From the NCBI RefSeq assembly GCF_001898575.1, contig NZ_MKUD01000002.1:1-64000 (forward strand): 64,000 bases of DNA. The letters run 5' to 3'. Positions 1 to 64,000 of this stretch are shown piece by piece (the stretch's first letter is position 1; each line of letters starts with the position of its first letter). This stretch comes from Spirosoma sp. 48-14. GTDB taxonomy: Bacteria; Bacteroidota; Bacteroidia; Cytophagales; Spirosomataceae. The notes beneath the pieces were generated by a model, which was not told the DNA's origin, did not search any database, and saw nothing but the letters and a program-made list of their open reading frames with translations. A program made the translations under genes and the position numbers.

Positions 1-99
1 AGTTATGGGCAGTAGATGGTACTATGCATTACAAACTACCGGAACGGTTGCCGACTGGGATGAATGGTCGGAAACGGGGTCGACTGAGCCAATGGTAGT
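1..99. repeat. 99-bp exact direct repeat, left copy
   Basis: Bases 1-99 are identical to 4792-4890 in the same orientation. The copies diverge at base 100 (CGCTCTCG here, AGCAGAAT there). The right copy lies just upstream of the small secreted protein gene and includes half of its candidate -7 box, so the left copy may be the promoter end of another minus-strand gene beyond the window. The repeat reaches base 1, so its true left limit cannot be seen. An exact repeat at a sequence edge can also be an assembly-graph overlap. Confidence 0.9.
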
Positions 100-557
100 C
101 GCTCTCGTATGTTTGCCTGAGTTGTTACGAAAGGGGATAAAACCGACCTTGGCTGACGGAAAGGGATAGTAAACGAGTTTTGGGGAACAAATCGTTAAAC
201 ATTTTGAACGATACGCTCTCGTGGACGACCTCACTCACATTGACGACAATGAGTGCTTAAAAATAAGTATTTGCGACTTTGGGACTCAGCAGTCAACAGC
301 TATCCCCATTTTAAACCATGGGAGCAATCCATTCAAGTAAAAGTATCGGGAGGGATTTGGCTGGACGTTTCGCACAAACCTGCGAATAAAAGTTAGGTAC
401 TCAAAATATTACAAGAACCCTACGGCATCAAAGAAGCCGCTCGTTTTCAGGCAAAATCCAATGACGAGAACGGTGTTTTTGAAGTTTTGGAGAAAGTAGC
501 TGGAACTTCGTCCCCTCAATTCTTGCTTTTGACATTATTAACTTTTTGCATAAATAA
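100..557. other. Gene-free stretch with only broken reading frames
   Basis: I see no intact gene in these 458 bases. A plus-strand frame around 185-335 reads VKHFERYALVDDLTHIDD and then stops. A second open frame around 400-555 runs through KILQEPYGIKEAARF. Neither has a credible start or a family I recognise. The stretch may be decayed coding sequence. TTTTGACATTATTAACTTTTTG just before the next gene resembles a Bacteroidota promoter but does not fit TAnnTTTG exactly. Confidence 0.4.
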
Positions 558-1517
558 ATGACTAAAAAAGAAGGGATCTACGCCATATTCGACACCGCAA
601 AGGGCGAAATTACCGTAGAATTATTGTACGAAAAATGCCCCATGACAGTAACCAATTTTGTAGGATTGGCTGAGGGAACAATTGAAAACAATGCCAGACC
701 ATTGGGGCAACCGTTTTACGACGGGCTTAAATTTCACGCTGTCATCAGCGATTTTATGATTCAGGGGGGCGACCCAAAAGGCACTGGTTCTGGCGGCCCA
801 GGCTACCTTTTTCCTGACGAAATTGATGCCACATTACGCCACGACCGCCCAGGCGTATTATCGATGGCAAACGCTGGTCCAGGCACCAACGGGAGTCCTG
901 ACACCAACGGTAGCCAGTTTTTTATCACGCACTTGCCCTTACCTTGGCTCGACGGCAGACACACCGTTTTTGGTTTCGTAATAGATGGACAAGAAGTGGT
1001 CAATCAAATGAAAACCAACGATGGTATTAATGCCGTAAAAATTGTTCGTCAAGGCGAAAAAGCCCAAGCTTTTAAGGCCGACAAGGCTTCACTAGATGCC
1101 CACATTGGCCAAATTGTGAAAAAACGAAATGAAGCAGAAAAAGCAGACTTAGAAACATTTAAACAGTGGGTGTTGGCCAACTACCCAGGGGCACAATTTA
1201 CACCATCAGGAGTAGGTTACCTAATCGCCAGATACAAAGAAGGGGTTAAAGCAGGTCAAACAGTTTGTATACATTATCGTATATCTCTCCAGAACGGTCA
1301 GATTATTGATTCATCATACGATAGAGGGGTCCCTGTTCAAATTATAGTAGGTTCTGGCAGTTTGATAAAAGGATTGGAGGAAGGAATTGCTTTAATGAGA
1401 AAAGGAGAGAGTGGCAAACTTTTTATTCCTTATCAACTTGGCTATGGGCAAAATGGTAGCGGACCAGTCCCCGCCAAAGCTAACCTTATATATGATGTAG
1501 AATTAGTGTCTGTCTAG
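558..1517 (+). CDS. Two-domain peptidyl-prolyl isomerase (cyclophilin-FKBP fusion)
   Basis: A 319-residue protein with two prolyl isomerase domains. Residues 6-165 form a cyclophilin (TNFVGLAEG, FMIQGGD, GSQFFIT at 118-124, LDGRHTVFG at 131-139). Residues 216-319 form an FKBP domain (VCIHYRISL, GLEEGIALMRKGE, IPYQLGYG). A charged linker joins them. No signal peptide is visible, so it is probably a cytoplasmic folding helper. Oddity: the cyclophilin motif normally FHRVI reads FHAVI at 59-63, so the catalytic arginine is alanine and that domain may be weakly active or only bind. The FKBP half looks complete. The start is the first ATG of the frame, right after a TAA-rich leader. Confidence 0.9.
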   Translation: MTKKEGIYAIFDTAKGEITVELLYEKCPMTVTNFVGLAEGTIENNARPLGQPFYDGLKFHAVISDFMIQGGDPKGTGSGGPGYLFPDEIDATLRHDRPGVLSMANAGPGTNGSPDTNGSQFFITHLPLPWLDGRHTVFGFVIDGQEVVNQMKTNDGINAVKIVRQGEKAQAFKADKASLDAHIGQIVKKRNEAEKADLETFKQWVLANYPGAQFTPSGVGYLIARYKEGVKAGQTVCIHYRISLQNGQIIDSSYDRGVPVQIIVGSGSLIKGLEEGIALMRKGESGKLFIPYQLGYGQNGSGPVPAKANLIYDVELVSV

Positions 1518-1978
1518 TAACAAATCTTGCACCCATATAAGACACAAAAGAAAAACTAATCCTTTATGAGGTTGAACTTTGGGTATTTTAAAAAAGGTAC
1601 AAAAATCGTCACTACTTGGTTGTAGTAAGTTCAATCCGTCATTGAGTAGCAACAGCCAATTCTCAACGATTTCCCCAAAAGTGACAATAAAATGCATTAA
1701 TTATCAGCGCTATACGTAATTAAATAGGTTTGTAATCGGTCAATGGCGGATTGGAGTTTAGCCGTCGACCGTTCGTAATCGGGGTGTATACTAAGGGACT
1801 GCCAGCGCCTGCTTTAACAAAGAAGAGGCTCAACCGTTTATTCTTTCAGGACAAACTGACTGCCATGCCGGAAGTAGCGACTAAAAAACGTCTGTAAATC
1901 GGGAAACGTGTTGCCTCATTTTCCGGTTGAAAAAGTACCCATATCCTTTGCTTAAAAAGTGATCGCATCACATTGTTT
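1518..1978. other. Intergenic region with possible transposase debris
   Basis: No intact gene in 461 bases. On the plus strand near 1545-1600 a frame reads KLILYEVELWVF and, after a frameshift, KKGTKIVTTW. This is faintly like the ILYEDE block of IS630-family transposases, but it is too short to assign. Another broken frame near 1800-1895 ends in MPEVATKKRL. The tail near 1950-1978 is the egtB leader. A decayed insertion sequence is possible and unproven. Confidence 0.25.
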
Positions 1979-3142
1979 ATGAACTTAGCACAGCGCTACC
2001 AGCAGGTACGGGCGCGTAGCGAAGCCATTTGTCAGGGGCTTCAAGCCGAAGATTTTGTCGTTCAACCCATTGTAGAGGTTAGCCCGCCCAAATGGCACTT
2101 AGGTCACACTACCTGGTTTTGGGAAACGTTTGTGCTGCTTCCTAACGTAGCAGGTTACTCGGTGTTCAATAGCCAGTACAATTACGTTTTCAACAGTTAC
2201 TACGAAACCGTTGGCGCACGGGTTGTCCGCACAGATCGCGGAAACCTCTCCCGGCCTTCGGTAGCCGATGTGCAGGCGTACCGATCCTATGTCGACACCG
2301 CCATGATTCGTTTTCTGACGGAGCAAAGCCCATTGTCAGACGCCTTACAAGCTACTACCCTGCTTGGCCTGAATCATGAAGAACAGCACCAGGAACTATT
2401 GATTACCGATATCAAATACATACTGGGCAATAACCCTTTACTTCCTGCTTATCCGACGGATTATCCAAAACCCGATGTACCTACGATTACGACTGAATCC
2501 TGGGTTAGCTTTTCGGAAGGCGTTTACGAAATCGGAGCGACTGGAGAGGGTTTTTGTTTCGATAATGAATTGAACCGCCATAAAGTGTACCTGGCTCCCT
2601 ATCAGATTCGCCAGGAACTGGTTAGCAATCAGGAGTATCTGGCTTTTATCCGGGCGGGTGGATATCAGGATTTTCGCAACTGGCATGCCGAAGGTTGGGA
2701 GTGGGTCAAATCAAATGCGGTAAAAGCCCCTCTGTACTGGTATCAACTGGATAATGAATGGTATCAGTACACATCCAGCGGTCTTATACCCCTGATTATG
2801 AATCAGCCGGTTTGTCACATCAGTTATTACGAGGCCTGGGCGTATGCGCAGTGGCGGGGGGCTCGCCTGCCCACCGAAGCCGAGTGGGAAGTAGCACAGG
2901 ATCGACTGGGATGGGGCTCCCGTTGGGAGTGGACCGAAAGTGCCTATTTACCTTATCCCGGTTTCACGAAGGCTGAGGGAGCCATCGGTGAATACAATGG
3001 AAAATTCATGGTCAATCAGATGGTACTTCGGGGAGCATCCGAAGCCACTACTCCTGGACACAGCCGCCCCACTTACCGAAATTTTTTCCATGCACCCTTA
3101 CGTTGGCAATTTACAGGTATTCGGCTGGCCCGGTCCTGCTAA
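1979..3142 (+). CDS. egtB: EgtB-like non-haem iron sulfoxide synthase
   Basis: A 387-residue protein matching EgtB, which joins hercynine to a thiol (gamma-glutamylcysteine or cysteine) with oxygen in ergothioneine synthesis. The N-terminal DinB-like domain carries the iron ligands: H43 in HLGHTTWFWE, and H133/H137 in the HEEQHQE block (H-x3-H-x-E). The C-terminal half is a formylglycine-generating-enzyme-like fold (SYYEAWAYAQWRGARLPTEA, WEWTESAYLPYPGF, YRNFFHAPLRWQFTGIR). It is somewhat shorter than many EgtB proteins. ATG 1979 is preferred over the upstream TTG at 1973. egtD follows 78 bases later on the same strand, which supports the assignment. The thiol donor cannot be read from the sequence. 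Confidence 0.9.
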   Translation: MNLAQRYQQVRARSEAICQGLQAEDFVVQPIVEVSPPKWHLGHTTWFWETFVLLPNVAGYSVFNSQYNYVFNSYYETVGARVVRTDRGNLSRPSVADVQAYRSYVDTAMIRFLTEQSPLSDALQATTLLGLNHEEQHQELLITDIKYILGNNPLLPAYPTDYPKPDVPTITTESWVSFSEGVYEIGATGEGFCFDNELNRHKVYLAPYQIRQELVSNQEYLAFIRAGGYQDFRNWHAEGWEWVKSNAVKAPLYWYQLDNEWYQYTSSGLIPLIMNQPVCHISYYEAWAYAQWRGARLPTEAEWEVAQDRLGWGSRWEWTESAYLPYPGFTKAEGAIGEYNGKFMVNQMVLRGASEATTPGHSRPTYRNFFHAPLRWQFTGIRLARSC

Positions 3143-3220
3143 TCAACAGAATCGGCCACAATTGAAGACTCAACGCTTTGCAATGGGTAACCTGGCAACG
3201 CCCGATACGTTTTGAAAGAT

Positions 3221-4192
3221 ATGAATGAAATACTGGTTGATAGTACATTCCGACAGGATGTACTTAAGGGACTGACTGCCGCCCACAAATACCTCCTGCC
3301 AAAATATTTTTATGATGCCAATGGAGATGCGTTGTTTCAACAGATTATGCGTTGCCCAGAGTACTACCTGACCCGGGCTGAGACCGAAATTCTCGTACTG
3401 CAAAGTACGCAAATCCTGCAACGCTGCCTGGATAGAAAACAGTCATTCGACATCGTTGAACTAGGGGCGGGCGATGGGTCCAAAACGATCTTCCTGTTAA
3501 AAGAAGCGCTGCGGATGCATGGTAGCCAACACTATTACCCAATCGATATTTCGCCTGACATTCTTTCGTATCTGGAACAAACACTTAGTCCTAAGCTCCC
3601 CAGTATGCAGATTAGTAGTATGCCCGGCGATTATTTTACTCAACTGGAGCAACTACAAACGATTTCAGACCAGTCCAAACTGGTCCTGTTTTTAGGCGGA
3701 ACCATTGGCAATATGCTTCCTGATGAAGCACTCCAGTTTTTTAAGCAGCTTAAATCATTTTTACGGGCAGGCGACCACCTACTCGTTGGCTTCGACCTCA
3801 AAAAAAATCCCCAGACAATCCTGAATGCCTATAATGATGCGGGCGGGTTAACTAAAGCATTCAATCTTAACCTGTTGCATCGTATCAACCGGGAATTGGG
3901 TGCTGATTTCAACCCCGATCAGTTTACCCACTATCCGATGTACGACCCTGTAACGGGCAGTTGCAAAAGCTACCTGATAAGTACTCGACCTCAGCAGGTG
4001 AGATTCGACGAGGGTAGGGTGATCAAGTTTGATCAAGACGAACCCATTTACATGGAGGTCTCTCAGAAATACAGTCTGGCGGAAATTCACCAACTGGCAT
4101 TACAAGCAGGGTTTGAGCAGGTCGACGCTTTTTTTGACTGCCGACACCAGTTTACAGATGTTCTCTGGCATATTGCTCCTGGCTCGATGTAA
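3221..4192 (+). CDS. egtD: L-histidine N-alpha-methyltransferase EgtD
   Basis: A 323-residue SAM-dependent methyltransferase that makes hercynine by trimethylating histidine. Residues 20-50 (HKYLLPKYFYDANGDALFQQ) are the typical EgtD entry and ELGAGDGSKT at 80-89 is the SAM-binding glycine loop. FLGGTIGNM and YMEVSQKYS are the substrate-side blocks. ATG 3221 is chosen; a TTG lies three codons upstream at 3212. It follows egtB closely and is followed by a strong hairpin, so egtB-egtD is probably one transcript. No egtA, egtC or egtE is nearby, so thiol supply and C-S lyase must come from elsewhere. Confidence 0.92.
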   Translation: MNEILVDSTFRQDVLKGLTAAHKYLLPKYFYDANGDALFQQIMRCPEYYLTRAETEILVLQSTQILQRCLDRKQSFDIVELGAGDGSKTIFLLKEALRMHGSQHYYPIDISPDILSYLEQTLSPKLPSMQISSMPGDYFTQLEQLQTISDQSKLVLFLGGTIGNMLPDEALQFFKQLKSFLRAGDHLLVGFDLKKNPQTILNAYNDAGGLTKAFNLNLLHRINRELGADFNPDQFTHYPMYDPVTGSCKSYLISTRPQQVRFDEGRVIKFDQDEPIYMEVSQKYSLAEIHQLALQAGFEQVDAFFDCRHQFTDVLWHIAPGSM

Positions 4193-4267
4193 TGCTCATT
4201 AGCCTCATTCATGCCTGCATTCAGCACAATACATACTGACTTATGAGTAAATAGTCAATACAGGAGG

Positions 4268-4312
4268 CAATCAAAAGCCGATCCAGATAAGTCCTGGATC
4301 GGCTTTTGATTG
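4268..4312. terminator. Bidirectional hairpin terminator after egtD
   Basis: Perfect 19-bp inverted repeat, arms 4268-4286 and 4294-4312, loop TAAGTC-like. It lies between the convergent egtD and small secreted protein genes. The arms contain A- and T-rich tracts, so it can terminate transcription from both sides. Confidence 0.85.
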
Positions 4313-4327
4313 TCGTGCTGACAGATA

Positions 4328-4726
4328 TTAGTTCAGCGAGATAACGCGATTGGGGGTGGTGGGCTGCGGAGTCGATACAGTCACAGTGTGGGTCGTTACC
4401 TCACGACCGTTCGTAATCGCAACCTGATACTCGCCATCAGGTAATTCACTCACACTCAAACGGCTACGGTAAGTGTTCTCGTTTTTACCCAGGTGGTAGC
4501 TATACAGCACCTGACCAGCATGGTTGGTCAACTTAATGTCGGCCGTGCTGCCTTTCTGCTTATCCAGTGCGATACTGATTTTACCACTGTTGGTGGTGTA
4601 TACTGCCGACTGATACGAGGCCGTTTTGTCGGGATTGGTTCCGGGGTTGGTTTCAGCAAAGCTGGCAGCCGATGTAACGATACCCAGGGTAAGAGCGAAA
4701 GCGAAAGATTTGATGAGGGTTTTCAT
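4328..4726 (-). CDS. Small secreted protein of unknown function
   Basis: A 132-residue protein with a clear Sec signal peptide (MKTLIKSFAFALTLGIVTSA, cleavage near SFA-E at 24). The mature part is a single beta-rich domain (SGKISIALDKQKGS, ADIKLTNHAGQVLYSY, YRSRLSVSELPDGEYQVAI). This resembles the small beta-sandwich modules that Bacteroidota secrete in several paralogues. No catalytic motif is evident. The tail TPQPTTPNRVISLN is proline/threonine rich. The upstream region includes the right copy of the 99-bp repeat, and a second copy of such a gene may lie left of the window. Function unknown; probably periplasmic or surface-exposed. Confidence 0.8.
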   Translation of the reverse strand: MKTLIKSFAFALTLGIVTSAASFAETNPGTNPDKTASYQSAVYTTNSGKISIALDKQKGSTADIKLTNHAGQVLYSYHLGKNENTYRSRLSVSELPDGEYQVAITNGREVTTHTVTVSTPQPTTPNRVISLN

Positions 4727-4788
4727 TGTAGTATGTTGTTTATGTTATTGTTCGAAGCAGGTCGGGTTGTTGTCCCGATTGGTTGCAC

Positions 4789-4796
4789 CAAAGTTA
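4789..4796 (-). promoter_or_regulatory. Candidate -7 box TAACTTTG
   Basis: Read on the minus strand this is a perfect match to the Bacteroidota -7 consensus TAnnTTTG, 63 bases ahead of the small secreted protein start. No good TTTG -33 box lies at the usual 19-21 bases; the nearest is 26 bases away at 4823-4826. The 99-bp repeat begins inside this box. Confidence 0.4.
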
Positions 4797-4890
4797 TGGG
4801 CAGTAGATGGTACTATGCATTACAAACTACCGGAACGGTTGCCGACTGGGATGAATGGTCGGAAACGGGGTCGACTGAGCCAATGGTAGT
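4792..4890. repeat. 99-bp exact direct repeat, right copy
   Basis: Identical to 1-99. It sits in the intergenic region 4727-5103 between the divergent small secreted protein and the DUF1800 gene. Apart from the -7 box at its left edge it shows no gene. The rest of the intergenic space (4891-5103) holds no clear hairpin or promoter match. Confidence 0.9.
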
Positions 4891-5103
4891 AGCAGAATAG
4901 ACATGTAGAGCAACTCCGGCCCGCTTACAAGTGACGATTACTGGCCAGCACTCCTACTTTTTGAGAGGCAAACCCCCGTTAAACTTTTATTAAAAACCAA
5001 CCCATTCGCATATCTTCTATGTTTACCAATCAGCCAATTCGCTCCACATATTCGGACAAACGATTCAGAAAGCAATTAGCCATAATCAGTAACGAACGAC
5101 TCT

Positions 5104-6708
5104 ATGCAGTACCGAACGCCCATTTCATCACTGGAACCGTTACGCAAAAAGTGGACTCGTGATGACGTTAAACACCTGCTTAAGCGAACCATGTTTGGCG
5201 CAAAGCCCGATGATGTTGCCCACTTTCAATCGCTCTCCGTTCGAAAAGCCATTGATGAACTATTATCCAGCGAACCTACTCCGGCTCCCCCCGTCAACAA
5301 CTATAATGACGATAAATTTGTCGACGACGAAATCATGCCTGGTGAAACCTGGGTAACTTCTATCAACTATGATGGACAGAATGATGGCCGACGCAAAAAC
5401 TCTTTCCGAGCATGGTGGCTAGGATTGATGCTGAATCAGAACCGGAACTTACGTGAAAAGATGGTCCTGTTCTGGCGTAACCATCTCGCCACGGAGATAA
5501 ATAAATCCGGCAATGCACTACTGTGTTATCGGAATAACTCTCTTATACGAACGTATGCCCTTGGTAACTTCAAAGAACTGGTTAAAGCAATGACCAAAGA
5601 TCCGGCCATGCTGATTTATCTTAATGGGGCATCTAACAACAAAAAAGCGCCGGACGAAAATTATGCCCGCGAGCTGCAGGAACTATTTACCGTAGGTAAA
5701 GGGCCAGGCTCTCACTATACCGAAGCCGACGTAAAGGCCGCAGCCAGAGTACTAACAGGCTTTCGCAACGATACCACTACCCACGTCAGTCTGTTTGACC
5801 CTGGGCGTCATGATAGCAGCGACAAGGTTTTCTCGGAGTTCTATCAGCATACAACCATCAAGGGCCGACGTGGCCCCGAAGGCGAACAGGAGTTGGATGA
5901 TTTGCTCGCGATGATTTTTGCCCAGGAGGAAGTGGCCCGATTCATTTGCCGAAAGCTGTATCGCTTTTTTGTGTATCACCAGATTGACGCTGACACCGAA
6001 GAGCAGATCATTACCCCCCTGGCGACAACCTTTCGGGCCGCTAACTACGAAATCAAACCTGTATTACGACTACTGCTGAGCAGTCAGCATTTTTTCGACG
6101 CAGCCAATCGTGGAGCGCTTATAAAAAGCCCGATTGATTTCACAGTGGGCTTATGCCGTGAATACAATGTCAGCTTCCCCGACAGTTCTGCCTATCCAGA
6201 TCAGTATGGCTTGTGGCAAGCGATTCAGAACCAAACCGCGTCCATGCAGCAAACCATCGGTGATCCTCCCAACGTGGCAGGCTGGCCAGCTTACTATCAG
6301 GAACCCTTATTCGATAAGCTCTGGATTAGCTCAGACACGCTGCCTAAGCGGAACGTATTTACCGATAGCATGATAAACGGCAGTATTGGACGAAATGGCA
6401 AAAACTTGCAGATTGATGTTATTGCGTTTACCCAATCGCTCCCGAATCCAGCCAATCCCGACGCGCTCATTGAGGACGCTACACGCCAATTATACGCCGT
6501 TGAATTACCTGACAAGGATAGGCAATACATCAAAACCAGCATTTTACTATCTGGTTTACAGAGTGGAATGTCGGATCATTACTGGACACAGGCCTGGCAA
6601 AATCTTACTACGAATCCGGAAGATGCTGCCAACAAAACGAATGTTACGCGAAAGCTGAAGAGCCTTTATAAGTATTTGATGAACCTCCCTCAATATCAAC
6701 TTTTCTAA
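5104..6708 (+). CDS. DUF1800 domain protein
   Basis: A 534-residue DUF1800 protein; its biochemical role is unknown. Family blocks visible are the opening WTRDDVKHLLKRTMFGAKP, FRAWWLGLMLNQNRNLREKM followed by LFWRNHL, YARELQELFTVG, VKAAARVLTGFR and PPNVAGWPAY. The protein is rich in aromatic residues and mainly helical. No obvious signal peptide is seen. It is followed 51 bases later by a DUF1501 gene, the partner with which this family nearly always travels, so the two probably form one operon and act together, perhaps at the cell envelope, since the partner carries an export signal. Confidence 0.9.
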   Translation: MQYRTPISSLEPLRKKWTRDDVKHLLKRTMFGAKPDDVAHFQSLSVRKAIDELLSSEPTPAPPVNNYNDDKFVDDEIMPGETWVTSINYDGQNDGRRKNSFRAWWLGLMLNQNRNLREKMVLFWRNHLATEINKSGNALLCYRNNSLIRTYALGNFKELVKAMTKDPAMLIYLNGASNNKKAPDENYARELQELFTVGKGPGSHYTEADVKAAARVLTGFRNDTTTHVSLFDPGRHDSSDKVFSEFYQHTTIKGRRGPEGEQELDDLLAMIFAQEEVARFICRKLYRFFVYHQIDADTEEQIITPLATTFRAANYEIKPVLRLLLSSQHFFDAANRGALIKSPIDFTVGLCREYNVSFPDSSAYPDQYGLWQAIQNQTASMQQTIGDPPNVAGWPAYYQEPLFDKLWISSDTLPKRNVFTDSMINGSIGRNGKNLQIDVIAFTQSLPNPANPDALIEDATRQLYAVELPDKDRQYIKTSILLSGLQSGMSDHYWTQAWQNLTTNPEDAANKTNVTRKLKSLYKYLMNLPQYQLF

Positions 6709-6759
6709 TCGTGAAGGAGAGGGTTAGTCCGGTATCCTCTTCATAAATCTATCGAACTC

Positions 6760-8046
6760 ATGCAACGTCGAGACTTCATAAAAAATGTAGCGATTGCGGG
6801 GGTCATTGCCCCACAGTTCATTAATGGTTTCTCCATTCGGGCTTTGGCACAGGCCCCATTGATACCTGTCCATAAAGAGGTTTTGTCAAATGATCGAGTC
6901 CTGGTGCTGATTCAGCTTAATGGCGGCAATGACGGTCTCAACACAGTTATACCACTCGATCAATATGGTGCCTATCAGGCGGCCCGGCCTAACATTGCTT
7001 TACCTCAGGACAAAATATTGAAACTGAATGGATTCGACACAACAGGTGTACATCCAGCATTAAGCGAATTTACCCAACTGTTCAATGACGGAAAAGCCGG
7101 GATCGTGCAGGCAGTCAGTTATCCAAAACCCAATTTTTCTCATTTCAGAGCTACAGATATCTGGATGACAGGTTCGGATGCCGATAAAATTCTAACGACC
7201 GGATGGGCTGGCCGTTATCTGAGCGACACCTTTCCGGGTTTCCCCGACAAATACCCGAACGATAGTATGCCTGACCCACTGGCTATCCAGATAGGGTCAG
7301 TTATTGCTCCAGCATTTCAAGGCCCAACTTTCTCGATGGGAATAGCGATTAGCAACCCCACCAATTTCTACAATCTCATTGACGATAAGACAGCGGTTTC
7401 AACAGACAGTCGATGGGGAGAGCAGCTAGCCTATCTCGAAAAAGTTTCGCAGAAGACTGATCAATATTCAGATGTGATCAGGAAAGCGGCCCAAAAAGTC
7501 ACAAAGCAATCGGACAAATACCCTTCGGCGGGGAAAAATCCACTAGCTGATCAGTTGAAGATTGTTGCCCGATTAATTGCTGGCGGTTTGCAAACAAAAG
7601 TATACTTAGTGAGTATGAGTGGTTTTGATACCCACGCCCGGCAAACCGAACCAACCGATACAACAACCGGGACACATGCTCAACTACTTCGGCGAGTTTC
7701 GGAAGCGATCGGGGCATTTATGGATGACCTGAATGGGCTTACTGTTGCCGATCGGGTGATGGGGATGACGTTTTCTGAATTCGGACGGCGTGTAAAATCA
7801 AATGCTAGTGGCGGAACCGATCATGGTTCGGCTGCCCCCGTACTTTACTTTGGAAATTCCATTAAAGCAGGTGTGATTGGTACAAACCCGCAAATTCCAG
7901 CTACTGCCACGGTAAATGATAACATTGCTTTACAGCATGATTTCCGATCGGTTTACGCAACGGTGCTACAGCAATGGCTCGGCTTGCCAGCCTCGCAGCT
8001 ACAGACCGTTTTGATGGAATCGTTTCCGATTCTTCCGATGGTATAA
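6760..8046 (+). CDS. DUF1501 protein with Tat-like signal
   Basis: A 428-residue DUF1501 protein. It starts MQRRDFIKNVAIAG, a twin-arginine-type leader, so it is probably exported folded. The family resembles alkaline-phosphatase/sulfatase folds: LIQLNGGNDGLNTVIPL near 50-66, MSGFDTHARQ, and MTFSEFGRRVKSNASGGTDH followed by GSAAPVLYFG near the C terminus hold the conserved acidic and histidine residues expected of metal ligands. No substrate is known. It is the second gene of the DUF1800/DUF1501 pair and ends 16 bases from the convergent SDR gene, with no hairpin between them. Confidence 0.9.
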   Translation: MQRRDFIKNVAIAGVIAPQFINGFSIRALAQAPLIPVHKEVLSNDRVLVLIQLNGGNDGLNTVIPLDQYGAYQAARPNIALPQDKILKLNGFDTTGVHPALSEFTQLFNDGKAGIVQAVSYPKPNFSHFRATDIWMTGSDADKILTTGWAGRYLSDTFPGFPDKYPNDSMPDPLAIQIGSVIAPAFQGPTFSMGIAISNPTNFYNLIDDKTAVSTDSRWGEQLAYLEKVSQKTDQYSDVIRKAAQKVTKQSDKYPSAGKNPLADQLKIVARLIAGGLQTKVYLVSMSGFDTHARQTEPTDTTTGTHAQLLRRVSEAIGAFMDDLNGLTVADRVMGMTFSEFGRRVKSNASGGTDHGSAAPVLYFGNSIKAGVIGTNPQIPATATVNDNIALQHDFRSVYATVLQQWLGLPASQLQTVLMESFPILPMV

Positions 8047-8061
8047 ACCCACTATTATTCA

Positions 8062-8865
8062 TTACCGGGTGAGTAACCCTGCATCCAGTACAAATTGAGA
8101 CCCTGTAACATACCGGGCTTTGTCGGATGCCAGATAGAGGACCATCGCCGATACATCTTCGGGCTCTACCCAGGGAACAGGTAATAGGTTACCAGCCGAC
8201 CGTTCGGCAATTTCCTGGGTGGTGGTCCCTTCCAGCTCGGCCAGGCCGTCGTTCATGGGCGTATTGACACCCGTGGGGTGAATGGAGTTGACCCGTATGT
8301 TGTGCGGAGCGAGTTCAATGGCCCAGGACTTGGTCAACCCTACCAGCCCCCATTTCGATGCCGCATAGTGACTAAGCCGATTCATACCCCGCAGACCCGC
8401 AATGGATGAATTGTTGATAATAACCCCTGATTGCTGCTGAATCATCACCGGAATAACCCGACGGGCAGCTAACCAGGCCCCTTTCAGGTTGATGTCGATC
8501 ATAGCATCCCACTCGTCTTCGGGTAATTCATGAGCCAGACCATACGCACAAATACCAGCGTTGTTGAACAGAATATCGATACGGCCAAATCGGGCAAGGG
8601 CCGCATCGACCGCGCGAACAATATCCTCATCGCGCCGAACATCGCCCTGAGCGGTCAGGCATTGAGAGCCGAGCGTTTCTACTTCCCGTTTCAGGCTATC
8701 CAGCTCACTTTCCGAGCCGAGCGCGTAGCCCGGATACGCCATCGGTTTAGCCAGATCGAACGCTACAATGCTGGCCCCTTCGCCAGCCAACGCCAGCGCT
8801 ACGGCCCTACCCTGCCCGTGAGCGGCTCCAGTAATGAATGCCACTTTATTCTGAAAATCAGCCAT
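8062..8865 (-). CDS. SDR oxidoreductase of the carveol-dehydrogenase/mycofactocin-coupled type
   Basis: A 267-residue short-chain dehydrogenase. The NAD-binding TGAAHGQG lies at 12-19, NNAG at 101-104 and the catalytic set S153/S154, Y167, K171 in YAASK. An insertion after the second strand (DLAKPMAYPGYALGSESELD, 37-56) resembles the extra loop of mycofactocin-coupled SDRs, which hold their nicotinamide cofactor tightly. No mycofactocin genes are visible here, so this is family resemblance only. It overlaps the stop of the upstream CMD-family gene by one base (TGATG), suggesting translational coupling. Substrate unknown, probably a secondary alcohol or ketone. Confidence 0.85.
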   Translation of the reverse strand: MADFQNKVAFITGAAHGQGRAVALALAGEGASIVAFDLAKPMAYPGYALGSESELDSLKREVETLGSQCLTAQGDVRRDEDIVRAVDAALARFGRIDILFNNAGICAYGLAHELPEDEWDAMIDINLKGAWLAARRVIPVMIQQQSGVIINNSSIAGLRGMNRLSHYAASKWGLVGLTKSWAIELAPHNIRVNSIHPTGVNTPMNDGLAELEGTTTQEIAERSAGNLLPVPWVEPEDVSAMVLYLASDKARYVTGSQFVLDAGLLTR

Positions 8866-9419
8866 CAGGATTCTGCGTGAATAGAGCCGGTTAACGGCAG
8901 ATAAGGATACAGGTACTCGTCAATATTGACTTCCAGTACATTGTTGAATAAGTTGGTTGCAATCATCTGTCCTGCAAAAGCAACCAGAATCACCAGTTGG
9001 GACTCAGAATAGCGTTCGCCCATTGGTGCATACAGTTCGTCGGAAATGTCGCCTTTGTTTTGAGCAATGGCACTGCCAAAGTCTATCACCGCCTGTTCAT
9101 GAGCCGTTAGCGTCAGGTTTTCGGGCTGTTCGCCGTTGTCGATAATGATCCGGCGGAAAAACGTCGTACACAATGGACAGTTAGACCCTTCGGAGATGGC
9201 ATGGGCATAGAGATAAGCCAGCCGAGGGCCAAGAATCTTCTTAACCTCTTCGTAGAGCGGATACCATTGCATATACACCTGAAACGCCAGTAGTGAGCGT
9301 CCCAGCGTGGCTTTCATATTCGTAATTCGACTACCCGGATAGTCACTAACGTGTGCCTCAAAAGCCTCCTGAACGTCGGGAGTAGCTTCTGCACTGGGCA
9401 AAGGAGTAATTCGGGGCAT
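8865..9419 (-). CDS. Carboxymuconolactone decarboxylase (AhpD-like) family protein
   Basis: A 184-residue all-helical protein of the CMD/AhpD family. The redox pair C81-P-L-C84 sits in EGSNCPLCTTFFRR, next to the conserved histidine of YAHAISEGSN. The second half (TAHEQAVIDFGSAIAQNKGD, ESQLVILVAFAGQMIATNLFN) is the typical CMD bundle. Many such proteins act as peroxidase reductants or as partners of dehydrogenases. It is translationally coupled to the downstream SDR, so the two probably act on the same pathway, whose substrate is unknown. Confidence 0.85.
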   Translation of the reverse strand: MPRITPLPSAEATPDVQEAFEAHVSDYPGSRITNMKATLGRSLLAFQVYMQWYPLYEEVKKILGPRLAYLYAHAISEGSNCPLCTTFFRRIIIDNGEQPENLTLTAHEQAVIDFGSAIAQNKGDISDELYAPMGERYSESQLVILVAFAGQMIATNLFNNVLEVNIDEYLYPYLPLTGSIHAES

Positions 9420-9459
9420 ACACTGACTGGTTAAAGATATATGATAAACCTCACATGGT

Positions 9460-10620
9460 TTACAATCGGCTCAATCGTTCAGCAGCTTCCTGAAGAATGG
9501 CATCGTCTTTAGCGAAGCAGAACCGGAGTACTTTATAATCGTTCTTCTGGTGGTAAAATACCGAAACCGGAATGGCAGCAACCCGAATCTCTTTCGTGAG
9601 CCGAATGGCTAGTTCATAATCCGATTCATCGGTGATGGCTTGATAGGAAACCGTCTGAAAAAAGCTGCCTTCGGCGGGGGTAAATGTAAAGCGGGAGCCT
9701 TTCAGCCCGTCCAGGAATACATCGCGTTTGCGTTGGTAAAAATCGGGGAGCTGCTGATAATGTGCAGGATTGCTCAAGTAGTCGGCCAGCGCATACTGAA
9801 TCGGTGTAACCGTACTAAAGGTTAGATACTGGTGAATCTTTCTGAACTCCGTGGTCAGCTCAGCCGGAGCCAGGCAGTAGCCAATTTTCCAACCCGTGAT
9901 GTGAAAGGTTTTCCCAAACGAGCCTACCACAAACGTGCGCTCCTGAAGCTCAGGGTGGGTCATGAGCGAGTGATGAGTCCGGCCATCGAACAGGATGTGT
10001 TCATACACTTCATCGCTCATGAGCCAGATAGGTCGGTCCCGAATCAACTCGGCCAGTTGATTCAGGTCATCTGTTGTCCAGGTGTAGCCGGTTGGGTTGT
10101 GGGGGGTATTGACCAGGATCATCCGGGTTTTAGCCGTTATTTTCTGACGAACGGCATCCCAGTCAACCGCATACTGGGGCGGAGTGAGGGTTACATACAC
10201 AGGTATGCCTCCGTTGAGTTCAATGGCCGGTACGTAACTGTCGTAGGCTGGTTCCAGAACGATCACCTCGTCGCCCGGACGCACAACGGATGCGATAGCC
10301 GCAAAAATGGCTTCGGTTGCGCCCGATGTGACGGTGATTTCCGTATCAGGGTCATAGGCTACTTTATACTGTTCGAAGGTTTTTTGGGCCAGTGCTTCAC
10401 GTAGTGCCGGAACGCCTGTCATGGGTGCATACTGGTTGAACCCTTTTCGCAGGTACGTTTCTACCAACCCAACCAGCTCGGGGGAGCAGTCGAAGCCCGG
10501 AAACCCCTGCGACAAATTGATGGCTCCTACCTCAGAAGCCAGCTTCGACATGACCGTAAAAATCGTGGTGCCAACATGAGGGAGCTTCGAGGTCAAACGC
10601 GTTGCAATAGATGAATGCAT
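9460..10620 (-). CDS. PLP-dependent class I/II aminotransferase, methionine aminotransferase-like
   Basis: A 386-residue fold-type I aminotransferase. NPTG at 175-178, SDEVYEH at 202-208 and the PLP lysine K237 in SFGKTFHITGWKIGY are all present. The opening LPHVGTTIFTVMSKLASEVG and NLSQGFPGFDC match the YbdL/KAT III group, which transaminates methionine, other amino acids or kynurenine with 2-oxoacids. Full length. It lies in the minus-strand run 8062-13718 without tight coupling. Substrate assignment is by group resemblance only. Confidence 0.88.
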   Translation of the reverse strand: MHSSIATRLTSKLPHVGTTIFTVMSKLASEVGAINLSQGFPGFDCSPELVGLVETYLRKGFNQYAPMTGVPALREALAQKTFEQYKVAYDPDTEITVTSGATEAIFAAIASVVRPGDEVIVLEPAYDSYVPAIELNGGIPVYVTLTPPQYAVDWDAVRQKITAKTRMILVNTPHNPTGYTWTTDDLNQLAELIRDRPIWLMSDEVYEHILFDGRTHHSLMTHPELQERTFVVGSFGKTFHITGWKIGYCLAPAELTTEFRKIHQYLTFSTVTPIQYALADYLSNPAHYQQLPDFYQRKRDVFLDGLKGSRFTFTPAEGSFFQTVSYQAITDESDYELAIRLTKEIRVAAIPVSVFYHQKNDYKVLRFCFAKDDAILQEAAERLSRL

Positions 10621-10633
10621 AGGTACGAATCGG

Positions 10634-10906
10634 TCAGTACGACAACAGACCAGTTAAAGAAATCTTGTCAATATACGGTTCTAATTCATTTGTATGATCC
10701 AGAACGCGCAGCAATTCGACATCGTATCGTCGCTGACAAATCCACATTTCAACAAAAAACGCATTGACCGCATACAAATGCAGCCAGAATCCGGGAATCC
10801 GACGCGCTTCGATCAACTTTCCATGTCGCCAGATCAGGTTTAACTGATCTTCATAAGGCAGTTGGTGAAAGTATGCTGCTCCCTCATGATTTTGTCCCGT
10901 ATACAT
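10634..10906 (-). CDS. Small conserved-looking hypothetical protein
   Basis: A 90-residue protein I cannot assign. It has alternating charged and aromatic segments (YEDQLNLIWRHGKLIEARRI, GFWLHLYAVNAFFVEMWICQ) and reads as a compact helical protein without signal peptide. It ends 14 bases before the aminotransferase start and begins 30 bases after the upstream peroxiredoxin-like gene on the same strand. This spacing and normal codon use support a real gene. Function unknown. Confidence 0.7.
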   Translation of the reverse strand: MYTGQNHEGAAYFHQLPYEDQLNLIWRHGKLIEARRIPGFWLHLYAVNAFFVEMWICQRRYDVELLRVLDHTNELEPYIDKISLTGLLSY

Positions 10907-10935
10907 ACAAAAGTTTCAGCGTGTGTTCGGGTTGA

Positions 10936-11571
10936 TCAATGCGTTTCAATATACGCTTCACTTAGAGTGCGAACGACCTGGGCAATGGCATCCATATCGA
11001 TTGATTGATCGAAGTTGTCATCCAGGAAATGGTAGGCTATCTGGCGGTCGGGACCAATAACATATAGAGCAGGCGTAAACGCTTCTTCCGAAATACCCGA
11101 AATACGCTCCCAAACCGGGTCATCTTCACTGTATACACCAAACCGCTGGGCTACAGCCGATTCGGCATCAAAGGCTACCCGAAAGTCCAGGTCCGGTATC
11201 TGACGAGCCAGCACTTTGGGCGATTCATTGGAAAATACCACTAATTCGGCATCCTCGCTCAACAACCGCTGATGGAGCCGAACCAGCGATTCGAGATACG
11301 GCTTGGCATACCGTCCCCAGCAGGGGCAATAAAAACTGACAACGAGTGGACGTGTACCGACCAGATCGAAAATTGATGTAGCCTGCTCAGTCAGTTTCTG
11401 ACCAAACACCGAAACACGCCAATCGTTGGCCGCTCCGGTCAGGCTAAAAAAAGGAGCCAGATCACCCGTCAGCAGTGGGCTTTTACGGGCAGTTTTCGGT
11501 CGGTTGAGCGCGCTGGTTACGCTTCGGATGTGGCCCAGTTCGTTTTCAAATTCAAGAGTCATCGCTGTCAT
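10936..11571 (-). CDS. Peroxiredoxin-like (AhpC/TSA fold) protein with displaced cysteines
   Basis: A 211-residue thioredoxin-fold protein of the redoxin group. The core begins with LLTGDLAPFFSL and the active-site strand reads PLVVSFYCPCWGRYAKPYLE (75-94). Relatives carry FYRGxWCPYC; here the positions of the usual Cys pair are G and A (WGRYA), while two cysteines, C82 and C84, lie just before the tryptophan. The distal half (LVVFSNESPKVLARQIPDLD, PALYVIGPDRQIAYHF) fits the family. The chosen ATG lies in ACTAAACTAATGACAG; another ATG is three codons in. The longer open frame upstream would overlap the membrane-enzyme gene and is not used. Confidence 0.75.
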   Translation of the reverse strand: MTAMTLEFENELGHIRSVTSALNRPKTARKSPLLTGDLAPFFSLTGAANDWRVSVFGQKLTEQATSIFDLVGTRPLVVSFYCPCWGRYAKPYLESLVRLHQRLLSEDAELVVFSNESPKVLARQIPDLDFRVAFDAESAVAQRFGVYSEDDPVWERISGISEEAFTPALYVIGPDRQIAYHFLDDNFDQSIDMDAIAQVVRTLSEAYIETH

Positions 11572-11606
11572 TAGTTTAGTCAGTGTGCTGTGAGCTATAT
11601 AGTCAG

Positions 11607-12836
11607 TTAAGAAATGGCCTGTTGTCCATACACCAGGCGTAGGTATCGTTTTTGCACCATGGAGAAATAGGCCCATAGCGACAAAGCACCGATGTAGGCC
11701 AGTACAATCAGCATCGGATCGCCCAGTACGGCATAGAAGCCCAGCCACAGTATGGCCACTCGCCCAATTTCGAGGTACAGAACCCACTGCCGCTGTTCAA
11801 GTAGTGCTCCACAGTTGATTAGCGTAAGTAGAATAAACAGGGCCGTCAGAAACTGAAGGTAACCCGGTATGGAGGCTTCAAACAGTAGAAAAACAAATAG
11901 TATAAGCAGTGTACTGGCCAGTTGCCCAACCACATATCCGCGAAACCGTCGACTTTGGGGGTTTACAGCCGAGCGGCTCAGTGCATCAGTCGATAAAAAC
12001 CGTTCTTCCAGTTCAGTCCGAATGCCTGGGTCGATCAAATCGGGCCGCCCAAAAATGACTTTTAGTTTCGCCGACCAGCCGGTTGCGCGGTAAGCAGCCA
12101 CAAACACTTCGAGCAAACCATGAAAATGCTGCCACAAAAAGCTATGGGTATCCAGTGGCTTGGTCAGTCCATATACAGGCTCCGCTTTCTCTTCAATAAA
12201 AGTACCAAAGAGTTTATCCCAGATAATCAGCACATCACCATAGTTTTTATCCAGGTATTCGGGGTTACTGGCATGATGAACACGGTGGTGCGAAGGCGTT
12301 ACGAATACATATTCGAGCCAGCCCAGTTTGCCTATCGTACGGGTGTGAACAAAAAACGGATACAGCCCATGTACCAGCAAAATAATTGTGATCATCTCGG
12401 CCGGAAACCCGATGATGGGCAAAACAGACCAGAACAGTGTACGAACAGCCGCCTGAAACACCGTAATCCGGGCCGAAACAGTATAATTAAAATCGTCGCT
12501 CTGATGATGTACGACATGTACGGCCCAAAACACATTCATCTCATGCGCCAGCCGATGATACCAGTACCACACAAAATCCGTTGCAATCAATAGACCGATC
12601 CAGGTCCAGATACTGGCCTTAATATCGAACAGGGCATAATGTCGGTGCAGGTAATCATACACGAAGTAAAATAATCCAACCGTAAAGCTATCGAGCAACC
12701 GTTCGGCAATACCCACGTTCAGATTAGCGACCGAATTCGTAAACCGGAAGTAGTTCTTTTTCTGAATCTTCGATACGATGTATTCCAGACCTATAAAAAA
12801 CAGGAACAGGGGAATGGCAAAAGCAAGCCAATTCAT
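11607..12836 (-). CDS. Sterol desaturase/alkylglycerol monooxygenase-like membrane hydroxylase
   Basis: A 409-residue integral membrane protein of the fatty-acid hydroxylase superfamily. The di-iron histidine clusters are HRLAH at 94-98, HVVHH at 107-111 and HHRVHH at 183-188. The spacing and the long C-terminal membrane tail (SRRFRGYVVGQLAS followed by LLILFVFLLFEASIPGYL) are like alkylglycerol monooxygenase relatives. It probably hydroxylates or cleaves a lipid in the cytoplasmic membrane. The peroxiredoxin-like gene follows 36 bases downstream and the PhyH dioxygenase gene lies upstream, so the three may serve one lipid pathway. Exact substrate unknown. Confidence 0.87.
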   Translation of the reverse strand: MNWLAFAIPLFLFFIGLEYIVSKIQKKNYFRFTNSVANLNVGIAERLLDSFTVGLFYFVYDYLHRHYALFDIKASIWTWIGLLIATDFVWYWYHRLAHEMNVFWAVHVVHHQSDDFNYTVSARITVFQAAVRTLFWSVLPIIGFPAEMITIILLVHGLYPFFVHTRTIGKLGWLEYVFVTPSHHRVHHASNPEYLDKNYGDVLIIWDKLFGTFIEEKAEPVYGLTKPLDTHSFLWQHFHGLLEVFVAAYRATGWSAKLKVIFGRPDLIDPGIRTELEERFLSTDALSRSAVNPQSRRFRGYVVGQLASTLLILFVFLLFEASIPGYLQFLTALFILLTLINCGALLEQRQWVLYLEIGRVAILWLGFYAVLGDPMLIVLAYIGALSLWAYFSMVQKRYLRLVYGQQAIS

Positions 12837-12899
12837 GATTGTAATCGTTTATCGTCGGTGATGAGTCGATGATTTCCACAACTCGCCAAAACGGAAAAA

Positions 12900-13718
12900 T
12901 TATTTGAGAATTTTTGCGCCCAGGATATGGTAGAAAGGCGTTTTGCTGGCGGCATGTTTCGGCTGATACTCACCCGTAATGATGGGAATATACATCACCC
13001 GACGTCGGCTTTCGGCACCCAGATTCGGCGATTGTTCGACGCGGTGCCAAAGACTGCCATTGTGGATGGTTAAATCACCCGCTTCAATATCAAATCCAAC
13101 TTCGCGTCGGTCGGGTCGGTGATCAATAAATTGCCGCTTACGGAAGAGCGTCATCAGGGTATTTTGCCGATGCGTACCCGGTAAAACCCGTAATCCGCCA
13201 TTACTTCTGGGGCAATCATCCAGATGAAGACCCACATTCAGCATGGGCCGGATTCGGTGACCCAGAAACAGATCGCGAGGACTATCGGTATGCCAGCCCA
13301 TTCTGGAAAAATTGCTCTCAGGGGTACGAACGTAATGATTCACCACCAGACCATCTTTTTCTTCTTCGCTGATTCGCCCTTCGTAGGGTTGCAAAAGCGT
13401 TGTTAATGCCTGCAATTCAGGGCTTTGCAGAAAGCGGCTCAATACAGGGCTAAATAGAGAGGTAAAGGCAAATCGTTGCACAATAAGCTGCCCATTTTCA
13501 TCTCGGCCATATTTGATCGGGGTTCCATTGATCTTATCCACGTTCTCGGCAATCCAGTTAGCCTCAATACGCTGCAACTCGTGGATAAAAAGCCGTACGG
13601 TGTCCCGACTGACAAAGTTCTTGATGTGGAGGAAGCCATTTTTCGAAAAAGAAGCCACTTGCTCGGCCGTCAGACCGTCGATCGTTTGCGTAGAAATTAG
13701 CGGTTCGTTAAGTACCAT
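12900..13718 (-). CDS. Phytanoyl-CoA dioxygenase (PhyH) family protein
   Basis: A 272-residue Fe(II)/2-oxoglutarate dioxygenase. The HxD motif is H143-T-D145 in MGWHTDSPRDL. The distal histidine lies in GDLTIHNGSLWHRVEQSPN (216-234), followed by an arginine-rich RRRVMYIPII that would bind 2-oxoglutarate. GGLRVLPGTHRQ is the usual PhyH block. No signal peptide. First gene of the minus-strand run, transcribed divergently from susC across a 432-bp AT-rich gap. Substrate unknown; PhyH relatives hydroxylate fatty acyl groups, amino acids or natural products. Confidence 0.87.
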   Translation of the reverse strand: MVLNEPLISTQTIDGLTAEQVASFSKNGFLHIKNFVSRDTVRLFIHELQRIEANWIAENVDKINGTPIKYGRDENGQLIVQRFAFTSLFSPVLSRFLQSPELQALTTLLQPYEGRISEEEKDGLVVNHYVRTPESNFSRMGWHTDSPRDLFLGHRIRPMLNVGLHLDDCPRSNGGLRVLPGTHRQNTLMTLFRKRQFIDHRPDRREVGFDIEAGDLTIHNGSLWHRVEQSPNLGAESRRRVMYIPIITGEYQPKHAASKTPFYHILGAKILK

Positions 13719-14150
13719 TGGTGTTCGTGTTTTTCGATTTACTATTTAATATATAGAATTAGTATAGTAAATCAATTAATGAAAAGCAAACTGAGCGTTT
13801 GCTGAAAAAATTTGGTAAGTAAAACTACTTTATTGAAAACAGAACAGTAAAAAGTGTCTCAATGACATCTTTTGCCATCAATCTTCAATTCAATTGTTCA
13901 AGTCAATGAATTCTTTATTGGTTATCAGCGGATTGACTGAGCCTAGTTTCAAATTCGACCGCTTATCTATCGATAATCCTCTTTATTGATAGACAAAGGT
14001 GAATAACCAAATTTATAATTCCAAATATTTTATGAATGATTGCTATGAAGAAAGTAGATAGCTTAAATTTAACCCTTTCTTAATGTATAATTAAGAAAGA
14101 AAATTTTGTCTTTTTCAAATAATAAACCTACAACCAACTCTCTTATTCTG
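13719..14150. promoter_or_regulatory. AT-rich divergent intergenic region with two inverted repeats
   Basis: 432 bases between the PhyH gene and susC, clearly AT-richer than the flanking genes. Two inverted repeats stand out: 13966-13976 with 13983-13993 (10 of 11 pairs), and 14075-14084 with 14090-14099 (perfect, CTTTCTTAAT), the latter 51 bases ahead of the susC ATG. Either may be an operator or a leader structure. No clear TAnnTTTG box was found. Confidence 0.45.
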
Positions 14151-17100
14151 ATGAAACACAGTTTATCGATGAAGGGTGGCACCTGTTGCCTTCTGCTTTG
14201 GGTTATTTTCCTGATTAGTCAGGTAGCCCAAGCTCAGGACCGCCGGGTGACAGGCCGAGTCATCTCGGCAAAGGATCAGCAACCCATTCCAGGTGTGAAC
14301 ATTTTGGTGCGGGATTCACAATTAGGCACCACAACCGACGGCAACGGGAATTTCACGTTGAATGTAGGGCCTAACGCAACACTGGTTTTCAGCGCGATCG
14401 GCTTTGCCGGGCAAACACAGGCAATTGGCAATCAGACGCAATTGACCATCACACTCCAGGAAGCCGAACAGAATCTGGGTGAGGTCGTCGTAACAGCACT
14501 GGGGATTAAGAAAGAAGCCAAGCGGCTAGGCTATGCCACCGCCACTGTATCCCCCGACCAAATTACGACAAACCGGACGGTTAACTTTATGAACGCCCTA
14601 CAAGGCAAAATTGCCGGGGTTAACATTTCGAGCCTGGGTACAGGCGCAGCCGGTACGAGTAAAATCCGTATTCGTGGCCAATCGTCGTTCTCAGGCCAGA
14701 ACAACCCACTTATCGTTGTCAATGGGGTGCCCATCGACAATACGAACTTTGGGCAAAACAACGGTAACGTGGGTGGCGACAACTCATTAGCCAGCCGCGA
14801 CCGGAACTACTCCGACGGTGGTGATGGGCTTTCATCGATCAACCCCGATGACATTGAAGGCATGACGGTTCTGAAAGGGGGAACGGCAGCTGCACTTTAC
14901 GGCTCACGGGCCAAAGACGGAGCCATTCTGATTACGACCAAAACGAAAGGAGCCAGTCAGGGTATTGGGGTGAGCTACAATACGAACTTCACCACCGACC
15001 GTCCGCTCGATTATACCGATTATCAGTATGAATATGGCCAGGGGGAGTATGGTATTCGGCCAACAGCCCCCAACCCGACATCGGGCGTTTGGAGTTTTGG
15101 CGAGAAATTTGCCGGGCAGACCCAGGTTCTGTTTGGTGGTGTAACGGTTCCCTACGAGCCCGTTCGTAATCGCATCAATAAGTTTTACCGCGACGGTTCT
15201 ACCTGGACCAACTCGATAGCAGTATCGTCGAGCAGTGAGAAAGGCGGTTTTAATCTGTCGTTATCGAATACGGACAACAAAGGGATTACGCCCAACAACT
15301 CATTCAATCGGAAAACGCTCAATCTGGGTTTCAGCTACAACCTATCATCGCGGCTGACCGTAACGGGAACTATGAACTACTCGAACGAGTACAACAAGAA
15401 CCCACCCCAGATTGCCCAGCAGGACAACAGTACGCCAACGGTTATCTACACCCTGGCAAACTCGATGCCGCTCGACGTACTGGAAGCCAACCAGATTAAC
15501 CCGGCAACTGGTAATGAGTTCATTTACTCGCGTTTCATGAACCGCACCAACCCGTATTTCGTCCTGAATTACAAGTTCGAAAACATCCGCCGGGATCGTC
15601 TGTTCGGTAACGTATCGGCCCGGTATAACGTAACCGACTGGCTGTATGTGCAGGGGCGTGTTGGGCAGGATTACTGGTCGCGCGATCAGGATTATAACTT
15701 CCCAACCGGACAGGCTTCTCTAGCCGCAGCTCCGGCCGGTTATGTGAATGGTGCTTACGTGCAGGAAGTTCGTCGATTCCGCGAGCTGAACACCGACTTT
15801 TTGATTGGTGCTAATCGTAAATTCGGCTCAATCGGCGTTGACCTCACGCTTGGCGGCAACCAACTCTACCGTCGGAGTGATCTGAATAGTACGATGGTGA
15901 CCGATTTCGTTATTCGTGGGTTGTATGTGCCGCAAAACGGTCGTTTAAAAGATCCTACCTACGGACTTAGCGAACGGAAAGTTAATTCGCTGTATGGAGC
16001 TGCTGAATTTTCGTACAAAGACTTCCTGTATCTGAACGGAACGGTTCGTAATGACTGGTTCTCGACACTGGCTCCGGCGAACCGCAGCATTCTGTATCCG
16101 TCGGTAACGAGCAGTTTTGTTTTTTCGCAGGCCTTCAACAACCTGCCAGCCTGGTTGAACTTTGGTAAGCTTCGGGCAGCTTATGCCGAAGTTGGTAGCG
16201 ACGGCGACGTATCTCCTTACTCGAACAACCTGTTCTACTCGATCAACTCAGCCACCTTTGCGGGTCAACCAGTCGGCAATATCACGTCCAGCACTATTCC
16301 CAGCTCTACGCTACGCCCAAGCCGCACGGCCGAAACCGAGTTTGGTCTGGAACTGAAGCTGCTTAACAACCGAATCGCCCTCGACATGGCTTACTACAAC
16401 AAAGTTACCAGCGATCAGATTGTAGCGGCTCAGGCATCGGATGCATCGGGCTATACGACGAAGCTGATCAACAGTGGCGAAAGCCGGAACCGTGGGGTGG
16501 AAATGTTGCTTACCTTATCGCCAGTACGGACCAAAAATTTCTTCTGGGATGTCATCCTGAACGGCTCGTACAACGAAACCAAATTGCTGCGCCTTTTGAC
16601 CGACTCACCTGGTGAATCGATCGTGGTTGGTAATGGGATTTACGTAGGCGAACTTCGGCAGGTGGTAGGCCAGCCTTTAGGCCAGTTATATACCTATGGC
16701 TATGCACGAGATGCACAGGGCCGTATTATCCATGGTGGCGACGGCTTACCGAACCGTACTGCTACCTCGCTCTCGTTTGGCTCGGCTATTCCAAAATACG
16801 TTGGTGGTATTACCAACACCTTCAACTATAAAGGTATTAACCTGTCATTCCTGATCGACTTCAAACTGGGTGGTAAAATGATCTCGGGTACAAACCTGAA
16901 TGCGTTCCGGCATGGCTTACAGAAAGAAACCCTGGTTGGTCGCGGAGAAGCCGACAATAAAATGGTGGGCGTAGGGGTTAACGAAAAAGGTGAAACAAAC
17001 GCTGTTCGGGCATTTGTACAAGACTACTACTCGGTTGGCCGTACAAAGAGCCTGGGCGAGCAGGTGGTGTATGATGCCGGTTTCTGGAAACTCCGCCAGA

Positions 17101-17321
17101 TCAGCCTCGGGTACGATTTCACTCATTTCCTACCCAAATCGCTGTTCATCAAAGGCATTCGGGTAAGCGCTATCGCCAACAACGTAGCCATTCTGAAGAA
17201 ATGGGTGCCCAATATCGATCCCGAACAATTCGGCTTTAGCTCCGATAACCTGGTTGGTCTGGAGTCAACGGGTCTGCCCACCACACGCAGTATCGGCTTT
17301 AACCTGAACGTTAAATTCTAA
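14151..17321 (+). CDS. SusC/RagA-type TonB-linked outer membrane protein
   Basis: A 1056-residue outer membrane transporter. Signal peptide to about residue 28 (LLLWVIFLISQVAQAQ), a carboxypeptidase-regulatory-like beta domain at 30-115 (VTGRVISAKDQQPIPGVNIL), then the plug (GEVVVTALGIKKEAKRLGYA, IRIRGQSSFSGQNNPLIVVN, NPDDIEGMTVLKGGTAAALY) and a long beta-barrel ending LPTTRSIGFNLNVKF with the terminal phenylalanine. ATG 14151 is preferred; a TTG at 14106 would add an unlikely 15-residue lead. susD follows 91 bases later, and together they would import an oligomer, but no glycoside hydrolase, peptidase or regulator adjoins to reveal the substrate. Confidence 0.93.
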   Translation: MKHSLSMKGGTCCLLLWVIFLISQVAQAQDRRVTGRVISAKDQQPIPGVNILVRDSQLGTTTDGNGNFTLNVGPNATLVFSAIGFAGQTQAIGNQTQLTITLQEAEQNLGEVVVTALGIKKEAKRLGYATATVSPDQITTNRTVNFMNALQGKIAGVNISSLGTGAAGTSKIRIRGQSSFSGQNNPLIVVNGVPIDNTNFGQNNGNVGGDNSLASRDRNYSDGGDGLSSINPDDIEGMTVLKGGTAAALYGSRAKDGAILITTKTKGASQGIGVSYNTNFTTDRPLDYTDYQYEYGQGEYGIRPTAPNPTSGVWSFGEKFAGQTQVLFGGVTVPYEPVRNRINKFYRDGSTWTNSIAVSSSSEKGGFNLSLSNTDNKGITPNNSFNRKTLNLGFSYNLSSRLTVTGTMNYSNEYNKNPPQIAQQDNSTPTVIYTLANSMPLDVLEANQINPATGNEFIYSRFMNRTNPYFVLNYKFENIRRDRLFGNVSARYNVTDWLYVQGRVGQDYWSRDQDYNFPTGQASLAAAPAGYVNGAYVQEVRRFRELNTDFLIGANRKFGSIGVDLTLGGNQLYRRSDLNSTMVTDFVIRGLYVPQNGRLKDPTYGLSERKVNSLYGAAEFSYKDFLYLNGTVRNDWFSTLAPANRSILYPSVTSSFVFSQAFNNLPAWLNFGKLRAAYAEVGSDGDVSPYSNNLFYSINSATFAGQPVGNITSSTIPSSTLRPSRTAETEFGLELKLLNNRIALDMAYYNKVTSDQIVAAQASDASGYTTKLINSGESRNRGVEMLLTLSPVRTKNFFWDVILNGSYNETKLLRLLTDSPGESIVVGNGIYVGELRQVVGQPLGQLYTYGYARDAQGRIIHGGDGLPNRTATSLSFGSAIPKYVGGITNTFNYKGINLSFLIDFKLGGKMISGTNLNAFRHGLQKETLVGRGEADNKMVGVGVNEKGETNAVRAFVQDYYSVGRTKSLGEQVVYDAGFWKLRQISLGYDFTHFLPKSLFIKGIRVSAIANNVAILKKWVPNIDPEQFGFSSDNLVGLESTGLPTTRSIGFNLNVKF

Positions 17322-17412
17322 AAGCGTTTACGGTCTTTGGTTTACAGTACTCGACTGTGTAAAGCGGTCTTGCATCAGCCACCGAAACCCGTAAATTGAC
17401 AACTCTTTTATC

Positions 17413-18945
17413 ATGAAAAAGACATTTCTCTATACCCCACTAATCGCAGCATTGATTGGCTTGAGTAGCTGCGATAAAGGGTTCGATCAGTTGAATATCA
17501 ACCCAACGGCGGCTACGTCGTTAAATCCGACGTTTACGTTTAACAACGCTATCATCAATACGTCGTTTCCGGGCTCTACACTAATCTTTGAAGAGGGCAT
17601 CGTCCAGCAGATTTTTACCCCTAACTCAGGTATCAATTCGGGCGGAAACTTCAACATCGACAACCGAGGGCCCACGGGCAACAATGGTGGTTTGTGGCGT
17701 CAGTATTACCAGAATAATATTCGGTATCTGATTGATGTCATTACTCAAACCAAGTCGGATGCCAATCGGACCAACCTGTACAACATGGTCCGTATCTGGA
17801 AAGCGTATTCGTTTATGGTACTTACTGATACCTATGGCGACATCCCGTACACGGAAGCTGGCCTTGGGTATCTGTCGCAAAACACGACGCCCAAATACGA
17901 CACGCAGGAGAGTATTTACAACGACATCATTAAGGAGCTTACCGAAGCGTCGGCTGCGCTCGACGCGTCGAAAACGATCGAGACAGGAGAGGTTATGTAT
18001 GCCGGTAACATTGCCAAATGGAAAAAGTTTGGCTATTCGGTCTTGCTGCGGGCTGGTATGCGGTTATCAAAAATAAACCCAACGCTGGCTCAATCGACTG
18101 TTCAGAAGGCCGTAGCGGGAGGTTTGATGCAGTCAAATGCCGACAATGCGGTTGTGAAGAATGATGCAAACTACAAAAATGGCGTTGGTAATACACTGAC
18201 GTCTACGGAAGCAGCAAACTTTTATCTGACCAAGAATTTTGTCGATTACCTCAAATCGACTTCTGATCCACGATTGACTTCAATAGCCGTTCGGTACGTT
18301 GGAGCTAAAAGTGGTCCCGAACAGACAGCCGCTAAGGCCAGTAAAGATCCAGCCGTCCAGATCGGGATGCCAATGGGCTATGATAACGGTACGATTCCAG
18401 CGCGTGTTGCGACCGATGGCCTGGCGAGTTTTTACGATTATTCGCAGCTAGACCGTACGCGAATGGGCAAATTTGACGCCCCCTGCTACCTGGTTACCTA
18501 CGCGCAAACGCAACTGCTGCTGGCCGAAGCCGCTCAACGGGGTTGGACAACCGGCAACCCGGCTGATTTTTATACGGCGGCTGTAACAGCGGATATGCAG
18601 CGGTTAGGTGATTATGATGCCACTTCACTGGTACCTACGGCTGCGATTACGGCTTATCTGCAACAGAATCCATATGTTGCCGCTACGGGTCTGGAGCAAA
18701 TCAATACTCAGTACTGGATTGCGTCGCTGCTAAATGGCCCTGAAGCGTTTGCCAACTTCCGGCGGAGTGGTTATCCGAAGCTAACCCCCAACCCCTACCC
18801 TGGTAAGGAAATCAAAGGGAGCTTCATTAATCGCCTGTCGTATCCTGACTCCGAAGCCTCGGTAAATCTGGCCAAGCTAACCGAAGCTATCAACCGCCAG
18901 GGGCCCGATAATCTGGACACCCGCGTTTGGTGGGACAAACAATAA
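17413..18945 (+). CDS. SusD/RagB-family nutrient-binding lipoprotein
   Basis: A 510-residue surface lipoprotein that forms the lid of the preceding SusC channel. The lipobox is LSSC with C20 as the lipidated residue. The TPR-like helical body shows the family blocks (YMVRIWKAYSFMVLTDTYGD, IPYTEAG, YNDIIKELTEASAALD, KWKKFGYSVLLRAGMRLSKI, LAEAAQRGW). The C-terminal part ends in RVWWDKQ. It resembles the SusD-like 2 subgroup, often linked to peptide or mixed substrates, but substrate cannot be read here. Strong terminator directly after the stop. Confidence 0.92.
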   Translation: MKKTFLYTPLIAALIGLSSCDKGFDQLNINPTAATSLNPTFTFNNAIINTSFPGSTLIFEEGIVQQIFTPNSGINSGGNFNIDNRGPTGNNGGLWRQYYQNNIRYLIDVITQTKSDANRTNLYNMVRIWKAYSFMVLTDTYGDIPYTEAGLGYLSQNTTPKYDTQESIYNDIIKELTEASAALDASKTIETGEVMYAGNIAKWKKFGYSVLLRAGMRLSKINPTLAQSTVQKAVAGGLMQSNADNAVVKNDANYKNGVGNTLTSTEAANFYLTKNFVDYLKSTSDPRLTSIAVRYVGAKSGPEQTAAKASKDPAVQIGMPMGYDNGTIPARVATDGLASFYDYSQLDRTRMGKFDAPCYLVTYAQTQLLLAEAAQRGWTTGNPADFYTAAVTADMQRLGDYDATSLVPTAAITAYLQQNPYVAATGLEQINTQYWIASLLNGPEAFANFRRSGYPKLTPNPYPGKEIKGSFINRLSYPDSEASVNLAKLTEAINRQGPDNLDTRVWWDKQ

Positions 18946-18947
18946 GT

Positions 18948-18987
18948 AAAAAGCGAAACGAGGGCGAACGTCCTCGTTTCGCTTTTT
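18948..18987. terminator. Intrinsic terminator after susD
   Basis: Perfect 16-bp inverted repeat, arms 18948-18963 and 18972-18987, an 8-base loop, with A- and T-tracts at the ends. It ends susD and touches the stop codon of the convergent zinc-finger gene, so it serves both strands. Confidence 0.9.
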
Positions 18988-19258
18988 AATAGCCCATTAT
19001 TTGCTCATCGGCATAGCACCATAACCACCGCTCCCCCGGTTCGGCCGATGCAACAACCGGATGGTCCGTCCGGTGAAAATGTTTTGTAGCGTGTTTGTTC
19101 GGCGATGAATCGCAGCAGAGCGTAACCCCGCACGTCTGGCAAGTTCGCAGGTGAACCCACGAACTCCCCGTCCTGACGCATTCTTCACAGAAATACTCTT
19201 GTGCAGTACGTACTTCGGTCAACGAGGCAATATGACTGCAAATTGTTTGTTTGAGCAT
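18986..19258 (-). CDS. UBP-type zinc finger protein
   Basis: A 90-residue protein that is almost entirely one UBP-type (ZnF_UBP) zinc finger, known mainly from eukaryotic ubiquitin proteases where it binds the ubiquitin tail. Metal-ligand candidates are in TICSHI, FCEECVRTGSSWVHLRTCQT, CGVTLCCDSS, NKHATKHFHRTDHPVV and RWLWCYADE. The start at 19258 gives MLKQTICSHI; an upstream ATG would add a hydrophobic stretch encoded by the flanking hairpin and is rejected. It is the last gene of a minus-strand set with a receiver-reductase fusion and a histidine kinase, so it probably mediates a protein contact in that signalling group. Its partner in a ubiquitin-free cell is unknown. Confidence 0.85.
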   Translation of the reverse strand: MLKQTICSHIASLTEVRTAQEYFCEECVRTGSSWVHLRTCQTCGVTLCCDSSPNKHATKHFHRTDHPVVASAEPGERWLWCYADEQIMGY

Positions 19259-19270
19259 AAGGGTGGTGGT

Positions 19271-19354
19271 AATGAACAATGGATAATGTAGAATGAACAA
19301 TGAGTAAATGCCTTTGGTGAATCATTGTTCATTCTACATTATCCATTGTTCATT
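19271..19354. repeat. Word-repeat hairpin, 33-bp perfect arms
   Basis: Arms 19271-19303 and 19322-19354 are perfect reverse complements, loop 18 bases. The arms are built from the words AATGAACAATG, GATAATG and GAATGAAC. It fills the gap between the receiver-reductase stop (19357) and the zinc-finger start (19258). It may terminate, attenuate or stabilise that transcript. It shares words with the hairpins at 56985 and 62545. Confidence 0.9.
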
Positions 19355-19356
19355 TT

Positions 19357-21021
19357 TTAGTTTTCTGCCAGGTATTTATGGACGAAGCTGACGGCCATTG
19401 CCCCTTCGCCTACAGCCGATGCGACCCGGTTCATGGCGCCCGACCGAACATCGCCAGCCGCAAAGATGCCCGCACTGCACGTTTCAAGCACATACGGCTC
19501 CCGACCATGTTTCCAGACTTTTTTAAAATCGGCATAGCGAGCCAGGTCGCGACCAGTGGCAATGAAGCCTTTGTCGTCTTTGATGATATTCATCTCAATC
19601 CAATCGGTAAACGGTTTTGTACCGATGAAGATAAATAGTCCGGCTGCGGGTACTGTTGTACGCTCTTTGGAGTTCATATTCTCCAGTACCAGACACTCCA
19701 GTTGCTCCTTGCCTAATCCTTCGACCACTTCTGTGCAGCCCACCACTCTGATATTTGGCGTATTAGCTATCTGATCGATCAGATATTGCGACATCGTTTC
19801 GGTCAGGTCGGGGCGACGGACACAAATCACCACTTCCGAAGCCGTTCGGGATAAATACATGGCCCCCTGCCCTGCCGAATTGCCACCGCCCACTATGTAA
19901 ACAGGTTTGCCTTTGAACGCATATGCTTCGGTCGTAGCGGCCCCATAATACACGCCAGCCCCGGTGAACTTGTCCAGACTTTCGTTTTCCAGTTTATGAT
20001 ACGCCACGCCCGTACTCAGTAGAATGGCCCTAGCCACCACCTCACTCCCATCCGCCATTTTGATATGCTTGTACTGCTCCCCCTGCGATCTGATGGAAAC
20101 AACTTCCTGCGGAGCCAGAAATTCCACGCCAAACCGTTGCGCCTGACTGATAGCCCGTCGGGTTAGATCAGCTCCGCTCAGGCCATTCGGGAAACCCAGG
20201 TAATTTTCGATTCGTGAACTGGTTCCAGCCTGCCCTCCCGGTGCCCGCTTATCGATCAGAATGGTACGCAAACCTTCCGAACCACCATACACAGCAGCTG
20301 CCAAACCAGCCGGACCAGCACCAATAATGGCCAGATCGTATAAACTCTGGGATGCTTTTGGCTTCAGGCCTAGTTTTTCACCCACATCACTCAAAGAAGG
20401 CCTTGCTAATGCCGTTCCATCTTCCATAACAATAACAGGAAGTTGATCATGACTTAAGCCATGTAGATCGAGTAATTCCTGCGCCTGCGCATCCGCTTCA
20501 ATATCGAGCCACTGATAAGGAAACAGATTACCCGCCAGAAAATCTTTTAATTCGTGCGACCGAGGTGAAAACTGATAACCAACCAGTTTCAGTCCTTCGA
20601 AAGCTGGTCGATAATCGGATTGCCAGTCATCCAGCAGATCATCCAGTACTGGGTAGAGTTTTTCTTCGGGAGGGTCCCAGGGTTTCGCAATGTAGTAATC
20701 CAGTTGCACCTCGTTAATGGCCCGGATAGCCGCTTCTATGTCGGAATAGGCCGTGAGCAACACCCGCTTGGCGTTTGGAAACAACGTACGAGCCTGCGCC
20801 AGAAATTCAACGCCAGTCATGTCGGGCATCCGTTGGTCCGATAAAAACAGGGCTACCTCTTCGCCTTTTTTCTTCAGATCGGGCAATGACTCCAGCGCTT
20901 CGCGAGCCGAACTGGTCGAAAGGATACGGTATTTTTTTCGGTACTGTTTTCGCAGGTCATACTGAATAGCCTGCAATACCTGTTGATCGTCGTCGATAGA
21001 GAAAATGATGGGTAGTTTCAT
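19357..21021 (-). CDS. Response regulator fused to a thioredoxin-reductase-like flavoprotein
   Basis: A 554-residue fusion. Residues 4-125 are a receiver domain with acidic pocket D10-D12, phosphoacceptor D62 (SDQRMPDM), T90 and K113. Residues 145-225 look like a thioredoxin/glutaredoxin-fold module without a CxxC. Residues 228-554 are a thioredoxin-reductase-like FAD/NADPH domain: GAGPAG at 234-239, GGQAG, NADPH-binding GGGNSAGQGA at 378-387, and the C-terminal FAD block GIFAAGDVRSGAMNRVASAV. The redox pair of true reductases (CATC) is AATT at 361-364, so classic thioredoxin reduction is impossible. It is more likely a phosphorylation-gated NAD(P)H oxidoreductase or redox sensor. The kinase upstream on the same strand is its obvious partner. 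Confidence 0.9.
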   Translation of the reverse strand: MKLPIIFSIDDDQQVLQAIQYDLRKQYRKKYRILSTSSAREALESLPDLKKKGEEVALFLSDQRMPDMTGVEFLAQARTLFPNAKRVLLTAYSDIEAAIRAINEVQLDYYIAKPWDPPEEKLYPVLDDLLDDWQSDYRPAFEGLKLVGYQFSPRSHELKDFLAGNLFPYQWLDIEADAQAQELLDLHGLSHDQLPVIVMEDGTALARPSLSDVGEKLGLKPKASQSLYDLAIIGAGPAGLAAAVYGGSEGLRTILIDKRAPGGQAGTSSRIENYLGFPNGLSGADLTRRAISQAQRFGVEFLAPQEVVSIRSQGEQYKHIKMADGSEVVARAILLSTGVAYHKLENESLDKFTGAGVYYGAATTEAYAFKGKPVYIVGGGNSAGQGAMYLSRTASEVVICVRRPDLTETMSQYLIDQIANTPNIRVVGCTEVVEGLGKEQLECLVLENMNSKERTTVPAAGLFIFIGTKPFTDWIEMNIIKDDKGFIATGRDLARYADFKKVWKHGREPYVLETCSAGIFAAGDVRSGAMNRVASAVGEGAMAVSFVHKYLAEN

Positions 21022-21042
21022 GGGTAAAGAGCGAAAGAGTTA

Positions 21043-21120
21043 TCAATGATTGAGTGATTGAATTGTTGAATAAAAAAAGCTTGCGCCAGCTATTCAATCA
21101 CTCAATCATTCAATCATTGA
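21043..21120. repeat. Word-repeat hairpin with shared core TGCGYCAGCYATTC (copy 1)
   Basis: Arms 21043-21072 and 21091-21120 pair at 26 of 30 positions, counting mostly wobble changes as mismatches. The arms are made of TGATTGA/GAATTGTTGA words. The loop holds an A-tract and the core 21082-21095, shared with hairpins at 24445 and 54952. The kinase stop codon (21114-21116) lies in the right arm, and the element spans the gap to the receiver-reductase start. Confidence 0.85.
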
Positions 21121-22526
21121 ACAGGCAGGCAAACACTGAATTCGGTTCGGCCCGGTGCCGACTGGACCTTGATGGAGCCGTTATGATGTTTCACAATGCC
21201 CTGTACAATATCAAGACCAAGCCCAGTACCTTTGCCAATTTCTTTGGTTGTAAAAAAAGGTTCGAATATCTTATCCTGAATATCGGCCGGAATCCCGCTA
21301 CCGTTATCGACAATCCTGGTGAGCACAAAATCCAGTCCGTTGGCCTGGTGATCGGGCTGGCTGCTGATCTCGATTTGCCCGCCCTCAGATAGCGCATCAA
21401 CGGCGTTGTCGATCAGATTGGTCCATACCTGATTCAGTTCACCCGGCCAGCCACACACAGCGGGCAAGTGATCGGGCAGGTTGAGATTAACGGTAATGTG
21501 TTTGCTCTTGACTTTGTGATTCAGGAGCGTAAGCGTATTGCGAATCCCTTCGGCCAGTTGAACCGATTCTTTGCCTACCCCCCGATCCATATGGGTGTAA
21601 TTTTTTATGGAGCCCACCAGCGTAGAAATGCGTCGGGATGCTTCGCTGATGTCGAACACAAGATTTTCAGTAACGAGGTTATTGACCAACCAGTTAACGA
21701 CTCCACCCAGGTTCGACTCCCCAATTTTATCCAGAATCCAATCCAGATCTGTTACCGAAAAGCAGTATTCGACTAGTGGCCCGACCAGGTCCAGTGAATC
21801 ATCAACGCCATGATCGTCGAGCCAGTCGGTCAGTTCATCTTCCAGACTACTACGTTCCAGCAAGGTTAGCGGTGCCGACGCGCCTTTAGCCAGGCATGCA
21901 TCCAGCTTCCCGAAAAAAACCGTGTTGATCGAGTCAACCTGCTCGTTGGTAAGCCTTAGGTTCATGATCGTTTTAAAGGCTTCTGGCGTTGCCCGCAAGT
22001 GCGCTTTCAAGGTTTCGGCCGACCGAACCACGGCTGCAACTGGGTTATTCAGTTCATGGGCAAGTCCCGCCGACAATCGACCGAGCGAAGCCATTTTCTC
22101 ATTTTGCTGGGTCAGCTTGGTAAAATCCCGAACCCGCGTGGTCATCTGATGGACCAACACTTCGGTAAGTTCATAGCAGGCCCCAATTAATGCCTGAAGA
22201 TGATCGCGATGCAGTTGAAGGATTCGCGAGCCTTTATCCGCAATCAATCGGTTCGGGATGCTCTTCATGCGTGAAAATGGCAACACCCCAAGAATAGCAT
22301 GCTGTTCGTAAACAATCAGTTCATCACCCGATCCATTGGCCGCAGTTTCGACCCGAATGCGCCCTTCGAGTAGCAAGATCAGGAAATCAACCGGCTCACC
22401 GGGTTTATACAGAATCGTTTCGTCGGGAAATGGGACGACTTCAGCGCGTTCGATTACCCATTGCAACTGATCGTCAGGTACGGATTCAAACGCTGGAAAC
22501 TGGCGAAGATTCTCTAACAGACTCAT
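21114..22526 (-). CDS. Histidine kinase with N-terminal cyclic-nucleotide-binding domain
   Basis: A 470-residue soluble kinase. Residues 8-125 are a CRP-like cyclic-nucleotide-binding fold (LQWVIERAEVVPFPDETILY, FLILLLEGRIRVE). The dimerisation helix has the phosphoacceptor H157 in GRLSAGLAHELNNP. The ATPase domain shows the N box (ELNQVWTNLIDNAVDAL), the G1 box (IVDNGSGIP), FEPFFTTKE and the G2 box (GKGTGLGLDIVQGIVKHHNG). A long helical segment (about 170-290) separates the histidine from the ATPase and may be an extra sensory or coupling region. No membrane segment. It precedes the receiver-reductase gene on the same strand, its likely phosphorylation target. Confidence 0.92.
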   Translation of the reverse strand: MSLLENLRQFPAFESVPDDQLQWVIERAEVVPFPDETILYKPGEPVDFLILLLEGRIRVETAANGSGDELIVYEQHAILGVLPFSRMKSIPNRLIADKGSRILQLHRDHLQALIGACYELTEVLVHQMTTRVRDFTKLTQQNEKMASLGRLSAGLAHELNNPVAAVVRSAETLKAHLRATPEAFKTIMNLRLTNEQVDSINTVFFGKLDACLAKGASAPLTLLERSSLEDELTDWLDDHGVDDSLDLVGPLVEYCFSVTDLDWILDKIGESNLGGVVNWLVNNLVTENLVFDISEASRRISTLVGSIKNYTHMDRGVGKESVQLAEGIRNTLTLLNHKVKSKHITVNLNLPDHLPAVCGWPGELNQVWTNLIDNAVDALSEGGQIEISSQPDHQANGLDFVLTRIVDNGSGIPADIQDKIFEPFFTTKEIGKGTGLGLDIVQGIVKHHNGSIKVQSAPGRTEFSVCLPVQ

Positions 22527-22678
22527 ATCGACTGGCGTTGATGGCTACACAACATCACAACGTTTGGCAAGTCAGTCAGGTAACGAATTGTTCGTCCGAT
22601 TGGTTACCTAATAGCCATTGGTTGCGATTTTCCTGAAAATTGCAGATTTTTTGGTAAGAAAACTTCACTGTACCGCAA

Positions 22679-23587
22679 ATGCGACTGACTTTGTTTGCTC
22701 TTTGCCTGATGGCATTCTCCTTTCGTCCTGACAAACCGGCCTACCGACTTTATACATCCACGCTGAAAACAACGACCTACGCCAAGCTTCTTCACCAGGC
22801 TACCGAGGCTGATGTGGTTCTGTTTGGCGAGTTGCATAACAACCCCATCTGCCACTGGCTCGAACTTCAACTCACCAAAGACATACAGGCCGCTAAGAAA
22901 GGTAGTTTAGTCCTCGGCGCTGAAATGTTCGAAACCGACAATCAGACCGCCCTCAGCGATTATATTCAGGCCAAAACGACAGCCAAAGAACTCGCTGCAC
23001 AAACCCGGCTCTGGCCAAATTTCACGACTGACTATAAACCAATTACCGATTTTGCCCGCGAGCAACATATTCCGTTCATCGCCACCAATGTACCCCGCGT
23101 TTATGCCCGACTGGTGTCTCGGCAGGGGCTATCAGCTCTCGACACGCTTTCGGCCGATGCCAAACGCCAGATAGCCCCTTTGCCCTTGACCGTTGATCTT
23201 ACGTTGCCCGGTTACCAGGCTATGATCGATATGATGGGCAATGCGTCGCACAGTGGAGTGACCAATCCACAGACAACGACCAGCAGCAAAGCGCCCAGCG
23301 ATATGGCCGCCAATTTCGCCCGCGCCCAGGCAATTAAGGATGCAACCATGGCCCATTTTATTCTGCAAAACCACACAGCAGGCCAGACATTCCTGCATTT
23401 CAATGGCGATTACCATTCCAAAAACTTCGAGGGTATTGTCTGGTATCTCCGACAGCAAAAGCCAAATCTGAAAATCATGACAATTTCCTCCGCCGAAGTG
23501 CTTGATGTTAATCATCCAGATGCCGGAAATCGAGACCTGGCTGATTTTCTGATTGCCATACCTACCGACATGACCAAGACCTATTAA
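22679..23587 (+). CDS. ChaN-like haem-binding (Tiki/TraB fold) protein
   Basis: A 302-residue secreted protein of the ChaN group. A short N-terminal hydrophobic leader (MRLTLFALCLMAFSF) points to export. Family blocks are VVLFGELHNNPICHWLELQL, LGAEMFETDNQTALSDYI, ITDFAREQHIPFIATNVPR and HFNGDYHSKNFEGIVWYL; the ELH histidine and the GDYH histidine are the conserved pair. ChaN relatives bind haem dimers or act as metalloproteases of the Tiki/TraB fold. Here no haem transport gene adjoins. It starts 152 bases from the divergent kinase gene. Confidence 0.85.
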   Translation: MRLTLFALCLMAFSFRPDKPAYRLYTSTLKTTTYAKLLHQATEADVVLFGELHNNPICHWLELQLTKDIQAAKKGSLVLGAEMFETDNQTALSDYIQAKTTAKELAAQTRLWPNFTTDYKPITDFAREQHIPFIATNVPRVYARLVSRQGLSALDTLSADAKRQIAPLPLTVDLTLPGYQAMIDMMGNASHSGVTNPQTTTSSKAPSDMAANFARAQAIKDATMAHFILQNHTAGQTFLHFNGDYHSKNFEGIVWYLRQQKPNLKIMTISSAEVLDVNHPDAGNRDLADFLIAIPTDMTKTY

Positions 23588-23671
23588 GTGCAGCAATCCT
23601 GTCAGTTAATAAGTTTTTAAGATGCCTGGCTTCGTTTCTGGTTCTTTCTTAAGACCGGACAAGACAAAACC

Positions 23672-24436
23672 ATGCTTAAAGACTTGTTCAACCTACGTGG
23701 TAAAAATGTGCTGATAACAGGATCTAGTCAGGGCATAGGTAAAGCGATTGCACTGGCGATGGCTGAATTTGGAGCTAATGTGGTGGTACACAACCGAAAA
23801 GGAGACCAGGAAGCCTGGCAGGTATCAGAACAAATTCGAGAGCAGGGTGTGAAAGGTGATGTCATTGGCGTCGATCTGGGGCAGCCCAATGCAGTAGACA
23901 ACCTATTTCGGCAAGTAACAGGCTTGGTAGGCCACATCGATATTCTAGTCCTTAACGCATCAGTACAGATTCCGAAGGTCTGGGAAGAAATCTCAGTAGA
24001 TGAATTCGATGCCCAGGTCAGTGCAAACTGGAAATCGACCGTTCTGATGATGCAACGATTTGCACCGGGTATGACTGAGAGGGGCTGGGGCCGTATACTG
24101 ACCATTGGCAGCGTACAGGAGCTAAAGCCCCATCCGGCCATGGTGGTTTACGCTGGCACCAAAGCGGCCATAGCCAATACCGTTCGAAATTTGGCTCTTC
24201 AATTAGCCGACAAAGGCGTTACGGTCAATAACCTCTCACCAGGCGTCATCGAAACTCCTCGTACAGACGACCCGATCCCGCCCATCCCTGACCAGATCAG
24301 CCAACGCATGAGTATACCCGTCGGCTTTGAAGGCCAACCTAACGACCTTGCCGGTATGGCTGTTCTACTTTGTTCACAGGCAGGCCGATACATTACTGGT
24401 CAAACTATTTTTGTCGATGGAGGGATGGGGCTTTAG
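23672..24436 (+). CDS. SDR family oxidoreductase
   Basis: A 254-residue short-chain dehydrogenase of the glucose/3-oxoacyl reductase-like group. TGSSQGIG at 16-23 binds NAD(P); the basic N40/R42 region (VVHNRKG) suggests NADP. Catalytic residues S147, Y160 and K164 (YAGTK) are present. The usual NNAG is LNAS at 95-98. The C-terminal ITGQTIFVDGGMGL is standard. It stands alone between the ChaN-like gene and a convergent toroid protein gene, so its substrate is unknown. Confidence 0.88.
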   Translation: MLKDLFNLRGKNVLITGSSQGIGKAIALAMAEFGANVVVHNRKGDQEAWQVSEQIREQGVKGDVIGVDLGQPNAVDNLFRQVTGLVGHIDILVLNASVQIPKVWEEISVDEFDAQVSANWKSTVLMMQRFAPGMTERGWGRILTIGSVQELKPHPAMVVYAGTKAAIANTVRNLALQLADKGVTVNNLSPGVIETPRTDDPIPPIPDQISQRMSIPVGFEGQPNDLAGMAVLLCSQAGRYITGQTIFVDGGMGL

Positions 24437-24444
24437 TTTTACTA

Positions 24445-24509
24445 ATTGAATTGCTGAATGAAAAAGCTTGCGTCAGCTATTCAACAATTCAATCATTCAG
24501 CAATTCAAT
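24445..24509. repeat. Word-repeat hairpin with shared core TGCGYCAGCYATTC (copy 2)
   Basis: Perfect 16-bp outer arms at 24445-24460 and 24494-24509 (ATTGAATTGCTGAATG). The inside carries an A-tract and the core at 24469-24482, almost the same as copy 1. It lies between two convergent genes as a likely bidirectional terminator. The right arm is translated as the last residues (IELLND) of the minus-strand gene and holds its stop codon. Confidence 0.88.
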
Positions 24510-25553
24510 CCGTAAATACTCCCCTACCAGTGCCCAGCTATGGGCTTCACAATACCAGCGCATCTGAACGATAGAGCGATTAGCGAACCGACGAAGCCAC
24601 GGTTGTTGATACGCGGTTAATAAACCGGCAATGAAAAAGTGGAAAGTTTTGATGTCTGACTCGATTGTAGCCAACGAAATAGATGGCCGTGGTTCCCCCA
24701 GCCGTTGCAACGCAGTAGCCAGCATACACTGTTCCACTGTATTGGTAGCCTGCTTCAATTCCTGATAGGCATCATCAATCAGCTGTTCATGAATGGAGGC
24801 CAGTCCGGGAATTGAAAAAGCAGCCACCAGCCGGGCTATATGATAGATAATCAGCGATGTACGGGCGTAGTGGGGAGCGCATTGAAAGGGTTCGGCTTTA
24901 TAGCGCCCCGTCTCTACGATGGAGCGCAGATAATATAGGGAGTCCGTATCGTGCTGATTAAGCGGTAAGTTGTAGCGATAAATGCAGTAGAGCATATTAC
25001 TCAATGCACAGGCATCAAAATCGACGCCCATATTTTTACCAAACCAGGTCGAATAAGCCCGTAGATGCCGATAATCGGGAAAGGTGTTTCGAATCTGATG
25101 GCGCTGGCTTCCATTAGCGTGTTGGCTGAGTTTGTCTTTTAACCACAGCCTATCAGCCAATGACGGCTCACTCGTCAGGAAAACCATAGCCGTATCGTCG
25201 ATATCATCGGGAATACGAAAGTGTTCAAACCGCCGAAACAGATAGCCATTAGGGAAATGCCGGGACGGTTGCGTTGGCCAGAAGTTATACGTATTGAGTC
25301 CGTCCTTGTTGCGAAAAAGCGGATAAGCCATTTGCGCTCGCCCGGCCATCTGATCGATCAGTTGCTGGCACGCGAGTGACACCCTCTGTCGCAGGTTTTG
25401 CAGCGTAAAAATCGTAATGGCCGTAAAAAAAACATTCGTATCAGACCGATGATAGCCTAATTGATCATTCCGGCGAATGGCGGGAAACAGGCCATCATCA
25501 CCCTGCAAACTGGCGATATGCCGGATAATAAAATCGATTGAAAGGGCAGCCAT
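24489..25553 (-). CDS. Predicted alpha/alpha-toroid protein with a class II terpene cyclase-like DxDD motif
   Basis: A 354-residue helical protein I cannot name. The opening FIIRHIASLQGDDGLFPAIR resembles a terpene-cyclase/prenyltransferase repeat (LQ..DG.F). IPDDIDDTAMVFL at 114-126 contains D117-I-D119-D-T, which has the form of the DxDD acid motif of class II terpene cyclases such as copalyl diphosphate synthase. It is shorter than known class II cyclases and shows no DDxxD class I motif. No signal peptide or membrane segment. It may be a cyclase, or a toroid protein with a structural acidic loop. The last residues come from the intergenic hairpin. Single gene, convergent with an SDR. Confidence 0.6.
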   Translation of the reverse strand: MAALSIDFIIRHIASLQGDDGLFPAIRRNDQLGYHRSDTNVFFTAITIFTLQNLRQRVSLACQQLIDQMAGRAQMAYPLFRNKDGLNTYNFWPTQPSRHFPNGYLFRRFEHFRIPDDIDDTAMVFLTSEPSLADRLWLKDKLSQHANGSQRHQIRNTFPDYRHLRAYSTWFGKNMGVDFDACALSNMLYCIYRYNLPLNQHDTDSLYYLRSIVETGRYKAEPFQCAPHYARTSLIIYHIARLVAAFSIPGLASIHEQLIDDAYQELKQATNTVEQCMLATALQRLGEPRPSISLATIESDIKTFHFFIAGLLTAYQQPWLRRFANRSIVQMRWYCEAHSWALVGEYLRIELLND

Positions 25554-25637
25554 AGTTTTGGTAAAAGTACTGTTTCATGTGTTCTCTTTTTCCAGATTAA
25601 GGTTAGATATTTGTCCACTTATCCAGTGAACTACTCA

Positions 25638-26858
25638 ATGCCAAACCTCATTTTATTCGACGATCCGGTTATCCGAACCGCCCTGCTACCTTTCACATTC
25701 ACCCGGCCGGTAGCCGACATCCGTGTTGGTATTCTGACAATAGCCGAGAAGTGGGCAAGTCGTTTATCGGTTACTGCTTCTTTCCTGACAGAACCTTACC
25801 TTCAAACGAAATACCCGTCCATTTCCGGTTCTGATAATGTATACATCAACGGAGCCATATGCCCTACCGATGCGCTGACGAACGCTGTCAAACAGTTGGC
25901 AATGGGTGAGAGTCTGGTAGCATCTGATGGATTAGTACTGGCTTTACGTACAGATCAGACCCTGTCGTTTCATGACAGCCTGACCCATTTGGCGCAGCAG
26001 ACCACCGTTTTTGATGAACATGTGCCAACCATGCGCTACCTATGGAGCCTTATTGCGGCCAATGGGAATCAAATAAGTGTCGACTTTGCCCTTCTGACTG
26101 CTGGACGAAAATCAAAGCCTATCACCGACCCCTTCACCCATTGCTATGCTCCCGAAAACGTATTTATTGAAGAGGGTGCCGTCATACGGGCCGCTACCTT
26201 AAATGCCGAAGATGGTCCTATATATATTGGTCGGAATGCCATCATAAGCGAAGGAAGTATTCTGATTGGCCCCTGCGCCTTTGGCGAAGGCACGATGGTT
26301 CATTATAATAGTAAAATGCGTAAGAACACCAGTGCTGGCCCTTACTGCAAAGTAGGGGGCGAAATAGGTAATTCGATCTTGTTTGGCAATAGCGGCAAAG
26401 GTCATGAAGGCTATCTGGGTGATTCTGTTGTTGGCGAATGGTGTAATCTGGGGGCGGGCACCAATACATCGAACCTCAAAAACGACTATACAACCGTTAA
26501 GTTGCATAGTTATTCGACCAATGGTCTGGTCGATACAGGCCGACAGTTCTGCGGGCTCATGATGGGCGATTTCACCAAAGCCGGTATCGGCACCCTGTTT
26601 AATACAGGAACTGTGGTGGGCGTTAACGTAAATGTATTTGGTAGTGGGCTACCTCCAAAATACCTGGCTTCATTCTCTTGGGGTGGTGCCATCAATGGCT
26701 TTACAACCTACCGACTTGAGAAGGCCCTTCAGGTAGCTGCGGAAGCATTCAAACGACGCAATAAAGAATTTGATGAAGTAGAAGAAGGTATTCTGAGAGA
26801 AGTTTTCAGACTCGAACGAACCCGACCGATCGACCCCTCAGCATCCTTTGATCTATAG
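25638..26858 (+). CDS. GlmU-like sugar nucleotidyltransferase/acetyltransferase (Bacteroidota type)
   Basis: A 406-residue protein of the Bacteroidota GlmU-like family (TIGR03991-type). The N-terminal half begins MPNLILFDDPVIRTALLPFT and FTRPVADIRVGILTIAEKW, a diverged nucleotidyltransferase fold. The C-terminal half is a left-handed beta helix of hexapeptide repeats (IEEGAVIRAATLNAEDGPIY, IGRNAIISEGSILIGPCAFG, NLGAGTNTSNLKNDY) like the acetyltransferase half of GlmU. It would act in UDP-GlcNAc or a related sugar-nucleotide pathway. ATG 25638 is chosen over an upstream TTG at 25611. A perfect hairpin follows, then holB. Confidence 0.85.
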   Translation: MPNLILFDDPVIRTALLPFTFTRPVADIRVGILTIAEKWASRLSVTASFLTEPYLQTKYPSISGSDNVYINGAICPTDALTNAVKQLAMGESLVASDGLVLALRTDQTLSFHDSLTHLAQQTTVFDEHVPTMRYLWSLIAANGNQISVDFALLTAGRKSKPITDPFTHCYAPENVFIEEGAVIRAATLNAEDGPIYIGRNAIISEGSILIGPCAFGEGTMVHYNSKMRKNTSAGPYCKVGGEIGNSILFGNSGKGHEGYLGDSVVGEWCNLGAGTNTSNLKNDYTTVKLHSYSTNGLVDTGRQFCGLMMGDFTKAGIGTLFNTGTVVGVNVNVFGSGLPPKYLASFSWGGAINGFTTYRLEKALQVAAEAFKRRNKEFDEVEEGILREVFRLERTRPIDPSASFDL

Positions 26859-26859
26859 G

Positions 26860-26898
26860 TACTTTATGTCCTGACCAATCTGTTCAGGACATAAAGTA
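26860..26898. terminator. Hairpin between glmU-like gene and holB
   Basis: Perfect 15-bp inverted repeat, arms 26860-26874 and 26884-26898, built on TACTTTATGTCCTGA with a 9-base loop. It begins two bases after the upstream stop. There is no strong T-tract on the plus strand after it, so it may be a weak or factor-assisted terminator or a stability element. Confidence 0.65.
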
Positions 26899-26917
26899 TT
26901 CCCAATTACGTTGATTT

Positions 26918-28042
26918 ATGCAATTTTCCGAAATAATCGGTCAGGACGAGACCAAACAGTTGCTGCTTCGGGCGGTCCAGACCAATCACCTGGCGCACGC
27001 GTTGCTGTTCGATGGCCCGGAAGGAAGTGCCAACCTGGCCCTTGCCCTGGCGCTGGCGCAGTATGTTAACTGCGAGGACCGGCAGGCAGACGATTCATGC
27101 GGACGGTGTGCATCATGCATAAAAACCCAGAAACTCGTTCACCCTGATCTGCACATGGTATTCCCGGTCGCGAATCTGGCGAAGGGAAAAACGTCTGAAG
27201 CTTATCTGACCGACTGGCGCTCATTTTTGCTCGAATCGCCTTATCGTACCCTACCCAACTGGCTCGAATCCGTAAACGCTGATAATAAGCAGGGGAACAT
27301 TTCGGCCGAAGAAGCCCGTACTATTTTACAGAAGCTGTCGCTGAAAGCCTACGAAGGGGCCTATAAAATTATGCTCATCTGGCTTCCCGAACTGATGAAT
27401 ACGTCGTCGGCCAATGCGTTGCTGAAAGTGCTAGAAGAGCCCCCCGCCCAAACGCTGTTTTTGCTGGTGACTAACCAGCCCGACAAACTGCTCATTACGA
27501 TTCTGTCGCGAACACAACGGGTAGCTATTCGGGCCTTTACGGATGAAGAAGTAGCCACCTACCTACGCCAGCATCTGAATTTCGACGAAACCACTGCCCG
27601 ACGGCTGGCTTACCTGGCAGATGGAAATCTGGCCGAAGCGCTGACTCGTAGCAAGCAGGACACCGCATCCGTTGAGCAGCACAACTGGTTTGCCGAATGG
27701 ATGCGTACCTGCTATCGGCAGGACTTGATTGAACTGGTTAAACAGGCCGACCAGTTTGACGGTTTCAGTAAAGAGAAGCAGAAAGGGCTGTTGGAATACA
27801 GTATCCGGCTCTACCGTGATCTGTTCCTTTGGCAACAGGGGGCTGCCGAACTGTTACGATTACCCGACAATGAGATGGCTTTTGTTAAGAACTTTGCTAA
27901 AATACTGACGACCAACCATATCGAACGCATTGTCAACGACCTGAATGAAGCGACCTATCATCTTGAACGGAATGCCCGCGCCAAAATGATTATGCTCGAT
28001 ATGTCGCTTACGTTCAGCCGATTAATTAAAACAAAGCTGTAG
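26918..28042 (+). CDS. holB: DNA polymerase III subunit delta'
   Basis: A 374-residue clamp-loader subunit. The N terminus FSEIIGQDETKQLLLRAVQT and HALLFDGPEGSANLALALAL is the AAA+ fold, with the P-loop lysine absent as usual in delta'. A zinc module holds cysteines in CEDRQADDSCGRCASC. The block NTSSANALLKVLEEPPAQTL and the SRTQR sensor (ILSRTQRVAIRAF) are diagnostic. It helps load the beta clamp at the replication fork. Full length. Upstream is a hairpin; rimB follows 77 bases later. Confidence 0.93.
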   Translation: MQFSEIIGQDETKQLLLRAVQTNHLAHALLFDGPEGSANLALALALAQYVNCEDRQADDSCGRCASCIKTQKLVHPDLHMVFPVANLAKGKTSEAYLTDWRSFLLESPYRTLPNWLESVNADNKQGNISAEEARTILQKLSLKAYEGAYKIMLIWLPELMNTSSANALLKVLEEPPAQTLFLLVTNQPDKLLITILSRTQRVAIRAFTDEEVATYLRQHLNFDETTARRLAYLADGNLAEALTRSKQDTASVEQHNWFAEWMRTCYRQDLIELVKQADQFDGFSKEKQKGLLEYSIRLYRDLFLWQQGAAELLRLPDNEMAFVKNFAKILTTNHIERIVNDLNEATYHLERNARAKMIMLDMSLTFSRLIKTKL

Positions 28043-28119
28043 TACAATAAAGTTTTTTTTACCCAGCCATATACCCCCTACTTTATATCTGTGCAACGTT
28101 ATAACTTTACAGCTCCAGC

Positions 28120-28587
28120 ATGAAGCCTCGTACATCTAAGCCCAAGAAACTGATCGGCATGACGGACCTTGTCGATTTTCCAGATCTGGAGCTTATGAAT
28201 GTGCAGGCAAAAATTGATACTGGTGCTTATACATCATCACTACACTGCAAAAAAGTCCGTCTGATTAAATCGGGGACACAAACAAAATTGCGTTTTTCGC
28301 TCATTGGCAAAACAGGCGAGCCCCATCGGGAGTTTTACAGCGACCAGTTCAGCCAACGTATGATTCGCAATTCGTTCGGAGTCGCCGAAAAACGGTACGT
28401 TATTAAAACTCGCATTATACTCTTTGGGCGCACCATCCGGGCGGAGTTTACCCTCGCCGACCGTGAAAATCTAAAAAACCCAGTACTGCTGGGTCGGAAA
28501 CTACTTCGCAATCGATTCATCGTTGATGTCTCGCAAAAAAATCTCTCTTATCAAGCTAAGCAACAGTCTATGGTTATCAGCCAGTAG
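28120..28587 (+). CDS. rimB: RimB-type retropepsin-like aspartic protease
   Basis: A 155-residue protein of the former 'ATP-dependent zinc protease' family, now known as the RimB retropepsin-like group that accompanies RimK. The catalytic D33-T-G sits in AKIDTGAYTSSLH; VLLGRKLLRNRFIVDV is the second conserved block. In studied bacteria RimB trims or regulates RimK-made glutamate tails. It lies 79 bases upstream of rimK on the same strand, as expected for a functional pair. Cytoplasmic, no signal peptide. Confidence 0.88.
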   Translation: MKPRTSKPKKLIGMTDLVDFPDLELMNVQAKIDTGAYTSSLHCKKVRLIKSGTQTKLRFSLIGKTGEPHREFYSDQFSQRMIRNSFGVAEKRYVIKTRIILFGRTIRAEFTLADRENLKNPVLLGRKLLRNRFIVDVSQKNLSYQAKQQSMVISQ

Positions 28588-28666
28588 CCACTAGTCCCCT
28601 GCTACACATTCTAACTGGCTGTCGACTGACAACTTTCGACGACTGATTATCGACTTTCTCACGTTT

Positions 28667-29575
28667 ATGCGTATTGCCATATTATCGGCTAAGCCCGATT
28701 TATACTCAACACAACGCCTTCTTGACGCCATTCACGAGCGGGGCCACGAAGGCTGCATCATTAACCATCTGAACTGTCAGATGATGATTGAAGGGGGCCG
28801 TCCATCGGTCTTATATGAGGGCGAAGAACTTTCTTCCTTCGATGCCATCGTACCTCGTATCGGTGCTTCGGTAACCGATTATGGGTGCGCCGTTGTTCGG
28901 CAGTTTGAAATGATGAACGTCTTCACAACGGGCAAATCGCAGGCCATCATGCGATCGCGGAATAAGCTGCGCAGCTTACAGGTGCTTTCAAAAGCGGGCG
29001 TAGGTCTACCCAAAACCATGTTTGCCAACCATCCTAAAAATGGCGACGTTACCCAGCTCATCAAGCTCGTAGGTGGCCCTCCCGTCGTTATCAAACTGCT
29101 GGAAGGCACCCAGGGCATTGGCGTTGTCCTGGCCGAGAGTATTAAAACCGCCAAATCGACCATCGAAGCCTTTTACGGCCTGAAAAAGAACGTACTGGTG
29201 CAGGAGTTCATCGCCGAAGCTAAAGGGTCTGACATCAGAGCGTTTGTGGTAGGAAGCCGAGTGGTAGGGGCTATCAAACGGCAGGGACTCGACGGCGAAT
29301 TTCGTTCCAATCTGCATCGAGGTGGCAATGCCGTATCGATACAACTTACTGCCGATGAAGAACAAACAGCCATCTCAGCAGCCCGCGCACTGGGGTTGAA
29401 AGTAGCAGGCGTTGATATGTTACCTTCCGAACGCGGCCCTCTCGTACTGGAAGTTAACTCGTCACCTGGTCTGGAAGGCATCGAAACAGCTACGGGCGTC
29501 GACATTGCCGCCGAGATCATTACCTATATCGAAGAAAAAATCAAAGCCGACGAAGGTGACACGGTGGGAGTATGA
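28667..29575 (+). CDS. rimK: RimK, ribosomal protein S6 glutamate ligase
   Basis: A 302-residue ATP-grasp ligase that adds glutamates to the C terminus of ribosomal protein S6. It opens [23 protein letters not shown]-grasp blocks are [37 protein letters not shown] and [20 protein letters not shown]. Full length compared with about 300 residues for the family. Paired with rimB just upstream. The hairpin at 29588 follows the stop. Confidence 0.93.
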
Positions 29576-29587
29576 TAAAAAAGAGTG

Positions 29588-29661
29588 AAAGAGTGAAAGA
29601 GCGAAAGAGTGGCTTACGCATACTATATTCGCCCATTCACTCTTTCGCTCTTTCACTCTTT
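29588..29661. repeat. Word-repeat hairpin, 24-bp perfect arms
   Basis: Arms 29588-29611 and 29638-29661 are perfect reverse complements made of GAAAGAGTG and GAAAGAGCG words, loop 26 bases. The loop contains GGCTTACGCA, loosely like the GGCTGACGCA of the 54952 hairpin. It lies between rimK and the next gene and ends five bases before that gene's ATG, so it could hide or expose its start. Confidence 0.88.
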
Positions 29662-29665
29662 AAAT

Positions 29666-30220
29666 ATGCCTGCTCTTGACCCTGATCTGAAAAAAGCGAT
29701 TGTCCGAATGCCGGGTGCGGAAAAAGACAAACTGCTTCTGCGGCTCATCACCAAAGATGCTGTACTGACCGAACGGCTTCAGTTTGAATTGGTTGAGGGG
29801 GGAAAAACCATCGATGAACGACGGTCACTAATCCGAGACTTTATCGACCGAACGGCTAAGCTCCACGCAGATACGGCTGGCTGGCTTATGATGGACATGC
29901 GGACGGCCAGTGGCTACATTAGTCGCCATCTGAAGGTTACGAAAGACAAATACGGTGAGGTCGAGTTAATGCTGTATATGCTCAATACGTTTTATGAGCA
30001 CAATGCCCATTTGCTCCAGAAATACAATTCACGCACCGATAAAGCCGCTGAGTACATCGCCAAACGAGCCGAACAAGTCTTAAAAAAAGTCGTTAAGCTC
30101 GACCCTGACTATTACATCGAATTTGCCGACGACATCAATAGGTTACTCAGTTGGGTACATTACACGGCACCAGCACATTATGCCCGGCAGTTGGGCTTGC
30201 CGAAGGAGTGGGATCTGTGA
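29666..30220 (+). CDS. Hypothetical helical protein
   Basis: A 184-residue protein I cannot assign. It is charged, probably all helical and cytoplasmic (LKKAIVRMPGAEKDKLLLRL, HNAHLLQKYNSRTDKAAEYI, RLLSWVHYTAPAHYARQLGL). The ATG at 29666 is chosen because anything longer would be translated from the hairpin. Its position after rimB-rimK may link it to that set, but a strong hairpin separates them. Function unknown. Confidence 0.75.
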   Translation: MPALDPDLKKAIVRMPGAEKDKLLLRLITKDAVLTERLQFELVEGGKTIDERRSLIRDFIDRTAKLHADTAGWLMMDMRTASGYISRHLKVTKDKYGEVELMLYMLNTFYEHNAHLLQKYNSRTDKAAEYIAKRAEQVLKKVVKLDPDYYIEFADDINRLLSWVHYTAPAHYARQLGLPKEWDL

Positions 30221-30291
30221 ATAAACAGATGCCCCTTAAACCCTATGATTGAACATAGGGTTGTAGAGTTGACCATTCCATTCACACGTGT

Positions 30292-31203
30292 ATGCAACAA
30301 ACGGTTTTAATTACAGGAGGTACTGGCACCATTGGTCGACGGCTCACTCAGCTATTACAAGCGCAGGGGTATCAGGTAGCCTTACTAAGCCATTCCGCTA
30401 AAACCCTTCCCGGTCTGAAAGTTTACCAATGGGACATCGAAAAAGGGGAGATCGCTTTAGAGGCCATTCAAACGGCAGATCACATCGTTCACCTGGCTGG
30501 CGAAGGCATTGCCGATGGGCGGTGGACAGACAGCCGAAAAGAAAAAATCCTGAACAGTCGCACCCAATCGACGGATTTACTGGCAAAGGTGTTGGCCGAA
30601 AACGATCACCATGTCAAGTCATTTATCGGGGCGTCGGCCATAGGCTTTTATGGGGGTGATACCAGCGATCGTCCCCTGACTGAAACCAGCGAAGGAGGTT
30701 CCGACTTCTTAGCGCAAGTGGTACGTGCCTGGGAACGATCAGAAATGCAAATTGCATCGCTTGGTATTCGGACGGTGTTGTTACGAACAGGCGTCGTACT
30801 AACAGCAGACGGGGGAGCCTTACCGAAAATCGCTCAACCGATTCGTTTAGGAGCTGGTGCACCAATTGGCTCAGGGCAGCAATATATCGCCTGGATTCAT
30901 CTGGACGATATGTGCCGAATGTACACACAAGCCCTGACCGATACAACTTGGCAGGGTATTTACAATGCAGTGGCCCCGAATCCGGTCACGAACGAAACAC
31001 TCACCAAAGCAATCGCCGATGTGCTGCATCGTCCGCTCATACTACCCAATATTCCGGAGTTCACCATCAAGCTACTCTATGGCGAAATGGCCATTGTAGT
31101 AACCGGCGGAAATTACGTTCTAAATAAGCGCATCGCCGACGAAACGACCTTCACCTATCAATATGCTGATTTGAAAACGGCACTGGAGGATTTGTTAACG
31201 TAG
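30292..31203 (+). CDS. TIGR01777-family NAD(P)-dependent epimerase-like protein (YfcH-like)
   Basis: A 303-residue extended-SDR protein. VLITGGTGTIGRRLTQLL is the dinucleotide loop. IVHLAGEGIADGRWTDSRKE followed by KILNSRTQST is the signature of the TIGR01777 (YfcH/SULA-like) family, as are SAIGFYGG and VVLTADGGALPKI with the IAWIHLDDM block. The cellular substrate is unknown. It is single, ending in a strong hairpin shared with the convergent enolase-superfamily gene. Confidence 0.87.
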   Translation: MQQTVLITGGTGTIGRRLTQLLQAQGYQVALLSHSAKTLPGLKVYQWDIEKGEIALEAIQTADHIVHLAGEGIADGRWTDSRKEKILNSRTQSTDLLAKVLAENDHHVKSFIGASAIGFYGGDTSDRPLTETSEGGSDFLAQVVRAWERSEMQIASLGIRTVLLRTGVVLTADGGALPKIAQPIRLGAGAPIGSGQQYIAWIHLDDMCRMYTQALTDTTWQGIYNAVAPNPVTNETLTKAIADVLHRPLILPNIPEFTIKLLYGEMAIVVTGGNYVLNKRIADETTFTYQYADLKTALEDLLT

Positions 31204-31206
31204 CGC

Positions 31207-31270
31207 GGGCGGAAGCCCGTGCAGTCGTATTTCAACATAAGTAAGTCTACGACTGCACGGGCTTCCGCCC
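31207..31270. terminator. GC-rich bidirectional hairpin
   Basis: Perfect 23-bp arms, 31207-31229 and 31248-31270 (GGGCGGAAGCCCGTGCAGTC...), loop 18 bases. It lies between two convergent genes. Further imperfect pairing (AACGT/ACGTT) extends outward into the stop of the upstream gene. Bidirectional terminator or mobile hairpin; no clear T-tract follows. Confidence 0.8.
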
Positions 31271-31280
31271 ACGTTACAGA

Positions 31281-32720
31281 CTAACTCCACTCCCGGTCGG
31301 CCGAATCGCGGGTATTCCAGGAGTCGGTTGGGGCAAACCAGGTGGCTCCTTTCTTCAGGAATTTTTTAGCGACTTCTTCGTTCAGTTCGACGCCCAAACC
31401 GGGTTTTTCGGGTACGCGGACAAAGCCTTTCTCAACGATGGGCTTCATACCCGTTACCAGATCTTCCCAGCCGGCCACATCAACGCCGTGGTGTTCCAGC
31501 GCAACAAAGTTTTCGGTAGCGGCTGCACAGTGTACGTTGGCCATCATCGAGATGGGCGAACCGGCAAAGTGCATGGCCATTGGAATTCCGGCTTCTTCGG
31601 CGTAATCACCAATTTTTTTCGTTTCCAGCAAACCACCCGACGATGCCAGATCGGGGTGAATCATATCAACAGCCCGTGCATCAATCAATTTCTTAAAGCC
31701 TTCCTTCAGATAAATGTCTTCACCTGTTAAGGTTGGGGTGTCAATCGCATCCGAAATCTGTTTCCATTGGTCGGTATAAAACCAGGGGACAAGGTCTTCC
31801 AGCCAGGCCAACCGGAAAGGTTCAACGGCTTTACCGATTTGAATAGCCGTATTCACGTCGAAATGACCAAAGTGATCGGCAGCTAATGGCGTGTCGTAGC
31901 CGACAATCTCGCGTACTTTTCCAACGTGTTCGGCCAGTCGATCCAGCCCTTTTTTGGTAACCTGAATTCGGGTGAAAGGGTGCTTCGTATTGGCGTAATT
32001 TCCCAGCTTACCAGGTTCGGCATCGCTCCACTGGCGCTTCACACTCCAGTTATTTGCGTTCACGAGCATACCCGGCTGATCGGCCAGCATACCGATACCA
32101 AAATCCATTTTCAGAAATGTGTAGCCCTGATCCCGGCGTTTCTTCATATTCTGAGCAAAGCCTTCGTAGGTGTCGGCTTCGGGTGTATCGGCATATAGGC
32201 GAATAAAATCACGGTATTTGCCACCCAGCAATTGATAGGCTGGAACGTTATAGGCTTTACCAGCCAAATCCCAGAGCGCCATTTCAACGCCACAGACACC
32301 ACCGGCAGCCCGGCTTTGCCCACCAAATTGTTTGACCTGCTTAAAAATCTGCTCAACGTTGCAGGGGTTCTTGCCTAACAGTCGGCTCTTCAGCATGAGG
32401 GCGTAGTTAGCGCTGGCTCCATCACGCACCTCGCCCCAGCCAACTAATCCCTGATTCGTATCAATTCGGATGATTGGGCTGGTAAACGGAACGCCTTGCA
32501 GTACGGCAATGCGCATATCGGTAATCTTCAACTCGGCAGGCTTCGAGTCACGATTTACCTTCTGAGTAATAAACTCCAGTTCCTGATCGACAACATGCGG
32601 GCCACCAAGTTTGTCGAACATCATACCAAGAGATAGGCCACCTAATCCGGCGTTTCGGATAAAATCACGGCGGTCAGATGCGTTGCCGGACGACGACAAC
32701 CGGGAGAAAATGTTTTTCAT
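31281..32720 (-). CDS. Exported enolase-superfamily (mandelate racemase/muconate lactonizing) enzyme
   Basis: A 479-residue enzyme of the MR/MLE group. The leader holds twin arginines R17-R18 (ASDRRDFIRNAGLGGLSLGM), so it is probably exported by Tat. Barrel landmarks: GGVCGVEMALWDLAGKA, K in TFLKMDFG, acidic metal ligands in AADHFGHFD, WLEDLVPW and LTGEDIYL, and the catalytic-side MAMHFAGSPISMMANVHCAA. Such enzymes dehydrate sugar acids or racemise related acids. It is divergent from two exported RraA-family genes across a 113-bp gap, which suggests a shared sugar-acid pathway outside the cytoplasm. Substrate not identifiable from sequence. Confidence 0.87.
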   Translation of the reverse strand: MKNIFSRLSSSGNASDRRDFIRNAGLGGLSLGMMFDKLGGPHVVDQELEFITQKVNRDSKPAELKITDMRIAVLQGVPFTSPIIRIDTNQGLVGWGEVRDGASANYALMLKSRLLGKNPCNVEQIFKQVKQFGGQSRAAGGVCGVEMALWDLAGKAYNVPAYQLLGGKYRDFIRLYADTPEADTYEGFAQNMKKRRDQGYTFLKMDFGIGMLADQPGMLVNANNWSVKRQWSDAEPGKLGNYANTKHPFTRIQVTKKGLDRLAEHVGKVREIVGYDTPLAADHFGHFDVNTAIQIGKAVEPFRLAWLEDLVPWFYTDQWKQISDAIDTPTLTGEDIYLKEGFKKLIDARAVDMIHPDLASSGGLLETKKIGDYAEEAGIPMAMHFAGSPISMMANVHCAAATENFVALEHHGVDVAGWEDLVTGMKPIVEKGFVRVPEKPGLGVELNEEVAKKFLKKGATWFAPTDSWNTRDSADREWS

Positions 32721-32833
32721 GGGAAAAAGTCAGGGTGTTATAGCGATTCAGTCATAAAATGACTCAATGGCAGTAATTTACTTATTACAGTGCCTTTTAT
32801 GTGTAGAATAGTCTTAAACCCTTCTTTTTTCAT

Positions 32834-33799
32834 ATGAATAAACTGGCTTTACGTAAAACAATGGTAAAGAGATCGTTACTTACCGTAAGCGCCATCGTTA
32901 CCTTATGCATTTCAGGCCAGGCCCAGCGCATTGGCTCGTCGGCCGAATACGTTACGGCACTAACCGCCAACTGGAAAGGTGAGCGGTTTGCCGATGGCCG
33001 TCCGAAAGTACCTGACATTGTACTGGAACGATTACAGAACTGTACGCTGGAGCAAATCTGGGGGTATCTGGGCAATAAAGGGTATCGGAATCAGGTCGAA
33101 AAGAACTGGGTTATTCTGAAACCCGGCGAAACCATGACGGGTCGGGTTGTAACGGCACAATTCATGCCTACCCGCCCCGACCTCGACAGTCTGGTTCGCG
33201 CCCAGGGCAAGGCCGAAGGACGTTCGCAAAAAGGAGGCATCAATATCTGGCCAATCGACATCTTGACCAAAGGCGATATTTACGTAGCGGATGGCTATGG
33301 TAAAATAAAAGACGGCACCTTAATTGGTTCGAGCCTCGGAAACGCTATTTATGGCAAAACAGGCAAAGGCGTTATCTTTTACGGTTCTATACGCGATATG
33401 CAGGAATTGAAGGATACCCAGGGCTTCAACGCCTGGGTAAAAGGGCATGATCCTTCGTATATTAAGGATATGACCCCTACTTCTATCAACGCCCCCATTC
33501 GGATTGGTGAAGTCACTGTTCTTCCCGGCGATGTGGTTTTCGCGAATGAATATGGTGTCGTGTTTATTCCGGCACACCTGGTCGAAGGGCTGGTCTCAGC
33601 TTCCGAAATGACAGCCCTACGGGACGAGTTTGAACGATATCTTCTCCAGCAAAGCAAATACCCTTCCGGCGAAATCCACGGCGACTGGTCGGAAAAAATC
33701 AAAGGCGAGTTCAGAACCTGGGTTGGAAAATACCCCAAGAAGCTAGCCGTTACACAGAAAGACATAGAAGCCTATCTAGCCAAAGAAGGGCACAAATAA
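32834..33799 (+). CDS. Exported RraA-family protein (HMG/CHA aldolase-like), first copy
   Basis: A 321-residue protein with an N-terminal Sec signal (LLTVSAIVTLCISGQAQ) and an RraA fold. The active-site block GNAIYGKTGKGVIFYGSIRD ends with the conserved R-D pair of metal-dependent HMG/CHA aldolases; DILTKGDIYVADGYGKIKDG and PGDVVFANEYGVVFIP also match. Relatives cleave 4-hydroxy-4-methyl-2-oxoglutarate or oxaloacetate-type 2-oxoacids; the RNase-inhibitor role is unlikely for an exported protein. A close paralogue follows. Together with the divergent dehydratase-like enzyme it may break down a 2-keto-3-deoxy acid in the periplasm. Confidence 0.85.
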   Translation: MNKLALRKTMVKRSLLTVSAIVTLCISGQAQRIGSSAEYVTALTANWKGERFADGRPKVPDIVLERLQNCTLEQIWGYLGNKGYRNQVEKNWVILKPGETMTGRVVTAQFMPTRPDLDSLVRAQGKAEGRSQKGGINIWPIDILTKGDIYVADGYGKIKDGTLIGSSLGNAIYGKTGKGVIFYGSIRDMQELKDTQGFNAWVKGHDPSYIKDMTPTSINAPIRIGEVTVLPGDVVFANEYGVVFIPAHLVEGLVSASEMTALRDEFERYLLQQSKYPSGEIHGDWSEKIKGEFRTWVGKYPKKLAVTQKDIEAYLAKEGHK

Positions 33800-33813
33800 G
33801 CCATCTCTCCATC

Positions 33814-33866
33814 GAAACGGTCATCTACTGTGTAAAGCTTATTTTTGCGCAGGAGATGACCGTTTC
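33814..33866. terminator. Hairpin between the two RraA genes
   Basis: Perfect 13-bp arms, 33814-33826 and 33854-33866 (GAAACGGTCATCT), loop 27 bases. It sits between the tandem RraA paralogues and could partly terminate or set their expression ratio. Confidence 0.6.
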
Positions 33867-33909
33867 AGCATCCAGTCTATTATCTGATACCTAAAAAGTT
33901 GATTCAATA

Positions 33910-34842
33910 ATGAACTTCCGCCTTGTCAGCGTTTTGTCGCTTCTTATTATCTATTGCCTTTCGAACGCCCTGTTTGGCCAAACACTTCCAAAAGATGAGC
34001 TTCTGTTTTTAACCTCTGAATGGAAAGGCGATCGTTTCCCCGATGGACGACCCAAAATTTCCGATGCATTAATTGAACGCGCCAAACATATTGGTATCGA
34101 CGATGCCTGGACCGTACTGAAAAACGAGGGGTACGTCAATCAATTCGAAGGAGGTTGGAAACTGATTCATAACGATGTACCCGTGGTCGGTCGCGCTGTT
34201 ACAGCCATGTTTATGCCCAGTCGACCCGATGTCGAGAAGAATATTAAAGAGCGAGGCATCAGCAAACAGGGCCGCAAAGGGAATACCAATGCCTGGCCAA
34301 TTGAAACCCTAACCAAAGGAGATGTGTACGTGGCCGATGCATTTGGTAAAATCGGCGGAGGTACTCTTATGGGTGCTACCTTGGGAAACGCCATTTTCAG
34401 TAAGACCGGCAATGGCGTTGTATTTCATGGTGCTGCCCGCGATTTACAGGAACTGGAAAACATTAAAGGCTTCAACGCCTTTGTTCGTGATTTCCACCCG
34501 TCTTTTCTGGAAGAAATGGTACTTATGGGCTTGAATACGCCTATCCGTATAGGCAGTGCAATGGTGCTGCCGGGCGATCTGGTTATTGCCCAACGCGAGG
34601 GAGTTTTGTTTGTGCCAGCGCATATGGCCGAACAGGTGATCAGCACCTGTGAATTTGTTGTTCGTAAAGACCAGTTTGGTTTTGAAGTTGTTAAGTCAGG
34701 GCGGTATACTACAGGGCAGATTGACAGCCAATGGACTGATGAAATCAAAACCGAATTCCTGACATGGCTCAGCAGGCACCCCGAGTTAGGTACTATGAGC
34801 CGAGCCGAGCTTGACAAAATGATGAGCAAGCGAACCTGGTAA
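33910..34842 (+). CDS. Exported RraA-family protein, second copy
   Basis: A 310-residue paralogue of the preceding gene with its own signal peptide (LVSVLSLLIIYCLSNALFGQ). The same landmarks are present: EWKGDRFPDGRPKISDALIE, ETLTKGDVYVADAFGKIGGG, GNAIFSKTGNGVVFHGAARD with the R-D pair, and PGDLVIAQREGVLFVPAHMA. Divergence between the copies is spread along the length, so the duplication is not recent and both appear to be under selection. It ends ahead of a strong terminator. Confidence 0.85.
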   Translation: MNFRLVSVLSLLIIYCLSNALFGQTLPKDELLFLTSEWKGDRFPDGRPKISDALIERAKHIGIDDAWTVLKNEGYVNQFEGGWKLIHNDVPVVGRAVTAMFMPSRPDVEKNIKERGISKQGRKGNTNAWPIETLTKGDVYVADAFGKIGGGTLMGATLGNAIFSKTGNGVVFHGAARDLQELENIKGFNAFVRDFHPSFLEEMVLMGLNTPIRIGSAMVLPGDLVIAQREGVLFVPAHMAEQVISTCEFVVRKDQFGFEVVKSGRYTTGQIDSQWTDEIKTEFLTWLSRHPELGTMSRAELDKMMSKRTW

Positions 34843-34962
34843 TTCAGATTCTACCTGCTCCTGCGCAGCTACTGACCCCTACTATAACCAACTGATTGTT
34901 AGGGCAGTTACAGTACTTACAAAATCAACGGATTACAGTAGTTTTTTTACGAATCACGTATT

Positions 34963-34994
34963 AAAAAAGCCTGAGGTTAATCTCAGGCTTTTTT
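34963..34994. terminator. Intrinsic bidirectional terminator between rraA-like gene and carA
   Basis: Perfect 13-bp arms, 34963-34975 and 34982-34994 (AAAAAAGCCTGAG), 6-base loop. A-tract and T-tract at the ends make a textbook terminator for both convergent genes. Confidence 0.95.
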
Positions 34995-34998
34995 AATG

Positions 34999-36102
34999 TT
35001 ATTCATTCATCATCTGAACGAACTGATCGAACAGATATCGTGAGTCGTGTGGACCAGGCGACGATTCGGGGTGGTATTGCACCGAAAAGGCCGGCTTGTC
35101 TTTACGACGGATTCCCTCGATAGTTTTATCGTTCAGATTAATGTGCGTCAACTCAACGTTTGCAGTATCCATCACTTCCTCTGCTTTCACAGCAAAGCCA
35201 TGGTTTTGAGATGTAACCTCACAATGGCCCGTAATCAAGTTTTTAACGGGGTGATTCAGCCCACGGTGGCCATTGTGCATTTTATAGGTTGAAATGCCGC
35301 TGGCCAATGATAGGATCTGGTGGCCCAGGCAAATACCAAACAAAGGCTTATCCGTTTCCAGCGCCTGCTTTACTGTCTCGACAGCATACGGCATAGCAGC
35401 TGGGTCACCAGGACCATTAGCAATAAAATAACCGTTTGGCTTCCAGGCTGCTAATTCTTCGTGTGGAGTACGGGCTGGAAACACTTTGCAGAATACACCC
35501 CGTTCGTTGAAATTGCTGATAATACTGCGCTTAACGCCTAAATCCAATACGGCTACCCGAAGTTTGGCTTCTGGGTCGCCCTGTTCATACGCTTCTTGCG
35601 TACATACTTCCGAGGATAGCTCCAGACCGGCCATGTCAGGTACTTTTTGGAGTTCGGCCAGTAGAAGCGCCGGATCTAGAATCTCCGAAGAAATGATGCA
35701 ATTCATTACCCCTTTGGATCGAATGTAGCGCACCAGCTGACGAGTATCTACCCCGTGAATCCCCACAATATTAGCCCGTTCGAAATACTCCTGCAGCGAC
35801 CCGTCGGCGGTGTAACGTGAATGAATATTCGAGAAGAAGTTACACACCATGCCCCGGATTTTCACTCCGTTCGACTCTTGCTCGGCATTGTTTAACACAC
35901 CGTAATTGCCAATATGTGAGGTGGTGTTGATAATGACCTGGCCATAGTAGGAGGGATCAGTGTAAATCTCCTGGTAGCCGGTCATGCCGGTATTGAAGCA
36001 GATTTCGCCGGCGGCTGTCCCGATTTTACCCAGCGCCAGACCGCGATATACGCTTCCATCCTGTAAAACCAACAATGCTTCAGGTTGCTTCGTATGTTTC
36101 AT
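34999..36102 (-). CDS. carA: Carbamoyl-phosphate synthase small subunit
   Basis: A 367-residue glutamine amidotransferase subunit that feeds ammonia to the large subunit for arginine and pyrimidine synthesis. N-terminal block GEICFNTGMTGYQEIYTDPS followed by YYGQVIINTTSHIGNYG, and class I amidotransferase residues: the catalytic Cys in FGICLGHQILS and His/Glu in VQYHPESSPGPHDS. Full length. It lies directly downstream of the ribosomal operon terminator, so it probably has its own promoter. carB is not in the window. Confidence 0.95.
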   Translation of the reverse strand: MKHTKQPEALLVLQDGSVYRGLALGKIGTAAGEICFNTGMTGYQEIYTDPSYYGQVIINTTSHIGNYGVLNNAEQESNGVKIRGMVCNFFSNIHSRYTADGSLQEYFERANIVGIHGVDTRQLVRYIRSKGVMNCIISSEILDPALLLAELQKVPDMAGLELSSEVCTQEAYEQGDPEAKLRVAVLDLGVKRSIISNFNERGVFCKVFPARTPHEELAAWKPNGYFIANGPGDPAAMPYAVETVKQALETDKPLFGICLGHQILSLASGISTYKMHNGHRGLNHPVKNLITGHCEVTSQNHGFAVKAEEVMDTANVELTHINLNDKTIEGIRRKDKPAFSVQYHPESSPGPHDSRYLFDQFVQMMNE

Positions 36103-36126
36103 GTATGCGTTTGAGCTTGAAATATT

Positions 36127-36157
36127 AAAAAAAAGGGCTAACCGTTGAGGTTAACCC
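36127..36157 (-). terminator. Intrinsic terminator of the ribosomal operon
   Basis: On the minus strand GGGTTAAC pairs with GTTAGCCC (one wobble), loop 7 bases, followed by eight T residues. It lies 28 bases after the rplQ stop and is the probable end of the S10-spc-alpha transcript. Confidence 0.85.
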
Positions 36158-36184
36158 ATTTCCATATGACGTGTTTCTGAATCA

Positions 36185-36967
36185 CTATTCTTCGGCTTCT
36201 TTACCACCTTTCAAACGATCCTGTAATGCTGCCAGTTCATCCCATTTGCCATCGCGGGCCAGAGCTGCCTGTTCATTCCAGGTTGTAGCGTCATGCACAT
36301 TGAAACGAGGACCAGCATCAACCAATACTTGTTGAACAGCTTCGTCTTGTGCGTCGGCCAACTGCGCAAAGGTAGTAATACCTGCGTTATTCAGCAACTC
36401 AGCGATTTTAGGGCCAATGCCTTCAATCTTGGTAAGATCATCGCCCGATGGGGCGGCAGCAACCGGAGCTTCTTCGGCTGGCGCTTCTGTTGCAGGAGTT
36501 GCTTCAGCATCTGTTGCAGCAACAGCCTGACGTGGACTTCCGCTCCGACGGCTCCGACGAGTTTTGGTTGTTGCAGCGGTTTTCTCAGCGGCAGCAGCAA
36601 TCAGCAGCTCATTGAAATCAACCAGTTCGATCAGACAGGTCTCAGCATTATCGCCCAGACGGCTACCCAATTTAATAATCCGGGTATAACCACCAGGACG
36701 GCTGGCGATTTTGTCAGCAACCGTACCGAATAATTCTTTGATGGTCTCTTTATTGTGGAGTGTCTGAAAGATCACCCGACGATTCTGATAAGTATCGTCT
36801 TTTGCTCGCGTCAGAATAGGCTCTACGAATTTGCGAAGTTCTTTCGCCTTTGCAACCGTCGTTTCAATACGCTTGTGCATAATCAGCGATGTCGCTAGAT
36901 TTTGTAACAGCGCTTCGCGGTGCGAATGTGTCCGGCCTAAGTGATTATCTTTTTTACCGTGTCTCAT
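36185..36967 (-). CDS. rplQ: Ribosomal protein L17 with C-terminal helix-hairpin-helix extension
   Basis: A 260-residue protein. Residues 1-118 are a normal L17 ([40 protein letters not shown]). After an Ala/Pro/Glu linker (120-175) comes a helix-hairpin-helix domain at 176-222 ([20 protein letters not shown]) and a tail [20 protein letters not shown]. Typical bacterial L17 has about 120-130 residues, so the protein is doubled by this addition. HhH modules bind nucleic acid or proteins; the role here is unknown. Last gene of the operon. Confidence 0.95.
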
Positions 36968-36972
36968 TTTCT

Positions 36973-37046
36973 TGGAGAAGGGAGAAGGGAGGAGGGAGAA
37001 GGGAGGAGCTTTGCTCCTTTTCCCTTTTCCTTTTTCCCTTCTCCTT
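36973..37046. repeat. Polypurine word-repeat hairpin between rpoA and rplQ
   Basis: GGAGAAGGGAGAAGGGAGGA words on the left pair imperfectly with TTTCCCTTCTCC words on the right around a short GAGCTTTGCTC turn. It lies inside the ribosomal operon between the rpoA stop and the rplQ start. It could attenuate L17 expression. Confidence 0.75.
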
Positions 37047-37051
37047 AGGTT

Positions 37052-38041
37052 TTAATCTTCGTCTAATCTGTATTTGCTGACATCCATCCCGAATGTCAAG
37101 TTTTTCTCTGCTACCAGTTGCTCCAGCTCCGTAAGCGACTTCTTCCCGAAGTTGCGGAACTTCATCATATCCGAAATTTCTAACCGAACCAGATCGCCCA
37201 GCGTCCGTACATCTGCCGACTTTAAGCAGTTGTAAGCACGTACCGACAGATCAAGGTCGGCCAGCGAGGTTTTCAGCAATTTCCGCATATGCAGAACTTC
37301 TTCGTCTACTACGTTTTCTTCTTCTGGCTTAGCCGTTTCAAACGTCATGGTCTGATCCGAGAACAGCATGAAGTGCTGAATCAGAATCTTGGCGGCTTCC
37401 TGCAATGCAATTTCAGGGTGTACCGAACCATCTGTTTCAATGTCTAAAAGAAGGCGCTCATAGTCCGTTTTTTGCTCTACCCGTGTGTTATCAACACCAT
37501 ATTTCACGTTTTTGATTGGCGTGTAAATGGCATCAATTGGGATATGACCAAATGGCAGCTCATTAGCCCGTGGTTCGTCAGCCGGAACATACCCACGGCC
37601 TTTTTCCACGATAATTTCCATCTCAAAATCCCGCGTATCATCGATATGGCAGATTTCCAGTTCAGGATTCAGCACTTCGAACGATGGCGAGAATTTCGAT
37701 ATATCACCAGCTTTCAGAACTGGCTGTTTCTTGATGTTTACGGTAATTTTGTTGTCAACCATGTCCGAAATCTTTTTGAACCGAACCATTTTCAGGTTCA
37801 GGATAATTTCGGTCACGTCTTCAACTACGCCCTCAATTGAAGAAAACTCATGCAACACACCGGGGAATTTTACGCTTGTAATGGCGTATCCTTCCAGCGA
37901 TGACAGCAGAATGCGACGAAGCGCATTGCCGATGGTTACACCGTATCCTTTTTCAAGGGGTTTGAATTCAAACGCCCCGTGAAAGTCGTCAGCTTTCTCC
38001 ACTACGACTTTGTCGGGCATCTGGAACGCTAATATGGACAT
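37052..38041 (-). CDS. rpoA: RNA polymerase alpha subunit
   Basis: A 329-residue alpha subunit. The N-terminal assembly domain shows [20 protein letters not shown] followed by [17 protein letters not shown]; the C-terminal domain (about 255-320) has [20 protein letters not shown] and [16 protein letters not shown], which contacts DNA and regulators. Normal length. Placed between rpsD and rplQ as in other Bacteroidota. Confidence 0.97.
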
Positions 38042-38102
38042 ACGTTTCGTATTTTTTAAGCAGTTCTCTGCCTGGCGTGAAGACTAAACTAGTTTGGACT
38101 CA

Positions 38103-38165
38103 GGTTTATGATTTGCGGTGGGACTACGAACGAAAACTGCGTGGACCAACCGTAAATCATAAACC
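38103..38165. repeat. Hairpin between rpsD and rpoA
   Basis: Arms 38103-38119 and 38149-38165 pair at 16 of 17 positions, the exception being a wobble (GGTTTATGATTTGCGGT). Inside the alpha operon. It shares ACCGTAAA-type words with the hairpin at 47844. Confidence 0.75.
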
Positions 38166-38177
38166 CAAAACCATTTA

Positions 38178-38783
38178 TTACTTCGAATACAATTCGACGA
38201 TGGCCTGCTCGTTGAAGTTTTCAGGAATCTGGTCACGCTCAGGGTAGCTGATAAACTTACCCGTCATTTGCTGTGCATCCCACTCAACCCAGTTATACCG
38301 CTTTGTATTCCGAGCAGTTAAGCTACCGGCAATTGCTTCAAGTGACTTCGATTTCTCACGAACGCCGATCAATTGGCCGGGTTTCAGCGAGTAAGAAGGA
38401 ATATTTACTACTTCGCCATCCACAACAATATGTTTGTGTGATACCAATTGACGAGCAGCCCGACGTGATGAAGCGATACCCAACCGATAAACCGTGTTAT
38501 CTAAACGGGCTTCGCATAATTTGAGGAGGTTTTCACCCGTGATACCCTCACGAACCTGTGCACGGTGGAACAAAGCCCGGAACTGACGTTCCAGAATACC
38601 GTACGTATACTTAACTTTTTGTTTTTCAGTTAATTGGAGCGCATATTCAGACTGTTTCCGTTTGCGACCCCGACCGTGCATACCCGGTCCGTAATTTTTT
38701 TTCTGGAGCGCTTTGCTCGGACCCATGATGGGTTCGTTGAACTTGCGCGAAATTTTGGCTTTTGGCCCAATGTAACGTGCCAT
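38178..38783 (-). CDS. rpsD: Ribosomal protein S4
   Basis: A 201-residue S4, primary 16S rRNA binder of the small subunit. [20 protein letters not shown] opens it without the zinc-binding cysteines. The S4 RNA-binding domain is [20 protein letters not shown] followed by [17 protein letters not shown]. Normal length and position between rpsK and rpoA. Confidence 0.97.
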
Positions 38784-38860
38784 TCTTCAATGAATGAATA
38801 ATTGTGAAACATTGGACAGACACAACCGAATGTCGCCTGTCCCTATTCATGTCATCCGTA

Positions 38861-39256
38861 TTATACGCGACGACGTTTTGGCGGCCGGCACCCATTGTGC
38901 GGCAGCGGGGTAATATCCCGGATAGTCGTTACTTCGATACCCGAGTTTTGGATGGTGCGAATTGCCGACTCACGACCGGAGCCTGGACCTTTCACAAACA
39001 CTTCTGCTTTACGCATTCCCAGATCGTGGGCAACAGCGGCACAGTTCTGCGCGGCCATTTGTGCTGCATAAGGGGTATTTTTCTTCGAGCCACGGAAGCC
39101 CATTTTACCCGCTGAAGACCAGGAGATAACCTGACCGTTCATGTTTGTAAGAGAAATGATGATGTTGTTAAACGTAGCCCGGATATGTACCTGACCTACG
39201 GGTTCAACCACTACCACCCGCTTTTTCGCTTTGTCTTTGCGTTTTGCTTGAGCCAT
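38861..39256 (-). CDS. rpsK: Ribosomal protein S11
   Basis: A 131-residue S11 of the 30S platform. [38 protein letters not shown] and the C-terminal [20 protein letters not shown] are diagnostic. The lysine-rich N terminus is typical of the phylum. Between rpsM and rpsD. Confidence 0.97.
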
Positions 39257-39356
39257 TGTTTTTAGGTAATCGTCAATATGTCATCGAAGCTCATTACTTG
39301 CCATCTCCGAAGGAAATGACGCCAAATGGTCTGAATGACGATGAGCGACCAATTAA

Positions 39357-39734
39357 TTATTTCGTTACTTTTTTCTTGTTGGCAACAGTCTTCCGTTTTC
39401 CTTTCCGGGTACGGGAGTTGTTTTTCGTATGCTGACCACGAACGGGCAAGCCTTTCCGGTGACGCAGACCTCGGTAGCAGCCGATATCCATCAATCGCTT
39501 GATGCTCAACTGCACTTCCGAACGTAGCTGACCTTCTACTTTGTATTCGTTCGAAATCGCATTCCGAACAGCACTAGCTTCAGCATCTGTCCATTCACTG
39601 GCTTTCTTATCAACGCTGATACCTGCGTCGGTCAGAATCTTTTTTGCCCGGCTCCGACCAATGCCGAAGATGTATGTCAGCGCGATCTCACCACGCTTCT
39701 TGTCTGGAATATCAACACCTGCAATACGTGCCAT
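39357..39734 (-). CDS. rpsM: Ribosomal protein S13
   Basis: A 125-residue S13 of the 30S head. [34 protein letters not shown] and [20 protein letters not shown] are present, followed by a basic tail. Starts two bases after the rpmJ stop. Confidence 0.97.
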
Positions 39735-39736
39735 TC

Positions 39737-39853
39737 TTAGCCTTGTCTTTGTTTGTAACGGGGATTCTTTTTGTTGATCACGTACAGTTTCCCTTTCCGA
39801 CGGATCACTTTGCAGTCTTCGCTGCGCTTCTTGATTGACGCTTTAACTTTCAT
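39737..39853 (-). CDS. rpmJ: Ribosomal protein L36
   Basis: A 38-residue gene read directly from the minus strand: [20 protein letters not shown], then [18 protein letters not shown]. Only one cysteine remains and the CxxC zinc ligands are lost, so this is the zinc-independent (C-minus) form of L36. It sits at the conserved place between infA and rpsM. Confidence 0.95.
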
Positions 39854-39876
39854 GATAAAAGTTTTCAGTTTACTGG

Positions 39877-39948
39877 TTTTCAGGTTTCAGTTTATAGTTC
39901 AGTCAGGCACTTTAGCATAACCGAAAACAGTAAACTGAAACCTGAAAA
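39877..39948. repeat. Word-repeat hairpin between infA and rpmJ
   Basis: Perfect 18-bp arms, 39877-39894 and 39931-39948 (TTTTCAGGTTTCAGTTTA), loop 36 bases. Extra copies of the same words (GTTTTCAGTTTACTG at 39861) permit alternative pairings. Inside the ribosomal operon, ending at the infA stop. Confidence 0.88.
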
Positions 39949-39949
39949 C

Positions 39950-40168
39950 TTATTTATACCTATACACAATCCTCGCCTTACTCAAATCGTAAGGCGACAT
40001 TTCCAACTTTACGCGATCACCAGGTAAAATTTTGATGTAGTTCATCCGCATTTTACCGGAGATGTGAGCAATTACCTCGTGCTTATTTGCCAGTTCGACC
40101 CGGAACATCGCATTCGATAAGGCTTCCAAAATAACGCCGTCCTGTTCTATAGAATTCTGTTTTGCCAT
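39950..40168 (-). CDS. infA: Translation initiation factor IF-1
   Basis: A 72-residue OB-fold protein that binds the 30S A site during initiation. [20 protein letters not shown] and [20 protein letters not shown] are diagnostic. Standard length. Placed seven bases after map. Confidence 0.97.
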
Positions 40169-40174
40169 ATTCGC

Positions 40175-41014
40175 TTAAGCTACCATCAGTTCGGAAGTTT
40201 CGATCATCAGGCTTGTATTCGCGGTGACTGCTTCAATGTATTCAAAGGTTGTCAGAATCTCTGCTTTCCCCTTTCGTACAGCTACTGTGTGTTCAAAGTG
40301 TGCAGAAGGTTTACGATCAACAGTCCGAATAGTCCAGCCATCACGTTCTTGTACAACTCCCTTTTTGCCGAAGTTGATCATAGGCTCAATTGCCAGAATC
40401 ATGCCTTCATACAACTTAGGCCCTTGACCGCGCTTGCCATAATTAGGGACTTCAGGAGCTTCATGTAAGTTCTGACCAACGCCATGACCTACGAGTTCCC
40501 GAACGACCGAATAACCGAATTTCTCTGTATACGTCTGGATAGCATACCCAATGTCGCCTACCCGATTCCCTTCAATCGCTTTTTCAACGCCGATATAAAG
40601 AGACTCCTTCGTTCTTGCCAACAACCGACGAGTGGCCGGGGTCACATTACCGACAGGATACGTGTAGGCACTATCGCTATGGTAGCCATTTAGCTTTACA
40701 CCGCAATCGATGGAAACGATATCACCGTCTCGAAGTTCGTAGCGGCTTGGAAAACCATGAACCACCACATCATTGACGGAAATACAGAGCGAAGCCGGAA
40801 ACTTATTATATCCTAAGAATGAAGGTGTGCCACCATTATCCTTAATAAACGTTTCTGCGACCTTATCCAGTTCCTTCGTTTGAACACCAGGTCGGATAAG
40901 TTTTGCCACTTCAGCATGTGCTTTTCCCAGAACCTGTGCACTGATTTTCATCAAAGCGATTTCTTCTTCGCTTCGAATGTAAATCATCTTGTCCTTTTTG
41001 TCAGAACCAGCCAT
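40175..41014 (-). CDS. map: Methionine aminopeptidase type I
   Basis: A 279-residue metalloprotease that removes the initiator methionine. Metal ligands lie in GDIVSIDCGVKLNGYHSDSA (two Asp), VGHGVGQNLHEAPEVPNYG (His), AIEPMINFG (Glu) and the late EHTVAV. The frame opens five bases after secY; an alternative ATG at 40987 (MIYIRSEEEI) has an AAGGA box before it and matches the usual family start, so the first nine residues are uncertain. Confidence 0.95.
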   Translation of the reverse strand: MAGSDKKDKMIYIRSEEEIALMKISAQVLGKAHAEVAKLIRPGVQTKELDKVAETFIKDNGGTPSFLGYNKFPASLCISVNDVVVHGFPSRYELRDGDIVSIDCGVKLNGYHSDSAYTYPVGNVTPATRRLLARTKESLYIGVEKAIEGNRVGDIGYAIQTYTEKFGYSVVRELVGHGVGQNLHEAPEVPNYGKRGQGPKLYEGMILAIEPMINFGKKGVVQERDGWTIRTVDRKPSAHFEHTVAVRKGKAEILTTFEYIEAVTANTSLMIETSELMVA

Positions 41015-41019
41015 TTCAA

Positions 41020-42336
41020 TTAAGCGGCTACCGTTTCATTAGTACGCCCCTGTACACGGCCTGATTTCATCAAACCTTCGTAGCGACGCATGAGCAGATA
41101 GCTTTCTACTTGTTGCAGCGTATCCAATACAACACCAACCATAATTAACAACGATGTGCCGCCGAAGAACTGAGCAAACCCGCTGGTCATACCCAACAGA
41201 TTGGCGATAGCTGGTAGGATAGCTACAATGGCCAACATAACAGCACCAGGTAGCGTGATCCGATCAAGAACGGTACCGATATAATCTGAGGTTTGGACAC
41301 CTGGCTTTACACCGGGTATGAAACCACCACTCCGCTTCATATCATCAGCAATCTGTGTCGGGTTAACCGAGATAGCTGTGTAGAAGAACGTAAAGATGAT
41401 AATCAGCAAACCAAACAGAACGTTGTATTGCCAGGTTGTATAGCTTTGGAAAGCGTTTTGCACACTCGCAGCAAAATCACTTTTCTCCGCAAACAGACCT
41501 GCTACGTATGTTGGTATAAACATCAGTGCCTGAGCAAAAATAATTGGCATTACACCCGCAGCATTCAACTTTAAAGGCAAATACTGACGTTGGCCGCCAA
41601 CCACTTTATTCCCGATGACCTGCTTGGCATACTGAATCGGAATCCGACGTACAGCCTGGGTCAAGACCACCGCACCCATCACAACGAAATAGAGGGCAAC
41701 CAATTCCAGAACAAAAATCAGGATACCAGCAGAGCCTCTTGATTGCTGCTCACCAATAATGGCACCTGGAAGCCGCGATACAATCCCGATCATTATGATC
41801 ATAGAGATCCCGTTTCCAATTCCTTTATCAGTGATCCGCTCGCCCAACCACATACAGAAAATTGTACCAGCAGTTAGAACAAACAGAGACGAGATGGTAA
41901 ATAACCCTCGATCAATTAATAAAGCTTCTGCCGGAATAGTGGTACGGACATACGTGATGGCCTGAACAGCCGTCACACCAATCGTAAGTACCCGCGTGAT
42001 TTGGTTCAGCCGCTTACGACCCGATTCGCCTTCCTTCTGCATTTTCTGGAAGTAGGGAAGAGCCAGCGTTAGAAGCTGAATTGCAATCGAGGCCGAGATA
42101 TACGGCATGATCCCAAGCGCAAAAATGGACGCTTTACTAAAAGCACCACCCAGGAAAGTATCCAGCAAACCGAGTAAACCCTGCGGATTTAGGTTCAGTT
42201 TTTGGGGATCTACACCCGGCAGTACGATAGCCGTGCCAAGACGGAACGCTGTAATAAACAACAGCGTGTTGAGGATTCGACTCCGCAACTCGTCAATTGC
42301 AAAAATATTTTTAAACGTGGTGATGAGTCGGTTCAT
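41020..42336 (-). CDS. secY: SecY preprotein translocase channel subunit
   Basis: A 438-residue polytopic membrane protein with the ten-segment SecY pattern, forming the Sec channel. Landmarks: LGIMPYISASIAIQLL in the second helix region, GIGNGISMIIMIGI, QYAKQVIGNKVVGGQRQYLP and LLMRRYEGLMKSGRVQGR. Located between rplO and map as is usual. Confidence 0.97.
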   Translation of the reverse strand: MNRLITTFKNIFAIDELRSRILNTLLFITAFRLGTAIVLPGVDPQKLNLNPQGLLGLLDTFLGGAFSKASIFALGIMPYISASIAIQLLTLALPYFQKMQKEGESGRKRLNQITRVLTIGVTAVQAITYVRTTIPAEALLIDRGLFTISSLFVLTAGTIFCMWLGERITDKGIGNGISMIIMIGIVSRLPGAIIGEQQSRGSAGILIFVLELVALYFVVMGAVVLTQAVRRIPIQYAKQVIGNKVVGGQRQYLPLKLNAAGVMPIIFAQALMFIPTYVAGLFAEKSDFAASVQNAFQSYTTWQYNVLFGLLIIIFTFFYTAISVNPTQIADDMKRSGGFIPGVKPGVQTSDYIGTVLDRITLPGAVMLAIVAILPAIANLLGMTSGFAQFFGGTSLLIMVGVVLDTLQQVESYLLMRRYEGLMKSGRVQGRTNETVAA

Positions 42337-42367
42337 AAAAGTAGGTCGACTGTTGCCGTGCTACGAC

Positions 42368-42844
42368 TTAGTTAGCTGCTTCCTCGTTCGCTTCTTTAAC
42401 TGGCACAATGGCCTTTCCCCCTGCTTTCTCGATGGCTTCTTTAGCACTGGCAGAGAAAGCGTGCGCATGGATTTCAACAGCACTGGTCAATTCACCACGG
42501 CTCAGTACTTTAACCAGATCTTTCTTGCTCACCAGCCCATGCTGAAGCAGAAAATTCAGGTCAACTACAGTTGCCTTGGTTTCATCAACGAGTGTCTGGA
42601 TACTATCCAGATTGAGGGGTTTGTATTCGACGCGGTTGATGTTCTTAAAGCCGAATTTCGGAACACGACGTTGTAGGGGCATCTGACCACCTTCGAAGTG
42701 CATTTTACGGCTATAACCTGAGCGTGATTGCGCCCCTTTGTGACCACGGGTGGAGGTCCCACCCATACCTGATCCTTGACCGCGCCCGACTCGCTTGCGC
42801 TCCCTAACGGAACCTTTTGCCGGTGTAAGGTTGCTTAAATTCAT
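42368..42844 (-). CDS. rplO: Ribosomal protein L15
   Basis: A 158-residue L15. MNLSNLTPAKGSVRERKRVG followed by RGQGSGMGGTSTRGHKGAQS, and FEGGQMPLQRRVPKFGF, are diagnostic. Slightly extended acidic C terminus (VKEANEEAAN). Precedes secY. Confidence 0.96.
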   Translation of the reverse strand: MNLSNLTPAKGSVRERKRVGRGQGSGMGGTSTRGHKGAQSRSGYSRKMHFEGGQMPLQRRVPKFGFKNINRVEYKPLNLDSIQTLVDETKATVVDLNFLLQHGLVSKKDLVKVLSRGELTSAVEIHAHAFSASAKEAIEKAGGKAIVPVKEANEEAAN

Positions 42845-42863
42845 TGGTTTATTTGTAAAAAGT

Positions 42864-42927
42864 GATTCTTTTGGCTATCCGTAGCCGCTTTGGTGTTACA
42901 AAAAGCGGGCCGAAAACCAAAAGAATC
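42864..42927. repeat. Nested hairpin between rpmD and rplO
   Basis: Outer perfect 11-bp arms 42864-42874 and 42917-42927 (GATTCTTTTGG) and an inner 6-bp stem 42885-42890 with 42903-42908 (CCGCTT). It lies within the spc part of the operon, between the rpmD stop and the rplO start. Confidence 0.75.
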
Positions 42928-42937
42928 GCAAAGGTAC

Positions 42938-43117
42938 TTAAATTTCTTCAATTTTCACCAGGTGCTGCACCTTATTGATTGCACCTTTCAACGCGTCGGT
43001 ATATTCCAGTTCAACACTGCGGTTGATCTTGCCCAAGCCTAACGACTTAATAGCATTTTTCTGGGATAACGGCCGCTTAATGGTGCTGCTGACCTGCGTG
43101 ATGCGTACTCGTGCCAT
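42938..43117 (-). CDS. rpmD: Ribosomal protein L30
   Basis: A 59-residue gene read directly from the minus strand: MARVRITQVSSTIKRPLSQK, NAIKSLGLGKINRSVEL, ending VQHLVKIEEI. Normal L30 length and sequence, in its conserved place between rpsE and rplO. Confidence 0.95.
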   Translation of the reverse strand: MARVRITQVSSTIKRPLSQKNAIKSLGLGKINRSVELEYTDALKGAINKVQHLVKIEEI

Positions 43118-43136
43118 GTCTGTTGCTCCTTTTAAA

Positions 43137-43655
43137 TTAACCGTTAAATACTTTCGCCAAGCTAACCTGACGCTGGAAAGCTACCTGATGCGGCAAGCGC
43201 ATTTTCAGCAGAGCATCCAGCGTAGCTTTTACTACGTTGTGCGGGTTCGACGACCCTTTCGATTTTGCCAGAATGTCGTGTACGCCAGCCGATTCAAGAA
43301 CGGCACGCATAGCACCACCGGCAATAACGCCTGTACCAGGAGCGGCTGGTTTCAGCAGGACAAAGCCACCGCTAAACTTACCTTCCATTTCGTGAGGAAC
43401 CGTGCGCTTCAGAAGGGGAACCTGTACCAGGTTTTTCTTTGCGTCTTCTACGCCTTTGGCAATAGCGTCGGTTACTTCATTAGCCTTACCTAGTCCGTAT
43501 CCTACTACGCCGTTACCATCGCCAACGACAACAATTGCCGAGAAGCTGAACCGGCGACCACCTTTTACCACCTTCGCTACGCGGTTGATGGCTACCACCC
43601 GTTCTTTCAGGTCGGCTTCGTTGAATTTTGTCGGTCTTGCTGAATTAATATTCAT
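43137..43655 (-). CDS. rpsE: Ribosomal protein S5
   Basis: A 172-residue S5. The double-stranded RNA-binding-like N-terminal part reads [20 protein letters not shown] and [20 protein letters not shown]; the C-terminal part [20 protein letters not shown] and [16 protein letters not shown]. Normal length. Confidence 0.97.
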
Positions 43656-43658
43656 CGC

Positions 43659-44012
43659 TTAGAACTTAAGGCCACCCTCGCGGGCTGCATCGGCCAGTGC
43701 TTTTACTTTACCGTGATATAAGTAGCCGTTACGGTCGAACACAGCCGTGCTAATGTTCTGAGCAACTGCTTTCTCGGCCAGGCGCTGGCCTACTTTTTTC
43801 GCCGTTTCGATTGTATTTCCTTCGGCTTCGCTTTTCAATTCAACCGATGAGGCAAATGCAAGTGTACGACCTGCAAGATCATCAATTAATTGAGCGTAGA
43901 TCGCTTTGTTAGAGCGGAACACCGACAGGCGAGGACGTTCTGCCGTACCCGATACTTTTGCCCGGATACCGTACTTGATCCGCTGTCTTCTTTCTTGTTT
44001 ATTCGTTGCCAT
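43659..44012 (-). CDS. rplR: Ribosomal protein L18
   Basis: A 117-residue L18, the 5S rRNA binder. [35 protein letters not shown] and [20 protein letters not shown] are typical. It ends three bases before rpsE. Confidence 0.97.
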
Positions 44013-44058
44013 GTTATTTGATTCCGACCAAATAGGCTGTTTTTAATTGACAGTAAGT

Positions 44059-44137
44059 TGTCATTTACTTGCCATAATTGTCATTTGGTAAAGCCATAAA
44101 AACAAGGAATGACTATCAAATGACAATTGAATGACAA
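44059..44137. repeat. Word-repeat hairpin between rplF and rplR
   Basis: Inner perfect arms 44076-44087 and 44117-44128 (AATTGTCATTTG), with further TTGTCATT/AATGACAA pairing outside. The words TGTCATT and ATGACAA recur, so several registers can pair. Inside the spc part of the operon. Confidence 0.8.
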
Positions 44138-44145
44138 TAAATAAC

Positions 44146-44703
44146 TTATTTCTTCGACGAAGTTTTACCAGCTTTCCGGCGAACTTGCTCACCAATAAAG
44201 CGGATACCTTTGCCTTTGTAAGGCTCAACTTTACGCAACGAACGGATTTTAGCCGCTACATCGCCAAGCAGTTGTTTATCTGAACCTTCCAGGTACACTT
44301 TTGGGTTCTGACCTTTTTCGGTTACGGCCGTTACCTTGATTTCACTTGGAACAGCTACGTACACATTGTGTGAATAGCCTAGTTGAAGCTCAAGAACGTT
44401 ATTCGTAACGGCTGCTTTATAACCTACCCCGATAATTTCGAGGTCCAGTTTAAAGCCCGTGCTAACACCGGTTACCATATTGTTGACCAGCGAGCGGTAC
44501 AGACCATGCATCGCCTTATGGCGCTTCTGATCGGTTGGGCGCGATACTTGAATTTGGCCTTCTTCGACTGCTACCGAAATGTCCGGGTCAACCGATTGGG
44601 TCAGGGTGCCTTTAGGCCCTTTTACCGTCACGACGTTTTGGGCGTCGACGGACAACGTAACGTTGCTGGGCAGGGCGATGGGTTTCTTACCTATACGTGA
44701 CAT
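44146..44703 (-). CDS. rplF: Ribosomal protein L6
   Basis: A 185-residue L6 with its two repeated domains: MSRIGKKPIALPSNVTLSVD and HKAMHGLYRSLVNNMVTGVS in the first, GYSHNVYVAVPSEIKVTAV and PYKGKGIRFIGEQVRRKAGK in the second. Normal length. Confidence 0.97.
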   Translation of the reverse strand: MSRIGKKPIALPSNVTLSVDAQNVVTVKGPKGTLTQSVDPDISVAVEEGQIQVSRPTDQKRHKAMHGLYRSLVNNMVTGVSTGFKLDLEIIGVGYKAAVTNNVLELQLGYSHNVYVAVPSEIKVTAVTEKGQNPKVYLEGSDKQLLGDVAAKIRSLRKVEPYKGKGIRFIGEQVRRKAGKTSSKK

Positions 44704-44716
44704 CGTTCAGTTCGGA

Positions 44717-45115
44717 TTAATAGACGTAACACAATACCTCTCCACCAACGTTCAGCGTTTTGGCTTCTTTATCCGTCATTACGCCTTTCGAAGTTGAAAG
44801 GATAGCGACACCAAGGCCATTCAGGATACGTGGCAGGTTATCGGCTCCCCGGTATTGACGCAGACCTGGGCGGCTGATACGTTGCAGGTCAACGATAGCG
44901 GATTGCTTCGTTGTTGGGTTGTACTTGAGCGCAATTTTGATAGTGCCCTGTGCTGTGCTATCATCGAACTTATAGTTCTGGATGTAGCCTTTGTCGTACA
45001 ACACTTTGGTAATTTCTTTCTTTATATTGGAAGCAGGAATTTCCACAACCCGGTGCTTTGCCCGGATAGCGTTTCTGACGCGTGTCAGGTAATCTGCTAT
45101 TGGATCTGTATTCAT
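44717..45115 (-). CDS. rpsH: Ribosomal protein S8
   Basis: A 132-residue S8. [20 protein letters not shown] opens it and [20 protein letters not shown] near the end is the rRNA-binding block. In Escherichia coli S8 represses the spc operon; no comparable mRNA site was searched for here. Confidence 0.97.
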
Positions 45116-45206
45116 TCTAAGCGTTGCGTTACTTGCAAACCCCTGCTTTTCAGGAAAGTTCGCAAAATTACGGAAACTGAATTACAAATTGAAATGGAGT
45201 CTGGAA

Positions 45207-45476
45207 CTACCAGCTTGCCTTTGTTACACCTGGAATCTTACCTGCCGATGCCATCTCGCGGAACGTAACCCGAGAGATACCAAACTTGCGCATGTATCCC
45301 CGAGGACGGCCGGTCAGTTTGCAACGGTTGTGCAGACGAACTGGCGATGCGTTTTTGGGCAGCTTGTCCAGACCGATGTAATCACCAGCCTCTTTCAGTG
45401 CCTTACGCTTTGCAGCATACTTGGCAACTAACGCTTCGCGTTTCCGTTCCCGTGCTTTGATTGATTCTTTTGCCAT
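45207..45476 (-). CDS. rpsN: Ribosomal protein S14
   Basis: An 89-residue long-form S14 without the zinc-binding cysteines (C-minus type). [20 protein letters not shown] and [20 protein letters not shown] followed by [20 protein letters not shown] are diagnostic. Confidence 0.97.
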
Positions 45477-45499
45477 TGTTTTAGCCTTTGTGTCGGTTA

Positions 45500-46054
45500 T
45501 TATTTACCACTTTTAGCAAACGGCATTCCCATTGCTTTCAGCAGCTCGTAGCTCTCATTATCGGTGTTGGCTGTCGTCACAAACGTGATGTCCATCCCCG
45601 AAATACGGGCTACTTTATCGATGCTGATTTCAGGGAAGATAATCTGTTCCTGCACGCCGAACGTATAGTTACCGCGACCATCGAACCCTTTATCGCTGAT
45701 GCCTTTGAAGTCACGAACCCGGGGTAACGACACCGTCGTCAGCCGGTCAAGGAATTCATACATCCGCTCACCACGCAGCGTTACTTTCGCACCGATCGGC
45801 ATTTTCTCCCGAAGCTTGAAGTTCGAGACCGCCTTTTTCGACAACGTCGCAACGGCTTTCTGACCAGTGATCTGCGTTAGTTCGTCAACACCTACGTCTA
45901 CCAATTTTTTATCAGCGACGGCGGCTCCGATACCTTTATTGATGACAATTTTGCTCAGACGCGGTACTTGCATAACCGACTTATACTGGAATTTGTCTTT
46001 CAACTGAGGCATTACCTCATTTAAATATTTCTCTTTCAGTCTTGGCGTTGCCAT
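45500..46054 (-). CDS. rplE: Ribosomal protein L5
   Basis: A 184-residue L5 that contacts 5S rRNA and the P-site t[43 protein letters not shown] and [20 protein letters not shown] are present. Normal length. Confidence 0.97.
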
Positions 46055-46074
46055 TTTCTTAGACCTGCTTAAAG

Positions 46075-46431
46075 TTATTTACGAACGTCAGGGATGAAGT
46101 TGCCCGTCTTCTTTGAATAGCGTTGCAACTTGCCCTTGTCGTTCAACTTACGACCTGTGCGGGTAGGTTCGCCGGTAGCAGGGTCAACCAGTTTCAGATT
46201 GCTGATATGGATTGATCCTTCCGTTTTTTCCAGACTTCCCTGTGGGTTCGAAGCCGTTGGTTTCAGGTGTTTGGTAATCATAGCGACGCCCTCAACCCGA
46301 GCACGATCTTTTTCTACGATTACTTCTTTCACTACTCCACGCTGGCCTTTCGAGTTACCGCCAATCACCAGAACAGTATCACCCGTTTTGATGTGGAATT
46401 TGTGTTTCGGTAGCGTTACTTTCTTTTCCAT
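46075..46431 (-). CDS. rplX: Ribosomal protein L24
   Basis: A 118-residue L24 with KOW motif ([20 protein letters not shown]) and the block [20 protein letters not shown]. Slightly longer than the roughly 105 residues common elsewhere, usual in this phylum. It ends 21 bases ahead of rplE. Confidence 0.96.
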
Positions 46432-46434
46432 TTC

Positions 46435-46803
46435 TTACAGTACCTCTGGGGCTAACGATACGATTTTCATAAATTGCTTCTCACGCAATTCGCGGGCTAC
46501 AGGCCCAAAAATCCGGGTACCACGTGGCTCATCGTTGTTGTTGAGCAACACGGCTGCATTGTCTTCGAAGCGGATGTACGAACCGTCTTTACGGCGTACT
46601 TCTTTTTTCGTCCGAACAACTACGGCTTTCGACACTGTACCTTTTTTCATACTGCTGGACGACAGGGCCTGCTTTACTGTCACGACAATCTTGTCACCGA
46701 CTGATGCATACCGCTTGCCTGTACCGCCCAGAACGCGGATAACCAGCACTTCTTTGGCGCCACTGTTATCGGCTACTCCTAATCTTGATTCTTGCTGTAC
46801 CAT
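46435..46803 (-). CDS. rplN: Ribosomal protein L14
   Basis: A 122-residue L14. [40 protein letters not shown] and [20 protein letters not shown] followed by PEVL are standard. Confidence 0.97.
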
Positions 46804-46806
46804 GGC

Positions 46807-47172
46807 TTACTTCGCCTTCTCGATGATTTCGACTAATCTCCAACGCTTATTTTTGCTCAATGGGCGGGTTTCCATAACGCGAACGATATCGCCGATTCCA
46901 CACGCATTGTTCTCATCATGAACCGTCAGTTTCTTCGTTTTATTCTGAAACTTGTGGTACAAAGGGTGTTTCACCTTGCGGTCGATCGCAACAGTGATGG
47001 TTTTCTGCATCTTGTTGCTGGTCACCCGTCCGATACGCTCTTTCCGAGCGTTGCGCTCCGAAGCCGAACCAGCTTCGCTCGCTGCTGGAGCGGCTGCTGT
47101 TGGCTGTTCTGTTATAGCTGCCGCTGGCGTAGTTACTTCTTCCTGCGGTGCTGGTGCTTGTTGCTCTTCCAT
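46807..47172 (-). CDS. rpsQ: Ribosomal protein S17 with acidic N-terminal extension
   Basis: A 121-residue S17. The OB-fold core starts near residue 43 ([40 protein letters not shown]). Before it lies a low-complexity Ala/Pro/Glu-rich extension of about 40 residues ([20 protein letters not shown]). No second ATG near the core has a better context, so the extension is probably translated. Normal S17 has about 85 residues. Confidence 0.93.
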
Positions 47173-47184
47173 CGTCGTGTCTTA

Positions 47185-47379
47185 TTAGGCTTGCCGCGAT
47201 TTAGCTGTCAGTTCCGTGTTCAGGCGAGCAATCCGTTTACGGCTCTCGCGGATACGCATTGGATTCTCGACAGGAGATACAGCATGCGCAAACTTCAATT
47301 TCAGCAGTCGGTCCTGTTCAGCACCAATCTCGGTACGAAGCTGCTCAACCGACAATCCTTTTAAATCTTCTTTTTTCAT
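47185..47379 (-). CDS. rpmC: Ribosomal protein L29
   Basis: A 64-residue two-helix L29 at the polypeptide exit. LKGLSVEQLRTEIGAEQDRL and LKFAHAVSPVENPMRIRESR followed by KRIARLNTEL are typical. Between rplP and rpsQ. Confidence 0.96.
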   Translation of the reverse strand: MKKEDLKGLSVEQLRTEIGAEQDRLLKLKFAHAVSPVENPMRIRESRKRIARLNTELTAKSRQA

Positions 47380-47399
47380 TTTGTTCGTCGCTTGGGGTA

Positions 47400-47831
47400 T
47401 TATTCAGCGGTTTGCTCCTGATAATCGCGCCGAACCACAAATTTGGTCCGAACGGGCAGCTTTTGAGCGGCCAGACGCAGGGCTTCCATACCCGTTGCCA
47501 GATCGACACCCGTCGCTTCGAACATAATCGTGCCGGGTTTTACAACGGCTACCCAGTATTCGGGAGCACCTTTACCTTTACCCATCCGTACTTCGGCTGG
47601 CTTCTTGGTAATTGGCTTATCGGGGAAAATACGAATCCAAACCTGGCCTTCGCGTTTCATCGCCCGCGTTACGGAGATACGAGCCGCTTCAATCTGGCGA
47701 GCCGTAATACGACCTGGTTCCAGCGATTTGATAGCGAACGTACCGAAGGAAATCTCATGACCGCGTGATGCGATACCAGGAATCCGTCCTTTATGTTGTT
47801 TGCGGAATTTTGTTCTTTTTGGCTGTAACAT
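47400..47831 (-). CDS. rplP: Ribosomal protein L16
   Basis: A 143-residue L16. [40 protein letters not shown] and [20 protein letters not shown] are diagnostic. Normal length. Confidence 0.97.
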
Positions 47832-47843
47832 CTTTCTGAAGAA

Positions 47844-47918
47844 GTTTACAGTTTTCGGTCTTCGGTTTTCGGTTTTTACGTTAGCCGATCGTACATCAGC
47901 CCACCGTAAACTGTAAAC
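47844..47918. repeat. Word-repeat hairpin between rpsC and rplP
   Basis: Arms 47844-47854 and 47908-47918 (GTTTACAGTTT) pair perfectly. Neighbouring repeats of the words TTCGGTTTTCGG and ACCGTAAACTG give other registers. Inside the S10 part of the operon. Shares words with the hairpins at 38103 and 39877. Confidence 0.78.
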
Positions 47919-47936
47919 CGTAAACTAAAAACTCGT

Positions 47937-48788
47937 TTATCGTTTCTGTCCTCCACGGCCACCACGGTCATTACCTCCGCGGCCACCACGACCACCCCGA
48001 TCGTTATTATCGCGATCACCACGGTTGCGGCCACCACGACCACCCCGATCGTTACCATCACGGTCACCACGAGGGCCACGGCGATCTCCGCGATCGTTAG
48101 AAGAGGCAGAACGCTCACCGGCTTGTGCCTGGCTCATCATGGCTGCTGGCGACAGATCACGCTTACCGTAGACTTCGCCTTTGAAAATCCACACTTTGAT
48201 GCCGATTTTACCGTATACCGTCTGGGCTTCAGAGATCGCGTAGTCGATGTCGGCACGGAGCGTATGAAGAGGTACACGACCTTCTTTGTATTGCTCAGAA
48301 CGGGCAATTTCAGCACCACCTAAACGACCAGACACTTTCACTTTGATACCTTGAGCACCAACGCGAAGCGCCGACTGGATGGCTTGCTTCATGGCACGAC
48401 GGAACGAAATACGAGCCTGTAACTGTTGAGCGATGGCTTCACCAACCAGTTTGGCATCAATTTCTGGCCGTTTGATCTCGAAGATATTGATCTGGACATC
48501 TTTGCCCGTAATCTTCTTCAATTCTTCTTTGATCTTATCGACTTCTCCGCCCCCTTTACCAATCACAATACCCGGACGGGCTGTGTGGATTGTGAGCGTT
48601 ACACGCTTCAGCGTACGTTCGATAACTACCCGAGCAATGGCTCCTTTCGGAATACGGGCGGCTACGTATTTCCGGATTTTTTCGTCTTCAACGAGTTTAT
48701 CCGAAAACTCTTTTCCACCGTACCAGCTCGATTCCCAGCCCCGAACAATACCAAGTCGCAGGCCAACTGGATTTATTTTTTGTCCCAT
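47937..48788 (-). CDS. rpsC: Ribosomal protein S3 with RGG/DRGG-repeat tail
   Basis: A 283-residue S3. The KH and C-terminal domains occupy 1-225 ([60 protein letters not shown]). From about 228 to the end the protein is a glycine/arginine/aspartate repeat ([20 protein letters not shown] and similar). Such tails bind RNA flexibly in eukaryotes. Typical S3 has about 210-235 residues. Confidence 0.95.
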
Positions 48789-48794
48789 TTCTTC

Positions 48795-49187
48795 TTATTG
48801 TTCGTTTTCAGGGGTTTCTGCTTCTGCCGATTGCAACAGGGATTGAGCTGCGCTATCAACTACGATTGTAATGTGGTTCGAGCGCTTCCGAATCCGGTGG
48901 CCACGGCCTTGAGGAGCTGGGCGAAGGCGCTTCAGCATAGGACCGCCATCAACAAAAACCGTTTTCACGTACAGATCAGCGTCTTCAATCCGCTCATCTT
49001 CATTTTTCTGCTGCCAGTTGGCAACGGCCGACAAAAGCACTTTCTGCAATACGGCGGCACCAGCCTGTGGCTGATATTTTAATAGACCCAACGCCCGGCT
49101 AACGCGCTGACCACGAATCAGGTCGGCTATTAACCGCATCTTACGGGGTGACGTGGGCACATCTCTAAGTCTTGCTACTGCTTCCAT
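48795..49187 (-). CDS. rplV: Ribosomal protein L22
   Basis: A 130-residue L22 lining the exit tunnel. [40 protein letters not shown] and [20 protein letters not shown] followed by RSNHITIVV are typical. Slight acidic tail. Confidence 0.97.
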
Positions 49188-49253
49188 GTTTTTTTATGGC
49201 TCGGAGCGAGGTGCTTGGGGTTTCTATTGCCCTGCACCGGGCTCCCTGCTAGT

Positions 49254-49532
49254 TTATCGTTTGCCCTTGTCTTTCTTTGCGGTGTGCCCCCGGAAATTGC
49301 GGGTTGGTGAAAACTCGCCAAGCTTGTGACCTACCATGTTTTCCGTTACGTAAACCGGGATAAACTTGTTACCGTTGTGAACGGCGAAGGTGTGGCCTAC
49401 GAAATCTGGCGAAATCATCGAGCGACGCGACCAGGTTTTGATGACCGATTTCTTGCCCGATTCATTCTGTGCCTGTACTTTATTATCCAGGCGGAAATCA
49501 ATATATGGGCCTTTTTTAAGTGAACGTGCCAT
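49254..49532 (-). CDS. rpsS: Ribosomal protein S19
   Basis: A 92-residue S19 of the 30S head. [40 protein letters not shown] and [20 protein letters not shown] are diagnostic. Confidence 0.97.
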
Positions 49533-49541
49533 TGTTATCTG

Positions 49542-50366
49542 TTACTTTTTGCGTCGGCTAATAATCATGCTTTCAGATGCCTTGTTGCGGTTACGGGTCT
49601 TCTGACCTTTCGCAAACTGGCCGTTGCGTGAACGTGGGTGTCCACCGGAAGCCCGGCCTTCACCACCACCCATTGGGTGATCGACGGGGTTCATAACCAC
49701 AGCCCGAACGCGTGGACGACGACCTAACCAACGGTTCCGGCCCGCTTTACCCGTTACGACGTTCATGTGATCTGGGTTAGATACCGAACCAACAGTTGCC
49801 ATACCAGCGCTTAGTACACGGCGGGTTTCACCCGATGGCAGACGCAGAATTGCATACTTATCTTCACGACCTACCAATTGTGCGTAGGTACCCGCCGAGC
49901 GGGCCATCGATCCACCTTTACCAGGTGTCAGTTCGATGTTGTGGACGATCGTACCAAGTGGCATTTCAGATAGCGGCAGTGCATTCCCTACATCAGGAGT
50001 AGAGCCAGTGCCCGACGTGATTTTCTGACCAACAGTGATTCCCTGAGGGGCGATAATGTAGCGCTTCTCACCATCGGCATATTGTACCAGCGAGATGCGG
50101 GCCGAACGGTTTGGATCGTATTCTACAGTCAAAACTTCGGCTGATTGGCCGACTTTGTCGCGCTTGAAGTCAATAATACGGTAATGCCGTTTATGACCGC
50201 CACCTATGTAGCGCATAGTGCGGTGACCTTCGTTGTTCCGGCCACCGGTTTTTCTGAGGGGCTCCAGCAGGCTTTTTTCCGGCTTGGAGGTGGTGATTTC
50301 CGCAAAATCGGGTGCCACGCGAAAACGTGTACTCGGTGTTACGGGTCTTAGTTTTTTAACTCCCAT
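49542..50366 (-). CDS. rplB: Ribosomal protein L2
   Basis: A 274-residue L2 near the peptidyl transferase centre. [40 protein letters not shown] and [20 protein letters not shown] followed by [12 protein letters not shown], which includes the functionally important histidine, are present. Normal length. Confidence 0.98.
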
Positions 50367-50396
50367 GACTGATTAAGTGATAGAGCAAGGCTCGGT

Positions 50397-50684
50397 TTAC
50401 AGGTCAGCGTAAATGTCAATTACTTCGCCCTCTGCAACCGTTACGATTGCTTTTTTCGTTGTAGGGGTTTTACCCGATACAATGCGTCCGTTGATGTTTT
50501 TGCTGCGACGCTTTCCGAAAGTCCGGATGGTGTTGACAGCCTCAACGTTAACGCCATACATTTTCTCGATGGCTTTGCCGATTTCGAGTTTGTTGGCTTT
50601 CAGATCAACCTCAAAAGCATACTTCCCCTGCTTGTTAAGGCCCGTCATTTTTTCAGTGACGATTGGTCGTTTCAGTACGCTCAT
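50397..50684 (-). CDS. rplW: Ribosomal protein L23
   Basis: A 95-residue L23, docking site for trigger factor and SRP. VLKRPIVTEKMTGLNKQGKY and KANKLEIGKAIEKMYGVNVE are typical. Ends 31 bases ahead of rplB. Confidence 0.96.
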   Translation of the reverse strand: MSVLKRPIVTEKMTGLNKQGKYAFEVDLKANKLEIGKAIEKMYGVNVEAVNTIRTFGKRRSKNINGRIVSGKTPTTKKAIVTVAEGEVIDIYADL

Positions 50685-50686
50685 GA

Positions 50687-51316
50687 TTATTTCTCAAACA
50701 AGGTTTGGATGGTTGACAGCGCTTCTTCACTGATGAGCAGTTGATCGGCATTCATCAGATCGTACGTATTTACCTGTGCAGCGGTCGTTACTTTCGCCTT
50801 TTGAACATTCCGGCTCGACAAAACTACATTCGTATTTACGTCTGGCAGAATCAGGAGCGTTTTGCGGCCAGATACGTTCAGATCATTCAGGAACTGAATG
50901 TAATCTTTGGTGCGGGGAGCCTCCAGAGAGATGCTGTCAATCACTGAAATGCTGTTCGCCCGAGCTTTAACGGCATAAGCCGACTGGCGAGCCAGCGATT
51001 TTACTTTTTTGTTCAGCTTAAAGCTATAGTCACGGGGACGTGGACCGAAAACGGTACCACCACCCACGAAAACAGGTGATTTGGCGCTACCTGCACGGGC
51101 TCCGCCTGTACCTTTTTGTTTCTTCAGCTTACGGGTTGAACGGGCAACTTCAGCACGTTCTTTTGCTTTGTGGGTTCCCTGACGCTGGTTGGCCAGGTAC
51201 TGTTTCACGTCGAGGTAAATCGCGTGTTGGTTCGGCTCAATACCGAAGATCTCTTCCGAAAGGGTGACCTTTTTGCCTGTGTCTTCGCCCTTGCTGTTAT
51301 ATACGATTACTTCCAT
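50687..51316 (-). CDS. rplD: Ribosomal protein L4
   Basis: A 209-residue L4. RQGTHKAKERAEVARSTRKL and KKQKGTGGARAGSAKSPVFV form the tunnel loop; VFGPRPRDYSFKLNKKVKSL is the next block. In Escherichia coli L4 represses its own operon through the mRNA leader, which makes the structured RNA upstream of rplC worth testing as an L4 target. Confidence 0.97.
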   Translation of the reverse strand: MEVIVYNSKGEDTGKKVTLSEEIFGIEPNQHAIYLDVKQYLANQRQGTHKAKERAEVARSTRKLKKQKGTGGARAGSAKSPVFVGGGTVFGPRPRDYSFKLNKKVKSLARQSAYAVKARANSISVIDSISLEAPRTKDYIQFLNDLNVSGRKTLLILPDVNTNVVLSSRNVQKAKVTTAAQVNTYDLMNADQLLISEEALSTIQTLFEK

Positions 51317-51319
51317 GGC

Positions 51320-51940
51320 CTACTTCTCGATAATAACGTATGAATTTTTAGCTCCGGGAACTGAACCGCTGATAACAATCAGATTTTGCTCAGGCAGAAT
51401 ACGCAGAACACGCAGGTTTTGCACCGTTACGCGGTTGCCGCCCATACGGCCGGCCATACGAAGACCTTTGAACACGCGCGATGGGAACGAACAGGCACCA
51501 ATCGAACCTGGGTGACGACCCCGGTTGTGCTGACCGTGCGTTTGACCGCCCACACCACCGAATCCGTGACGTTTCACAACGCCCTGGAAACCACGACCTT
51601 TTGCTGTTCCAACTACATCAACGAAGTCAGATTCAGTAAAGACATCGGCTACCGTAAGTGTATCGCCCAGATTCAGCTCCTGAGTGAATTCTTTAAATTC
51701 AACCAGTTTGCGCTTAGGCGTGGTACCCGCTTTTTTGAAGTGGCCCAACTCCGGCTTGTTGCTGTGCTTTTCTTTCTTTTCGCCATAACCAAGCTGCACA
51801 GCTTTGTAGCCATCTTTTTCGATGCTACGAACTTGTGTTACAACACAGGGACCCGTTTCAATGACTGTACATGCCAGAGCCTGCCCGTCCGCATTGTACA
51901 CACTGGTCATCCCGATTTTCTTGCCAATTAAACCAGACAT
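51320..51940 (-). CDS. rplC: Ribosomal protein L3, first gene of the operon
   Basis: A 206-residue L3. [40 protein letters not shown] and [20 protein letters not shown] followed by [14 protein letters not shown] are diagnostic. No rpsJ lies upstream, so the transcript begins here. Candidate -7 boxes lie 72 bases and 284 bases ahead, with a structured RNA between them. Confidence 0.97.
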
Positions 51941-52011
51941 TTGTGTTTGTTTAAAGTAAGCAGGTAAAATTTAGATACGCTTTTCCAACTCGGACCTTCC
52001 GAATCGGGCCG

Positions 52012-52019
52012 CAAAATTA
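52012..52019 (-). promoter_or_regulatory. Candidate -7 box TAATTTTG for rplC
   Basis: A perfect TAnnTTTG on the minus strand 72 bases ahead of rplC and downstream of the terminator at 52074. No good -33 box at the usual distance. It would allow rplC expression independent of the upstream RNA. Confidence 0.4.
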
Positions 52020-52073
52020 GAGAAATAATCAGACGAATCCTATATCTGCCTAAAAATCAGCCCCAGAAACAAC

Positions 52074-52105
52074 AAAAAAGGTCGGGCGCACTGCACCTGA
52101 CCTTT
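52074..52105 (-). terminator. Intrinsic terminator at the end of the structured RNA
   Basis: On the minus strand AAAGGTCAGG can pair locally with CCCGACCTTT (one wobble), followed by TTTTGTTGTTT. The same bases can instead take part in the long-range rod of the RNA, so terminator and rod are alternative pairings for the AAAGGTCAGG segment. This is the arrangement expected of an attenuator. Confidence 0.7.
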
Positions 52106-52217
52106 CACGGGCATACAAAAACTTGGCTAGCAAGGCTTGTTTGCCCAAAAGTCAGGTATGGTTTCCGCAGTACGGACCTTCACCCTCGTATGTTGTTGAT
52201 TTGTGTATTCGAGTTTG
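52074..52217 (-). ncRNA. Structured small RNA or operon leader ahead of rplC
   Basis: On the minus strand, bases from about 52217 to 52074 would form a long rod-like RNA ending in a U-run. Stems: 52175-52180 with 52078-52083 (6 bp), 52167-52173 with 52088-52094 (7 bp, one G-U), 52148-52157 with 52096-52105 (10 bp), 52142-52146 with 52109-52113 (5 bp), and a small apical stem 52137-52140/52115-52118 plus 52131-52134/52122-52125. A 5' bulge GGAAACCAU sits between two stems. A TAATTTTG box precedes it. There is no open frame. It could be a stand-alone RNA or an attenuator leader of the ribosomal operon. It does not show the SRP RNA GGAA loop. I cannot match it to a known family. Confidence 0.65.
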
Positions 52218-52223
52218 GGAGTG

Positions 52224-52231
52224 CAAAATTA
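52224..52231 (-). promoter_or_regulatory. Candidate -7 box TAATTTTG for the structured RNA
   Basis: Perfect TAnnTTTG on the minus strand, followed by C as is common in the phylum. ATTTTC, one base from TTTTG, lies 20 bases further upstream as a possible -33 box. A start about seven bases downstream would give a transcript of about 144 bases to the U-run. Confidence 0.5.
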
Positions 52232-52257
52232 GTAAATAGTTATGAGAAATAGAAAAT

Positions 52258-53316
52258 TTATTTTAAAGAAGTTTTGATAGCTTTTTGATCGAGCCATTCC
52301 ATCCAATCTTTGGCCACGGCCTCGCCATTATATTCTTTATCAATAATTTGTCCGGTTGAATCGCGTTTGAGTTTAAAAAACTGATGATCGTGGTCGTGGT
52401 AAGCTTTCAGGGTAAGGTTTGTTTTGCCCTTCTCAATAAATTCCAACGGCAGGTAGTCAAGTCCTGGAGCTATTTCTTTGTCGGCCGTACCATAAGCAAT
52501 ATATAAAGGAACACTGATGCGTAACAGGTTATCCAGGTTGCGGATCGAAAATGATTTCCAGGCCCGGTATGTATCGCCGGGTGAATTGGTCAGGGCGGTG
52601 GGGTGTTTCTGGATGTCGGCCCACCAGGCGTATAGGGATTCAATCTGTTTTTGGCCTTCTTCAGGGCTTATCTCTCCTTTATCAATCTGTTGGCGTGTTG
52701 AATAAATTGGATTTTCGAACCGTCGGCCACTATGACCCGAAAACAGGATAGTATGGGTTATATGCCGATTGTAATTCGCAACCAGATCCGCTCCAACTGT
52801 AAACCCTTCTGAGCCGCCACAGAATACTACTTTGTGTGTATCGACCCAAGGTTGTTTGATGAGGTAATTGATGACCCGGTTACACTGGGCTACGTATCGT
52901 TCGCGGTAGTTATTCTCGATATATTTCTGACTGATAAACTCGGGTGTAACATTTCCTGTACGCATTGCTTTCTGGTAGTTGTCCAGAAATTGCTGTGTAG
53001 CCACCAGACGAACACCTGGTTTTTGCACCATAACAAAATGGTACGAGTCTTTATATGTCCGAAAATGAAACGAAGAAGCTATAATATAGTACTTGCCACT
53101 ATCCTGGACAATGAGCGGCATGGGTTGAGAACCCTGTCGGAATAAGAATAGTGGCTTTTTAACCTTTAGATCTTCCTTCGTGCCAAAAACGATAAATGTT
53201 GTGGTGTCTTTGCCATCGGGCAAATGGAATACCTGACATAGATCGTCAAGCCGGTTCGTCTGTGCGTAGGTTTGGCTAATCGACCATAGGGAGAAAAAAA
53301 ATAACCATCGCTTCAT
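52258..53316 (-). CDS. Secreted alpha/beta-hydrolase-like protein
   Basis: A 352-residue exported protein. The start at 53316 gives a clean signal peptide (MKRWLFFFSLWSISQTYAQ); a start eight codons upstream would bury it. The nucleophile elbow is GGSEG (VVFCGGSEGFTVGADLVANY), with a likely acid in YGTADKEIAP and a histidine in HDHDHQFFKL, so the catalytic triad of an esterase/peptidase-like hydrolase is plausible. Substrate unknown. A terminator and the structured RNA follow it. Confidence 0.8.
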   Translation of the reverse strand: MKRWLFFFSLWSISQTYAQTNRLDDLCQVFHLPDGKDTTTFIVFGTKEDLKVKKPLFLFRQGSQPMPLIVQDSGKYYIIASSFHFRTYKDSYHFVMVQKPGVRLVATQQFLDNYQKAMRTGNVTPEFISQKYIENNYRERYVAQCNRVINYLIKQPWVDTHKVVFCGGSEGFTVGADLVANYNRHITHTILFSGHSGRRFENPIYSTRQQIDKGEISPEEGQKQIESLYAWWADIQKHPTALTNSPGDTYRAWKSFSIRNLDNLLRISVPLYIAYGTADKEIAPGLDYLPLEFIEKGKTNLTLKAYHDHDHQFFKLKRDSTGQIIDKEYNGEAVAKDWMEWLDQKAIKTSLK

Positions 53317-53618
53317 AATACCTGATTTTAAGTCTGACAAAGCAGTGCATTTTTCTAACTAGGCAGTAAGCTTTTAACATTTATTGCGAATTTTTAACAA
53401 ATGCCTTTGTTTGGTCGCTACGCAACCTGGGGGATTTTAACGTTGTTTAGTTTGCTATAAACCTTTCGTCGCTATGCGACTATACCTTGGATTGAAGGGT
53501 GATTAACCATTTATGGCTATGGCTTTCGATTCCATAGCCAAATAAAAATTAGCGATAACGGTGCGTGATTGTCCGGTAATCTGCGTTATTTCGCAGAGAG
53601 TCAAGTTAGTTCATCTGA
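53317..53618. other. Intergenic region with a small hairpin
   Basis: 302 bases between the divergent hydrolase and purE. A perfect 9-bp inverted repeat (TGGCTATGG, 53514-53522 and 53532-53540) and a shorter one, GTCGCTATGCGAC, near 53468 are the only structures seen. No gene and no exact TAnnTTTG box. Confidence 0.5.
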
Positions 53619-54107
53619 ATGGTAGGTATTATAATGGGTAGCCTTTCGGACCGCAAGGTGATGCAGGAGGCTGCCGACATCCTGAATGAGTTGGGAGTAT
53701 CGTGGGAAATGGATATTGTTTCGGCCCATCGGACGCCCGAAAAAATGGTCGAGTATGCAAAGACGGCCCGTAATCGGGGAATTAAGGTAATTATTGCTGG
53801 TGCAGGCGGGGCCGCTCACCTACCCGGAATGGTTGCGTCGCTGACTACGTTACCCGTCATCGGCGTTCCTGTCAAATCAAGTAATTCCATCGATGGTTGG
53901 GATTCGGTCTTGTCTATCCTACAAATGCCCGGCGGTGTACCTGTGGCAACTATGGCACTCGATGGCGCCCGTAATGCCGGGATTCTGGCGGCTCAGATCG
54001 TCGGGACGTTTGACGATACCGTTGCCGAAAAATTAAGTCAGTTTAAAGAAGGTCTGAAGGAAAAGGTCGCCCAGATGAGTTCTGACTTAGCCAATAGTGC
54101 GAAATGA
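53619..54107 (+). CDS. purE: N5-carboxyaminoimidazole ribonucleotide mutase PurE
   Basis: A 162-residue class I PurE of purine synthesis, moving the carboxyl group from N5 to C4 of the imidazole. [33 protein letters not shown] (catalytic His), [20 protein letters not shown] and [20 protein letters not shown] are complete. purK is not adjacent; purM lies 3 kb downstream on the same strand. Confidence 0.95.
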
Positions 54108-54155
54108 GTTGAATCTGCTACTTTACGTTATTCACTACCTGTAATTAAGTAAACC

Positions 54156-54953
54156 ATGGCAACGGAAAGCCAACAATCCAATCCACGTCCAGCCGCAAAC
54201 TCCAATTTGCCAGCCATCACGCTTGTCGTGCTGGTAGGGCTGATTGCTGCTTTGCTATACATCGGTTACGACTATATTACAGACGACACGAACGGTTCGG
54301 ATGAACTGACGAACGTAGCCCTCGATACCACGTCGCAGCAACCACTGGCGCAGAACGACCCCGACATGCTGATGTCGCCTGAAGAGGTAGATACATCATC
54401 GCAGCCGGCACCAGTCGACTTATCACAGGCAACACCCCCTGACGATGCCCCCGAAGCGAATGCCAATGCGGAGGAGGTCGCGGAAGATAACCGGGAAACA
54501 ACGGATGGAAAACCAGCACCTGGAGATAAGCCGGAAGCCGTAAAGCCTGCTGAAAAACCTAAAGTGGAGAAGCCTGTCGAGAAGCCGAAGGAGGAGAAAC
54601 CTAAAGCGGAAGAGGTAATCGAAAAGCCAAAGATCAAGCCAGGCGGGGTAACGAGTACGTATACAGTAGGTTCAGGTGAAACGTTTTATGGGGTCGCCAA
54701 TCGGTACAATATGAAAATCAGCACGCTGAAAGAAATGAATCCGGGCGTGTCGGAAAGTGATGTCAAAGCAGGGATTACTAAACTGAATGTGAAAGTGATG
54801 GCCGTTCACACCGTTGGGCCGGGCGATGTACTACGTGTTGTCGCTGAAAAGTATGGGGTTAGCAAAGAGGCTATCATGCGAGCTAATAAACGCACAAAAG
54901 ATATAGCAACCCGTGGTGAAAAACTGATTATTCCATTCCCCGATAAACAGTAA
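54156..54953 (+). CDS. Membrane-anchored protein with two LysM domains
   Basis: A 265-residue protein. A single membrane helix at 20-42 (AITLVVLVGLIAALLYIGYD) is followed by an acidic Pro/Glu/Lys-rich spacer (60-160, KPEAVKPAEKPKVEKPVEKP) and two LysM domains at about 166-212 (YTVGSGETFYGVANRYNMKI) and 216-262 (HTVGPGDVLRVVAEKYGVSK). It probably sits in the inner membrane and binds peptidoglycan. No catalytic domain. Its stop overlaps the left end of a 47-bp perfect hairpin. Confidence 0.88.
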   Translation: MATESQQSNPRPAANSNLPAITLVVLVGLIAALLYIGYDYITDDTNGSDELTNVALDTTSQQPLAQNDPDMLMSPEEVDTSSQPAPVDLSQATPPDDAPEANANAEEVAEDNRETTDGKPAPGDKPEAVKPAEKPKVEKPVEKPKEEKPKAEEVIEKPKIKPGGVTSTYTVGSGETFYGVANRYNMKISTLKEMNPGVSESDVKAGITKLNVKVMAVHTVGPGDVLRVVAEKYGVSKEAIMRANKRTKDIATRGEKLIIPFPDKQ

Positions 54954-55057
54954 AACAGTGATAGGAGTGAGAAGTGAGGAGTGAGAATGGCTGACGCAAG
55001 AAAAAAAACATGCGTCAGCCATTCTCACTCCTCACTTCTCACTCCTATCACTGTTTT
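54952..55057. repeat. 47-bp perfect hairpin with shared core (copy 3)
   Basis: Arms 54952-54998 and 55011-55057 are perfect reverse complements over 47 bp, loop 12 bases including an A-tract. The arms consist of GGAGTGAGAAGTGAGGAGTG words and the inner core TGCGTCAGCCATTC (55011-55024) shared with copies at 21043 and 24445. It provides stop codons for both convergent genes (TAA at 54951 and TGA at 55050). Likely bidirectional terminator. Confidence 0.92.
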
Positions 55058-55905
55058 TCATACACCAATCCCATCGTAAAGCGGAAATCGTTGTTCTGCC
55101 GACCCGGTACAACCAGGCTTTCATAGGCGTTGGCAACCGTCGAACGCAGACTGATCACTTTTGTGAATTGAAATTGAACACTCACGCTGGCGTTCCACCG
55201 AACGTTATATTGCCCCAAAGCGGGCTGATAATAGGCTGTATGGGTTACTTTAAAACGGTCGTTATCAAACGAATACTCACCAAACAGCCGGGTTGAATTT
55301 CGGAAGATGTTTATGTCAGCCAGCTCGATAAAATCCGTATACTCCTGCATAAGCACATCGGTAATCGAAATATATGCCCGCTTTCGGTTCAGAAGTTTAT
55401 AACCCATCCCGGCGGCCACTGTCCAACGGTGGTTGATTTGCCTCAAATTGCTTCGTTCGTAGGATCCAAAGGCAAGATAATATAGCCGCTTTTCATGCCG
55501 AAACGTTGTACGAAAATCGCCAAACCATTCTCGTTCTGCCAGGATGCCGCTTTGCTGACCATATACAAATGAGGGGTTGCTCGACAGCTTGAAGTAATTA
55601 CTAAGCTGATAATCGAAGGAGCCGGTCAGTTGAAGTAAAGTCCGATTGACGTTACCTGCGGTAATGGTACCATCGGCAGTCAGTCGATACCGGAAGATCG
55701 GATCGGGCGGCTTTACTACGGTATCCTGGTGTACTGTGGCTGCGTTGGTTGTCGTTGAGTCAGTACTGGTAGCGTTCGTTTTGGTTGAATCAGCGGTAGG
55801 CATTGAAGGTCGTAATGGGTCAGGTTGTTCAACGATCTGACCTATTGCGGGCGAACAGACGCACAGAAAACCGATAAAAAAGAGCCATAACGGGGTGTAT
55901 TTCAC
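55048..55905 (-). CDS. DUF481-family outer membrane protein
   Basis: A 285-residue exported protein. Signal peptide to about 22 (LWLFFIGFLCVCSPAIGQ), a Thr/Asn-rich linker (39-65), then a predicted beta-barrel of the DUF481 type with alternating strands (SFDYQLSNYFKLSSNPSFVY, YLAFGSYERSNLRQINHRWT, AAGMGYKLLNRKRAYISITD). Function of the family is unsettled; salt-induced outer membrane proteins belong to it. The last residues EKQ are encoded by the hairpin arm. Confidence 0.8.
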   Translation of the reverse strand: MKYTPLWLFFIGFLCVCSPAIGQIVEQPDPLRPSMPTADSTKTNATSTDSTTTNAATVHQDTVVKPPDPIFRYRLTADGTITAGNVNRTLLQLTGSFDYQLSNYFKLSSNPSFVYGQQSGILAEREWFGDFRTTFRHEKRLYYLAFGSYERSNLRQINHRWTVAAGMGYKLLNRKRAYISITDVLMQEYTDFIELADINIFRNSTRLFGEYSFDNDRFKVTHTAYYQPALGQYNVRWNASVSVQFQFTKVISLRSTVANAYESLVVPGRQNNDFRFTMGLVYEKQ

Positions 55906-56006
55906 AGAAAGAGGTATTGGTGAGGTCGCAACTTAGAAAAAAAGAGCTTATTTGGCAGGTGTCAAACGACTCAATTTATCCTATAGCCCAATTAACTGAC
56001 CGTACC

Positions 56007-56972
56007 ATGACCCGCTGGGGGATTTTAGGGCCGGGCCGTATTGCCCACAAATTTGCACAGGATTTACTTACAGTGCCTGATGCCCAACTCTATGCCGTTG
56101 CCTCCTCCGACCGGCAACGGGCGGCTGAATTTGCTGAAGCTTATTCTATCCCACATGCTTTTGGCTCATACGAAGAGCTGCTAACACTGCCAGATCTAGA
56201 CGTAGTTTATGTGGCCACGCCCCATGTCAAACATCATGAAAATGTAATGATGCTGCTGAATGGGGGTATAGCTGTATTGGGCGAGAAACCTTTCGCAATG
56301 AATGGCGAACAGGTTGGGGGAATGGTTGAAGCGGCCCGTTCGAAAGGTGTATTTCTGATGGAAGCGCTTTGGAGCCGCTTTATGCCTGGTATTGTGTTTG
56401 CATTGGATCTGGTTAAATCGGGGGCCATAGGGAAAGTCGTTTCGGTAAAAGCTGATTTTGGCTTTAAAGCTCCATTTTTACCCGAAAAACGCTTGTTCAA
56501 TAAAGCGCTTGGTGGCGGTTCTCTGCTCGATATCGGTATTTACCCCTTGTTTTTGTCATATCTAATTTTAGGGAAGCCAACTACTGTTAAGGCATCGGCA
56601 ACGTTCAGTTCCACAGGTGTTGACGAACAATGTGGTATGGTGCTGACCTATGCCGACGGACAGGTGGCTTTACTGGATAGCTGCCTGCTGGCGGCTACGG
56701 ATTGTCTGGGGATCATCCAAGGTGAAACGGGACAGATTCGGATTCACAGTCGATTCCATGAAACAAAAGGCATTACCCTGAATCGGGAAGATGGCACATC
56801 AGAAACATTCGCTTTCGAGCGGGATACTCACGGGTACGATTATGAAGCCAAACACGTGATGAGCTGCCTGGCTGAAGGGAAAAAGGAAAGCCCACTCTGG
56901 TCGCTCGACGATAGCCTAAACCTCATGCAACTACTGGATGCGGTTCGAGCCGAAGCAGGAATTGTCTATTAA
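56007..56972 (+). CDS. Gfo/Idh/MocA-family oxidoreductase
   Basis: A 321-residue NAD(P)-dependent oxidoreductase. RWGILGPGRIAHKFAQDL is the nucleotide loop; VVYVATPHVKHHENVMMLLN and GEKPFAMN carry the conserved EKP lysine; GGGSLLDIGIYPL starts the substrate domain with the histidine position replaced by tyrosine (DIGIYPL). ATG 56007 is chosen because the frame upstream (from 55917) has no good start and would add 30 residues before the Rossmann fold. Substrate, probably a sugar or inositol derivative, unknown. Confidence 0.88.
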   Translation: MTRWGILGPGRIAHKFAQDLLTVPDAQLYAVASSDRQRAAEFAEAYSIPHAFGSYEELLTLPDLDVVYVATPHVKHHENVMMLLNGGIAVLGEKPFAMNGEQVGGMVEAARSKGVFLMEALWSRFMPGIVFALDLVKSGAIGKVVSVKADFGFKAPFLPEKRLFNKALGGGSLLDIGIYPLFLSYLILGKPTTVKASATFSSTGVDEQCGMVLTYADGQVALLDSCLLAATDCLGIIQGETGQIRIHSRFHETKGITLNREDGTSETFAFERDTHGYDYEAKHVMSCLAEGKKESPLWSLDDSLNLMQLLDAVRAEAGIVY

Positions 56973-56984
56973 AGAATACAGTAA

Positions 56985-57067
56985 AATGGATAATGAACAC
57001 TGAATGATGAAGAACGACTGGTAGAACGTACTTACCTTTGTCCTGTATTCATCGTTCATTATCCATT
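56985..57067. repeat. Word-repeat hairpin before purM
   Basis: Perfect 14-bp arms 56985-56998 and 57054-57067 (AATGGATAATGAAC); a second register pairs 56974-56981 with 57043-57050 (GAATACAG/CTGTATTC). It ends 12 bases before the purM ATG and could control its translation. Shares words with the 19271 hairpin. Confidence 0.82.
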
Positions 57068-57079
57068 ATTCATTGTTGA

Positions 57080-58261
57080 ATGGACCGCTATGCACAGCGC
57101 GGGGTATCCGCCAGTAAAGAAGACGTTCATAACGCGATTGCCCAGCTCGATAAGGGCCTTTTCCCAAAAGCGTTTTGTAAAATCGTACCCGACACACTTG
57201 CGGGTGATCCGGCCTTTTGTACCATTATGCATGCGGATGGGGCGGGCACAAAATCGTCACTGGCTTATCTGTACTGGCGTGAAACGGGCGATCTGAATGT
57301 CTGGAAAGGCATTGCTCAGGATGCCGTGGTGATGAATACCGACGACCTTATTTGTGTAGGTGCTACTGGTCCCATGCTCCTTTCTTCGACCATTGGGCGG
57401 AATAAAAACCTGATACCGGGTGAAGTCATCGCCGAAATCATAAACGGTACCGAAGAAGTGCTTCAGATGCTACGTGAGCATGGTATCGAGATTTACAGTA
57501 CGGGGGGCGAAACGGCCGATGTGGGTGATCTGGTTCGTACGGTTATTGTGGACAGTACGGTTATTGCCCGCATGCGACGCGATCAGGTCATCAGCAACGA
57601 CCGCATTCAGGCGGGCGATGTCATTGTTGGACTAGCTTCGTTTGGGCAGGCAACCTACGAAACGAGTTATAATGGAGGCATGGGCAGTAATGGCCTGACT
57701 TCCGCCCGACATGATGTGTTGGCCCATTACCTGGCCGATAAATATGCTGAGAGTTTCGATCCGGCCGTTGATCGCAACCTGATTTATAGCGGCTCCAAAA
57801 AACTGACGGACACTATTGACATCGCTACTACTGATTCGCAGATAGTACACCCCACCGTTGGGCAACTAATTCTTTCGCCCACCCGTACCTATGCCCCCGT
57901 AGCCAAAGTCCTGCTGGATGAGCTTCGGCAGCAGATTCACGGTATGGTTCACTGTTCGGGAGGAGCCCAGACGAAGGTGCTTCACTTTGTCGATAACCTG
58001 CATATCATCAAGGACAATCTATTTCCTATTCCTCCTTTGTTTCAATTGATCCAAAGCGAAAGTGGAACAGCCTGGCAGGAAATGTATAAGGTGTTCAACA
58101 TGGGGCATCGGCTGGAGGTTTATTTGCCGGAAGAATACGCCCAGCGTGTCATTGAGATTGCGCAATCGTTTGGTATTGATGCGCAGCTAATCGGGCATGT
58201 AGAATCCTACGAAGGCAAGCGAGTGACCATTAAGAGCGAAGTCGGTGAATTTGTGTACTAA
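57080..58261 (+). CDS. purM: Phosphoribosylformylglycinamidine cyclo-ligase PurM (AIR synthase)
   Basis: A 393-residue AIR synthase, longer than the roughly 345 residues in Escherichia coli but usual for Bacteroidota. RYAQRGVSASKEDVHNAIAQ opens it; IMHADGAGTKSSLAYLYWRE, AQDAVVMNTDDLICVGATGP and STGGETADVGDLVRTVIVDS form the ATP site; HCSGGAQTKVLHF is in the C-terminal lid. It converts FGAM to AIR. A word-repeat hairpin sits just upstream. Confidence 0.93.
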   Translation: MDRYAQRGVSASKEDVHNAIAQLDKGLFPKAFCKIVPDTLAGDPAFCTIMHADGAGTKSSLAYLYWRETGDLNVWKGIAQDAVVMNTDDLICVGATGPMLLSSTIGRNKNLIPGEVIAEIINGTEEVLQMLREHGIEIYSTGGETADVGDLVRTVIVDSTVIARMRRDQVISNDRIQAGDVIVGLASFGQATYETSYNGGMGSNGLTSARHDVLAHYLADKYAESFDPAVDRNLIYSGSKKLTDTIDIATTDSQIVHPTVGQLILSPTRTYAPVAKVLLDELRQQIHGMVHCSGGAQTKVLHFVDNLHIIKDNLFPIPPLFQLIQSESGTAWQEMYKVFNMGHRLEVYLPEEYAQRVIEIAQSFGIDAQLIGHVESYEGKRVTIKSEVGEFVY

Positions 58262-58317
58262 GTGACTTATTCCTGTTTTGCGGTCAAATAGGCGAATTCG
58301 CTAAATAGTCCGCATAC

Positions 58318-59418
58318 ATGGGAAAACAATATACGGTTGCTGTGTTGCTGGGGTTGCTTATTGGGCAAATGGCAATGGCTCAAACGGCCCCGTTTACAGG
58401 TGCATGGAGTTTTGAAGGAAATGATAACGGAAGCTCGTCAAATCCATTGATAGCTGTTTCGTCAGTCAGCTATACGGGCGTCAATAAGATAGCGATTAAT
58501 CCCTACACCAGCGGCTATGTGAACTTGGGTGTCAACATACAGAACTGGTCCACATCATTATGTAATCAAACCGAGTATGTTCAATTTTCGGTGCAGCCTC
58601 AGGGAACCGCTCACGTCACTCTAGCATCCCTTTCATTTGCCTTTTCTCGCTCTGCTCAGGGTCCTCAACAGATCTATGTTCGATCAAGTGCCGATGGGTT
58701 TGCTAGTGATATTTACACCAATACAACCTCTACGTCTTATCAAACGGCTTCAATTACGCTCAATGGTGCGAACTTTATCAATCAATCGTCGGCTATTACC
58801 TTTCGCATTTATGCTTGTCAGCCAGCTGCTGGTGGAGGTACACTCAAGTTGGATGAAATTCAGATAAATGGTTCATCGTTGCCCGTTACGCTACTTTCAT
58901 TCACGGCCAAGTCCGATGGCGACCGGGTTCAACTGGCCTGGGCAACTACCTCTGAGTATAATGCCGATACGTTTGTTGTGGAACGAAGCAGCGATTTGGG
59001 TGAGTATAAACTAATTGGGCAAGTAGCGGCCAAAGGGACTACGAGCGAGCGACAGAGTTACAGCCTGATTGATAGCGATCCACTCCCCGGAATCAACTAC
59101 TATCGGTTAAAGCAAGTTGATTTCGACGGGACGATTCATGTCTATAAGCCAATATCAGCCATTATTCAGGTGAGTGAACCCGTTATTTCGGTGTTCCCTA
59201 ATCCTGCTAATCCCGACCGTATTCATCTGCGCTTGTGGAACGCCGACGGAGCTACCGTACGCCTGGTGACTCGTACTGGACAAGCTATTGCCGGTCGATT
59301 GGAATACCAATCTGGTGAGGCCGATTTTATTGTCGAGCGGCCGCTATCAGCAGGGTTGTACTGGCTCGACATACAGACGAATAGTCAACGGAAAGTGATT
59401 CAGGTGATGGTGCGCTAG
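58318..59418 (+). CDS. Secreted protein with type IX secretion sorting domain
   Basis: A 366-residue protein. Signal peptide to about 21 (AVLLGLLIGQMAMAQ), an N-terminal beta-sandwich with many Ser/Thr/Asn (to about 190), a middle beta domain (LPVTLLSFTAKSDGDRVQLA, VERSSDLGEYKLIGQ, YYRLKQVDFDGTIH) typical of T9SS cargo, and a C-terminal sorting domain (SVFPNPANPDRIHLRLW, GLYWLDIQTNSQRKVIQVMV). It is probably exported through the type IX system. No catalytic domain; function unknown. Confidence 0.85.
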   Translation: MGKQYTVAVLLGLLIGQMAMAQTAPFTGAWSFEGNDNGSSSNPLIAVSSVSYTGVNKIAINPYTSGYVNLGVNIQNWSTSLCNQTEYVQFSVQPQGTAHVTLASLSFAFSRSAQGPQQIYVRSSADGFASDIYTNTTSTSYQTASITLNGANFINQSSAITFRIYACQPAAGGGTLKLDEIQINGSSLPVTLLSFTAKSDGDRVQLAWATTSEYNADTFVVERSSDLGEYKLIGQVAAKGTTSERQSYSLIDSDPLPGINYYRLKQVDFDGTIHVYKPISAIIQVSEPVISVFPNPANPDRIHLRLWNADGATVRLVTRTGQAIAGRLEYQSGEADFIVERPLSAGLYWLDIQTNSQRKVIQVMVR

Positions 59419-59425
59419 CGATAAG

Positions 59426-59460
59426 CAACTCCCCGAAAGTTTTGAATTTTCGGGGAGTTG
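59426..59460. terminator. Bidirectional terminator between T9SS gene and RND gene
   Basis: Perfect 13-bp arms 59426-59438 and 59448-59460 (CAACTCCCCGAAA), 9-base loop, between two convergent genes. No long T-tract follows on either strand, so efficiency is uncertain. Confidence 0.75.
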
Positions 59461-59464
59461 ACGA

Positions 59465-62400
59465 TTATACTAACTCAGGCTCGGCTTCAACTGCTTTAAC
59501 CTCAACTCGTGGCGGTAGCAATTTGTACAATACAGGCGTTACTACACGAGAAAGTAAGGTGCTGGAAATGAGCCCGCCGATAAGTACCCAGGCTAGTGGC
59601 GAATACAGCGGATTTCCTTCGATAGCGAGTGGTATTAAGCCGCCAATGGCAGTCAGTGAGGTTAAGACAATCGGCACAAATCGAATTTCGCCTGCTTCCT
59701 GAATCGCATCTATGAGCGACATGCCTTCTTCGCGTAGATGGTTGGTGAAATCGACCAGCAGAATCGAGTTTTTGACTTCGATACCGATTAAGGCGATCAG
59801 GCCGATAACCGCTACAAACGAGAACGGATTGCCGGTAAAATACAGCGCCAGCACCGCTCCAATAACGCCTAATGGAATCACCGACAAGACAATCAGTGTA
59901 CTCTTGAAGGTGCCGAACTCTAATACCAGTACGGCAATAAATCCGAAGATAGTTATCAGGATAATTGTGCCTAACCCACCGAACGATTTCTCCCGGCTTT
60001 CGAGTTCGCCTGCCGCTTTGTAGGTAAAGCCACTGGGAAACTTCATCTTGTCCAGTTTTGCCAGCACATCGTTGAAGACATTATCGACCAGATAGCCCGT
60101 TTTTACAAAACCCGTAATGGTTACGTAGCGGTCTTTGTCGTAGTGACGAATCTGGTTCATGCTACTCTCAAACTCCAGATCGGCAATTTGGCGAAGGGGT
60201 ACGGCTGATCCCGTTAGTGTGTTGACGTACAGATCGCTCAAAACGCGTTGATCGGCCACTTTGCCTTTGGGGAGCGTCACATTAATAGTATAATCGTCGC
60301 CGTTGGGTTCCTTAAATGTACCTACATTCAGACCAGCAATGGACAGCCGGATCGTACGGTTAACATCGGCAATCGAAATCCCTAATAAACCGGCTTTTTC
60401 TTTGTTGATACGTACGCGTAAATCCGTTTTCTGATTGGAAAGAGGGTTATTGACGTAAATCAGGCCGGGGGTTTGTTTGAAAGCCGCTTCTACGCGTGAT
60501 ACCATTACTTTTAGCGTATCGAGGTTTTCTCCAAATACACGGACAGCAACGGGCGCTTCCTGGTCGGGGCCTTGCTCGAAATCCTTTACTTCAATCTTGG
60601 CATTGGGGTAATATTTAAACCGCTCACGTAGCTTATCGATCAATACACGCTTTTCGGCTGGCTCAAGATCGACCAGCTGAACATAAAACTGAGCGTAATT
60701 AGGCGATTCATTACGCTGAATAACGTTATAATAAATCCGGGGCTGACCACGGCCTACATTCGTTGTGATATACTTGACCTCTGGTTCGCGTTTCAATTCA
60801 CCTTCTACGTAGCGAGCGACCCGGTCGGTTTCTGACAGGCTAGTGCCATCGGACGTTTCAATATTGATCAGAAACTGAGGCTTTTCCGAAGCGGGAAACA
60901 GGGCAAATCCAACCATCTTGAACATGGATAAGGCCCCGGTAAATAACACACCCGCAACCAGCAACGTAACGACCGGATGGCGTAAACCCCAGTGCAACAA
61001 ACGACTATACGACCCGCTGATGAGTTTTTTCAGTGCCCGCATAAAGATGTTACCTTCGGGGTTATGTTCTTCTTTCAAAATCCGGCTCGATAGAAAGGGA
61101 ACAATAGTCAGCGAAACAAACAGCGATGCCAGAATGGTAGTGACAACGGCCATCGGCAGCGAACGAATGAAATCGCCGGAGGCTTCGGGCAGGAAAAGAA
61201 GCGGTAGAAATGCCAGAATCAGCGTTGTTGTACAGCCAATTACGGCCAGGGTAATCTGACTGGTGGCTTTAATAGCGGCTTCGCGTTTGGAATAGCCCTC
61301 ACGGAGATAACGTTCAATATTTTCGACGACGACGATTGAATCATCGACCAGGATGCCCAAAGCCACAATAAGCCCAACAATGCTTAACTGGTTGATACTA
61401 AAGCCTAATAGGTCGAGGCCAGCCAGCCCAATTGCCAATGACAGTGGAATCGAAATCATGACCACTATGGCTGCCCGGAATCCCAGCGGCAATAAGGTAA
61501 GTGATACCAGTAGAATAGCCAGTCCAAAATCCTGTACGAAATGATCGAGCCGTTTGTTGACACTGACCGTCTGGTCGAAGTTTTTAACAAGTGTGATATG
61601 GGGAGGTAGCGTCTTTGCAAATCGGTCAATAACTGGGTTTAATAGTTGACCTACTTTGGCAATATTTTCCCCCGTTTTTTGTCCAGCCGTTACCAATACC
61701 GCCCGATGGCCATTGAGTCGGGTAAGGTAGGTTTCGTCTTCGTAATTAAAATCAACATCGGCAACATCGCGCAGGTAAATGATTTTCTGCCCATTGGTCG
61801 ATACAATCGTATTTCTAATTTCGTCGAGCGACTGATAATCACCTGATGTTTTAACGTTGAATTTTCGCGTTCCAGCCTGAATATTTCCACCCGGAATATT
61901 TAAGTTCTCGGCCTGCAAGGCACCCAGTACGCGGTTGACGGCTATGCCGTTTTGGGCCATTTTCTCGATATTGAGCGATACCCGGACAACCGATGCCGGA
62001 TAACCCCAATCTTCAGCGTTTTTGAGGCTTTTGATTTTTTCAAATTCCTTTTTCAGCTTGTCGGCATAGTCGCCCAGTTCTTTTGTAGAAGCCACTTCCG
62101 ATAAAAGTGCGACCTGGACAATATTGACATCGGTGGGCGAAAATTTCTTGATGTCGATTCGGTAGATGTCGGAAGGAAGTTCGCTCTTAAGTGCATTTAC
62201 TTCCCGAATTATTTCCTGGTATTTTTCGTCAGGATCAACGCCGTAATCATATTCAATCCGAAATACGGCTAAGCCATCGTCTACGTTGGTAATAACGTGA
62301 CCCATATCTTCCAGCGAATTAAAACGTGCTTCGCCTGGGTCCACGACTAGTTTCTCCATATCGAGGGCGTCGGTACCTGGATAAATGACCGCTACAATGT

Positions 62401-62530
62401 AGGTGGGGGCCGTAAATTCAGGGTCTTCGCCCCGAGGCATGTTCAGTAGTGAGTTAATGCCGAGTGCAGCTACGCCTAGAAACAGCACTAGCATAAACTG
62501 CCAGTTTTTGACGGAAAATTGAGACAGCAT
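59465..62530 (-). CDS. RND efflux permease (AcrB/MexB-like, inner membrane)
   Basis: A 1021-residue inner-membrane RND transporter with twelve helices and two large periplasmic loops. MLSQFSVKNWQFMLVLFLGV is the first helix; LIVALGILVDDSIVVVENIE with its acidic pair lies in the proton-relay helix; VIGLIALIGIEVKNSILLVD is the matching block in the second half. Resembles the hydrophobe/amphiphile efflux group. Its adaptor lies upstream on the same strand, separated by an inserted four-helix-bundle gene. No TolC-like gene is in the window. Substrate unknown. Confidence 0.93.
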   Translation of the reverse strand: MLSQFSVKNWQFMLVLFLGVAALGINSLLNMPRGEDPEFTAPTYIVAVIYPGTDALDMEKLVVDPGEARFNSLEDMGHVITNVDDGLAVFRIEYDYGVDPDEKYQEIIREVNALKSELPSDIYRIDIKKFSPTDVNIVQVALLSEVASTKELGDYADKLKKEFEKIKSLKNAEDWGYPASVVRVSLNIEKMAQNGIAVNRVLGALQAENLNIPGGNIQAGTRKFNVKTSGDYQSLDEIRNTIVSTNGQKIIYLRDVADVDFNYEDETYLTRLNGHRAVLVTAGQKTGENIAKVGQLLNPVIDRFAKTLPPHITLVKNFDQTVSVNKRLDHFVQDFGLAILLVSLTLLPLGFRAAIVVMISIPLSLAIGLAGLDLLGFSINQLSIVGLIVALGILVDDSIVVVENIERYLREGYSKREAAIKATSQITLAVIGCTTTLILAFLPLLFLPEASGDFIRSLPMAVVTTILASLFVSLTIVPFLSSRILKEEHNPEGNIFMRALKKLISGSYSRLLHWGLRHPVVTLLVAGVLFTGALSMFKMVGFALFPASEKPQFLINIETSDGTSLSETDRVARYVEGELKREPEVKYITTNVGRGQPRIYYNVIQRNESPNYAQFYVQLVDLEPAEKRVLIDKLRERFKYYPNAKIEVKDFEQGPDQEAPVAVRVFGENLDTLKVMVSRVEAAFKQTPGLIYVNNPLSNQKTDLRVRINKEKAGLLGISIADVNRTIRLSIAGLNVGTFKEPNGDDYTINVTLPKGKVADQRVLSDLYVNTLTGSAVPLRQIADLEFESSMNQIRHYDKDRYVTITGFVKTGYLVDNVFNDVLAKLDKMKFPSGFTYKAAGELESREKSFGGLGTIILITIFGFIAVLVLEFGTFKSTLIVLSVIPLGVIGAVLALYFTGNPFSFVAVIGLIALIGIEVKNSILLVDFTNHLREEGMSLIDAIQEAGEIRFVPIVLTSLTAIGGLIPLAIEGNPLYSPLAWVLIGGLISSTLLSRVVTPVLYKLLPPRVEVKAVEAEPELV

Positions 62531-62544
62531 AATGTATAATGATT

Positions 62545-63088
62545 AATGGAAAATGAATAATGGTCTTGCAGATTGAAAGCTAATTCGTGAGGATATCGAT
62601 ATAGCTCATGGTTATACCGTCTGCACTAGCCATTACAAATTCTCTTTAGTTGTTTTTAAAATTGAGATCAGCAAACGCATTAATTCATTATTATCTGCAT
62701 TCAAAGATGAAAACATGGCTTCGTCTATATAATCAGTAGCTTCCAATAAGCGGAGCCAGTATCTGGTTTCTTTAGCTTCCTTAAGTGAAATTCCAAGCTT
62801 TGAGGCAAATTCTTTTTTAGTATAAGCGACATCTGCTTCTTCTGCATTGGCCCCAATTGCTGTACCACTTCTTAGAATTTGCTTAGCTAGAGGAGCGATA
62901 TCAATGTGTTTGCTAAGAAGCCATTTATGAAGCCTAATAATTCGAATAGCAAAAGCGAATGATTTTTCAAGAATTGCATTTGGCTTGGATTCATAAGCTA
63001 CTCCCGGCTCAAAAACCCAGAATTCACTATTTTGCTCTTCCATGAAATTCAGAATTTATTATCCATTCTGCATTATTCATTTTTCATT
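62545..63088. repeat. Inverted repeat pair flanking the four-helix-bundle gene
   Basis: 62545-62562 (AATGGAAAATGAATAATG) and 63071-63088 are reverse complements at 17 of 18 bases, 508 bases apart, enclosing the S23-like gene. The words match the intergenic hairpins at 19271 and 56985. The unit looks like a hairpin element whose loop contains a gene. Confidence 0.7.
62633..63043 (-). CDS. Four-helix-bundle protein of the 23S rRNA intervening-sequence (S23/IVP) family
   Basis: A 136-residue helical protein. The family signature is seen in LAKQILRSGTAIGANAEEAD, YTKKEFASKLGISLKEAKET and RYWLRLLEATDY. Relatives are encoded within intervening sequences of 23S rRNA genes or loose in Bacteroidota genomes; a related bundle (Avd) serves diversity-generating retroelements. 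Function is unknown, probably nucleic-acid binding. The gene is much more AT-rich than its neighbours and sits between the adaptor and permease genes of an efflux operon inside an inverted repeat, suggesting insertion. No reverse transcriptase or rRNA is nearby. Confidence 0.88.
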   Translation of the reverse strand: MEEQNSEFWVFEPGVAYESKPNAILEKSFAFAIRIIRLHKWLLSKHIDIAPLAKQILRSGTAIGANAEEADVAYTKKEFASKLGISLKEAKETRYWLRLLEATDYIDEAMFSSLNADNNELMRLLISILKTTKENL

Positions 63089-64000
63089 CTTTCACCACCA
63101 CATTTGATTCTTCGGTTAGGTAGGCTGAGCCAGCCGTGACCACATCCTTCACTCCGGCCAATCCATTAGTGAGTAGTACCTTATCCCCGTCCAGAAAGCC
63201 AATCTGGACGGGTGTCTTTCGGACGTGCAGCGGTCCGGCACCCCGGTTGTCATCGGCCAGCACATATACGAACCCCTCCTTTCCGTTACCTTCTACAATG
63301 GCTTCGACGGGAACAAGTGCATAGCTGCGGTTCTGGGCAGGTACAAGCGTTACTTTGCCAAATAGACCCGGAGCCAGTTTTGCACCACCCGCGTTGATGC
63401 TGATCTTAACTTCATACAACTTGTTAACTGGATCGGCAGCCTGGGCCAGTTCACTCACGGTGCCTGTAAACGTTCGATCTGGGTAGGCGTCGAGTTTGAT
63501 GCTGGCTTTGTTTCCGATCCGAAGTCGTGCCCAATCTTTATCGGATACACCCACGCGCACAACCCAGTCACCGGGTCGGTTCGATGAAATCAGATAAATG
63601 GGAGCGCCTGGAGCGGTTATCTCTCCTGTATTAGCGATTTTACGGGTAACAGTTCCATCGACCGTTGAGCGGATTTGGGCATAATTCTGGTTGAACTGCG
63701 CAATGGTCAGATTTTGCTTTGCTACGCTCTGGCCAGTTGTGGCATTCTGAAGCTGCTCAAGCGTGGCGGCTGTGTCGGCATACAGGCTTTTTACCCGGCT
63801 CAGATCACGTTCTGCTTTTTCGGTAGCCAGTTGGGCTTGATTGACCTGGGCATTGATTTCAGTCAGATCGAGGGTCGCCAGTAATTGACCTTTACGGACA
63901 GTTTGTCCTTCATCCACGTACATACGATTGATAATACCGCCGATTTTGAACGATAACCGGGCTTCCTGGTCAGAAGAGACCAATCCTGAAGCAATAACAG
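63084..64000 (-). CDS. RND efflux periplasmic adaptor (membrane fusion protein), 5' end outside window
   Basis: At least 305 codons are visible; the start lies beyond base 64000. The lipoyl/barrel-sandwich half shows ARLSFKIGGIINRMYVDEGQ and TVRKGQLLATLDL, a coiled-coil hairpin (INAQVNQAQLATEKAERDLS), then IRSTVDGTVTRKIANTGEIT, the beta-barrel (VGVSDKDWARLRIGNKASIK) and a membrane-proximal end. It would link the RND permease downstream to an outer membrane channel. Partial gene; the C terminus (SNVVVKE) is complete. Confidence 0.9.
   Translation of the reverse strand, partial: VIASGLVSSDQEARLSFKIGGIINRMYVDEGQTVRKGQLLATLDLTEINAQVNQAQLATEKAERDLSRVKSLYADTAATLEQLQNATTGQSVAKQNLTIAQFNQNYAQIRSTVDGTVTRKIANTGEITAPGAPIYLISSNRPGDWVVRVGVSDKDWARLRIGNKASIKLDAYPDRTFTGTVSELAQAADPVNKLYEVKISINAGGAKLAPGLFGKVTLVPAQNRSYALVPVEAIVEGNGKEGFVYVLADDNRGAGPLHVRKTPVQIGFLDGDKVLLTNGLAGVKDVVTAGSAYLTEESNVVVKE

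Follow-up and report, generated by a model that had tools for sequence, protein, structure and literature searches.

A probable cis-acting transcription attenuator in the rplC operon leader of the family of Spirosoma, Dyadobacter and Runella

Here we report a structured RNA element in the rplC (S10-spc) operon leader of Spirosoma sp. 48-14, which we consider quite likely to be a cis-acting transcription attenuator and of which the searches made gave no convincing example outside the family of Spirosoma, Dyadobacter and Runella. The element lies in a 64,000 nt stretch of contig NZ_MKUD01000002.1 (the window), where four short arms can form three mutually exclusive helices: an anti-antiterminator (1:2), an antiterminator (2:3) and an intrinsic terminator (3:4). 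Attenuation is the best-supported reading of its sequence and predicted folds.

All parts of the element are encoded on the minus strand. Transcription is predicted to be fed by P1 (TAATTTTG, 52224..52231), a sequence match to the TAnnTTTG type of -7 box, and to start at ACTCCCAAACTC (52211..52222), which is near-invariant in an alignment of 34 sequences from the genus. Arm 1 (GGGTG, 52181..52185), placed by its pairing with arm 2, forms the 5′ strand of helix 1:2 and is followed by a putative ligand-binding core, AAGGUC-hairpin-GGAAACC-A (52159..52180), identified from invariant columns in 79 sequences. Pairing counts define arm 2 (TACCTGACTT, 52149..52158; CAUCUGAC.. in relatives), the partner of either arm 1 or arm 3, and arm 3 (AAGGTCAGGTGC, 52093..52104), which is common to antiterminator and terminator; the two are separated by a predicted hairpin (52105..52148) that varies in length and sequence across the alignment. 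Arm 4 (GCGCCCGACCTT, 52078..52089) is the 3′ arm of the terminator, and the T-run (52074..52079), read from the sequence, is conserved in the 79-sequence alignment. The predicted non-coding RNA that follows P1 and ends with the T-run is ∼145 nt long, and no open reading frame of 60 or more codons overlaps 52074-52231 on either strand. The TAATTTTG box, non-coding stretch and U-run terminator described in an earlier note on this DNA are therefore borne out, but that description overlooked both the arm further upstream with which the antiterminator arm can pair and a second conserved TAnnTTTG box, P2 (TAATTTTG, 52012..52019), recognised from box counts across loci and situated between the terminator and rplC. 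The rplC open reading frame (L3, 51320..51940) is the first gene of the operon and is followed by what we take, from recognising ribosomal protein sequences, to be rplD, rplW, rplB, rpsS, rplV, rpsC and further genes; tblastn also found the rplC-rplD order in relatives.

The region 52219-52074 has a predicted minimum free energy of -51.2 kcal/mol compared with a mean of -34.8 kcal/mol (sd 3.4) for shuffled sequences (z -4.9), and 0 of 200 shuffles folded as well, in agreement with the earlier view of the interval as a structured RNA. The fold predicted at minimum free energy is rod-like, and its long-range helix is in competition with the stem of the terminator, again as had been proposed. A generic terminator scan also picked up the site, although such sites are no commoner there than in shuffles (3 versus a mean of 3.0), so the case for the element rests on its conservation.

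That conservation is concentrated in the core and the competing arms. All 79 sequences of the core alignment share UGAAGGUC and GAAACC without change; six loci without rplC (L128-L133) and one with an interrupted T-run (L109) were excluded from this alignment. Arm 1 is mostly GGGUG or GGAUG and its partner in arm 2 is CAYCU, a pairing that frames AAGGUC-hairpin-GAAACCR; extended as CAYCUGAC.., arm 2 pairs with arm 3 (..GGUCAGRUG), which also pairs with arm 4. In Dyadobacter-type members arms 2 and 4 have nearly the same sequence, as expected if both have to pair with arm 3. Across the 79 sequences 98.9% of cells are paired in helix 1:2, 95.2% in 2:3 and 94.2% in 3:4, compared with at most 51.0%, 43.2% and 55.9%, respectively, when the strands are slid by 1-3 columns. 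Arm 2 of the window carries U at a position that is C in the remaining 78 sequences, so that the pair there is G-U, and arm 2 positions 55, 56 and 57 mispair with arm 3 in 26, 3 and 8 of the 79 sequences.

Covariation, which the earlier note had proposed as a check, is clear in the terminator helix only, where 62 cells are changed on both sides (18 in shuffles) and 7 of 12 pairs are affected. Helix 1:2 has 11 doubly changed cells, 10 of them in one pair, and its pair types were reached by 498 of 500 shuffles; helix 2:3 has two, with a pair-type count reached by 49 of 500 shuffles, a weak signal. Both helices are too conserved in sequence for covariation to say much about them, and the evidence for them consists mainly of maintained pairing together with joint changes in two lineages. 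One of these (L110) differs jointly at one position of all four arms (G-C-G-C to A-U-A-U) and the other (L116) in arms 2, 3 and 4; both sequences seem to be contigs of metagenome-assembled genomes (MAGs). Mild support for shared pairing comes from position 50, common to 1:2 and 2:3, which carries C only in sequences with G at both partners (8/8), where independent columns would give about two clashes per partner. A tree-aware sign test of six column pairs in 77 rows reached 0.05 for none of them: columns 127/153 changed jointly in 4 of 4 independent pairs, 133/147 in 2 of 5 and 136/144 in about 2 of 4, the remaining cases being unchanged and none opposite, while the arms of 1:2 and 2:3 barely vary. 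The conserved antiterminator sharing an arm with the terminator that is expected of an attenuator is thus found as maintained pairing with little covariation, and the intrinsic terminator expected between promoter and gene is likewise present, as judged by sequence.

Before arm 4 has been made, helix 2:3 is predicted to be more stable than 1:2 by 6.7 kcal/mol (sd 1.2) in 79/79 sequences, which are related to one another and so are not independent observations. Once the RNA is full length, the antiterminated and terminated states differ by a predicted 0.2 kcal/mol (sd 3.7), and the terminated state is the more stable in 37/79 only. The longest run complementary to the terminator averages 9.6 in 78 cores and 6.0 in their shuffles, exceeding all 20 shuffles in just 45 of the 78; 2 of 11 terminator-like sites in the window also exceed their shuffles, and these two may include the element. 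In plain rpsJ terminators from six genomes of other families and from the window's genome the longest complementary upstream run is 4-7, as in shuffles. These comparisons bear on a simpler reading, that the element is a plain terminator shielding P2 and rplC from upstream transcription, its other arms being chance or decoration. In several other Cytophagales families rpsJ is indeed separated from the rplC promoter by a plain terminator, but the competitor arm is not seen in the seven plain rpsJ terminators compared, the invariant UGAAGGUC and GAAACC blocks lie upstream of the terminator, and a dedicated promoter ahead of an insulator would be pointless. We therefore think simple shielding quite improbable.

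The 320-base upstream region has matches in 34 of 36 genomes of the genus, with rplC downstream in 33 of the 34 loci (the exception being L029). A covariance model built from the 34 genus sequences and searched against 150 family genomes gave matches in 80; among 66 non-genus matches listed, 52 loci were examined, and rplC lies 100-156 nt downstream on the same strand in 46. The six without it (L128-L133) are among the weakest matches (27-31 bits), although L134, which has rplC, matches as weakly. Scanning named genomes, partly overlapping those of the model search, with the core pattern returned 102 stretches, of which 84 are followed by rplC in the same orientation, 175-235 nt from the pattern. 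In four of the other 18, all from the family, the pattern is near the end of the stored stretch, and the remaining 14, in unrelated organisms, look like chance matches. Position ahead of a ribosomal protein operon across genomes, as expected of a ribosomal protein leader, is thus a consistent feature of the element. It is present in Spirosoma, Dyadobacter, Runella, Larkinella, Fibrella, Fibrisoma, Fibrivirga, Rudanella, Persicitalea, Telluribacter, Rhabdobacter, Arsenicibacter and Arundinibacter, as well as in some Cytophagales MAGs, and many of these genera are placed in Spirosomataceae in the NCBI taxonomy. Outside the family no match was stronger than 2.2e-5 in 291 order and 395 class genomes, samples that include some family members and in which the best few candidates per genome were scored under strict filters; none of the weak matches in the order search was at rplC among 11 genomes in which the place of rplC is known, and several of the weak outside matches hit both strands, as palindromic terminators do. 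A contig labelled Flavobacterium sp. SUN052 (L138) has an rplC region with a core motif equal to that of Rudanella, possibly through mislabelling or contamination.

How transcripts reach the element differs between members. The -7 consensus for the primary sigma factor of Bacteroides is TAnnTTTG (PMC7366714). It stands at the place of P1 in 34 of 34 genus loci, and a P1-like box occurs within 70 nt upstream of the core in 57 of 79 sequences (TAnnTTTG in 50, GAnnTTTG in 7), against 2.6% of shuffles with TAnnTTTG at that place. All 78 loci whose sequence includes the start of rplC have a P2-like box (TAnnTTTG in 71, GAnnTTTG in 7; TAnnTTTG in 8.4% of shuffles), and with P2 behind the terminator rplC need not depend on read-through. 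Twenty of the 22 members that have no P1-like box lie 22-97 nt behind the end of rpsJ, and the other two (L101 and L110) have a degenerate box by eye; on this basis we read the sequences as showing an element fed either by its own promoter or by read-through from rpsJ. A further 18 members combine a P1-like box with rpsJ 95-195 nt upstream, which makes the rule one of distance. In the window's genome rpsJ is on a separate contig, followed by a plain terminator and, judging from its translation, presumably a mutL-like gene. The element accompanies rplC here, away from rpsJ, and this placement favours action in cis on rplC.

Two further features were noted around these promoters. Ahead of P2, the genus strongly conserves a block at 52031-52060 (CTGATTGTTAAGCAGATATAGGATTC in relatives), which is mostly too distant from the -7 box for a plain -33 element. 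The stretch at 52211-52231 recurs several times in genomes of one other genus (L060-L063 and other contigs of their genomes), perhaps as a start-region signature common to strong promoters.

The earlier note had left the choice between an autoregulatory leader and an independent small RNA, and these data weigh on it. A trans-acting RNA that merely adjoins rplC, with the operon driven by P2 alone, would account for P1, the 144-nt body and the terminator forming a complete unit in the window's genus and for P2 being present in 78/78 loci. It fits poorly with the 20 members that lie close behind rpsJ with no P1-like box, with the weakness of the six non-genus loci (of 52) in which rplC is missing, and with the conservation of the competing arms of 1:2 and 2:3, which a small RNA would not need. 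We accordingly regard a free-standing small RNA as unlikely, and the autoregulatory leader is favoured by three exclusive conserved helices, linkage to rplC and supply from P1 or rpsJ.

Searches of known families, which the earlier note had suggested should include 6S and SRP models, gave no credible match. A scan of the window gave no match to Rfam 15 at gathering score; loose scans gave four matches in the interval and one in 11 homologous loci, all weak and unrelated, and a scan of 12 loci with other leaders gave two, with every one of these far below gathering; neither an E. coli-type L4 leader nor any Rfam ribosomal protein leader model matches the element. The rod shape and length are those that might be expected of the lineage's 6S or SRP RNA, and RF00013 and RF01685 are both absent from the genome. 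However, RF00013 also misses the Bacteroides control genome, which makes its absence uninformative, and RF01685 misses every control. Neither the window nor the 11 homologous loci have a credible Rfam match, and linkage to rplC and the missing promoter close behind rpsJ are a poor fit to a housekeeping RNA of either kind, an identity that we hold to be highly improbable. A two-part loose scan against E. coli rRNA gave weak matches, each with two mismatches, to 16S (2) and 23S (6) and none to 5S. The joined 16S and 23S count was reached by 0 of 100 mononucleotide shuffles (mean 3.9, maximum 10), but since such shuffles ignore dinucleotides we draw no rRNA mimicry from this slight excess; the 23S match near nucleotide 495 is recorded as a lead only.

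Under the attenuator reading, RNA polymerase would enter from P1, or from rpsJ in Dyadobacter-type genomes. By default the emerging arm 3 would be captured by arm 2, so that the terminator is blocked and transcription reads on into rplC. A ligand bound to the conserved AAGGUC-hairpin-GAAACCR would lock helix 1:2; arm 3, thereby freed, would pair with arm 4 and form the terminator, and transcription would stop, leaving the ∼145 nt RNA. P2 would give a basal, unattenuated supply of rplC. As the downstream genes form a ribosomal protein operon, the leader probably acts by feedback, sensing a ribosomal protein of the operon in excess, and by analogy with E. coli the likeliest candidate is L4. Sensing of another signal, such as a small molecule, tRNA or general factor, has in its favour that the core is small and highly conserved and that a ribosomal protein ligand is deduced from operon content; the operon served encodes ribosomal proteins, and no T-box or riboswitch family of Rfam matches, so we assign such a ligand a low probability.

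Trp-type attenuators decide termination through alternative helices 1:2, 2:3 and 3:4, and the three alternative helices of the element resemble them. Unlike those systems the element is unlikely to have a leader peptide, since arms 1 and 2 are joined by a loop of variable length. The E. coli S10 leader, in which a surplus of uL4 is believed to make transcription terminate prematurely and which works with NusA and also controls translation (PMC10931766, in part), is likewise an S10-operon leader with an intrinsic terminator. In contrast, the element serves rplC, with rpsJ upstream or elsewhere, and has the promoter-like P2 behind its terminator; the NusA role and translational control belong to the E. 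coli leader as that excerpt describes it, and the element has no counterpart in Rfam. The same excerpt states that Bacteroidota do not use Shine-Dalgarno pairing, so that translational repression in the E. coli style may be less available to them. Eckert and Weinberg (2020) described structured ribosomal protein leaders, several of them in Bacteroidia and Flavobacteria, including an L4 candidate before rplC in Archaeoglobi and L13 and S4 motifs for Bacteroidia (PMC7247131, in part). A bacterial rplC leader is absent from the compared part of Table 1 of that survey of 20 novel leaders, and its main text mentions neither Cytophag- nor rpsJ. In the open-licence literature, searches for Spirosoma small-RNA leaders, Cytophagales noncoding RNA with ribosomal proteins and Dyadobacter riboswitches returned nothing beyond one unrelated item.

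We record as leads that other conserved sequences occupy the same place in 15 family genomes examined that do not have the element. Five of these contain GAAGUC-hairpin-GAAACCR between differing flanking arms, each folding into a stem, and a sixth (L290) has a GAAACCU variant; the pattern, chosen after reading the sequences and with flanking-arm covariation judged by eye and from single folds, is absent from the other 15 genomes compared and from elsewhere in those loci, and occurs in 1 of 6000 shuffled regions. A longer conserved leader, ∼270-370 nt upstream of rplC, was observed in other genera of the family (L287, L288, L289, L290, L292 and L275), with blocks in the order GAAGUC-hairpin-GAAACC (flanked by pairing arms), CAGUCUCC.., ..AACAAGG.. 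and CAAGUUG..CAACCUCUG, and from these sequences it may have the same aptamer core as the element. A third leader, recognised by eye upstream of rplC in nine loci (L270-L274, L276, L279, L280 and L284), is built about GUGUYAGAACUGAUAUUG..UGAAUGCCC..AAUAUUAAGCUACACAAG, in most cases with a GGUUGGCAGAACU block before it; scans of six of these loci matched no Rfam family credibly. We tentatively raise the possibility that GAAG(G)UC-hairpin-GAAACCR is a new ribosomal protein-binding aptamer carried on at least two expression platforms at one place, a terminator switch and the longer leader, with the third leader at that place in further genera, and that this one family has exchanged the control of its S10 operon more than once.

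As a family, the element would be new to Rfam 15. To our knowledge, how Bacteroidota balance the synthesis of ribosomal proteins has been little studied. A compact three-helix switch before the largest ribosomal protein operon would make this balance directly testable, and the natural variants with and without their own promoter add to that testability.
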